A stretch of DNA of 32,758 bases from IMG/VR virus record IMGVR_UViG_3300037808_000568, positions 1 through 32,758 of that record, one strand, 5' to 3'. The position numbers and the translations under genes are program-made. Shown piece after piece: positions 1-32,758 of the stretch. Origin of the DNA: a virus. A model generated the notes under the pieces. That model was not told where the DNA came from and ran no database searches. It was given only the letters and a program-made list of their open reading frames with translations. Position 1 is the stretch's first letter, and each line of letters starts with the position of its first letter.

Positions 1-84
1 ATCAGATGTTAAATCATAAGTAGATGCATATGAATTTCCTTCATTATACCATGTCACTGTAAGACCTGTAAAGTTAGAACCCAT
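1..84 (-). CDS. Partial virion/tail protein, N-terminus only
   Basis: An open frame starts with ATG at 84 and runs off the window edge after 28 codons (MGSNFTGLTV...). The ATG overlaps the stop of the upstream gene as TAATG, the coupling used throughout this genome. The fragment is rich in Ser, Thr, Tyr and Asn, as tail proteins here are. No domain can be named from so short a piece; its position after the tail genes suggests a tail component. Confidence 0.55.
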   Translation of the reverse strand, partial: MGSNFTGLTVTWYNEGNSYASTYDLTSD

Positions 85-635
85 TATTCAGCACTATATC
101 CGTTAGCATCAAACCATCCACGAATGTCGCCACCAACTCTAAGTGATAGTACGAATCCTGCTCTATTCTCTTTGCTTGGATCTCGGATAAATCGTAAATC
201 GTTAAGTACATATCCATACGTTGCTACTGGAACCATATTGAAATAAGGAAAGTCATCTATTCTTAATCCCATCCTACCTTCTGTAAACCCTGTAGTAGTT
301 TTATCTTCATTAGCCCATGCCATGAGTTTCTTTATATCATTATTAGTTGCATCAGTATCTTTGAATAGGCCTGTAATTTGTACATCTACACCATCTAATC
401 CCATATCCTGCACATCATTACCAGTGCCGTCTACCTTTGTATTCTCTGCTACACTGTTTCTAATGGTATATTCTGAGTTAAAGATATGTCCACCTGCTGT
501 ATTTACTACAGTTTCATTGAATAGTATAACCTCTCCACCACTCCATTTAGCAGAGTTTGTTGTATCTGATAATGCTCCTGCTTCTGTACCTGTGCCACTT
601 GCCTTAGTCCACCATATTGCAGATTGACCACTCAT
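84..635 (-). CDS. Probable tail/virion structural protein (183 aa)
   Basis: A 183-residue soluble protein with no membrane segment, rich in Gly, Thr, Asn and aromatic residues, predicted to be mostly beta. I do not recognise a family. Its ATG overlaps the stop of the 255-residue gene upstream by 4 nt (ATGA). It sits at the end of a run of tail genes (tube, completion protein), which makes a minor tail role likely. The C-terminal half (about 120-175, with a FPYFNMVP segment and GGDIRGWFDANG) could be a receptor or baseplate type domain, but that is a guess. Confidence 0.6.
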   Translation of the reverse strand: MSGQSAIWWTKASGTGTEAGALSDTTNSAKWSGGEVILFNETVVNTAGGHIFNSEYTIRNSVAENTKVDGTGNDVQDMGLDGVDVQITGLFKDTDATNNDIKKLMAWANEDKTTTGFTEGRMGLRIDDFPYFNMVPVATYGYVLNDLRFIRDPSKENRAGFVLSLRVGGDIRGWFDANGYSAE

Positions 636-1399
636 CGTCTACTTGAACTCCTTGCTATATTTTGTGCTGTTTGTGTAACGTCTTTCTTTCTCATATCGTT
701 TAATGCTCTTGATGGGAATCTAACATATGATGGGTCATAAATATTTGAATCTCTTGATACGAATGGACTAGAATAAAAGTTACCACCTATGTTACCTCGA
801 AGTGAACCACCTCTAAGGCCACCTATCGTTGTAGTTATCAATGATCTATATCCTGAACGTAGTTCCTCTTGTTCTTTTCGTGTAGTGAATTGTATAATCT
901 GTTTATCAATCTGTTCTCTAAATCGTTGATCAAAAGCCCTACCTGGTTTAAACATCTCATCGATAATAAACTTTGCTACTTCTATTGCTATGGTTACTAT
1001 GAACAGTATGCCGAACCCTGTGCGTAGTTTCTTGAGTATTGTTCTAGTGAAAAATCCGAATGGGTTAGTGGCCACCTGTCTAATGTTACCGAATTGTTCA
1101 GTAGACATTTTACTAAGATCACCTAGATTACCACTCATCATACCGTCTACCTTGAGTTTAGTATCTGCTATGTTTTTCTTTTGTTTATCGTCAGATAGTT
1201 TACCTGATTCCTTACTTGTAGTAGATTCTGCTTTAGCCTCTGCTCTAATAATGTCCTCTATTTCTTTCTCAAAATCTGGGTCATCTACAGAGTTTGCTTG
1301 AATGAATGTATTGATATGTGTAGGGTTTGCAGATGTCCATTCAGAAGATTCTAACATCCTCTTAATCATGGCGTTAATAGAATCGGATATTTTACCCAA
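632..1399 (-). CDS. Tail-associated protein with one membrane helix; tape-measure-like candidate
   Basis: A 255-residue protein. Residues 1-85 are charged and helical, with many Glu and Lys. A hydrophobic helix follows at about residues 128-150 (GILFIVTIAIEV), then a basic Arg/Gly/Ser-rich tail. It lies directly after the probable tail tube gene, the usual place of tail chaperone or tape-measure genes. The single helix in a helical protein is reminiscent of tape measures, but 255 residues is short for a long tail and no repeat is visible. Alternatives are a membrane-inserted injection protein or another tail assembly factor. Confidence 0.55.
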   Translation of the reverse strand: MGKISDSINAMIKRMLESSEWTSANPTHINTFIQANSVDDPDFEKEIEDIIRAEAKAESTTSKESGKLSDDKQKKNIADTKLKVDGMMSGNLGDLSKMSTEQFGNIRQVATNPFGFFTRTILKKLRTGFGILFIVTIAIEVAKFIIDEMFKPGRAFDQRFREQIDKQIIQFTTRKEQEELRSGYRSLITTTIGGLRGGSLRGNIGGNFYSSPFVSRDSNIYDPSYVRFPSRALNDMRKKDVTQTAQNIARSSSRR

Positions 1400-1408
1400 T
1401 TAGTTCAC

Positions 1409-1891
1409 CTACGGTGCTGATGCAGATATTGTTATTGTGTCGGATGTTACCCTGATGAATATATCGACTTCTGTTTTTCCTTCTGCTGGTTTCCTAATAG
1501 TATAATCTCGTAGTACACCTGTGATTGAAAAATATCTTAATGTTCCTGATACATCTTTAACTATGAGTAGCCAATCTATTTCCTCTTGATCACCATTTGA
1601 ACCACCTTGAGTAAGTTCGTTAAATGATGCAGCAGTAGATGAGTTGGTATAATCTGTTCCCGATACCTCTGGTGGTGAAAATAATAATGTTCCTGTAAGA
1701 TAGTTGTCTCCTGCTCCATAAGAGTATAGTGGACCACCATCAGTAGTTACATCTCGTTGTTCTGTTCTACCTATTTGTAATTCTAAATTAGTAAGTAAAG
1801 CGTAATAATCATAAGTTCCACTTCCTGTATCAATGGCTAGTCTAGTTTCTGTTGCATTTGCTATTTCTGTTGCTGCTCCTAGTGCTGCCAT
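1409..1891 (-). CDS. Probable major tail tube protein
   Basis: A 160-residue beta-rich protein with no Cys and no membrane segment. It starts MAALGAATEIANATETRLAI and holds a central LLTNLELQIGR and a C-terminal sheet with VDIFIRV. Length, composition, small-residue-rich N-terminus and place (after the tail completion protein, before the tape-measure-like gene) match a siphovirus-type tail tube protein. No sequence motif is diagnostic, so the call rests on gene order. The 37 nt upstream hold no obvious TATA box at the -26 position. Confidence 0.55.
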   Translation of the reverse strand: MAALGAATEIANATETRLAIDTGSGTYDYYALLTNLELQIGRTEQRDVTTDGGPLYSYGAGDNYLTGTLLFSPPEVSGTDYTNSSTAASFNELTQGGSNGDQEEIDWLLIVKDVSGTLRYFSITGVLRDYTIRKPAEGKTEVDIFIRVTSDTITISASAP

Positions 1892-1928
1892 ATAGTGATA
1901 ATTGTAAATTTGTTATAATGAGAACTAA

Positions 1929-2432
1929 TCAAGCCCTTACGATAACTTTGTATTTTATTACTCTACCCTTTACCCTATCCCCTTGGAACATGGCTGGTAG
2001 GTCTTGAATGTTTGTTGGTTCTGATGATTCTGCTACCCTTGTAGATTCTAATCCACCAGGGGTTCTAAGATCATAGTTAGTGTCCATCTGTTCCATTATT
2101 GATTTAGTGAAATCGTCTATATCTTCCTCTGTCTTTGGACCGTCTTTGGCCTCTACTACAAATACAATATTAATTCTAAGTTCGTATTCATCATATGTGT
2201 GTGCGTTATCTACAACTATTGGATGATTATTAATATTGGCTACTATTGTATCTGATGTTACCCAACATCTTGGTAGTGGTGGCTCTTGTACTGCCTTTGG
2301 TGATGGAGCACCTGCTTCTATCTTTCTAAATTTAGTTTTAGATGATGGTGTGGAATCCCATAGATTAGTAGTATCTGCTTTGAGTATTGCTACAATTCGT
2401 TGTTTAACTGCGAATATGTCTATACTGGTCAT
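1929..2432 (-). CDS. Probable tail completion / head-tail joining protein
   Basis: A 167-residue protein that begins MTSIDIFAVKQRIVAILK, an N-terminal helix typical of tail terminator proteins, followed by strands (YELRINIVFVVEA) and a C-terminal strand (GRVIKYKVIVRA). This helix-then-sheet order, the length and the position just before the probable tube gene fit tail completion or neck proteins. It follows the 114-residue Ig-like gene by 9 nt. The family call is from architecture and order. Confidence 0.5.
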   Translation of the reverse strand: MTSIDIFAVKQRIVAILKADTTNLWDSTPSSKTKFRKIEAGAPSPKAVQEPPLPRCWVTSDTIVANINNHPIVVDNAHTYDEYELRINIVFVVEAKDGPKTEEDIDDFTKSIMEQMDTNYDLRTPGGLESTRVAESSEPTNIQDLPAMFQGDRVKGRVIKYKVIVRA

Positions 2433-2441
2433 CGTATTATC

Positions 2442-2786
2442 CTAAGATAATACCTCACCGATATTAATCGTTTTTATCTGTGAGTAGAATATATTTCCTG
2501 ATGCGAATGTATATTTTGCTTGTATTTCCCATACACCTGGTAGGGCTGTAAATACTGCTGATGCTGTAGTGAATGACCATATACCATCTGTGCCACCATC
2601 TCCATTTACTGCTGTGGCTGCTGTTGATGTTTGTGTTCCATCTGGGTCTTTCATTAGTATTGCTATGGCTGATAAATCGTTAATATCAATTACTGTATCT
2701 GTTCCATTAGTTCGTGTATATGCTGTTCCTTTGATTATAGTTCCTACATCCTCACTGGAAATAGTTATCTCTGAACCGTTAGCCAT
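2442..2786 (-). CDS. Small Ig-like / BppU-N-like beta domain protein
   Basis: A 114-residue all-beta protein. The strand order and segments (IIKGTAYTR, AIAILMKDPDG, GIWSFTT, PGVWEIQAKY) resemble the small beta-sandwich found at the N-terminus of phage baseplate upper proteins and in many marine phage tail proteins. Its start overlaps the stop of the repeat protein as TAATG, so the two are translationally coupled. It is distantly alike in pattern to the 118-residue protein at 19388-19744 (kinetic alternation of strands, DG turn, G-YWM/G-VWE motif). Probable fibre or tail decoration. Confidence 0.5.
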   Translation of the reverse strand: MANGSEITISSEDVGTIIKGTAYTRTNGTDTVIDINDLSAIAILMKDPDGTQTSTAATAVNGDGGTDGIWSFTTASAVFTALPGVWEIQAKYTFASGNIFYSQIKTINIGEVLS

Positions 2787-3964
2787 TAATCATCATCTAT
2801 TATACTCATGTTAGAGAGATTATAAGAATCGATTACAACAAAGTTATCTATGCTTAGAGAGGCCATTGAGATAAAGTTCTCGGCATTACTAGCATCTACT
2901 ATGTAGAAATCACCTGTATTGTTGGATATGAATACGGTTCTAATTCTATTAACTGAATCTGTAAAGCCTATGGTATCTGCAATATATTTGACTATACCTG
3001 TAATTATATTGTTAGTTCCTGTTAATCCTACAGTTGAGGTAACTGTTCTAGCAAGACCTTTAAGACGTTGTGTGGTAGATACTAATCCTGTTGTACTTGT
3101 TAGGTTTCTGATTATAACCCCTAATCTGTTACTTGCTTCTGTAATACCCACCGTACTAGATAGGTTTCTAATCCATATACCTGCTCTATTAGATGCCTCT
3201 GTAATACCAATAGTAGCACCTGTGGTATTTCTAAACATAACCATAGCCCTGATATTGCCTTCTGTTAATCCTATGGTGTCCATAAATTGTTTAACTGGTC
3301 CTAATAGTTTTTCTGATACTTCTGTTAATCCCACTGTAGATGTGGAATATTTGAGTAATGCTAATTGATCTAATAGATAGTCATCTGTGTCCTCTTCTGT
3401 CTCTAGTCTACCTAGTCCACTCTCAAGGGCATAGAAATTAACCTCAGTGATTATTGTGTTTAGTACATGTTCAATACCAGCAATAGCAGATGTTACTACC
3501 TTGAAGAATCCAGTAATGTGGTTCTCTACATCTGTGAATAGTACGGTTTCTGTTATCTGTTTGATAAATCCTTTATTCTTTTGACTAGCCTCTGTTACAC
3601 CTACATTACTACTTGCTATTTTTATACCATATTCTTGTAAGTATATACCACTAGTCTCATTAGCATAACTGCCAGTTCCATCTTCTAATATGTATTCGAA
3701 CTCTGATTTTAGATAATTATTAACACCTGTTAGGCCTATGATTTCTGATGCAATATTTTTGAGAAATCCTGTAGCGTAGTTTATGTTAGCATCAGTTAAT
3801 CCTATATTATTTACAAATACTTTAAGCCATGAGTTATTCCTAGATTCAGTTACACCTACAGTTGATGCCTTTACCTCTACTCGTTGATCAACTAATAATA
3901 CACCTGATGAATCTTCTAATAGGTAAGAGTCTATTCCTGCCTCTATAAGATACTGGTCAGTCAG
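2786..3964 (-). CDS. Tail protein built of 20-residue repeats, apparent CTG start (392 aa)
   Basis: The frame is open from a TAG at 3968-3970 to the stop at 2786 and holds no ATG, GTG or TTG before GTG at 3334. That internal GTG would cut off the first 210 codons, which clearly belong to the same repeat series. The best start is CTG at 3964: it overlaps the sulfotransferase stop as CTGA, the same 4-nt coupling seen here with ATGA and TTGA. The protein consists of about ten units of roughly 20 residues with the consensus T-[VI]-G-[LIVF]-T-E-A-S-N-R followed by an amphipathic helix, clearest at 2950-3330. I read it as a fibre, whisker or tape-like tail component. Confidence 0.65.
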   Translation of the reverse strand: MTDQYLIEAGIDSYLLEDSSGVLLVDQRVEVKASTVGVTESRNNSWLKVFVNNIGLTDANINYATGFLKNIASEIIGLTGVNNYLKSEFEYILEDGTGSYANETSGIYLQEYGIKIASSNVGVTEASQKNKGFIKQITETVLFTDVENHITGFFKVVTSAIAGIEHVLNTIITEVNFYALESGLGRLETEEDTDDYLLDQLALLKYSTSTVGLTEVSEKLLGPVKQFMDTIGLTEGNIRAMVMFRNTTGATIGITEASNRAGIWIRNLSSTVGITEASNRLGVIIRNLTSTTGLVSTTQRLKGLARTVTSTVGLTGTNNIITGIVKYIADTIGFTDSVNRIRTVFISNNTGDFYIVDASNAENFISMASLSIDNFVVIDSYNLSNMSIIDDD

Positions 3965-4749
3965 TATCTATCATCCCAAAAGTTCATGGTTTTTGCCTTG
4001 TCTATTATCTGTTTAGGGAGATAATCTTCTATGCTATAATTATTCTTTTTTACGCTATTAGTTCTAATTTTATGTAAATCTACACCATACATTGTATCGT
4101 CATACATCATACCATTCACATTTAATTGGTTGAAACCCTTAAATGAATGAACAAATTTATCAATGCCTAGAAAATCATACACACCATCTAGTGTTTTCTT
4201 TGTATTATTTACCAAATCGTCATACTCTACAAAGTGTGCTATACCTCTATTTTCAAATTTAAGTAAATTTTTTATGCTTTTCAACTGTAAATCAATCATA
4301 CCATTCTCCTGCATTAAATAATCACATTGTTTCTCTACAGAATCACCACCATTCAACACAAAGTTTTCTTTGGTAGTCTTTGATATTTTGATGAATGATG
4401 CCAGAACTTGTTCTAATGGTCTTAATAGGCATATAATCTTAATGTCATTTTTAAGGTGTTTCTTTAACTGTGATAATAGAGTATCATGTCCCCATGCCTG
4501 TCTATCTATTATGTATTTACAATTCCAATCTTTGTAATATGAGGGTAGAATATTTTCCATTACATTATCTAATGATTTAAAGTCAGGGAAATTTCCCAAT
4601 AACTCGTCTGTTTTTAGTTTGGATATTCTAAGATACATTTCTGCTGTTGGTCCATTGGCAGTTACTTTAATGTCAGGGTTCTGATTCATTAAACTGGCAA
4701 ATAATGTATTACCTGCTCTTGGCAGTCCACACAAGAAATAGTATTTCAT
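3961..4749 (-). CDS. Sulfotransferase (PAPS-dependent family), 262 aa
   Basis: The N-terminus MKYYFLCGLPRAGNTLFASL is the 5'-phosphosulfate-binding loop of PAPS-dependent sulfotransferases. IICLLRPLEQVLASFIK at about residues 125-140 fits the 3'-phosphate-binding region with a key Arg and Ser. Length is normal for the family. I chose ATG at 4749, four bases after the preceding stop, because the fold begins right there; an in-frame ATG at 4782 would add 11 residues. It would move sulfate from PAPS to a hydroxyl or amine, probably on a glycan or protein. It lies among fibre genes, so the virion or host surface is the likely target. Confidence 0.8.
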   Translation of the reverse strand: MKYYFLCGLPRAGNTLFASLMNQNPDIKVTANGPTAEMYLRISKLKTDELLGNFPDFKSLDNVMENILPSYYKDWNCKYIIDRQAWGHDTLLSQLKKHLKNDIKIICLLRPLEQVLASFIKISKTTKENFVLNGGDSVEKQCDYLMQENGMIDLQLKSIKNLLKFENRGIAHFVEYDDLVNNTKKTLDGVYDFLGIDKFVHSFKGFNQLNVNGMMYDDTMYGVDLHKIRTNSVKKNNYSIEDYLPKQIIDKAKTMNFWDDRY

Positions 4750-4750
4750 G

Positions 4751-5392
4751 TTATGTAAGTTGTGGTTTATTGTACTTGTCATTCTTCATAGTGGTTAATT
4801 GTGATATTGCTGCCTTGTATAAATCAGCATTACCAGAATCTTTTGCTATTGCTAAATCTGCTTCAAATCTAATTAAGAATCCTGCAAACTGATCAGTATC
4901 AACATTCTTTGTATCAAATGTGGGATCTTTCTCTATCATCTCTAGTTTAATCATCTCCCATTGTGTTACCTCTCTAACCCTGTCCTGTGCAACTCTTTTC
5001 ATATCTAACAGTTCAAATTGTTTTTTCTTTATCTGTGCTTTTTTTATCTTAATCATGGCATTACTTGTTATTGATTCTAATTCTTCTTCCAATAATTCTA
5101 TCTCTCCTTGCTTCTCTTCATAATCACATGACTCATACATTAGGTTAGTAAAGTGTACGTTTTGTTCCCTAACACACTGCCAATACTTACTAGCATAAGT
5201 AGGGAATTTAACATCAGTTAATACAGAATATCTTGCTTCTGTTTCGGTTCTAAATATTTGCCTTTTGTTAAATGTGTCTTGTAGTTGAACCTTTAATGAC
5301 TCCATTGTTTTTAGATCCTTGTCAGTCAGAATACTTGTAGATTTAATATTGTCTAAACCATCCTCAGAATATGTGTCTATGTTTATAGTCAA
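4751..5392 (-). CDS. Coiled-coil protein in fibre operon (213 aa)
   Basis: A 213-residue highly charged helical protein with heptad-like stretches at about residues 90-145 (many Glu, Lys, Leu, Ile). The start is TTG at 5392. No catalytic motif is visible. It sits between the kelch-like fibre and a sulfotransferase. Fibre assembly chaperone or structural linker are possible roles; neither can be shown. Upstream at 5398-5413 lie two AT-rich boxes (minus strand GATATAAA and TATATAAG), a possible promoter. Confidence 0.55.
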   Translation of the reverse strand: MTINIDTYSEDGLDNIKSTSILTDKDLKTMESLKVQLQDTFNKRQIFRTETEARYSVLTDVKFPTYASKYWQCVREQNVHFTNLMYESCDYEEKQGEIELLEEELESITSNAMIKIKKAQIKKKQFELLDMKRVAQDRVREVTQWEMIKLEMIEKDPTFDTKNVDTDQFAGFLIRFEADLAIAKDSGNADLYKAAISQLTTMKNDKYNKPQLT

Positions 5393-5427
5393 TGTTTTTT
5401 ATATCCTTATATATTTAATAAAGTTTT

Positions 5428-6276
5428 CTATGCGTATTTTTCTGCTGATGTTATAGATCCAGCACCACCCATACATAGTCCAAGTACGGCATCCCCTGCT
5501 CCATGAGCCAATGATCTTGATGTGTTCAATGCTCCACCTGATGCCCATGCCACATTATTATAAACTTCTGTAGTTGTTGATGACCCTGGTCCACCGAATC
5601 CTATACCTTTAGATCCACCACCTGTTGCACCTGCTCCTACGTTATGGGCTAATGTTGTCGTATTTCCACCACTACTCCATGAAGTACCATTATATGTCTC
5701 TGATGTTTTGGTTGAACTTGTAGAATACCCAGCAAAGGATAACCCATCAGTTAAAACTCCACCGACTCCATGTAAATTTTTACCTACAGCAATAGCACCA
5801 CCTGCACTCCAACTTGTACCGTTATATTCTTCACATGATGTTTGTCTAGTACCACTATTTTTACCACCTACACATAGCCCAGCAGATATAGTTCCACATC
5901 CTCTAGGATCTGTTCTACCTGTAGATAAAGCACCACCAGAAGCCCATGATGTTCCTGTATATTCTTGACAGTTGGTAGAATCTGACTCTCCACCGATTTT
6001 CAATCCGTCACTAATTGAACTTCCTGCTCCACCTAAATATCTAACACCTGATGCTAATGCTCCACCGGCTGCCCAAGTAGAACCTGTAAATTCTTCTGTT
6101 GATGTTAAAGCAGCGTGTCCACCAAATATTAAACCTGAACTTTGGGTTCCACCATCTCCACCTAAATATCTTCCAGTTGATAATGACCCTGTTGCTGTCC
6201 ATGCTGTACCAAACACTACTGCTGGTACTCTATTCATTGAAGTTCTAGCAAAATTATTGTTAGTGCCGAAAAACAT
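5428..6276 (-). CDS. Kelch-like repeat tail fibre protein (282 aa)
   Basis: After a short head (MFFGTNNNFARTSMN) the protein is six repeats of about 42 residues. Each has a [EY]-x-[FY]-[TN]-G-[ST]-x-W-x-x-G-G-A-L core, then a Gly-rich strand and a hydrophobic DGL-x-[FI]-G-G turn. This is the beta-propeller-like pattern common in fibre tips of marine phages. It is followed after 35 nt by the coiled-coil gene and preceded by a trimeric-fibre-like gene 2 nt away. A host-recognition tip is the likely role. Low-complexity Gly/Ser/Thr content is expected for the type. Confidence 0.7.
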   Translation of the reverse strand: MFFGTNNNFARTSMNRVPAVVFGTAWTATGSLSTGRYLGGDGGTQSSGLIFGGHAALTSTEEFTGSTWAAGGALASGVRYLGGAGSSISDGLKIGGESDSTNCQEYTGTSWASGGALSTGRTDPRGCGTISAGLCVGGKNSGTRQTSCEEYNGTSWSAGGAIAVGKNLHGVGGVLTDGLSFAGYSTSSTKTSETYNGTSWSSGGNTTTLAHNVGAGATGGGSKGIGFGGPGSSTTTEVYNNVAWASGGALNTSRSLAHGAGDAVLGLCMGGAGSITSAEKYA

Positions 6277-6278
6277 GA

Positions 6279-7406
6279 TTAACTGGATGTGGCTGTGTCT
6301 ATTGTGTAGATTATCTTAATACCTATTAATTTAGCATCAACTCCCAATGTGTCAGATATATCCCTTGCAACTTGTAATATTACAGGTTCGTTTTTTGTTG
6401 CATCGGCTATTGTAATTGCAGATGATTCAGGTCCTATGTGCATATCATTGGCTGTGATTAATGTATCAGTTGATGTTTGTACCGTTCCAAGTGCTTGATC
6501 TATTGCATCACTGTCGGCTAATGATTGACCTGCTAGTGAGAATATCGCTGTACCTGACCCACTTGCTGCTGTCCAATATGGTTGGAATGTTATAGTTCCA
6601 GCGTTCCAATTACTAGGTGGATGCCACCAAAACTGTATTTTTTCTGATGTGGTTGTATCGAAATTAAAAGATTGTAACATAATATCATTTGTTGCCAATT
6701 CAAGTTCTGCAAATTCTGCTCCATTAGTTGTAACTGTTCCCCATGCTCCTGCTGGAATCCATTGTTGTTGAGTTCCTATAACTGATAACGTGCTTGATAA
6801 TGTAGTGGCTACTGCTCCCTCTGAGGTTGTTATGTCTCCTGTGAGGTTTGGCATTCTAGCATCTGCTATTACACCTGTTAATTGTGTGGCCACTATACTT
6901 TTGTTAGTTAATGTGTCTGTGGTTGCTTTACCTACAAGTGTGTCTGTTGATGTCGGTAGGGTTAAAGTTCCTGTGTTTGATATACTTGAGATTACTGGTG
7001 TTGTTAAAGTCTTATTGGTAAAAGTTTCTGTTCCTGCTAAACTTGCTAATTGAAAATCTGTACCTGCATCATCAGTAAACCATAATTGGTTAGGTGTTGC
7101 TGTCTTTACCCACATCTGACCATCTCCTGCTACATCTGCGTTGGCTGATGCTTGTTCGGTCATTGATATAGTTCCCATACCTGTTTGGTCAAATCCAGAA
7201 CCAGTGAGAGTACCACCTAAATCTGGTGTTGTATCTTCTACTATGTTCTGTAATGCTGTTACGTTAGCATCGATAAATGTCATTAATTGAGTAATTGTTG
7301 CTTTTCTACTTGCTGGTGTTCCTGATGGATCATCGATAATTGCGAATAAATCCTCTCCTGCTACTGAGCCTATTGCCGATAGTGCAGAAATCTTTACATC
7401 AGCCAT
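6279..7406 (-). CDS. Tail fibre protein with TLTNKT-type repeats (375 aa)
   Basis: The N-terminus MADVKISALSAIGSVAGEDLFAIIDD is the head-binding type seen in many marine phage fibres. Following are GTETFTNKTLTTPVISSISNTG and TDTLTNKSI, the signature repeat of collar or fibre proteins, then a beta-rich C-terminal domain from about residue 230. No Cys is seen. It overlaps the sulfotransferase upstream by 8 nt and abuts the kelch-like gene downstream, so shaft and tip may be made from one message. Confident as a virion fibre; which fibre is not clear. Confidence 0.75.
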   Translation of the reverse strand: MADVKISALSAIGSVAGEDLFAIIDDPSGTPASRKATITQLMTFIDANVTALQNIVEDTTPDLGGTLTGSGFDQTGMGTISMTEQASANADVAGDGQMWVKTATPNQLWFTDDAGTDFQLASLAGTETFTNKTLTTPVISSISNTGTLTLPTSTDTLVGKATTDTLTNKSIVATQLTGVIADARMPNLTGDITTSEGAVATTLSSTLSVIGTQQQWIPAGAWGTVTTNGAEFAELELATNDIMLQSFNFDTTTSEKIQFWWHPPSNWNAGTITFQPYWTAASGSGTAIFSLAGQSLADSDAIDQALGTVQTSTDTLITANDMHIGPESSAITIADATKNEPVILQVARDISDTLGVDAKLIGIKIIYTIDTATSS

Positions 7407-7932
7407 TAACTATAACCTCATTTTTGTTTAGATAAGAACTAATCAAATCTCTATCATTATTTGTTATTTCAGGATAGTCTCTACGTTCCCCTGTCTTGTT
7501 CATATGTGGAAATCCCTTCATATGATACATGTGTTCCAATATAACTACAATAGGATTTAGTGGTTGCCATACCTTTAACCAGTGACCATAATCACCCTGT
7601 TTGATAGGATTAGCAATACCCATTCTATAACCATCTATATCGTAGTTTAGGTATTCTTCTAAACTCATCTTGTCATAATGATCAAAGTAATGGTAGTTGG
7701 ACCAGATTCTATCTACGTTATGTCTTAAGATTATAACATGATGCCATTCTTCTGGGGGTCGTAATTCGGTTACTCGTTCTACGGCATCCTCTTTCCATAC
7801 TTGTTCTACTCGCACTGCTTCTTTACCTGGGAATCTAGTCTTTAGATATTTCTCTAGTGATACTGTGCCACATTTAGGCATACCGATAATACAAAAATGT
7901 TTAGTGCAATCTTTAAACGGATCTAGATTCAA
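7399..7932 (-). CDS. Short sulfotransferase (177 aa)
   Basis: The P-loop-like CIIGMPKCGTVSLEKYL at about residues 14-30 is the 5'-phosphosulfate-binding motif, with K in the typical place. VIILRHNVDRIWSNYHYF at about 64-82 is the 3'-phosphate-binding segment with R and S. At 177 residues it is shorter than most family members, so it is a minimal form; no frameshift is evident. Start TTG at 7932 overlaps the upstream stop as TTGA. It is only distantly similar to the sulfotransferase at 3961-4749, so the two look like separate acquisitions rather than a recent duplication. Confidence 0.75.
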   Translation of the reverse strand: MNLDPFKDCTKHFCIIGMPKCGTVSLEKYLKTRFPGKEAVRVEQVWKEDAVERVTELRPPEEWHHVIILRHNVDRIWSNYHYFDHYDKMSLEEYLNYDIDGYRMGIANPIKQGDYGHWLKVWQPLNPIVVILEHMYHMKGFPHMNKTGERRDYPEITNNDRDLISSYLNKNEVIVNG

Positions 7933-8069
7933 AGTCTTTTCTTTTTACCATTCTCTTTCGTGAGAATGACATCTATACTTTCTTTGTGGAATACCTTGGC
8001 ATCCATCTTATTTTCAGAGTGGCTAGGAGTATGATTGATTCGATTAAGCATCTCGAACAGTTTTCTCAT
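7929..8069 (-). CDS. Small basic hypothetical protein (46 aa)
   Basis: ATG at 8069 overlaps the stop of the 218-residue gene as ATGA and the frame ends at 7929, overlapping the TTG of the sulfotransferase. The product is basic, ending KENGKKKRL. No domain is recognised. The coupling on both sides supports a real gene. Confidence 0.5.
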   Translation of the reverse strand: MRKLFEMLNRINHTPSHSENKMDAKVFHKESIDVILTKENGKKKRL

Positions 8070-8722
8070 TGGTTCTCGAATGCGTGATTGACGAAAACTT
8101 TGAGTGTATCTGAACTTGTTTTAGCGAATTGTGTAAAACTAAACACACATAATAATTTAGATGTGGTTGCTGGGGTTGCATTGTCATGAATTGCACCTGT
8201 TTCAATGTCTGTATCATTCCATGATGCTGCTGAGTAGTTTACAGCGTATGACACTGCATCGGTAGCATCACCTGTATTATCTGCATCTCCTGTATCGTTG
8301 GTCTTTGGATAACCTGATGTGAATGCTACAATACTACCAGAAATAGAACCTGTTCCACTTACATCATATTCGTTGTAAGTATCTGATTCGGCTTCTGTAT
8401 AAGCAGTAGTAGAAATATCAAAATAGCCTGTAGAAAAATCTTCGTTAGCAGAAGGTGTTTCTCCTGCTCCTTGTTTAGCGTAAAATATTTCACCGTCATT
8501 GGTTACTAGGTTATGTGTATAGTCAAATTGTTTAATCATCTCTTGTTTACCAGATGGAGATACTTCTGGGAATCCTAATACTCTAATTACGTTATCAGAA
8601 CTTGCTTGAATTGAATTGTATCTTGATTGGTATGTAGGTGCATTGTCTACCCATGATTGAAAGTCATCTGCTTTAGCCTCTTGAGTTCTTTTAGAGTTGT
8701 CTGATGAGTTGATTTCAAACAT
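8066..8722 (-). CDS. Probable virion protein (218 aa)
   Basis: A soluble 218-residue protein. The first 90 residues are mixed helix and strand; the rest is rich in Asp, Thr, Ser, Tyr and Ala, as in surface-exposed virion proteins of marine viruses. No membrane helix and no catalytic motif. It lies between the connector-like gene and a fibre gene. An AT box (CTAAATATAG on the minus strand, 8736-8745) lies 14-23 nt upstream of the ATG. Capsid decoration, neck or fibre-base functions are possible. Confidence 0.5.
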   Translation of the reverse strand: MFEINSSDNSKRTQEAKADDFQSWVDNAPTYQSRYNSIQASSDNVIRVLGFPEVSPSGKQEMIKQFDYTHNLVTNDGEIFYAKQGAGETPSANEDFSTGYFDISTTAYTEAESDTYNEYDVSGTGSISGSIVAFTSGYPKTNDTGDADNTGDATDAVSYAVNYSAASWNDTDIETGAIHDNATPATTSKLLCVFSFTQFAKTSSDTLKVFVNHAFENQ

Positions 8723-8758
8723 TATAATATCAATTCTATATTTAGTATTAAGAGAACT

Positions 8759-9145
8759 TTACCATTCAGCAAGGTAGTGGGCATCGCCATTGAATCGTCT
8801 ACCTGTAAATCTCTCGACCACTTGTGGTTGGCCGTCTATTGATAGTTTGGATATGATACCGTTTACAGTTTCCAGGTGTTGTTCCTTCCAAAACTTTGCC
8901 GTATCTATATCCCCTCGTTTACCTCTAAATAATGAACATACATAGTAATTTGCTGCCATTTTCCAGTCTGCTAGAACTCTAGGAACCTTTAATGGTATTC
9001 TCTCATCATGCTGTGTAAAGATATTATCCATATGTTGATTGGCTACAGCACCGAATCTGTTGAGTATTTCATCGTCTACTGTGTCAGTTATCTCTACATT
9101 AAGTAGGTCTTTTACTGCATTAATCTCATAGTAATTACCTGCCAT
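8759..9145 (-). CDS. Probable head-tail connector / adaptor protein
   Basis: A 128-residue, mostly helical protein. It begins with VKDLLNVEITDTVDDEILNRFGAVANQHMDNIF, which closely resembles the helical start of gp6 or DUF1320-like head-tail connectors, where short acidic helices are followed by a VADWKMAANYYVCSLF-type helix. Length is normal for that family. Position, after capsid and before tail genes, agrees. It would sit under the portal as part of the neck ring. Confidence 0.6.
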   Translation of the reverse strand: MAGNYYEINAVKDLLNVEITDTVDDEILNRFGAVANQHMDNIFTQHDERIPLKVPRVLADWKMAANYYVCSLFRGKRGDIDTAKFWKEQHLETVNGIISKLSIDGQPQVVERFTGRRFNGDAHYLAEW

Positions 9146-9163
9146 GTGGATAATATAGTGTGA

Positions 9164-9847
9164 TTAGGTAATAGAATTAATCTTGTATTCTTCGCCATTC
9201 TTTAGATATACACTATACCCTGTATGGTCACCATTTACAAGCCATTCTTTAACCTCATTTTTACATCGGTTTCTTAGATGTGTGAAATAGGCATTGGGTT
9301 CTACTAGCATTGGTATTCCCTTCATATCGTAGGCAAACTGTAGGTCCATACACCCTTTACCGTCATTACATCCACCATCAAATGATAGTTTTTCCATTAA
9401 ATCCCTGCTTATCCATTGACATGTGAATCCAGTAAAGGACACATCAAATATCTCATTAGGTAATATCTGGTTATCTTTGATACCCTTTGTACCTGTCTTT
9501 TGATAATATGATTCTTTTGTGGATTTCGTTATATCGACACCCATTGGCTTACAACAATAAGCACTAGAATCCTCATCTACAAAGGACACACCACATAGGT
9601 TGAGAAAATCATGTTCCTCTACATCACGCTTTAACATCTCAAAGGCATCATAGTGTAGAACTAGATCATCAGGACATATCACTAAATGGGTATATTCCTC
9701 ATGGTTAAGGAAAAAGTTTTTGCCATTCTGATAGGCCTCTTTTTCAAGTCTATACTTGACTATGAATTTGTCATATGGTAAGGCATTCCAGGAATCTATT
9801 ACTTCTGGGATTTCCCTAACTGATGGAATAAAAAGTAAGGGCTTCAT
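9164..9847 (-). CDS. Glycosyltransferase-like protein (227 aa)
   Basis: The N-terminus MKPLLFIPSVREIPEVIDSW and the segment HLVICPDDLVLHYDAFEML (about residues 55-73) resemble GT-A glycosyltransferases, with DD at the place of the metal-binding DxD. A Cys- and Asp-rich segment lies at 154-170. It is coupled by ATGA with the acyltransferase upstream. It probably adds a sugar to a lipid, protein or virion glycan; the donor and acceptor are unknown. It ends the glycan cassette that begins at 11473. Confidence 0.6.
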   Translation of the reverse strand: MKPLLFIPSVREIPEVIDSWNALPYDKFIVKYRLEKEAYQNGKNFFLNHEEYTHLVICPDDLVLHYDAFEMLKRDVEEHDFLNLCGVSFVDEDSSAYCCKPMGVDITKSTKESYYQKTGTKGIKDNQILPNEIFDVSFTGFTCQWISRDLMEKLSFDGGCNDGKGCMDLQFAYDMKGIPMLVEPNAYFTHLRNRCKNEVKEWLVNGDHTGYSVYLKNGEEYKINSIT

Positions 9848-10293
9848 ATCTTGTAATTGGTCCTATCTCTAAATATTGCTGGATTACCATAACATATTGT
9901 ATTATCGGGCATATCTCTTCTAAGGTATGAGTTGGCTCCCACTACGCAGTTATTCCCTATTGTAACCTTTGGATGTATTACTGCACCTGTACATATCCTA
10001 GAGTTATCGCCTATTGTAACGTGACCTAATAATGACACATGTGTATCTATTTCACAGTTAATACCTACTTGAACATCGTGGCCTAATATTACATGAGTAT
10101 CTATTATTGTATTATCTCCTATTGTGGTGTCTCTCACTGTACCAAGTGCAATAGATGTAAATGGATTGATGAATACATTATTCCCTATCTTTACACTGTA
10201 CTTGGCTTCTACCATTTTGCCGTTTTTAGATGAGAATGGTTCATTCCCTATATCTACATAATTCCCTATTGTGCAGTTATTACCTATTCTCAA
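9844..10293 (-). CDS. Hexapeptide-repeat acyltransferase (LbH fold)
   Basis: A 149-residue protein almost wholly made of [LIV]-G-x-x-x-x hexapeptide repeats (IGNNCTIGNYVDIG, IGDNTIIDTHVILG, IGDNSRICTGAVIHPKVTIG). Such repeats form a left-handed beta-helix, and the active form is a trimer. It ends with the usual PDNTICYGNPA segment of sugar O- or N-acetyltransferases. A His in VILGHDVQVG or in LLGHVTIG may be the catalytic base. ATGA overlaps tie it to genes on both sides. It likely acetylates a sugar made by the same cassette. Confidence 0.8.
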   Translation of the reverse strand: MRIGNNCTIGNYVDIGNEPFSSKNGKMVEAKYSVKIGNNVFINPFTSIALGTVRDTTIGDNTIIDTHVILGHDVQVGINCEIDTHVSLLGHVTIGDNSRICTGAVIHPKVTIGNNCVVGANSYLRRDMPDNTICYGNPAIFRDRTNYKI

Positions 10294-10865
10294 TAGTTTA
10301 CACCTTTAATGTATGGTGGAAAGTTGCCGTTAGAGTGATCTATTATTGGTATGTTAGATGATTTGTTTCTGTAATAATGATATGTTGATTCTATCATAGC
10401 GTTAATCCATACATCTAAATCCTCTTTTGTTACATACTCTCCACCTGAATAATCTAACCCAATCAGATGTATCTCATCAGGCTTTAATATCTCATCTGCA
10501 AATATTATACTATACAGACCTACATTGTTAATTGCATTAGCATTACCATACCTCTCAGCATTGAATATCTGTGATTTTAAACCTAACAAATCTATTCTAT
10601 ATGGTAAACAATCGGTTGTTTCTTCTCTATAAATAACAGTCATTTTATCCTTTATTCTATCCTCTTTGTAGTAGTCAGGCATGAATTTATGTAGATGTGC
10701 TTTTACTGATTTCTGTGTTTCTCCATATAGATGATAGTTTGGGATTATGTCATGTTCTATTAGATCAGTGGTTGTTATATCTACAGATAATATCAATCCA
10801 TCAAAGTTTTTAATAAAATCATAATCCCTATAACTTGGTCCATGACCCACCACTAACGCTTTCAA
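10290..10865 (-). CDS. DUF115/MptE-like protein, sugar-transfer cassette
   Basis: MKALVVGHGPSYRDYDFI matches the G-x-GPS motif at the start of DUF115 (MptE/Maf-type) proteins, which include enzymes acting on flagellin or surface glycans. The middle (GNANAINNVGLYSIIFA) and DEIHLIGLDYSGG fit the same family, which uses a Rossmann-like fold. 191 residues. Coupled by ATGA to the acyltransferase and to the glycosyltransferase upstream. The exact reaction is unknown; a role in making or transferring a nonulosonic or similar sugar is inference. Confidence 0.6.
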   Translation of the reverse strand: MKALVVGHGPSYRDYDFIKNFDGLILSVDITTTDLIEHDIIPNYHLYGETQKSVKAHLHKFMPDYYKEDRIKDKMTVIYREETTDCLPYRIDLLGLKSQIFNAERYGNANAINNVGLYSIIFADEILKPDEIHLIGLDYSGGEYVTKEDLDVWINAMIESTYHYYRNKSSNIPIIDHSNGNFPPYIKGVNY

Positions 10866-11473
10866 TGTATTGGATTACTCTTGTTTCTATATAACATTTT
10901 AGCAAGTCTTTCTTCTGTTCTACTTTCCCTATTCTCTATAATATCGATGTTTGGGCATAGTATGGATGAATGATGTTTAATCTCTTTATCCATGAAAAAT
11001 ATCTTGTTGTGTTGGTTTTGGTATCTTACAAATGATGGGTTTAACAATATCCTATGTGAAAACTCTACACCACCATGTCTCTTAGAATGAACCGTTACCC
11101 TAAATCCTAATGAGTCTGGGTACTGTTGTATGCATCGTTTTAGTGACTTTTCAAAGGCCTCATAACCGTTAGGGAATGATATAGCCTCATCAGAGTCTAA
11201 TATTATTACAACATCACATCCGAATCTACCAGCATACCTACATGATAGATTTCTGTTGAATGTTTCTGATTTATTCCCTGATTGGATCAGTACAGTATTA
11301 CTATATGACTCTACTAGGTCTAGTGTACCGTCATTACTGTTTATGGTATCTCCCATGAAATCTTCCCATTTACCGTCTATTATTATTACAGGATAAAATG
11401 GTGTAGTTGATTCTAATGTAGATTCTAATTCTTCTTTACAATTATACGTTAATGTGGCGACCCCAATCTTCAA
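10862..11473 (-). CDS. Family 2-like glycosyltransferase (203 aa)
   Basis: From TTG at 11473 the protein reads (M)KIGVATLTYN, the normal first strand of a GT-A glycosyltransferase, then PVIIIDGKW and VVIILDSDEA (about residues 106-115) with the DSD metal site. It lacks the downstream lectin or membrane domains of larger enzymes. A longer frame from 11530 would add a hydrophobic leader that overlaps the HNH gene and is encoded by a T-rich tract, so I prefer the TTG. It starts the glycan cassette with ATGA coupling downstream. Confidence 0.65.
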   Translation of the reverse strand: MKIGVATLTYNCKEELESTLESTTPFYPVIIIDGKWEDFMGDTINSNDGTLDLVESYSNTVLIQSGNKSETFNRNLSCRYAGRFGCDVVIILDSDEAISFPNGYEAFEKSLKRCIQQYPDSLGFRVTVHSKRHGGVEFSHRILLNPSFVRYQNQHNKIFFMDKEIKHHSSILCPNIDIIENRESRTEERLAKMLYRNKSNPIH

Positions 11474-11475
11474 TG

Positions 11476-11500
11476 ATATAATAAAAAAAAGAAAGGTTAA
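11476..11500 (-). terminator. T-rich tract after the HNH gene
   Basis: On the minus strand this stretch reads CTTTCTTTTTTTTATTATA with no stem-loop, as archaeal T-rich terminators do. It lies 12 nt after the HNH stop and just before the TTG start of the glycosyltransferase. It could be a partial terminator or simply AT-rich spacer. Confidence 0.3.
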
Positions 11501-11511
11501 GAGTATTAGTC

Positions 11512-11931
11512 TTATGGTGCATGTGGGCATTTACCGTTGTTTTTGTACCTACCCCAATTACAGTTAAAACATAATACTTCAAACCCTTCTGGGTAATTGT
11601 TTCCCCTCAACCATTGATATAATTTACTTCCACCCATCTCTCTCTTATGATCCCATAATTGTCTTCCACCTACATGGTCTATTGTAAGAAAATCAAATAT
11701 ATCTATTTTACAGCATTTACAACATAGTTGGTTATCTGAATAGTGGTTGAACACTTCTAACTTTATTCTTGTAGAATATTTCTTAACATAACCCCTCTGT
11801 TTTATTGGATCATATTTTCCTTTATTTGCACCTGTAAGTTTCTTTTTCTGTAAAATCTCTTTTCGGTGTCTATCATAATATCTTTTTGATTTTACTCTAT
11901 CATCATTCCTAATATCCTCTTTTGTTTTCAT
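11512..11931 (-). CDS. HNH-type zinc nuclease-like protein (139 aa)
   Basis: A basic N-terminal half (about 60 residues of Lys/Arg/Tyr) is followed by CCKCCKIDIFDFLTIDHVGG, a CxxC-then-DH arrangement, and by EVLCFNCNWGRYKN with a second CxxC. This is the zinc-stabilised HNH fold common in viral genomes (DH, then N-C pair). A Gly-rich LYQWLRGNNYPEG segment before the second pair is typical. Either a homing or free-standing nuclease, or a packaging helper. It has its own TATA box 27 nt upstream, so it likely starts the transcript for the glycan cassette. Confidence 0.75.
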   Translation of the reverse strand: MKTKEDIRNDDRVKSKRYYDRHRKEILQKKKLTGANKGKYDPIKQRGYVKKYSTRIKLEVFNHYSDNQLCCKCCKIDIFDFLTIDHVGGRQLWDHKREMGGSKLYQWLRGNNYPEGFEVLCFNCNWGRYKNNGKCPHAP

Positions 11932-11953
11932 TAAAATAAAAAAGGAGAAGTGA

Positions 11954-11962
11954 TTATATAAG
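11954..11962 (-). promoter_or_regulatory. Archaeal-type TATA box for the HNH gene
   Basis: Minus-strand CTTATATAA is centred 27 nt before the ATG at 11931. That is the spacing expected for a leaderless or near-leaderless archaeal transcript. The T-rich stretch between box and ATG (CTCCTTTTTTATTTT) may also serve as terminator for the capsid gene that ends at 11993 on the same strand. Confidence 0.5.
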
Positions 11963-11992
11963 TATAACGGATTAGGTTATCACTATATATGA

Positions 11993-13432
11993 TCAGGGTG
12001 CAGTAGTTGAAATTCTCACGATAGATGTAGCATCGATAACACCAGCCTTGGTTCTCCAAGTGGTATTAACTCTAACTTCGTTATCCTCTGGGATTTCGTG
12101 CATTTTAACGGTTACATCACGTTTAATTCCGATACCATATGAGTGGCGTGGAATACACATAATTGCGTTATATGCGTTGTTAGTTTGTGCTGTCTCATTC
12201 TCTACGGCATTCGTAACTACTAATTGGACTCCCATTAATTCCTCTAATTGGGCTTTGAGCCAAATGTCTGGAACTTGTCTGGTTGCCAATGATGTTACGT
12301 TTGTAGATGTGATAAGTTCTCTCCATTGTCTAGGATGTAAGAAACAAACTGGTTTAACACCACCTCGTAGATAACCTTGATCTTCTAAGTATTCTCTACC
12401 AAATGCGATGCCTGTTTCGTCCATAGTATTTGAAGCGACATCGGAGTCAGTAATTGTTGCACCTGTATCACCACGAATCCATAACCCTGGGGTTAAAGTT
12501 CCTTCTGCTGATACGGTTGTCAACATATCTGTTGCTACGAAATCTTCATAACTAGCACTTGATCCTTCCACAATAACTTGTAATAAGTCGAATGGGGAAT
12601 TTTCAATTTCATCAAAGTCACCAATTAAGTAAGTACCTGTGATGGTGCTTGGTGTTACTTCGACTGATGTGATAGTTTGAGTTGCTTCTGACGGAGTTGA
12701 TCCTACTGTTTGTGAACCGTTTGCTGGGAGAGTTGATTTAAAGAATCTTGCTCTATCTGCTCCTGCTGCGATTTCTTTCACTTTAGCGAATTGAAATACA
12801 GGTATGAAGGAGATTCCACCTGGAACAATAGCGACATCAGTATCTAAATCCTGTGTTGCATGTGTACCTGATAGTGAGACTGCTTCTTTAATTAGTGCAG
12901 GTGAACCTCTGTATGCTTCTCTAACGCCAGTAGATGGATCAGCTTTTCCTACTTGAACACTTCTAAAAGTGCTGTGTGGGATGTTGAACTGATATTTTCC
13001 ATTGACTTCGAGTGCTTTAACGTATTCACTTGCGACCTCATGAAGTGACTTTACTTGATCTGCTGAACCAGCTGATACTGTTGCTGTTGGTTTATGTTCT
13101 GCCATCTTTAGTTCGGCTACTTGTTTTTTGAGTTCTTTGTTCTCTTTTGCAATATCGGTGTTAGTATCTGCGATTTCTGGTTTTTCAGCGTTAGTTGGAA
13201 CACAACGTTGTTGTGCTGCATCATATTTGCTGTCTGGACCACATTCGTGATTAGTGACTTTAGAGTCTTCACCTGAATCTACTGCTGAATCTTTCAATTC
13301 TGCTTTTTGATCCTGTGCTTGACCGTCTTCTAATCCTTCTTTTGCTTTAGAAACGCATTTACCTTGAGAAACGTCGAAAGAGCTACCTTCTGGGCATTCT
13401 TTATCGTCCATTTCTTTACAGTTGCATGTCAT
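11993..13432 (-). CDS. Major capsid protein, HK97-fold type (479 aa)
   Basis: Residues 1-80 hold two Cys repeats (CPEGSSFDVSQGKCV and CGPDSKYDAAQQRCV) joined by an acidic linker. A short coiled coil follows at about 90-110, then a long region with the HK97 capsid pattern: an N-arm, a central domain with FIPVFQFAKVKEIAAG, and a C-terminal part with VCFLHPRQWRELI, VPDIWLKAQLEELMGVQLVVTNAV and a final ATSIVRIS. Position after the protease supports it. The N-terminal part may be a delta-like scaffold domain removed by the protease. A TATATAAA box lies 8 nt before the ATG. Confidence 0.8.
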   Translation of the reverse strand: MTCNCKEMDDKECPEGSSFDVSQGKCVSKAKEGLEDGQAQDQKAELKDSAVDSGEDSKVTNHECGPDSKYDAAQQRCVPTNAEKPEIADTNTDIAKENKELKKQVAELKMAEHKPTATVSAGSADQVKSLHEVASEYVKALEVNGKYQFNIPHSTFRSVQVGKADPSTGVREAYRGSPALIKEAVSLSGTHATQDLDTDVAIVPGGISFIPVFQFAKVKEIAAGADRARFFKSTLPANGSQTVGSTPSEATQTITSVEVTPSTITGTYLIGDFDEIENSPFDLLQVIVEGSSASYEDFVATDMLTTVSAEGTLTPGLWIRGDTGATITDSDVASNTMDETGIAFGREYLEDQGYLRGGVKPVCFLHPRQWRELITSTNVTSLATRQVPDIWLKAQLEELMGVQLVVTNAVENETAQTNNAYNAIMCIPRHSYGIGIKRDVTVKMHEIPEDNEVRVNTTWRTKAGVIDATSIVRISTTAP

Positions 13433-13440
13433 TAATTGTT

Positions 13441-13448
13441 TTTATATA
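13441..13448 (-). promoter_or_regulatory. TATATAAA element 8 nt before the capsid start
   Basis: Minus-strand TATATAAA is separated by exactly 8 nt from the capsid ATG. The same 8-nt geometry occurs before the protease gene (16678-16685) and the 71-residue gene (19972-19979). Too close to the ATG to be an ordinary archaeal TATA box for a leaderless message. Confidence 0.45.
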
Positions 13449-13469
13449 GTATATCATTAATAGAACAAA

Positions 13470-13565
13470 TCACTTTTCGTCTTTTACCCACTTTCTTTGA
13501 TTTCTAGGTATGTCAATGAATAACCATTTGAAATCACTATACGTCTTTGGGTCCTTCAAATTCAT
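13470..13565 (-). CDS. Microprotein between reductase and capsid (31 aa)
   Basis: ATG at 13565 lies inside the end of the reductase gene in another frame; the frame ends at 13470. The product (MNLKDPKTYSDFKWLFIDIP...) ends in a basic stretch. No family recognised. The overlap with the upstream gene is like other small genes here, but a chance frame of this size is possible. Confidence 0.35.
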   Translation of the reverse strand: MNLKDPKTYSDFKWLFIDIPRNQRKWVKDEK

Positions 13566-14709
13566 CTATTAATACCTCTATTCTTTCACGCTGTACAGTT
13601 GTTAAGGACTTACTTTCAGGTTTCTTTAGATACCTTTTGAGTTCGTCTACTGACTCTTGTAGCCTACCTTGTTTCTCTGTACCGTTGGCCTCTGTTTCCT
13701 TCAATATCTTAAAGTTTTGTTTTAACATACCGAATCCCTCATTAGTTGGATCTTTAGCCAGTCTTGTAGCCCAAAACTTATGTGCTGGGCATGAAGCACA
13801 TCCCATTCTCTCCATATCGTGAGCCTTATACGCTGGGTTCTTTGGTATACCATGAACTAGATAATACTTTTGTGTATCTTCCATAGTCCAAAATGATAAT
13901 GGTGTACAGTTTCTAATAGGGTACTTTATGAATGATTTTAGTATGGCTGTTCTACATCTCTGTAATACTGCATTAGATCTAGCGTTAGATTCTTGAGCTC
14001 TTGTACCTACAAAACTTAGATTATATCTGTCCTTTTCTGGTAGTGAATTGATGAATTTCTTCATTGATTTCTTTTTGAGTATATCACAACATTCAGGGGT
14101 TTTTCCTTTTGACCCACCCATCTCTTTTGCTGTCTTGTTTTTACCGTCTTTTTGTTTCTTTCTTATACTCCTAAAGGATGGTAAATGACCTACTTTCTTG
14201 GCTATACTCCATACTGTCATCATATTTCCTCTCTCATCTACTGGGGGTTTGAATAGTTTGACTTTATCCTGTATATCCCATAATTTAATCATATCAGCCC
14301 AATACTGTTTTTCTTCTTTGAAGGTGTTTAATGTATCATTGAGGAACATATCAGGATATTCTATACCTAACTTCTTACATGCTCTCATAACTAAGTGCAT
14401 TAACACAATACTATCTGAACCAAATGATGTGGCCACAAATGGTTTATCAAATGCTTTTAGGTGTTCCATTATAAACTCTAATGTTTCCTGTTCTTTCTGA
14501 TCAAACGGTTTAGATTGTTGTTCATACATCTCAAATGGGTATAATATGAAAGTCTTTGCTGCAAGTGATTTAGCCTTTAATTCCTCTGGTAATGCGTTAA
14601 ATTTCTCTCTAATAGTAGGGTCTATCTTGGTAAATCCATCATTTGGATCTCCACTTAAATGCGCCCATTTATACGGTTTATCAGTCAAATCTATGTCGCC
14701 AACAATCAT
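13537..14709 (-). CDS. PAPS/APS reductase-like PP-loop ATP-pyrophosphatase family protein
   Basis: A 390-residue protein. SFGSDSIVLMHL at residues 95-106 is the PP-loop of the PAPS reductase family, in a form with F and S replacing the usual G and K. GTRAQESNAR at about 235 is the family's Arg-rich motif. A CC pair near 208 and CASC about 95 residues later match the CC-x80-CxxC arrangement that binds a 4Fe-4S cluster in APS-reductase-type enzymes. Its reaction could be reduction of an activated sulfate, or thiolation as in DndC relatives. It is inserted between the protease/KTSC genes and the capsid gene, which is unusual. The zinc-ribbon gene overlaps its start. Confidence 0.75.
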   Translation of the reverse strand: MIVGDIDLTDKPYKWAHLSGDPNDGFTKIDPTIREKFNALPEELKAKSLAAKTFILYPFEMYEQQSKPFDQKEQETLEFIMEHLKAFDKPFVATSFGSDSIVLMHLVMRACKKLGIEYPDMFLNDTLNTFKEEKQYWADMIKLWDIQDKVKLFKPPVDERGNMMTVWSIAKKVGHLPSFRSIRKKQKDGKNKTAKEMGGSKGKTPECCDILKKKSMKKFINSLPEKDRYNLSFVGTRAQESNARSNAVLQRCRTAILKSFIKYPIRNCTPLSFWTMEDTQKYYLVHGIPKNPAYKAHDMERMGCASCPAHKFWATRLAKDPTNEGFGMLKQNFKILKETEANGTEKQGRLQESVDELKRYLKKPESKSLTTVQRERIEVLIDEFEGPKDV

Positions 14710-14821
14710 AACATACTACTACATTATTAGTCTTTATTCTGATATAGATTAACCCACCACGTTCATTTTGTGCATCTTTGCCACACTTGTAGCAATCAGT
14801 TATAGGATGATGTCTAGTCAT
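14681..14821 (-). CDS. Zinc-ribbon microprotein (46 aa), intact copy
   Basis: ATG at 14821 overlaps the stop of the 69-residue gene as ATGA. The product has DCYKCGK near the N-terminus and CYDCWRH near the C-terminus, giving a four-Cys zinc ribbon. Its first ten residues (MTRHHPITDCYKCG) recur in a truncated copy at 15008-15061. It overlaps the start of the PAPS-reductase-like gene by 29 nt, so the two are probably made together. Confidence 0.6.
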   Translation of the reverse strand: MTRHHPITDCYKCGKDAQNERGGLIYIRIKTNNVVVCYDCWRHRFD

Positions 14822-15052
14822 TCTCTATCACTCTCTATCATACTACATCTAACTTTACCCGTGAATGTTGTAAACTTGCCGTCATGTTTAGAATTAAATC
14901 CATCAACTGTCATTTCTATGTTAAACCAACCAGTGTTGATGTACTCTTCTGGTATTGTTATGTATGCTACATGACCTACATCTTTACCTTTGAAGAATTT
15001 GGTTATTCTATTCATTCTCTCGCCCACACTTGTAGCAATCAGTTATTGGATG
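14781..15052. repeat. Direct repeat pair of about 28 nt flanking the 69-residue gene
   Basis: The 23-nt string starting CCACACTTGTAGCAATCAGT occurs at 14781-14803 and again at 15024-15046. One mismatch follows, then a shared GGATG, giving 28 of 29 matching positions. Both copies encode, on the minus strand, the PITDCYKCG segment of a zinc ribbon. The unit length between copies is 243 nt and contains the 69-residue gene. Confidence 0.8.
14818..15027 (-). CDS. Hypothetical protein (69 aa) between two zinc-ribbon copies
   Basis: The longest form starts at GTG 15027 (MGERMNRITKFFKG); an ATG at 15015 is an alternative four residues later and I cannot choose between them. The predicted fold is small and beta-rich (GHVAYITIPEEYINTGWFNIEMTVDG, partly quoted). 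No family recognised. It lies between the truncated and the intact zinc-ribbon copies, within a direct-repeat unit. Confidence 0.55.
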   Translation of the reverse strand: MGERMNRITKFFKGKDVGHVAYITIPEEYINTGWFNIEMTVDGFNSKHDGKFTTFTGKVRCSMIESDRE

Positions 15053-15061
15053 TTCTATCAT
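15008..15061 (-). pseudogene. Truncated copy of the zinc-ribbon gene (17 codons)
   Basis: ATG at 15061 opens MIEHPITDCYKCGRENE and stops at 15008. Nine residues (HPITDCYKC) are identical to the intact 46-residue zinc ribbon at 14681-14821, as is most of the DNA. The second Cys pair is missing. This is best read as the stub of a duplication; it may still be translated. Confidence 0.5.
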
Positions 15062-15092
15062 GTTAGGTATTCTTGATAGTTTAATTTATAGT

Positions 15093-15815
15093 TTAGCAAT
15101 CGTGTTGGGTTTTAATCTCTCTATTGAAATATGCACCTTTACTGCTAGAGCCTTCCCACGCATCAAATTTACGTTCTGGTACATTACAGAATGCGTATAG
15201 TTTACCATTAAGCATTACTTCCATACTCAAATCTTCTGGGAAATAGTCTACATTACCCACGAAACTAGATGGTTCATTGAAGTTAGGTTGTCTATCTGTT
15301 ACTTTGATGTTTATTGCATCTGGTACAGGCTCATCTTTAATGTCTGATACTGGTTTATCTATTGGAGCATCTAGTATTGTCAAGACCAATGAGGCTAGTG
15401 ATATACCTAATGATGTGACTAGGATGTCTGTAAATTCTGATTTATCTACTGATGATAGTGATTTAATGTCTTTATCTGGCAAGTCTTTAAAATCCAGGTC
15501 TGCTAACTTTACATCTAACTTCATTTTTTTAAGTAAATCTCTTCTTTGTGCAGGTTTTAACTCTCCCCACATCTTATCTAGTTTATTCTTACTTATTGCC
15601 TCTTTAATTGGCTTCATCTCAGATACTAGGTCACACCATACATCATGTGCCTCTTTAAACTCGAATCTTTTCTTCTTTTTCTTGGATGATTGAATATTTC
15701 CACCACTAAGGCCACCTATATCCTCTTTTTTCTTCTTTTTTAGTGTACTTTGTGGACCTGATAAGTCTACTGCTTCATTTTGGGCAAAAATAGTTTGTTC
15801 TTTATCTATTTTTGG
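15093..15815 (-). CDS. KTSC-domain extension, probably made by -1 frameshift from the protease gene
   Basis: The frame is open from codon CCA at 15815 to the stop at 15093 (240 codons) with no ATG, GTG or TTG until ATG at 15617. Upstream it enters the protease frame at an A AAA AAC heptamer. The first part is a Lys-rich linker with two KKKKK runs. A helical segment with PAQRRDLLKKMK follows. The end is a KTSC domain: KLYAFCNVPERKFDAW then SSSKGAYFNREI, the family's SxGxYFNxxI signature. A separate 174-residue protein from 15617 is possible, but its upstream lacks a clear ribosome site. If frameshifting occurs, a protease-KTSC fusion of about 525 residues is made. Confidence 0.65.
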   Translation of the reverse strand, partial: PKIDKEQTIFAQNEAVDLSGPQSTLKKKKKEDIGGLSGGNIQSSKKKKKRFEFKEAHDVWCDLVSEMKPIKEAISKNKLDKMWGELKPAQRRDLLKKMKLDVKLADLDFKDLPDKDIKSLSSVDKSEFTDILVTSLGISLASLVLTILDAPIDKPVSDIKDEPVPDAINIKVTDRQPNFNEPSSFVGNVDYFPEDLSMEVMLNGKLYAFCNVPERKFDAWEGSSSKGAYFNREIKTQHDC

Positions 15816-16669
15816 TTTTTTTTTGCTTCACCACAGCAATCGCATAGGTGATTCTCTTTCATTGACTTTAGAATGTCGCCTAATGAAGATTCTATATTGA
15901 TATACTCTGTTCCTTTTCTTAACCCGATTAGTTGATTGGATAATACTGCTATATCGTTCTCTATCATCTCTATTTGGTTGGATAGCATTGGTTCTGGGTT
16001 ATCTTTGGCTAGTGTTTGGAATAGTTCGAGTGCTTCACCTTTGTATTTGATTTGTTGTTCTAATCCTTGAGCCATACTTGCGAATGAATCTTGCATAATG
16101 TTATCTGCTGATGGTTCTACACCTGCTACCTCTGTTACATCTGCTCTACCTATCTTGATGGTCTTGTGTATAATGTCAGATGCTCCATATCTTTTAAACT
16201 CGTTGTGGTCATGTTCTTTAATTGCTTTAATTTTATTATCGATACTTTCCATCATTACTTGGACTGATGTCTCTGGTACTCCTGGTGTTTCTGTTAGTGC
16301 TAAGCCTTCTGGGATTAATCCGAATGGCATAGAGAAACAATCAGATGCTCCATTACATACCTTCTTTACACTAGTTGGTTGTGCTTCTATACTTGTGAAT
16401 AATAGTTTATTTTTAGCTAATAATGCTGCTGATGGGTCTGTAATATCTCCCTCATAATATACTGTCTCGGTGTTTGCATCATATTGGAAGGTTACCTGAC
16501 CAATTACTTTATCAGGGTTATGCTCCCAATTAAGTGGAACTGTTACACCGTTGAATCTTGCTAACTCGGCCTTTGTATAGAGATTCTCATTCCTGGATAT
16601 TCTTGGAATAAGTGCTACACCATGAATATGTGCTGACTCACTAATAGTAGCATAACTCTCTATATTCAT
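15806..16669 (-). CDS. Prohead maturation protease with scaffold-like C-terminus (287 aa)
   Basis: The N-terminal 160 residues follow the HK97-type prohead protease pattern: HGVALIPRISRN, then PLNWEHNPDKVIGQV with His50, YYEGDI, and LLFTSIEAQPTS with Ser93, the likely catalytic His and Ser. GLALTETPGVPET is the usual post-catalytic loop. The rest is helical and charged, as for an attached scaffold, and ends CDCCGEAKKNQK. The poly-A run coding the final Lys residues contains the slippery heptamer. It lies between portal and capsid, as expected, and has a bipartite promoter-like element upstream. Confidence 0.75.
   Translation of the reverse strand: MNIESYATISESAHIHGVALIPRISRNENLYTKAELARFNGVTVPLNWEHNPDKVIGQVTFQYDANTETVYYEGDITDPSAALLAKNKLLFTSIEAQPTSVKKVCNGASDCFSMPFGLIPEGLALTETPGVPETSVQVMMESIDNKIKAIKEHDHNEFKRYGASDIIHKTIKIGRADVTEVAGVEPSADNIMQDSFASMAQGLEQQIKYKGEALELFQTLAKDNPEPMLSNQIEMIENDIAVLSNQLIGLRKGTEYINIESSLGDILKSMKENHLCDCCGEAKKNQK
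15815..15821 (-). other. Canonical -1 slippery heptamer A AAA AAC
   Basis: In the protease frame the codons read GCA AAA AAA AAC CAA AAA TAG. A one-base backward slip on A AAA AAC continues as CCA AAA ATA GAT, which is exactly the open frame of the KTSC extension. The stop in the zero frame follows only two codons later. A sequencing or assembly error in the 9-base homopolymer would give the same picture. Confidence 0.6.
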
Positions 16670-16677
16670 AGTAATTG

Positions 16678-16707
16678 TTTATATACTTGAATTAATAGAA
16701 TTAATAA
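16678..16707 (-). promoter_or_regulatory. Bipartite element TTATTAATTC-N12-TATATAAA before the protease
   Basis: On the minus strand TTATTAATTC (16698-16707) is followed after 12 nt by TATATAAA (16678-16685) and after 8 nt by the protease ATG. The same two boxes with the same two spacings precede the 71-residue gene at 19963. Probable late promoter or translation-leader signal. Confidence 0.5.
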
Positions 16708-17048
16708 AACACACCAAGGGGGAACTGTAAACTCTAGGGTTGAACTTTTTCTAAGAGCAGAGCCAGAGGCGCGACCACGTTTTGTTCCCATCATGCAGAG
16801 TTGTTCCTATTTCTCTAGGTAGTCAGAAATTCATACATGTTGGTAACTCGGTGTGAGTTGTAAGTCAAGGCGAGAAGTCGAGGAAACTCTATTCGAGTCT
16901 TTGTGTTAGCCTTACATGTTCTCCTTTAGGGTCTCCTTGGTAACATTAATGCTTTCTTACTGAAATTGTGAAGTCTTTGTCTGTCGCTCTCAACGCCTAG
17001 ACAGTGAACCATTTTTACATCTAGTTGGCTCTATTGGTTGGATTGAAG

Positions 17049-17156
17049 TTATTCACTCATAGTCAGGGGGTTTACGGTTCCTAGTCTCGGATCTCTTTTC
17101 TTGATTCCTTTTTGAATCCATTGTTTTACCAAGTTTGCTCCCTTTGCTCTAGGCAT
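17049..17156 (-). CDS. Possible microprotein at the head of the 560-nt block (35 aa)
   Basis: ATG at 17156 opens MPRAKGANLVKQWIQKGIKK and continues to a stop at 17049. The product is strongly basic and begins like a small DNA- or RNA-binding peptide. It is the only frame in the non-coding block with protein-like composition. It stands 74 nt after the upstream gene and not in the coupled fashion typical here, so it may be chance. Confidence 0.3.
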   Translation of the reverse strand: MPRAKGANLVKQWIQKGIKKRDPRLGTVNPLTMSE

Positions 17157-17229
17157 TGGGGGTTTTCTTGATATTATATCTATACAACTAGTTCAATATA
17201 AATCAATGTTAGTTCAAATAATTGACTAA

Positions 17230-17397
17230 CTACTGTAATTCTTTCATATCTACCGAGTGTTCTGAGTAATCTTCTAGTGCCTTGAACTCTCCACAGTGAG
17301 CACAGGTACATACTAACTCAGAATCCTCTAATGGGTAGAATACATGGTAGCCACACCACGAACATAGGACGTTGCTGTAATTTGGCTCGACTGCCAT
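17230..17397 (-). CDS. Zinc-ribbon protein (55 aa)
   Basis: I choose ATG at 17397 (MAVEPNYSNVLCSWCG) over a frame start at 17469, since the longer form overlaps the 122-residue gene and a TATA-like box (CTTATATATT, 17417-17426) sits about 25 nt ahead of this ATG. Two Cys pairs, LCSWCGYHVFYP and CTCAHCGEFKAL, make a rubredoxin-like zinc ribbon with a YPLEDSEL linker. Function unknown; transcription or RNA contact is typical for such domains. Confidence 0.6.
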   Translation of the reverse strand: MAVEPNYSNVLCSWCGYHVFYPLEDSELVCTCAHCGEFKALEDYSEHSVDMKELQ

Positions 17398-17416
17398 GTA
17401 ATTTGGTAAGGATATA

Positions 17417-17426
17417 TAATATATAA
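17417..17426 (-). promoter_or_regulatory. TATA box for the zinc-ribbon gene
   Basis: Minus-strand CTTATATATT lies about 25 nt before the chosen ATG at 17397, the normal archaeal distance for a leaderless transcript. A second AT run (ATATATCC) follows. Confidence 0.4.
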
Positions 17427-17428
17427 GA

Positions 17429-17797
17429 TTAAAACTCTTCACGCCATGAGGCAAAGAACGTAATATCATTAGATTGACTACTCTGGCCTGTTATTGTGAC
17501 TGTCTCACCTGGTTCTAGTGCAAAGTGATAGTGTCTGACATCTACTTCCTTACTGTCTTGTCTTGCCATTGGGAAATCAAATAATAGATTAGCATCATCT
17601 GGCGTTACTGTTCCCCCATTTGCTGTTGTGGTGGTTAATGTCTTTGTATTGATGTTGTATTGAAATTCCTCTATAATCTCTGTATGTCTCTCTGCTGTAA
17701 TTTGTTCTCCAAACACTGTGTTAAAATGAGAGTATTCGTTAGGGTCTGCTATAGTCTTTAATAGTCTCTTAAACCCAGATGGTCTATTATCGACCAT
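17429..17797 (-). CDS. Beta-rich head-region protein (122 aa)
   Basis: A soluble 122-residue protein with strands such as KTLTTTTANGG and HFALEPGETVTITGQS and no Cys. Position between portal and protease, overlap with the coiled-coil/TM gene by 1 nt, and composition suggest a virion protein such as a decoration or fibre element. No known family recognised. Confidence 0.5.
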   Translation of the reverse strand: MVDNRPSGFKRLLKTIADPNEYSHFNTVFGEQITAERHTEIIEEFQYNINTKTLTTTTANGGTVTPDDANLLFDFPMARQDSKEVDVRHYHFALEPGETVTITGQSSQSNDITFFASWREEF

Positions 17798-18027
17798 TAT
17801 AATAACCCTCTAATGATTTCCTGTAATGTAAAGGCCACACCCATAAGTGCTATGATGTAGTAGAATTTTCTCTCTTTACCCTTATTTTTCTTATCAATAT
17901 CTTCAAAGTGATTATCTAATTTATTCTCTACCTCAGTCATTCTGTTACATAGGTTGTCTACCTTATCTCCTATCTTATCCATATTATCTAAAATACGCTT
18001 AGTCAAGTCGTCGAAATCTATTGGCAT
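17797..18027 (-). CDS. Coiled coil plus C-terminal membrane helix, XhlA-like (76 aa)
   Basis: Residues 5-45 form a heptad-patterned coiled coil (LTKRILDNMDKIGDKVDNL), followed by a Lys-rich hinge (KKNKGKERK) and one membrane helix at about 54-72 (YYIIALMGVAFTLQEII). This layout is that of the XhlA/haemolysin family of small phage membrane proteins that help holins. It overlaps the portal stop by 10 nt. It may be a lysis helper or a membrane anchor; the function is not proven. Confidence 0.6.
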   Translation of the reverse strand: MPIDFDDLTKRILDNMDKIGDKVDNLCNRMTEVENKLDNHFEDIDKKNKGKERKFYYIIALMGVAFTLQEIIRGLL

Positions 18028-19391
18028 GATCTCTTCTTTCCTGTGCAGAATGTGTGTTGCGACTCTTTACATGAATTACATTTACATTTACATTCGTTTA
18101 CTGTGAGTGGTACAAATTTATTCTTAAAGTGTTCTTTCTCTATCTCTTTGGCTCCCTGTGCTACTACCTTGGCCATATCCTCATCTGCTTCTATCTTGTC
18201 ATCATCTGGTAGTTCCATACCTGTATTGACTCTTAACCATTCTCTACCCTCATTCTTTGTCATTACACCATTGGCCACTAACTCTTTAACATCTGCTGTT
18301 TGTAGTTCGATGATATTCTGGGTTGTAAAGGTAACTGTACATTCTTCATCCTCTGGGTCGAATCCGTTTTGAATAAGGATATTATCAAATAACTCTTGTT
18401 TAATCTTAGTGCATAGGTATCTTTGATATCCTCTAACCTTTTTCTGTACGATACTCTCTGTTGTTTCTGATGATGCTCTACTGGTGAAATCCCCTGTTAG
18501 TATATCGTTAGGGAATTGTACTCCCATCTCTACTGTCTTTCTAATCCAATCCAAATAATCTGTGTATTTAGAACCTGGTTGTGTTTCAAAGAACTCTATC
18601 TCTGGTCTAATCTTTTGAACTCGTTTATCTCCTGGTTTGTAGTCTCTCCATCGTCTTGCTTCTTTCTTTAGGTATTCATCATCTGCACCGTTGTATGTTA
18701 TGGTGGTAATTGGATAAGCATTGTTTAGTATGATACCACCTATGCTATCCTCTATTCCCCATATGATTTCGCATATTGGAGCCATGACCCTATCACCTAG
18801 AGTTCTTGGAATTGCTAGACTATGGAATATACTGTTGGACCATGCCTTTCTGCTGAATGGTGCTAATTGAAATTCTATAAATTTACCTAGTTTACCCTTA
18901 CCTAATTCATCTGTCTTACCACCGAATGTTCTTGCTTCATAGTATTGTAACTCTCCATACTCATCTCTTTTCTTTGATACGATAGTAGTCATGTCTACCT
19001 CGAGTACATCTTGTATATCATTCTCATCTAGTTTCTCCAATAGGGCATTACCACAGATTAACCAGGTAGTAATCATGTTCTCGAATTTCTCATAAAAGTT
19101 AGTTCTTCTTACCCAATCGTTTAGTAGTTCTGTTGCTGGTTCTGAGTTGCATTGGATAGCCATATCTGTTCCACTAATCATCTCGGAGTACATGGATATT
19201 GGCATCTGTATCTGTGGTGTTCTATCGTGATACATGATTAATCTCTCAAAGGTTACTTGTAGTGGTCTCTCCTTATCCCACTCTTTTCTGATTAGTTTGG
19301 CTGATGGGTGTTTATTGGATACGTTCTTTTCTTCTATTCTAGACCATTTTTCTAATTGATAGTCATCTGGGGTTCCTATTGGAGATGTCAA
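18018..19391 (-). CDS. Portal protein (457 aa)
   Basis: The segments ISGTDMAIQCNSEPATELLNDW, FEN MITTWLICGNALLEK (about 120-140) and FPNDILTGDFTSRASSETTES (about 310-330) followed by a long helix with QRYLCTKIKQELFDNIL are the typical portal core, clip and stem order. The length fits. It is preceded by the terminase cluster and followed by protease and capsid. The C-terminus has an extra Cys cluster (CKCKCNSCKE ... CTGKKRSC), possibly metal-binding, not usual for portals. Confidence 0.75.
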   Translation of the reverse strand: MTSPIGTPDDYQLEKWSRIEEKNVSNKHPSAKLIRKEWDKERPLQVTFERLIMYHDRTPQIQMPISMYSEMISGTDMAIQCNSEPATELLNDWVRRTNFYEKFENMITTWLICGNALLEKLDENDIQDVLEVDMTTIVSKKRDEYGELQYYEARTFGGKTDELGKGKLGKFIEFQLAPFSRKAWSNSIFHSLAIPRTLGDRVMAPICEIIWGIEDSIGGIILNNAYPITTITYNGADDEYLKKEARRWRDYKPGDKRVQKIRPEIEFFETQPGSKYTDYLDWIRKTVEMGVQFPNDILTGDFTSRASSETTESIVQKKVRGYQRYLCTKIKQELFDNILIQNGFDPEDEECTVTFTTQNIIELQTADVKELVANGVMTKNEGREWLRVNTGMELPDDDKIEADEDMAKVVAQGAKEIEKEHFKNKFVPLTVNECKCKCNSCKESQHTFCTGKKRSCQ

Positions 19392-19744
19392 GCGTTAGGA
19401 CCCTCTAGTATTTGAAATTCTACATCGTTAAGTGTTGTCTCTCTATCACCTGATTTAGTTAGTTGAATGATCATCCAGTATAATCCATAGATAGGCATCT
19501 CACCTTCACCTACTGCATACTCGAATGTTCCATCGGCTGCTGTTACTATGGTTGCTGTTTTATTGAATCTATCTCCAATGGTTCGTGGTTTGTATAGTTT
19601 GATTGTTACTGTATATCCTGTTAGGTTCTTTGCTACTGTTTGATTTACATCTGTGTATAGTGTACCTGTTATTTTGTTAGTTGCTGAGAAATCATTACGG
19701 AACCATCTTTTTTGATCAAGTGATAGATATAATCCGTAGGCCAA
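19388..19744 (-). CDS. Ig-like/BppU-N-like beta protein (118 aa)
   Basis: An all-beta protein with GTLYTDVNQTVAKNLTGYTV, a DGTFEYAV turn and YGLYWMIIQLTKSG, resembling the beta-sandwich of baseplate upper proteins and other phage tail proteins. It starts just after the 71-residue gene stop and overlaps the portal start by 4 nt. The same general pattern occurs at 2442-2786. Probably a virion appendage. Confidence 0.5.
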   Translation of the reverse strand: MAYGLYLSLDQKRWFRNDFSATNKITGTLYTDVNQTVAKNLTGYTVTIKLYKPRTIGDRFNKTATIVTAADGTFEYAVGEGEMPIYGLYWMIIQLTKSGDRETTLNDVEFQILEGPNA

Positions 19745-19747
19745 TGA

Positions 19748-19963
19748 CTATAATCCAAATTCTTTTAATGCAGATTCATCAATGCCTAATTGTTTTAGGT
19801 TATGTTTATTCCTGTTTAATTCAAATTGGATTTTGTCATAGTTTCTTCCTGCTCTATTGATACCTAGTTTGGCTCCTATAATATCATTGGAACTAATATT
19901 TTTAGATGCACGTTTAGCCTCTACCTTACGGTCAGTAGACTTTCTCTTAAATGGTGAATCCAT
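19748..19963 (-). CDS. Basic small protein (71 aa) at the head of the portal operon
   Basis: A basic helical protein (MDSPFKRKSTDRKVEAKRASK) with no Cys. No family recognised. Its ATG is preceded at 8 nt by TATATAAA and by an upstream TTATTAATTC box, the same geometry as before the protease gene, so it likely opens a late transcript leading into portal. Possible scaffold, packaging or DNA-binding role. Confidence 0.5.
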   Translation of the reverse strand: MDSPFKRKSTDRKVEAKRASKNISSNDIIGAKLGINRAGRNYDKIQFELNRNKHNLKQLGIDESALKEFGL

Positions 19964-19971
19964 AGTTATTC

Positions 19972-20001
19972 TTTATATAGTTTGTTATAGAGAATTAATA
20001 A
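19972..20001 (-). promoter_or_regulatory. Bipartite element TTATTAATTC-N12-TATATAAA before the portal operon
   Basis: Minus-strand TTATTAATTC (19992-20001), 12 nt, TATATAAA (19972-19979), 8 nt, then ATG at 19963. Both boxes and both spacings are identical to those ahead of the protease gene. Confidence 0.5.
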
Positions 20002-20186
20002 CCTAATCCCCCACCACTTCTAAACCACTTGCGTAGCATTCTATCCAGGTGATGAGTCTTTGTTCTTTCTGGGTCTGGGTCAGTTGCATCTACTTTCCTA
20101 CTCATTGTAACTATCTCTTCTAATAATGTAGATACTGAATCAGAGTAGGCCTTTAGTAGTGTGTCTGATGATTGGTGAAATTGCAT
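19995..20186 (-). CDS. Small helical protein (63 aa)
   Basis: ATG at 20186 is 2 nt after the stop of the 26-codon frame upstream. A helix spans residues 8-30 and the C-terminus is basic and Gly-rich (KWFRSGGGLGY). No family recognised. Confidence 0.45.
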   Translation of the reverse strand: MQFHQSSDTLLKAYSDSVSTLLEEIVTMSRKVDATDPDPERTKTHHLDRMLRKWFRSGGGLGY

Positions 20187-20188
20187 AC

Positions 20189-20269
20189 TTAATCCTCTGT
20201 GTTATTATACATAGGAATTAATATCCATCCCTTACGCTTGAACTTTCTACCTTTGAATGTGAATATCAT
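20189..20269 (-). CDS. Basic microprotein (26 aa)
   Basis: ATG at 20269 overlaps the stop of the two-helix membrane gene as ATGA and the frame ends at 20189. It is basic (FKGRKFKRKGWILIP). The coupling favours a true gene although it is tiny. Confidence 0.4.
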   Translation of the reverse strand: MIFTFKGRKFKRKGWILIPMYNNTED

Positions 20270-20520
20270 CTATCTAATCTCTCTTTTCTCATTTGATCCA
20301 ATATCTTCTGATCATCCTCTCTAATACTGTGAGGTACTAGTACGAACCATATTACACCAAAGAATGCAAACAAGCCCATAGGGATAGATGATAACATAAT
20401 TAGGAATCCAATGAATGATGAATCTCCTGCTACATACTCTGCTAGGAATCCCATACCGAATATAATACTAACCACCATGAAGAACATACCTACAAATACT
20501 GCACTCTCAAATTTACTCAT
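20266..20520 (-). CDS. Two-helix membrane protein (84 aa), holin-like candidate
   Basis: Two hydrophobic helices, about residues 8-30 (VFVGMFFMVVSIIFGMGFL) and 36-62 (FIGFLIMLSSIPMGLFAFFG), followed by a charged tail ending KERLDR. Size, two helices and charged C-terminus fit a class II holin, but position between terminase and portal is not specific. ATGAGTAA overlap with the gene upstream. Confidence 0.55.
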   Translation of the reverse strand: MSKFESAVFVGMFFMVVSIIFGMGFLAEYVAGDSSFIGFLIMLSSIPMGLFAFFGVIWFVLVPHSIREDDQKILDQMRKERLDR

Positions 20521-20689
20521 CCCCTAGAATCCTTCTAATACTATGATACACTTCACTCATTTTAATATACCCCTCTGGTTCATTACTCATTATCTCTAGG
20601 TATTCTCTTATTGCTTCTATTGTATTGTGATTGTTTATGGCCTTTTCTATTGTGAGGTTTCTTCTAGTATCATCAAGTATATCACTCAT
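20513..20689 (-). CDS. Small acidic helical protein (58 aa) after terminase
   Basis: ATG at 20689 overlaps the terminase stop (ATGAGTGA) and the frame ends at 20513 overlapping the start of the membrane protein. The product is a helical, mildly acidic protein (LTIEKAINNHNTIEAIREYLE). Both overlaps strongly suggest it is translated. Family unknown. Confidence 0.5.
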   Translation of the reverse strand: MSDILDDTRRNLTIEKAINNHNTIEAIREYLEIMSNEPEGYIKMSEVYHSIRRILGDE

Positions 20690-22124
20690 GTTCTTCTATT
20701 ACTACATGTACTGACTTCTTTTTAACTTTACCTATATCGGATTCTAGTATAGTACCACTCTTTAATACATCGTAATGGCCATAGTCAAAAGCTTTTAGGT
20801 CCCAACAGAACATGATGAAACAGTCTAATACATCTGCGTTTAGTTCTGTCTTGTCTATTCCACCTTTAGTATCGAATACTGCACTTCTCATTTGTGATAT
20901 TAGTTTAGTGTGATTAGGATGTACCCTTACCTTACCGTTCTTTACCATTTGTGCTGCATTGATGGTCATTTTGGAACGTAGGCTTTGTACGTTGGCACTC
21001 TCGTGGTCCCTAATTTGAAGCCCGAAATTAATGGGTAAAGCAGGTATTCCTCGCTCTTCCAAATCCCTGATGAATCCAGGATGGGCTGAGTCAATTTTAC
21101 AGTTACTATTGTATCTTTTTGCCATATCTTCCATAACATCAAGCATAGCAGATGGACTCGGTCTCGGGTATTCGTTAGCCTCTGTAACATATAAGATTCC
21201 ATCTCTCTGTTCTCCCCCTAATACCCCAAAACTACTACTACCAAAAGCAGGATCACCATAGCAACCACTACGGCCACCGATAACGGATAAATCGTATTCA
21301 GTGACGATGGATTCGATTCCTTCAAAGATGTCACCCACGCCAAAACCGTACTTGAGATTATATTCACGTTCAAAACTAGGAGAAAGTTTAGCGACATCTA
21401 TATCCTCTTTCTTGAACACTTTATTTAACCCTATCGTGTAATCCATGTGCTTCATAACGTAGAATTTCTTTCTATTATCCTCACTCATTATTGCATATTC
21501 CTCCTCCATTCTCTCGTATAGGCCACCAGGTAGATTAGGTGTACTGATCATTACTATTGTGGGATTGGTCTTTGGTATGTATCTCTCTGCTACTGTTCGT
21601 GCTTCATCTTGTTTGTTTTTTGGGAAGAAATCAGCCTCATCTAATACTATTACTCTAGGGTTAAGTCCTCTTGCTGCTGCTAGGTTTTGTGTAGGGAATG
21701 CTTCTATTCTACAGCCATTGAGTATTACGACTGATTCTTTATCCTTGAAATCATAGTCAAATAGATTCTTTATCCTACCCATGATTTGATTGGTTAGTTC
21801 CTGTCTTGCACCTGTGATGAATATGGCTGATACGTCTACCTGTTGTGAACGCCATGTATTATCCTTTAGGCAGTTCCATGCTACCCATCTAGTTAGAAAT
21901 TCTGTTGCTCCTAGGCCTGTTGCCTTTTTTATCCATACTTTCTTATTATTAGTGAGTGTATCAAATAGGTCCACCTCATAGTCGAAATACTCTAATTGTT
22001 TGGGTAAGGCTAACCAGAACTCTTTGAATGACATACCTCTATACTCGGGAAAGTCTACATCTATTACCTCGTTTTTATCTAGTAGGTCTGTGGCTATGAC
22101 TGAGGCTGTTTTCTCTGCATTCAT
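20682..22124 (-). CDS. terL: Terminase large subunit (480 aa)
   Basis: The ATPase domain has a Walker A variant KKATGLGATE near residue 70 and Walker B RVIVLDEADFF near 165, then a motif C-like TIVMISTPN. The C-terminal nuclease shows the acidic ladder YGDPAFGSSSFG, CKIDSAHPGF and a late D in NADVLDCFIMF. Length and domain order are those of TerL. It drives DNA into the prohead and cuts it. It overlaps the methyltransferase gene upstream by 4 nt. Confidence 0.9.
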   Translation of the reverse strand: MNAEKTASVIATDLLDKNEVIDVDFPEYRGMSFKEFWLALPKQLEYFDYEVDLFDTLTNNKKVWIKKATGLGATEFLTRWVAWNCLKDNTWRSQQVDVSAIFITGARQELTNQIMGRIKNLFDYDFKDKESVVILNGCRIEAFPTQNLAAARGLNPRVIVLDEADFFPKNKQDEARTVAERYIPKTNPTIVMISTPNLPGGLYERMEEEYAIMSEDNRKKFYVMKHMDYTIGLNKVFKKEDIDVAKLSPSFEREYNLKYGFGVGDIFEGIESIVTEYDLSVIGGRSGCYGDPAFGSSSFGVLGGEQRDGILYVTEANEYPRPSPSAMLDVMEDMAKRYNSNCKIDSAHPGFIRDLEERGIPALPINFGLQIRDHESANVQSLRSKMTINAAQMVKNGKVRVHPNHTKLISQMRSAVFDTKGGIDKTELNADVLDCFIMFCWDLKAFDYGHYDVLKSGTILESDIGKVKKKSVHVVIEEHE

Positions 22125-22621
22125 TTTGGTGCTTCATCTCCCCATACATCGAATCCATCTCTTTTCTCCCTCTCAAAGATAGATATTCTAGGTTCTTGAG
22201 TGTTAGGTTTTAACATCTCAAAGAATAATTGTGGCTTCCTACTATGTTTCCCTTTTGATTCTCTAAATAGACATGGTAAGAATTTACCTCTTTGATTTAT
22301 AGTCATCTTACCTTTATACCCGAATAATACTAACTCTGTATTTCTGAATATACCACATGTACTATACCCTGCCACCTTATCCCATGTCATTAAGCAGTGG
22401 TATTTGAATCCCCACTCCTTCATAATGTTTATTGCATCGGGTAAAAATGTGTGAGTGGTCCATAGGAATAGTGAACACTCATCATCTGCAAAATCATCTA
22501 TATTGAATTTAGTTATCTCTTCTATACTCATTGTGTTGTATGGTAGTTTCTTAGGATATTTCTTCAGTATCATTGGTTTTACTGGCCAAGGTGGGTCTAT
22601 TACTATTGTTTTGTATTTCAT
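22121..22621 (-). CDS. MT-A70-like DNA adenine methyltransferase (166 aa)
   Basis: IVIDPPWPVKP near the N-terminus is the DPPW catalytic motif of N6-adenine methyltransferases. LFLWTTHTFLPDAINIMKEWGF and LVLFGYKGK, with the SKGKHSRKPQLFFEML segment, are all standard for MT-A70 phage enzymes. It is coupled to the terminase gene (ATGA) and to the 87-residue gene upstream. Its product would modify viral DNA, perhaps to avoid restriction or mark DNA for packaging. A short form, as expected for viral members. Confidence 0.85.
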   Translation of the reverse strand: MKYKTIVIDPPWPVKPMILKKYPKKLPYNTMSIEEITKFNIDDFADDECSLFLWTTHTFLPDAINIMKEWGFKYHCLMTWDKVAGYSTCGIFRNTELVLFGYKGKMTINQRGKFLPCLFRESKGKHSRKPQLFFEMLKPNTQEPRISIFEREKRDGFDVWGDEAPK

Positions 22622-22881
22622 TTTAACTGCTTTAACTTATCCTCTGTTATTACATCCAGGTACTTTTTCTCGGCTAGTTTCCTGAGTAGTTTAAGGTTTA
22701 ATGTCATATCTGTTAGTTGTGCCTGATGGTTACTGGCCTTGATTAATCTATCTATGTATGCTAGTGCTAGATCATTATCTCCACCCTTGAGTTGTTTAAT
22801 AAACTCTGTCTCACATATCTTTACTACTTTATTCATACGCCTACCTTGACATTCTATATCGGTCCATGCTGGTTTTGTCAT
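22618..22881 (-). CDS. Small helical protein, possible terminase small subunit (87 aa)
   Basis: A helical 87-residue protein with basic ends, MTKPAWTDIECQGRRMN and KKYLDVITEDKLKQLK. It lies two genes upstream of TerL and is coupled to the methyltransferase by a 4-nt overlap, the place where a small terminase is expected. No clear HTH is visible, so the call rests on position. Confidence 0.4.
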   Translation of the reverse strand: MTKPAWTDIECQGRRMNKVVKICETEFIKQLKGGDNDLALAYIDRLIKASNHQAQLTDMTLNLKLLRKLAEKKYLDVITEDKLKQLK

Positions 22882-22913
22882 AACAATCCCTTTTTTATAC
22901 GTAAGAACTACTA

Positions 22914-23324
22914 TTAAAGGTGTCGCCCTTTTGGAAATAGTATTAATCTATGTACAGATTCCATTCTATGCGTGTCTGAATGACAATTTCTACACAGAGT
23001 TATACCATTATTGATACTAAATTGTAGTAATGGGCATACTGACTTGTATATAATATGATGTGCCTGTAGGTTCTCATCTGTACCACATACCTGACATACT
23101 ACATCTCTCTCCTTTACGTTTGCATACCATTGTGATAGTCTAGTTGGATGTGAAAAGCCCTCATAGGTTAATTGTTGGTATATTCTTATTGTCTTTCTTA
23201 TCTTACTCTTCATTGGATTGGTCATTTGGATAGTATTTAGTAATTCCCTTAGGTATTCTATCTGTGGTAATGGGTTCATCCATGATGATTCTTCTATATA
23301 CACCTCATTCTTCATTTTTAACAT
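22914..23324 (-). CDS. HNH endonuclease (136 aa)
   Basis: VVCQVCGTDENLQAHHII is the first Cys pair and HH of the HNH fold, followed by FSINNGITLCRNCHSDTH with the N, second Cys pair and final His. I use ATG at 23324, which overlaps the zinc-ribbon stop as TAATG, in place of a longer form starting at 23345 within the upstream gene. HNH proteins next to terminase often cooperate in packaging. Confidence 0.8.
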   Translation of the reverse strand: MLKMKNEVYIEESSWMNPLPQIEYLRELLNTIQMTNPMKSKIRKTIRIYQQLTYEGFSHPTRLSQWYANVKERDVVCQVCGTDENLQAHHIIYKSVCPLLQFSINNGITLCRNCHSDTHRMESVHRLILFPKGRHL

Positions 23325-23443
23325 TATACTGCACCTAATACACATTCACAGTAAGGAAATTCACTCTCATTTATCTTAACCATACATACTCTACCTACAT
23401 ACTTATGCTCACTCATATCGTGGTTACACAATTTACACTTCAT
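23324..23443 (-). CDS. Zinc-ribbon microprotein (39 aa)
   Basis: ATG at 23443 is preceded by GAGGGAATAAC, a fair Shine-Dalgarno sequence. The product MKCKLCNHDMSEHKYVGRVC... ends PYCECVLGAV: two Cys pairs. It overlaps the HNH start as TAATG. Function unknown; one of about fifteen such proteins here. Confidence 0.55.
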   Translation of the reverse strand: MKCKLCNHDMSEHKYVGRVCMVKINESEFPYCECVLGAV

Positions 23444-23471
23444 GTTATTCCCTCATGGTTATAGTATAAAT

Positions 23472-23536
23472 GATAGGAGTTGTGTCCATAGAGCCTGTTA
23501 CTAGTATCAGGATAGTTTCAACTGTTATCTCCTATC
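23472..23536 (+). ncRNA. Structured element with tRNA-like acceptor and T arm
   Basis: The ends GATAGGAG and CTCCTATC form an 8-bp stem. On the plus strand, ATAGT-TTCAACT-GTTAT before the 3' strand is a possible T arm with a 7-nt TTCAACT loop that fits the T-loop consensus, and CCTG-CAGG marks a middle hairpin. The middle hairpin has a 10-nt loop and no good D arm is seen, so a working tRNA is unlikely. It lies in a 139-nt gap between genes that run the other way. Confidence 0.35.
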
Positions 23537-23582
23537 GTTACTGTCGTGTGGTAGGAACGCTGTTATTATCTATACTGTGGTT

Positions 23583-23720
23583 TTATTTATTGATTACTAG
23601 TGATTCTTCATGGGTTCTAATTTCTTTACTCATGGATATAATGTCATTATGCCTACCTTCTATTAGTTCTTCTAGTTGTTTTATCCTTTGTATGTGATAT
23701 TCTCTTTTTATCATGTCCAT
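23583..23720 (-). CDS. Small coiled-coil protein (45 aa)
   Basis: ATG at 23720 is close after the stop of the DnaJ-type zinc microprotein. The product (MDMIKREYHIQRIKQLEELI) is a single charged helix throughout, consistent with a dimeric coiled coil. No family recognised. Confidence 0.45.
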   Translation of the reverse strand: MDMIKREYHIQRIKQLEELIEGRHNDIISMSKEIRTHEESLVINK

Positions 23721-23722
23721 AT

Positions 23723-23833
23723 CTATACTGCTTCTGGGTCTATTTTACCTTTACCTTCACATGTAAAGCATTCTTCTTTCATAAATTCTCCTGTGCCTGT
23801 GCATTGTGGACACCTATGGTATGATTTAGTCAA
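23723..23833 (-). CDS. DnaJ-type zinc-finger microprotein (36 aa)
   Basis: TTG at 23833 overlaps the upstream stop as TTGA. The product holds CPQCTGTGEF and CFTCEGKGKI, two CxxCxGxG motifs exactly as in the zinc centre of DnaJ/Hsp40 proteins, here alone in a 36-residue chain without J domain. Such motifs bind zinc and can hold unfolded proteins or ribosome-linked partners. Whether it works alone or in trans with host DnaJ is unknown. Confidence 0.6.
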   Translation of the reverse strand: MTKSYHRCPQCTGTGEFMKEECFTCEGKGKIDPEAV

Positions 23834-24075
23834 TGATATTTACTCCTTACTATACCTCTTAGTGATTTCCATCTGTTATGATACATTACTCCTAGTTCTG
23901 CTATTTGATTGGCCTGTTGTTCTATCTTTTTAAAGTTAGTTGATTGATTTGCTATCATTAGTGCTAGTTCTGCTTTCTTCATACGATTAAATGATTTGCC
24001 ATAGGTGTTAATAAATGATGCTTCTATCTCTACTGCTTGTTTCTTTGTTGGCTGTGGTATTATTGCTGTGGTCAT
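23830..24075 (-). CDS. Small basic helical protein (81 aa)
   Basis: An 81-residue helical protein with ATGA overlap with the matrixin stop. Its centre (AELALMIANQSTNFKKIEQQANQIAELG) looks like a coiled coil. No family recognised. Part of the cluster from the matrixin to the HNH gene. Confidence 0.5.
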   Translation of the reverse strand: MTTAIIPQPTKKQAVEIEASFINTYGKSFNRMKKAELALMIANQSTNFKKIEQQANQIAELGVMYHNRWKSLRGIVRSKYH

Positions 24076-24725
24076 CTATAATCATAACCTAATGTTCTAC
24101 GTTTAATGAAATAATCTATAATCCTCTGGGATAGGCCTCTCTTTCCATATCTACTTTGGATTCTATCTATATCGTATTTGTGCAGGGTATTTTTCTTCTT
24201 ACCTAGATCAAATGATGGGTACATAATACTATCCATTGTTCTTGTATCATGCTTTAATCCTAATCCATGACCTATTTCGTGGATAAGTATTGGTACTAGT
24301 GGTGGTTTTGATAACCTACTCCACATTACTGATGGTACCCATTCCCAATTATCGTTGATATGTACATCACCTGATTTATCTCCCTGTCCTGGATAATATG
24401 CGTGTGCTAATACTCCCTTCCTACCGTCAAAGTGGGCTAGGTTCTCAAATGATATGTTCATGTCTACAGGTTTGTTTGGATCTCTCTCCCTCTTGAATCG
24501 TAGATTCTTAATCCTTAATTGCCATACTCTAAATGCTACTGTTACGGCTCTTATCTGGTGTTTCTTGTTCTCTATATCGAATGTTGTATTGTTTAATCTG
24601 TATGTTATTGTTCCACTAGGCCAATTATGTGGCCATTCATCTTGTATCTCTGACTCTCCTATTGTAGATGCTTGAATCTCTCCCTTTAATCCGTTCATGG
24701 ATAGTTCGCAGTAGACTTCGCACAT
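24072..24725 (-). CDS. Matrixin-type metalloprotease (217 aa)
   Basis: The motif HEIGHGLGLKHD (His149, Glu150, His153, His159) is the metzincin zinc site, with the Met-turn SIMYP at 167-170. The upstream LAHAYYPGQGDKSGDVHIND is the structural zinc and calcium segment of matrix metalloproteases, and WPSGTITYRL starts the domain. So a whole catalytic domain is present, without the Cys-switch propeptide; no clear signal peptide is seen. I infer cleavage of host S-layer or other cell-surface proteins, at entry or lysis. It follows a T-rich tract after the two-helix membrane gene. ATG at 24725 is the furthest upstream start; ATG at 24698 is possible. Confidence 0.85.
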   Translation of the reverse strand: MCEVYCELSMNGLKGEIQASTIGESEIQDEWPHNWPSGTITYRLNNTTFDIENKKHQIRAVTVAFRVWQLRIKNLRFKRERDPNKPVDMNISFENLAHFDGRKGVLAHAYYPGQGDKSGDVHINDNWEWVPSVMWSRLSKPPLVPILIHEIGHGLGLKHDTRTMDSIMYPSFDLGKKKNTLHKYDIDRIQSRYGKRGLSQRIIDYFIKRRTLGYDYR

Positions 24726-24728
24726 GTA

Positions 24729-24760
24729 ATAAAAAAAATAAAATACCTAAAAAGAAAAAC
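24729..24760 (-). terminator. T-rich terminator-like tract between membrane protein and matrixin
   Basis: The minus strand after the membrane-protein stop reads GTTTTTCTTTTTAGG then TTTTATTTTTTTTATTAC up to the matrixin ATG. Runs of T without a stem are what archaeal terminators look like. It would uncouple the two genes or provide partial read-through. Confidence 0.4.
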
Positions 24761-24922
24761 TTAGGCGTTGTTTTTGATTCTGTTGCCCTCTCTAAGACCA
24801 ATGTATAATCCAAGAGGTCCAATGAACGGTAGAAGGTCCACTAGATTGGCTCCATAGTGCATACCAGCGATTGTAATTGCTGCTAATGAGACTATGGCTG
24901 TGTGTGTTGAGTTCCAACTCAT
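24761..24922 (-). CDS. Small two-helix membrane protein next to matrixin (53 aa), holin candidate
   Basis: ATG at 24922 starts MSWNSTHTAIVSLAAITIAG; helix one spans about 8-25 and helix two 28-43 (LVDLLPFIGPLGLYIGL), followed by a basic tail REGNRIKNNA. Two short helices and a charged tail fit a class II holin or a membrane anchor. It lies just upstream of the matrixin gene, as a holin beside a lysin would. The frame overlaps a shadow frame at 24637-24822. Confidence 0.55.
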   Translation of the reverse strand: MSWNSTHTAIVSLAAITIAGMHYGANLVDLLPFIGPLGLYIGLREGNRIKNNA

Positions 24923-24935
24923 AAGAGGTTGTTAA

Positions 24936-25046
24936 TTACTCTGCTTTTAAGTCTTTATTACAGTTAGGACATGTTGGTGTGTCTGAGGGATTTGGTCCAC
25001 CTATACATAATTCTATTTCACAGTCAGGACACTTGTAGCATGTCAT
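24936..25046 (-). CDS. Zinc-ribbon microprotein (36 aa)
   Basis: ATG at 25046 overlaps the stop of the 352-residue gene as ATGA. MTCYKCPDCEIELC and TCPNCNKDLKAE give two Cys pairs. It resembles the lysine-biosynthesis carrier protein zinc ribbon (CPxCexxL) but lacks the C-terminal EDWGE-type tail. Function unknown. Confidence 0.6.
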   Translation of the reverse strand: MTCYKCPDCEIELCIGGPNPSDTPTCPNCNKDLKAE

Positions 25047-26101
25047 TCTAATTCACAGTTCTTGAGGATCATTGGTTCAAAGGTTACATCTAGTTTACCT
25101 TTCTCAATCTGTCTATCAAAGTAATCCTTTGCATCAAATGTAAATTTCTCTCCTGATGGTGATATTACCTGGATATGTGTAAACCAGTTGATATGATTAT
25201 GATGCATGTTCTTACTACCTGTTACTGGATTTTGATTTGGTCTTACATTATTAGTTAGATGTTTCTTGTTTACCCCTAGTTTCTTGGCTATTGCTGATAT
25301 TCCTATTTCTATCTCGGCTAGGATTGTATTCCATTTTTCAAGGAATGTAATTTTAGAACGCTCATCTATTGTTTTAGATATATGTTTTTGAGTAGAGAGG
25401 AATCTGTTTAGGCTTTCTAACTTTGATTGGTCCGATAATTCTTCCTCAATACTCTGAATTGTACTCTCACACACCTTGTAATAAGTGTAAAGTTCTAACA
25501 AATCTTTTGATTTCTTACCTGCTGTGTTCTTTAGTTCTGTCTCTAGTTCTCTTTTATCTGGGAATTGTTTATCGAATTTATCAGTAAAGTAGAATGCTGC
25601 TCCTAGTTTTCTTATGATTGATTCTGATTGTTTGATGGCTTCATTAGATACATCAATTACTTTCTCTAGGTATTGTTGTGGTGTATATGATTCGGGTAAT
25701 TTCTCACCTGATCGTGCTGCTTGTTTAAGTTGGTCTATAATGTCGTTCCCTGTCTGTTTTTCTAATGGTAAAGGGGAACTAATCTTTTCTCGGGTTCTCC
25801 CCGACATAGGTCTTTTCTCGGAGTGTTTTTCATCCTCTTTGAATAACGAATAATAATTACCGTCATTAGTATAAGAGATATTATGTTTGGTTAATAGTTC
25901 TTTATGTATGAATGTAGCCATGTCGTTAAGTGTTACTCCCTCATAGAATCCACTCTCTACTAGTGGTCTTGTTACCTCTGCAAGTCTCTTTATGTACTCT
26001 TTTTTAGTCTCAAATGACTTGCCTTCTAACCCTTCTAGTTCTGATAAAATCTTATTCTGTGCTGTTAGATAGTCGCCTTGTTCTTCTAACTCTATTGTCA
26101 C
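25043..26101 (-). CDS. Large helical protein with possible HTH (352 aa)
   Basis: Start GTG at 26101. Long helical stretches at about 1-60 and 115-250. At about 285-303 ISAIAKKLGVNKKHLTNNV fits a helix-turn-helix, and the C-terminus is mixed (HIQVISPSGEKFTFDAKDYF). No family name comes to mind. A TATA box (CTATAAATA, 26123-26131) is centred 26 nt ahead, so this gene opens a leaderless transcript from the divergent promoter. A DNA-binding or replication-partner role is possible. Confidence 0.5.
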   Translation of the reverse strand: MTIELEEQGDYLTAQNKILSELEGLEGKSFETKKEYIKRLAEVTRPLVESGFYEGVTLNDMATFIHKELLTKHNISYTNDGNYYSLFKEDEKHSEKRPMSGRTREKISSPLPLEKQTGNDIIDQLKQAARSGEKLPESYTPQQYLEKVIDVSNEAIKQSESIIRKLGAAFYFTDKFDKQFPDKRELETELKNTAGKKSKDLLELYTYYKVCESTIQSIEEELSDQSKLESLNRFLSTQKHISKTIDERSKITFLEKWNTILAEIEIGISAIAKKLGVNKKHLTNNVRPNQNPVTGSKNMHHNHINWFTHIQVISPSGEKFTFDAKDYFDRQIEKGKLDVTFEPMILKNCELE

Positions 26102-26186
26102 ATATAGGCTTGTTTTCCTTGATATTTATAGTCTTATATAGTTTTAGGTATCTTTAAATAGCAAGAAGTAATATATAATAGTGTAA
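26102..26186. promoter_or_regulatory. Divergent promoter region
   Basis: For the minus gene, CTATAAATA (26123-26131) lies 26 nt before the GTG, with a second box TATATAAG at 26133-26141. For the plus gene, TTTAAATA (26153-26160) is centred about 30 nt before the ATG at 26187. Both distances are right for archaeal TATA boxes on leaderless messages. This is the only divergent junction in the window. Confidence 0.6.
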
Positions 26187-26306
26187 ATGTCTCAAGTATT
26201 TACAATTCCACATACGAAACTATGTGATATTTGTACAAAAGTAATGCACAAAAATAGAACAGGTTTCAACTGTGAGGGTTGTGGATTTAAAGATGATAAC
26301 TATTAG
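26187..26306 (+). CDS. Lone plus-strand zinc-ribbon protein (39 aa)
   Basis: The product starts MSQVFTIPHTKLCDICTKVM and ends with CEGCGFKDDNY: CDIC and CEGC make a zinc ribbon. It is read opposite to every other gene in the window, has its own TATA box, and meets the minus gene at 26303 tail to tail with 4 nt overlap. A transcription or switch regulator is a reasonable idea, given the divergent promoter, but only by position. Confidence 0.6.
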   Translation: MSQVFTIPHTKLCDICTKVMHKNRTGFNCEGCGFKDDNY

Positions 26307-26578
26307 GTATCTTCCGTTTTTATAACACCGAGATATTCTGATTTCATTGGACCTTTAATTGCTTCAATAGCGTTGCTTATAGCTTGATATAATGGTCCAT
26401 CTGGTTCATTCATACCGTCTACATCCTCTGGTGACATGTTTAATTTAACATATATTTGATGTCCGTTTATTTGTGATTTTGCTGTATTGACATTATATGG
26501 TTTTATTGTTATCTCTATTGTTTCTCTAAACCTGGAAACTACTTCCTTTGTCTCATGGAATGTAGATTTTTCACTCAT
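26303..26578 (-). CDS. Hypothetical protein (91 aa)
   Basis: A soluble protein with alternating strand and helix, including a RETIEITIKPYN strand and a late helix IEAIKGPM. No Cys, no motif. Its start overlaps the 26-codon gene upstream. Family unknown. Confidence 0.5.
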   Translation of the reverse strand: MSEKSTFHETKEVVSRFRETIEITIKPYNVNTAKSQINGHQIYVKLNMSPEDVDGMNEPDGPLYQAISNAIEAIKGPMKSEYLGVIKTEDT

Positions 26579-26651
26579 TATAAAACTCCGTCATTTTAGA
26601 TATGTATTCTATGTACACTTCCATTATTATAACTTGTTGTTCTAGTGTCAT
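26571..26651 (-). CDS. Microprotein (26 aa)
   Basis: ATG at 26651 overlaps the upstream stop as ATGA and the stop overlaps the next start (ATGAGTGA). The product is one acidic amphipathic helix (MTLEQQVIIMEVYIEYISKM). Double coupling supports translation. Confidence 0.4.
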   Translation of the reverse strand: MTLEQQVIIMEVYIEYISKMTEFYNE

Positions 26652-26923
26652 GATAGATTCTCCGTATGGCTCTTATCTGCTTTGCATACCTCTATGATTC
26701 TTTCATCTAATAGTAGATCCTTTTTGATTAATCCCTGTGTATGTTCAACTCCTTGTTTAGATATATAGGCCTCTCTTTCACATCTCTCACAACACTCATA
26801 GCATTGATGAATAGGTGTTAGTGATTTATCTAATCCAAATTCGTGGTCGCATACTTCCTCACTACCACAGTCATTACAAATACATGTGTAGTCGTTGTCA
26901 TCTTGGTTGTGCATTACAATCAT
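26648..26923 (-). CDS. Zinc-binding protein (91 aa)
   Basis: CICNDCGSEEVCDHEF and CYECCERCEREAY give at least two Cys clusters in the first half. The rest is helical and charged. Possibly a double zinc-binding domain. ATG at 26914 (MHNQ) is an alternative start three codons in. Function unknown. Confidence 0.55.
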   Translation of the reverse strand: MIVMHNQDDNDYTCICNDCGSEEVCDHEFGLDKSLTPIHQCYECCERCEREAYISKQGVEHTQGLIKKDLLLDERIIEVCKADKSHTENLS

Positions 26924-26952
26924 ACAAGAGATTATCTATACTTCAATATAAA

Positions 26953-27036
26953 TTAATCTTCCTCTTCATATTCTTCTGGTTCCCAATATTCTGGGGGTTC
27001 AGGTTGAGGTTTAGGATCTACCCGAGGCAACGACAT
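26953..27036 (-). CDS. Acidic Pro/Glu-rich microprotein (27 aa)
   Basis: ATG at 27036 opens MSLPRVDPKPQPEPPEYWEP and the frame ends EEEYEEED-like at 26953. It is extremely acidic and Pro-rich, with no fold expected. It overlaps the 32-codon gene. DNA-mimic or protein-binding peptides look like this, but chance cannot be excluded. Confidence 0.4.
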   Translation of the reverse strand: MSLPRVDPKPQPEPPEYWEPEEYEEED

Positions 27037-27109
27037 CTATTAACCACGCATATTGTTTCATAGTAATTTTCTCAATTTCATATATAACATCAAATAGTGT
27101 ATCATTCAT
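27011..27109 (-). CDS. Microprotein (32 aa)
   Basis: ATG at 27109 overlaps the stop of the 60-residue gene, the usual coupling. MNDTLFDVIYEIEKITMKQY is one helix. No family recognised. Confidence 0.4.
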   Translation of the reverse strand: MNDTLFDVIYEIEKITMKQYAWLIDVVASGRS

Positions 27110-27284
27110 CTGTATTATCTACCTCTTTATCCTCTCTAAGTACATCATTGTGTATCACCCTAAAGAGATTATAACATTCCTCATCTGCTTTACTAGGATG
27201 TTTATCCTTGAATGCAAGGCTATACCACTTTAATACCATAGCGTAATGTTCAGGATATATCCCTACATCGTGGTCTATTCTCAT
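27102..27284 (-). CDS. Small acidic protein (60 aa)
   Basis: A 60-residue helical protein with MRIDHDVGIYPEHYAMVLKW and an acidic end. It starts 6 nt after the phosphoesterase stop. No family recognised. Confidence 0.5.
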   Translation of the reverse strand: MRIDHDVGIYPEHYAMVLKWYSLAFKDKHPSKADEECYNLFRVIHNDVLREDKEVDNTDE

Positions 27285-27290
27285 TGTATA

Positions 27291-28112
27291 TCACTCATGT
27301 ACATTCATCTTACCTTGATATGCGTTAAAGGATATTGTTACTGTACCAGGTTTAGAAGTTTTTAGTTTGTTTCTCTGACCGAACCATTCATCCTTACCAT
27401 CTGCAATACCTGTGGTGAAGCAGCCTGAATTGACTAGAATTTGGTCCTTACTATCCCATGCCATAACTTTAGGATTATCATTGAAATATAATATGTCTGA
27501 TTTGATACCCATTGGTTGATGCAAGTGACCCATTTGATATACATCTGCCTCTACGTTTACTGTTAGATTCTCTAATGCTTTCTTTGCATCCCCTGACCCG
27601 AATCCATGATTAACATGTAGTGTTTTCTTCATAAGTGATTTACCTTTGTGAAATATCTCTAGTCTAATGAATCCTTTGCTGCCTAGGTATGTTGTGCCAT
27701 GTGATAGACACCATCTTTGAAACTCTACCTCTTCCATTACCCTGCTATTATATTCGTGATTTCCCCACTGTTCGTACCATATCTTTTCGTTCTTTGTCTT
27801 ACCGTCTAGGTACTTTAATTGCATCTCAAATACTGGCTCCCAGAACTCATCAAAGGCATCCATCTGTTCACCTTTACTTCTTATTCTAACTGATTTATCA
27901 TTATATCGTGGGTCATTCTTTGGTAGGATTAGGTCTAGTTGATCCCCTCCAAAACTCATAAATCTATATTCTTCATCAAGCATTCTTTGTCTAACTGATT
28001 TAGCTAATCTTCTTACATGGTTAGCGTTACCTTCATGGAAATCTGATACATTCTCCCAATGTACTATCTCATCTATCTTTTTGATATGTATGGGAATATA
28101 TTTACTGAACAT
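27291..28112 (-). CDS. Calcineurin-like metallophosphoesterase (273 aa)
   Basis: All five metal motifs are present in order: SDFHEG (D-x-H), GGDQLD (GD), WGNHEYN (GNHE), VNHGFG (H) and MGHLHQP (GHLH). Two metal ions would be bound. Members of this fold in viral replication modules are often nucleases of the Mre11/SbcD type, and the DNA context (MCM, nuclease) suggests so; a cyclic nucleotide or protein phosphatase cannot be excluded. Length is close to the bare catalytic domain. Confidence 0.85.
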   Translation of the reverse strand: MFSKYIPIHIKKIDEIVHWENVSDFHEGNANHVRRLAKSVRQRMLDEEYRFMSFGGDQLDLILPKNDPRYNDKSVRIRSKGEQMDAFDEFWEPVFEMQLKYLDGKTKNEKIWYEQWGNHEYNSRVMEEVEFQRWCLSHGTTYLGSKGFIRLEIFHKGKSLMKKTLHVNHGFGSGDAKKALENLTVNVEADVYQMGHLHQPMGIKSDILYFNDNPKVMAWDSKDQILVNSGCFTTGIADGKDEWFGQRNKLKTSKPGTVTISFNAYQGKMNVHE

Positions 28113-28287
28113 AGGTCCTAACCCTTCTTTTCCTCTCTACTGTTCTCAATTTTTCTCCACAACAAGGACAATAAATTCCTGGATATGTTAAGAACAATTC
28201 ACATGGAGTACAGCGTTTATTTTTACCCTGTAGATACCTAGGCATTAGAGCCTTGTATTCTTTGCAATAGTCTTTACAAACGTGCAT
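28102..28287 (-). CDS. CPCC zinc-ribbon protein, thaumarchaeal-type (61 aa)
   Basis: I choose ATG at 28287 since GGAGATAAAA just ahead is a good ribosome site; a longer frame starts at 28335 but overlaps the preceding gene. MHVCKDYCKEYKA, then KNKRCTPCELFL, IYCPCCGEKLRT: two Cys pairs and a CPCCG end. The same layout is at 31887-32084. From memory, this CxxxCxxYK...RCxxC...CPCCGxxLRT pattern is widespread in Nitrosopumilus-like genomes. Confidence 0.65.
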   Translation of the reverse strand: MHVCKDYCKEYKALMPRYLQGKNKRCTPCELFLTYPGIYCPCCGEKLRTVERKRRVRTYVQ

Positions 28288-28378
28288 TTTTATCTCCATG
28301 ACATGTGCCACATACTGTGTTACCTGTCTTTTCATCTAGTACACATTCTTTATTGCTGCTAAAGCATTTATGACACAA
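28274..28378 (-). CDS. Zinc-ribbon microprotein (34 aa), TTG start
   Basis: Starting at TTG 28378 the product reads LCHKCFSSNKECVLDEKTG then VCGTCHGDKNARL: Cys pairs CHKC and CGTC. It overlaps the next zinc-ribbon gene by 14 nt. The start is uncertain since no ATG is available. Confidence 0.45.
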   Translation of the reverse strand: MCHKCFSSNKECVLDEKTGNTVCGTCHGDKNARL

Positions 28379-28389
28379 AGCTTTAACTA

Positions 28390-28824
28390 TTATCTCTTCC
28401 CCAACCCAGCTATTTTAATATCTACATCCTTTATAATATTATCTATTTTCCTGTTCTGTACTCTGGTCTTTCCCATCTCAAAGGTATCTACTGATATGAA
28501 CTTGCATCTATTAGACTTGTATATCTTGTTTCTTTTGGCTGTCTTTTCTGACTTTAGATGATGTATGTAACCGTCTACTTCCAATATCCATAGGCCATTA
28601 TCCCACCATAGTAGATCAGGATTTCTATATGATTCCTTCCTCTTACGTTGAGCCTGTGATATGAACTCTTTAGGTATGTCAGTTATATGACCATCATCAT
28701 CTAATATAATATACCATTCTCTATGTACTAGAACATCATACTTTTTCTGTATATGTGATTTTAATGCTATCTCTACTTTAAGGTGGAATTGTGTTTCCTC
28801 TCTATTGTAGAAATTTAATCTAAT
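28390..28824 (-). CDS. VSR/DUF559-like nuclease without a standard start (about 144 aa)
   Basis: The frame is open from 28824 and contains no ATG, GTG or TTG until TTG at 28584, which is inside the domain. The first codon after the upstream stop is ATT (28822-28824), a possible rare start. The core PDLLWWDNGLWILEVDGYIHH with a later KTAKRNKIY is the restriction-endonuclease-like site (D, then E-x-D, then Lys/Arg) of VSR and DUF559 proteins. It overlaps the zinc-ribbon gene by 10 nt. It fits a replication module as a nicking or repair nuclease. Confidence 0.6.
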   Translation of the reverse strand: MRLNFYNREETQFHLKVEIALKSHIQKKYDVLVHREWYIILDDDGHITDIPKEFISQAQRKRKESYRNPDLLWWDNGLWILEVDGYIHHLKSEKTAKRNKIYKSNRCKFISVDTFEMGKTRVQNRKIDNIIKDVDIKIAGLGKR

Positions 28825-28910
28825 TCACACTCTGGGCATTTACCTATACGTCTTTCAGTTTCTATTAGTAGTTCTGTTCTACATCCCTTGCAGAATTTCT
28901 TACCTCTCAT
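28815..28910 (-). CDS. Zinc-ribbon microprotein (31 aa)
   Basis: ATG at 28910 overlaps the preceding stop as ATGA. MRGKKFCKGCRTELLIETER, then KCPECELD gives two Cys pairs spaced as in a zinc ribbon. It might be read through to the nuclease as a fusion if frameshifting occurred, though no classic slippery sequence is present. Confidence 0.55.
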   Translation of the reverse strand: MRGKKFCKGCRTELLIETERRIGKCPECELD

Positions 28911-29059
28911 AAGTCACTCGCCTTTTTAAATAATACATCATGTTTTACATTTATTTGGGTTAGGTAATGGTTTGCATGATAATCGCATAAATTCTTATTT
29001 TGTGTAGGTGATATTGGTAATGTTGTTATTGCTTTTTCATTACATAATCCACATCTCAT
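28907..29059 (-). CDS. Zinc-finger microprotein (50 aa) after MCM
   Basis: ATG at 29059 overlaps the MCM stop as ATGA. MRCGLCNEKAI then LCDYHANHYL gives Cys and His ligands (CGLC, C, H). Its neighbour the MCM has no zinc ribbon of its own, so a partner role is conceivable. Confidence 0.55.
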   Translation of the reverse strand: MRCGLCNEKAITTLPISPTQNKNLCDYHANHYLTQINVKHDVLFKKASDL

Positions 29060-31167
29060 TGTCTTTTCAACTCCCCTAGTTTTGGCTCAAATAACCATCC
29101 AGTTACTTTTCTCTTTTCCACATATGATGCAACAGCATGATCACTATTAAACATTGAGGTATTCTCTTGTAGTTTTTCGGATAGGTCAGTTATTGATACA
29201 TGGTTATTTTCATCCTCACAGGACTTGAATACTTCTTGGAAGTAGGTATCTTTATTGGTACTGTGACCTCTTAGGTCAAATTGTGTAATACCTTTTTCTA
29301 CATTCATTCCAAGTGTTGCCATACATTCCTGATAGAATCTAATTACATCCTCTACTATTTCGCATGATATTTCATTGACAAATAACATCTTAGCCCATGC
29401 TTCACATATACGTTGGATTCCTTCCATCTGTCTAGTCTGTATCTGTAGGCTTCCCGTACTCTGTTCTATCTGGGTAAACTCTACAAATCTATTGATAAGT
29501 AATTCTTCTGAGGTATCTGTAAATGTAGGTCGTAGTTTCTTTTGGTGATTTATCAACCCTGCTAACCATTCAGGTGTTGCTACATGGTCAGCCTCTCCTC
29601 TCTTCCTTCTAGCGATATGTAACATTTTAGCCCTCACTTGATTCTCATGGTTCTCATGTTGTAGTCTAATCATCAAGTCAAATCTACTTATGGTACTTGC
29701 ATCAAAAGGTAGGTTATCTATCAAATCTTTATTCTCCTGCCATCTCTCACCATCTGGGTTACAACTTGCTATGATACATGTCTTACATTCTGCGTTACCT
29801 GTATGGCCACCCTTATTGTATGTGGCTCTTTGCTGCTCCATTGATTGGTTTAGTTTCTTTTGTTCTTTAGGGTCCATCTTGTCATATTCGTCTACTATTA
29901 GATGACCGTTATTGTTTAGTATCATGGCTCCTTGTCTAAGTATTTTCATTCCCTCATATTCATCTAGTGCAAATAATAACCCTACTCCACTAGCATTACT
30001 TCCATCAATGATACTGCTCTTACTTGCTACCCTATTGGCAAATTTAACCATCTCTGATTTACCTGTATCTGCCTCTCCAACAAGCATTAGATGTGATTCT
30101 TTTCTATAATCTGAATGGTCTGCTCCCCCTAATAGTGATAGGTATATGGCTTTCTTTTCAAGTTCTCTACCAAGTATCTTAGGGCAGAATGAATCGGTAA
30201 TAGCCTTGATGTATTTTGTTTGGTCTGCTGTGGCTTGTTCTTTAGTGGCCTCTATCTCATATGGCTCTAGTGTTACCTCTGCTTTTTCTTCCAAGTCCTG
30301 AACTGATATGGCATCTACAATTAACCCTTTTTCACTTGTAGCCTTTGAACCCTCTTTAGTTGGCTCTACTGTGTATATACCGATAAATCGTTTATTCATT
30401 CCACTAGCGATATAGTTGGTATCATCTCCATGCAGTACAGCCTTTATCATTACTGGATTGTTATTGTGTGAGGTTACTTCTGGTTCCTGGATTAACACCT
30501 TTTGGATATACTTACCAGATACCTCGTCTAGTTTCTTTGGTGTTGGTCCAACTATTACACAGTCAAATTGTACCACTTTACCTAAGTCAGTTTCCCTCAA
30601 ATCAGATAGGGTTATGGTAGGTATGTTTACTGTATATGTTACTTTGATATTATTGATGGTTGAATAGAATCTTAGTAATTTATCATTGTTTAGTAATATT
30701 TTTGATACCTCTTGTTTGATGATTGTTTCCTTTGATTGCTCTGCTCCCATTGAGATATTTGATATTCTCTCATGTAGTTTTTCTTCTGAGTATCTATCTA
30801 CTCTTGATATAGCCCACCTATTTATCCAATACATAGACACAGCACTATGCACAGCGTTGGTTATTCTATGAGTTAGTTCATGTCTTGATGTTTGTATTAG
30901 GCCAATATCATCTATATCTACATGGTATCTACCTTTCATAATAGTGTGGGATAAGTCAGTTTCAACTAGCTTATCTCTTAGTCTATCTTGATGTGCTGAG
31001 GCTGTGGCTTGTTCCTCTTCCTCTTCTTTATCTGCTAATGATGCTTTTACTCTTGCATGTGTACTCATATCATCTTGTACTGTCTTACCTTCTTTCTTTA
31101 ATAGTGATACATACGCATTCCATTCCTCTTCACTACCATCAAATCTAAATGCCTTACTATCACTCAT
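29056..31167 (-). CDS. mcm: MCM replicative helicase (703 aa)
   Basis: The AAA+ domain has Walker A VGEADTGKS near residue 362, Walker B LIVDEYDKM near 424 and the Arg finger ISRFD near 496. Sensor 1 is IIASCNPDG. The N-terminal domain (about 150-310) has the OB-fold pattern LRETDLGKVVQFDCVIVGPTP, but the Cys pairs of the usual MCM zinc ribbon are missing. The C-terminus (about 610-700) is a small helical wing. It unwinds the viral origin and fork. It lies in a chain of coupled genes with a nuclease and zinc-ribbon proteins downstream. Confidence 0.92.
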   Translation of the reverse strand: MSDSKAFRFDGSEEEWNAYVSLLKKEGKTVQDDMSTHARVKASLADKEEEEEQATASAHQDRLRDKLVETDLSHTIMKGRYHVDIDDIGLIQTSRHELTHRITNAVHSAVSMYWINRWAISRVDRYSEEKLHERISNISMGAEQSKETIIKQEVSKILLNNDKLLRFYSTINNIKVTYTVNIPTITLSDLRETDLGKVVQFDCVIVGPTPKKLDEVSGKYIQKVLIQEPEVTSHNNNPVMIKAVLHGDDTNYIASGMNKRFIGIYTVEPTKEGSKATSEKGLIVDAISVQDLEEKAEVTLEPYEIEATKEQATADQTKYIKAITDSFCPKILGRELEKKAIYLSLLGGADHSDYRKESHLMLVGEADTGKSEMVKFANRVASKSSIIDGSNASGVGLLFALDEYEGMKILRQGAMILNNNGHLIVDEYDKMDPKEQKKLNQSMEQQRATYNKGGHTGNAECKTCIIASCNPDGERWQENKDLIDNLPFDASTISRFDLMIRLQHENHENQVRAKMLHIARRKRGEADHVATPEWLAGLINHQKKLRPTFTDTSEELLINRFVEFTQIEQSTGSLQIQTRQMEGIQRICEAWAKMLFVNEISCEIVEDVIRFYQECMATLGMNVEKGITQFDLRGHSTNKDTYFQEVFKSCEDENNHVSITDLSEKLQENTSMFNSDHAVASYVEKRKVTGWLFEPKLGELKRQ

Positions 31168-31349
31168 ACTATTCTACCTGTTATATCTCCTTCAAATCCA
31201 TCTAGACCATTTTTCAACCAGCTAGCTTGTTTGTTTGTTAGCTGGTTATTATTTAATTTCTTTATTATTGTTATTTTTTCATTAATCTCATCTATCTTTT
31301 TATAGTAGAACTGTAGTTTTGCTTGATATTCTTCTAATGTGTTAGTCAT
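31164..31349 (-). CDS. Coiled-coil protein before MCM (61 aa)
   Basis: A charged helical protein (MTNTLEEYQAKLQFYYKKID) coupled to MCM by ATGA. Within it lies a 9-bp inverted repeat at 31216-31247. The C-terminal part (QLTNKQASWLKNGLDGF) might be a small DNA-binding helix. No family recognised. Confidence 0.5.
   Translation of the reverse strand: MTNTLEEYQAKLQFYYKKIDEINEKITIIKKLNNNQLTNKQASWLKNGLDGFEGDITGRIV
31216..31247. repeat. Inverted repeat AACCAGCTA / TAGCTGGTT
   Basis: Perfect 9-bp arms (31216-31224 and 31239-31247) separated by 14 nt, inside the coding frame of the gene that precedes MCM. Could be an attenuator, an operator or an origin element for the helicase gene. Confidence 0.4.
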
Positions 31350-31501
31350 GATATACTATTCCTTACTCTAGTAGATAAAAATTTGGGTAAATAATCTGGT
31401 ACTAGTTCGTCAAAACATTTTAAGCATAATTGGAATAGATCCCATGATTCCCCTCGTCTAATTCTGCTCTTGATAGTTCTATCACAACCTAAACAGCGAA
31501 T
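31346..31501 (-). CDS. Zinc-ribbon protein with apparent ATT start (51 aa)
   Basis: The frame ends at 31346 overlapping the next ATG. It has no ATG, GTG or TTG; ATT at 31501 gives MRCLGCDRTIKSRI with CLGC and later LCLKCFDEL, a zinc ribbon. ATT is a very rare start; the same is seen in the nuclease gene at 28824. The downstream part is helical. Confidence 0.5.
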   Translation of the reverse strand: MRCLGCDRTIKSRIRRGESWDLFQLCLKCFDELVPDYLPKFLSTRVRNSIS

Positions 31502-31890
31502 GATTTTACACCTCTTTTTCTTTTATTCCACTCTCTATTGATTCTATTTTTACATTCCCTACAATTCCTTTTATTACCATGTAAAATCACTAAATTATTT
31601 CCTGATAATAGATGACCATGTTTACAATGTGTTTTCTTTGCGTTTAATGATGATACTCCTAACCCTCTCATGGTATTTTCTTTAGATGTTACTGGTTCTA
31701 AGTGTTGTGGGTTAAAACATAATGGGGTTCTACATAAATGGTCTAACTGTAATCCTTTTGGGATTTCTCCTATACTCATTGTGTATGATAGTCTATGGAC
31801 ATATGTTGTTTTACCATTTAATCTTACTTGACCATAACCTTGATCATTTTTAGCACCATCCCATAACCAACAATCGCCTAAACATCTCAT
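31489..31890 (-). CDS. HNH endonuclease (133 aa)
   Basis: GLQLDHLCRTPLCFNPQHLEPVT, followed by SKEN, is the classic DH-x-C...N-P-x-H-L core of group-I-intron-type HNH proteins. A second Cys region (HCKHGHLL...CRECKNR) follows. N-terminal CWLWDG and GYGQVRLNGK are typical as well. Likely a free-standing homing or recombination nuclease. Confidence 0.8.
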   Translation of the reverse strand: MRCLGDCWLWDGAKNDQGYGQVRLNGKTTYVHRLSYTMSIGEIPKGLQLDHLCRTPLCFNPQHLEPVTSKENTMRGLGVSSLNAKKTHCKHGHLLSGNNLVILHGNKRNCRECKNRINREWNKRKRGVKSFAV

Positions 31891-32084
31891 ATTCTTCTAA
31901 CACCTACGTTTTGTTTAAAGTTTTTCATTCGTGGTCTAAAATTACAGCAAGGACATCTATTAGTTTCTGTTAAACTTTCTTTAGTTCCCCAATACCTACA
32001 CCTACTGCACATATAATGGGTAGCATATGGTTCTTTGTGTGGTCTAGTTGTTTTGTATCTAGAACACAGCCCTTTACAATTCAT
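31887..32084 (-). CDS. CPCC zinc-ribbon protein, second copy (65 aa)
   Basis: MNCKGLCSRYKTTRPHKEPYA, then YMCSRCRYW and NRCPCCNFRPR: the same CxxxCxxYK...CxxC...CPCC layout as at 28102-28287. The two copies are divergent. From memory the closest relatives are in marine ammonia-oxidising archaea. Confidence 0.65.
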   Translation of the reverse strand: MNCKGLCSRYKTTRPHKEPYATHYMCSRCRYWGTKESLTETNRCPCCNFRPRMKNFKQNVGVRRI

Positions 32085-32467
32085 TAGTGTCTATGATAAT
32101 GTCGCTTCTTATTAGTCTTTCGAGGTGTCTTTTTTGTAAGTAGACATGCAATAAATAACCTCATTTGATTCTCCTTTTTCATCCTGGTAATACCATTCCT
32201 TACATGGTCCATCTTTGTATGTATTCCATTCTTTATACCCATGAATCTAAATGGCATTTGTTCTACCATTGGTTTTAGGTCTTTGAGATATTGTTGTCTA
32301 CCTTTTTCCCCTTTAGGATAGTCACCCCTGATAACATCTCCCTCTTCAAGATACCATAGGTGATGTATTACAAAACCTCTTTTCTTAAATTTTTCTCTAG
32401 TTACAAAACATCTATTCTCAAAGAATCTTAGAAATAAATCCTGCATAATGGTGGTGGCTTCATCCAA
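32084..32467 (-). CDS. HNH-like nuclease-type protein (127 aa)
   Basis: Start TTG at 32467 (an ATG lies seven codons later). CFVTREKFKKRGFVIHHLWYLE has an HH as in HNH-type folds. KGEKGRQQYLKDLKPMVEQMP then HTKMDHVRNGI gives His and Asn residues in the right order. A zinc-less relative of HNH nucleases is likely. Coupled to the neighbours by short overlaps. Confidence 0.5.
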   Translation of the reverse strand: MDEATTIMQDLFLRFFENRCFVTREKFKKRGFVIHHLWYLEEGDVIRGDYPKGEKGRQQYLKDLKPMVEQMPFRFMGIKNGIHTKMDHVRNGITRMKKENQMRLFIACLLTKKTPRKTNKKRHYHRH

Positions 32468-32546
32468 GTATTACACCACAAATAAACATCCATTCCGTCT
32501 TGAATGATTTATCATTAACTGTATAATGTAGGAATATATTATTCAT
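32460..32546 (-). CDS. Microprotein (28 aa)
   Basis: ATG at 32546 overlaps the end of the zinc-ribbon frame and the stop overlaps the next start. MNNIFLHYTVNDKSF... is a short mixed chain. No family recognised. Confidence 0.4.
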   Translation of the reverse strand: MNNIFLHYTVNDKSFKTEWMFICGVILG

Positions 32547-32661
32547 TACCCTTACCTCGTTTTGTAATGTAGTTCATAGGTCTTTTAAGTCCACATCTAG
32601 TACAAATATCACTAAAATTAAATTCATGATATTCTCCACATTGTAAACAAACCCAAGTCAT
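32539..32661 (-). CDS. Zinc-ribbon microprotein (40 aa)
   Basis: ATG at 32661 directly follows the previous stop TAG. MTWVCLQCGEYHEFN, then ICTRCGLKRP: two CxxCG pairs of a rubredoxin-like zinc ribbon. A GGAGAA stretch ahead serves as ribosome site (AAAAGGAGAAAGTG). Confidence 0.6.
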   Translation of the reverse strand: MTWVCLQCGEYHEFNFSDICTRCGLKRPMNYITKRGKGNE

Positions 32662-32758
32662 CTAACACTTTCTCCTTTTTGTAATTTGACCACATTGACA
32701 AACATCGGAATAAGTAAAAAAATAATGGTCATTCCTTAAACACTTTGTAGGATTCCTA
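32662..32758 (-). CDS. Partial zinc-ribbon-like protein, C-terminus only
   Basis: The frame enters at the window edge and ends at 32662. The visible tail NPTKCLRNDHYFFTYSDVCQ ends CGQITKRRKC: Cys pairs consistent with another zinc ribbon. Start lies outside the window. Confidence 0.45.
   Translation of the reverse strand, partial: RNPTKCLRNDHYFFTYSDVCQCGQITKRRKC

Follow-up and report, generated by a model that had tools for sequence, protein, structure and literature searches.

A run of nine or ten A's, at which an open −1 frame takes over from the 0-frame, is conserved at the 3′ end of a predicted capsid protease/scaffold gene throughout a family of archaeal-type viruses. By every sequence test available the feature is real and functional. 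We give a probability of about 0.7 to the reading that the run is a programmed slip site yielding a minor fusion of protease, scaffold, cassette and KTSC domain that would be carried into the procapsid, slippage by the polymerase being somewhat likelier than by the ribosome.

The proposed slip site and the two reading frames

The window, that is the whole stretch of DNA analysed, is an IMG/VR virus record of 32,758 bases. On its minus strand the protease gene, with the portal gene upstream, ends in GAA GCA AAA AAA AAC CAA AAA TAG. The features of the site are as follows.

15806..16669, minus strand: 0-frame ORF of 287 residues, with protease domain (about residues 11-133), coiled-coil scaffold-like region (188-274), a CxxC motif and KKN at the slip site
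15816..15824, minus strand: A9 slip run (T9 on the plus strand), containing most of the heptamer A AAA AAC
15821-15815, minus strand: in-frame heptamer A AAA AAC
15096..15824, minus strand: −1 frame ORF comprising a Lys-rich linker, a helical domain with hydrophobic segment and a C-terminal KTSC domain; 243 codons from the run, 240 after the slip
15095-15093, minus strand: stop codon of the −1 ORF
15093..15278, minus strand: KTSC domain region, the extreme C-terminus of the predicted fusion (Pfam residues 181-234 of the window ORF 15093-15809, minus strand; by alignment)

The opening of the −1 frame lies a single codon before the run, and no ATG, GTG or TTG occurs in it until codon 69 as counted from the run (66 after the slip). 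A −1 slip reads ...EAKKN/PKIDKEQT... and leads to a predicted product of 525 residues, of which the last 60 or so are the KTSC domain (PF13619, E 3e-12, 46.4 bits against a gathering cut-off of 25). The preliminary description had placed A AAA AAC at the end of the protease frame and had counted a 240-codon −1 frame, startless for 66 codons and ending in KTSC; the site is found at exactly that position on the minus strand, recounting gives the same lengths and Pfam confirms the domain. The heptamer is indeed present in-frame, but the site is better described as an A9 run. An Rfam search of the window returned no matches. In a window of 64% AT a single A9 is not improbable (1.5 are expected in dinucleotide shuffles); one run alone is thus unremarkable and the weight of evidence rests on the relatives.

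Genome context, host and relatives

The major capsid protein (MCP) gene lies downstream of the protease/KTSC pair, in the relatives as in the window.

11993..13432, minus strand: major capsid protein, 32.7% identical to the annotated protease/MCP of the Nitrososphaera provirus Pro-Nvie1

In the window KTSC and MCP are separated by a gene with a PAPS-reductase domain (13537-14709); most relatives have the MCP gene close behind KTSC. The window also encodes a matrixin-type metallopeptidase (24072-24725; PF00413, 4e-30). The nearest named relative is the Nitrososphaera viennensis provirus Pro-Nvie1 (FR725450; TerL 44%, MCP 33%, protease 33%), and the window virus encodes an MCM helicase. The assignment to an archaeal virus made in the preliminary description is thereby supported, if indirectly; judged from these sequences the host is likely thaumarchaeal, and this family of marine tailed viruses probably infects ammonia-oxidising archaea. 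A provirus search of 84,980 genomes with the protease and MCP found none, nor did a DNA-level search of named phage records give a match.

Searches with the protease and MCP yielded some 40 IMG/VR contigs. Counts of runs refer to 33 of these plus the window (n = 34), all with an intact and unambiguous protease end; the relatives' proteases range down to about 55-60% identity with that of the window. The run is A9 in 31 of the 34 and A10 in the other three (L007, L038 and L051), never shorter and never interrupted, and the frame that continues after it is −1 in every case. The set holds 24 distinct site sequences drawn from many metagenomes. Alignment of relatives, proposed earlier as a check, therefore bears out the frame offset, and none of the close relatives joins the two parts in one plain frame; the feature that is kept is, however, an A-run of at least nine and not the heptamer A AAA AAC. 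Homopolymers do mutate, and the three A10 alleles might be taken for one state of a phase-variable gene in which replication slippage between A9 and A10 or A8 turns the fusion on or off. With such a switch both states should turn up, yet all 34 contigs are in the same one, and in the A10 alleles the run lies in another codon phase, which preserves the −1 offset; we give such switching a very slight probability.

Three contigs stand outside the counted set. L032, in which no run is read and an N falls within the site, was left out. L057 is divergent (MCP 45% identical) and has neither run nor KTSC. In L056, also divergent, the protease has no run and the scaffold is a separate downstream gene with a coiled coil and CPDCGE. 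Near its end this scaffold gene reads GGT AAA AAA AAA GCA, and a −1 slip leads into a startless frame encoding a helical domain and KTSC. As the split retains the site on the scaffold gene, the slip site evidently travels with the scaffold part.

L056, 7079-8175: split scaffold gene with A9 site and −1 KTSC frame, third codon phase

The −1 frame is coding

In the KTSC region the median pairwise dN/dS in the −1 frame is 0.12, indicating purifying selection, and in the linker it is 0.31. Ten of 26 loci have no ATG, GTG or TTG from the point where the frame opens up to KTSC; in the shortest of these startless loci that point lies just 1-2 codons ahead of the run. In the other loci the sole such codon is found either within the protease gene, 6-9 codons ahead of the run, or well downstream. 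In two relatives the slip leads into a metallopeptidase-like ORF whose stop precedes KTSC, which is there a separate gene. Since the −1 ORF stops short of KTSC in these two, the fused part is the cassette and not the KTSC domain.

L038, 5570-6948, and L051, 5063-6837: KTSC ORF with an overlapping ATG and a CPxCG motif of its own

A normal start for the downstream gene, which had been named as evidence against a slip, is thus seen for KTSC in L038 and L051 and is absent before KTSC in the ten startless loci. These separate KTSC genes, the in-frame ATG at codon 69 of the window (15617) and the TTG or ATG that several relatives have 6-9 codons upstream of the run could suggest two independent genes, with KTSC started internally or just upstream of the run. 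Such an arrangement leaves the ten startless relatives, the purifying selection on the linker in the −1 frame and the A9 run itself unexplained, and we leave it a slight probability. Sequencing error might also come to mind, homopolymers being error-prone, but the kept offset, the restriction to A9 and A10 and the spread over contigs, metagenomes and site sequences all contradict it; a decaying gene would not be under strong selection past the site. The relatives refute both, and the probability of either is negligible. For the family, selection together with the startless loci excludes sequencing error, decay and two ordinary genes.

The upstream protein

Pfam, PHROG and PDB-sequence searches did not recognise the protease; it was the fold alone that showed its identity. 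An AlphaFold model was built from 19 aligned sequences (mean pLDDT 66, about 80 in the beta domain). The top Foldseek matches were all herpesvirus assemblins (best E 1.4e-3, low TM), and VIA-align superposed model residues 11-133 on the VZV protease with Z 8.5 and rmsd 2.8 over 95 aligned residues; the top VIA-align matches fit the coiled coil only and are uninformative on function. His-50 (in PLNWEH) and Ser-93 (in TSIEA) are invariant in the 19 sequences. The assemblin-like fold of the model, the coiled coil at residues 188-274 and the MCP gene downstream together point to a herpes/HK97-type capsid maturation protease with a coiled-coil scaffold, and the modelled fold supports the name "prohead protease" already given to it. 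The slip site is preceded, at a distance of a few codons, by an almost invariant CxxC motif (window 15844-15833, minus strand; CDCC, CGHC, CKCC and CEDC across viruses), possibly a zinc site shared between subunits.

The downstream cassettes and KTSC

The Pfam cut-off for KTSC is passed in relatives too. In many viruses only a Lys-rich linker separates the run from KTSC (a total of 89-130 codons). In the window, L007, L047, L054 and L056 KTSC is preceded by a helical/TM domain, which includes a hydrophobic segment, and others have 200-400 extra codons between run and KTSC. The preliminary description did not take in this variable cassette; the tail is not always just KTSC. Five of the longer cassettes (L007, L014, L021, L038 and L051) contain an HExxH motif, and weak family matches for these cassettes are DUF6782 (1.5e-3), M90 (7e-3), phrog_87 "metallo-protease" (1.6e-3) and M91 "effector protein" (0.07). 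No MuF domain was matched in the upstream protein or the scanned cassettes.

An ADP-ribosyltransferase was considered for the cassettes of L015 and L034, which carry YHYT, FRGTS and QAEVR-like motifs, and was rejected: no profile supports it, the cassettes have no relatives and the single-sequence model reaches a pLDDT of 42. No named phage matched the linker motifs WITVNGVHIPI and HAPAGDSKGGQF, and a search with the −1 ORF alone returned patterns but no confirmed relatives. The peptide CWKGYKQIGMKDKDGKQVPNCVP, found ahead of KTSC in L015 and L038, is common to more than 300 phage records, mostly of cyanophages but also of haloarchaeal viruses, and the phage proteins that bear it are mostly annotated as hypothetical protein. 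For the end of the L021 contig (about 6380-6421) the translation is VSYTHLTLPTILRV, apparently an artefact from an adapter.

Run length, phase and flanks

The run lies in codon phase 2 in 28 contigs, in phase 1 in six and in phase 0 in L056, and the base after it is C or G. With three codon phases and either base following, length is the kept feature. Ahead of the Lys pair stands S, L, E, A, V, P or I, depending on the virus, yet A is invariably the last base of that codon; in the same genes A-ending codons account for only 37-71% of those used for these residues. Tracts of KKKK to KKKKKK further down the same ORF serve as an internal control: AAG is used in 61 of their 128 codons, and none of the 25 tracts contains A9. 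Apart from L056's own site there is no other sense-strand run of at least nine A's in about 351 kb of contigs; T9 occurs in four places. No stable downstream RNA structure was detected at the site (mean z −0.13 for pseudoknot-free folds of the loci folded), and no shared Shine-Dalgarno-like motif was seen by eye upstream of it.

Polymerase or ribosome

Given that slippage takes place, we slightly favour the RNA polymerase as its agent, because the run length is kept in any phase and no stable structure was detected beside it. Nine A's is also the length known to be prone to slippage in many bacteria, and the one at which signs of avoiding RNA-polymerase slippage are seen in many of their genomes (PMC1088944). 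The literature search found no study of archaeal RNA polymerase slippage at A-runs.

The same fusion could be made by −1 ribosomal frameshifting on an in-frame A AAA AAC, A AAA AAG or A AAA AAA, to which we assign a little less than an even chance. An in-frame X XXY YYZ is present at every locus, each A9 also containing an in-frame A AAA AAN, and a 0-frame stop stands immediately after the slip codon in half of the distinct loci (15 of 30). The constant −1 direction likewise favours the ribosome; that it never differs among the homologues runs against the expectation for transcriptional realignment, for which a free shift direction is the usual, though not a required, feature. Constancy of direction was taken by the GeneTack authors as a sign of ribosomal frameshifting, and in the same study magnesium chelatase cassettes with A7, A9 and A11 gave 10, 40 and 63% frameshifting in E. 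coli, the frameshifted form of this gene family being found in archaea too (PMC3711429); −1 frameshifting is moreover reported for archaeal viruses (PMC5009743). Against a ribosomal slip, six or seven A's would suffice for it and yet none of the 34 runs is below nine, the run stays the same whichever A-site codon is present (AAC, AAG or AAA, for Asn or Lys), the codon preceding the Lys pair always has A as its third base, and a stimulator structure was not detected. Neither a stimulatory structure nor an upstream Shine-Dalgarno sequence is always required for −1 ribosomal frameshifting. Of the original proposal, then, the programmed −1 joining of protease and scaffold to KTSC is supported by the site and the offset; ribosomal frameshifting on A AAA AAC is a possible, somewhat less likely mechanism for it.

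Proposed mechanism and relation to known systems

In the slippage model most of the product would end just past the A9 run as a 287-residue protease and scaffold. A fraction would slip to −1, somewhat more likely through an extra A put into the mRNA by RNA polymerase than on the ribosome, and would extend to 525 residues with protease, scaffold, Lys-rich linker, virus-specific cassette and KTSC. The minor amount of fusion and its location in the prohead, both suggested in the preliminary description, would fit such a scheme. The scaffold half would take this minor chain along into the procapsid, much as retroviral Gag carries Pol, and the protease may later free the cassette and KTSC there.

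Retroviral Gag-Pol and totivirus-type packaging (PMC5009743) offer the closest parallel in principle: a minor frameshift extension of an assembly protein brings further domains into the particle, and a protease processes them. The present case differs in being a tailed DNA virus with the protease in the predicted major product and an A9 run without detectable structure. The passages of PMC5009743 on head and tail genes describe minor, C-terminally extended morphogenesis proteins in the T3/T7 coat, the Listeria phage PSA capsid, lambda G-GT and the archaeal HVTV-1 and HCTV G-T; none of the frameshifts in those passages lies at a prohead protease/scaffold gene or adds KTSC or a swappable cassette. 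Thermus dnaX and the transcriptional slippage of IS elements (PMC1088944) resemble our site in an uninterrupted A9 conserved among homologues that gives an alternative C-terminus, whereas here the shift is always −1, the gene is structural and from an archaeal-type virus, and polymerase slippage is a proposal.

Herpesvirus pUL26 assemblin and the HK97-type prohead proteases share the protease fold and the union of protease and scaffold in one polypeptide. They differ in that here the C-terminal extension would arise by slippage and the sequence is too distant for Pfam or PHROG. Pro-Nvie1 (FR725450) has homologous terminase, MCP and protease, but its protease is fused to the MCP in frame, and the 15 kb examined contain no A-run of eight or more and no KTSC. 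MuF effectors and other head-protein fusions, which the present set resembles in logic, join a head protein to a variable enzymatic cassette (zincin-like and others), and such cassettes are thought to be packaged and delivered; in bacterial phages the fusions include enzymes joined to the capsid-processing serine peptidase (PMC5576092, PMC5512222, PMC9503650). Unlike these, our proteins have no MuF domain, would be joined by slippage rather than in one frame and would end in a constant KTSC. By analogy with these systems, the extra tails probably reach the virus head on slippage-extended copies of the protein. A more specific version is tentative and in our view rather doubtful: polymerase slippage at A9 might append interchangeable effector-like cassettes and a KTSC tag that are packed in the head, cut free by the protease and then passed on to the next host cell.

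Few cases of programmed frameshifting are documented for archaea or archaeal viruses, most of them in tail chaperones. If the polymerase is the agent, this would be the first archaeal-type gene known to us to rely on programmed transcriptional slippage. The putative slip site is retained by a whole viral family at the capsid protease/scaffold gene, and members differ naturally in codon phase, in the base after the run, in gene order and in cassette, which makes the choice between ribosome and polymerase directly testable. The arrangement suggests how additional domains might be packed into the heads of archaeal viruses. Automatic annotation will label the cassettes startless or separate genes, so that candidate injected proteins of marine archaeal viruses are being overlooked as a class.
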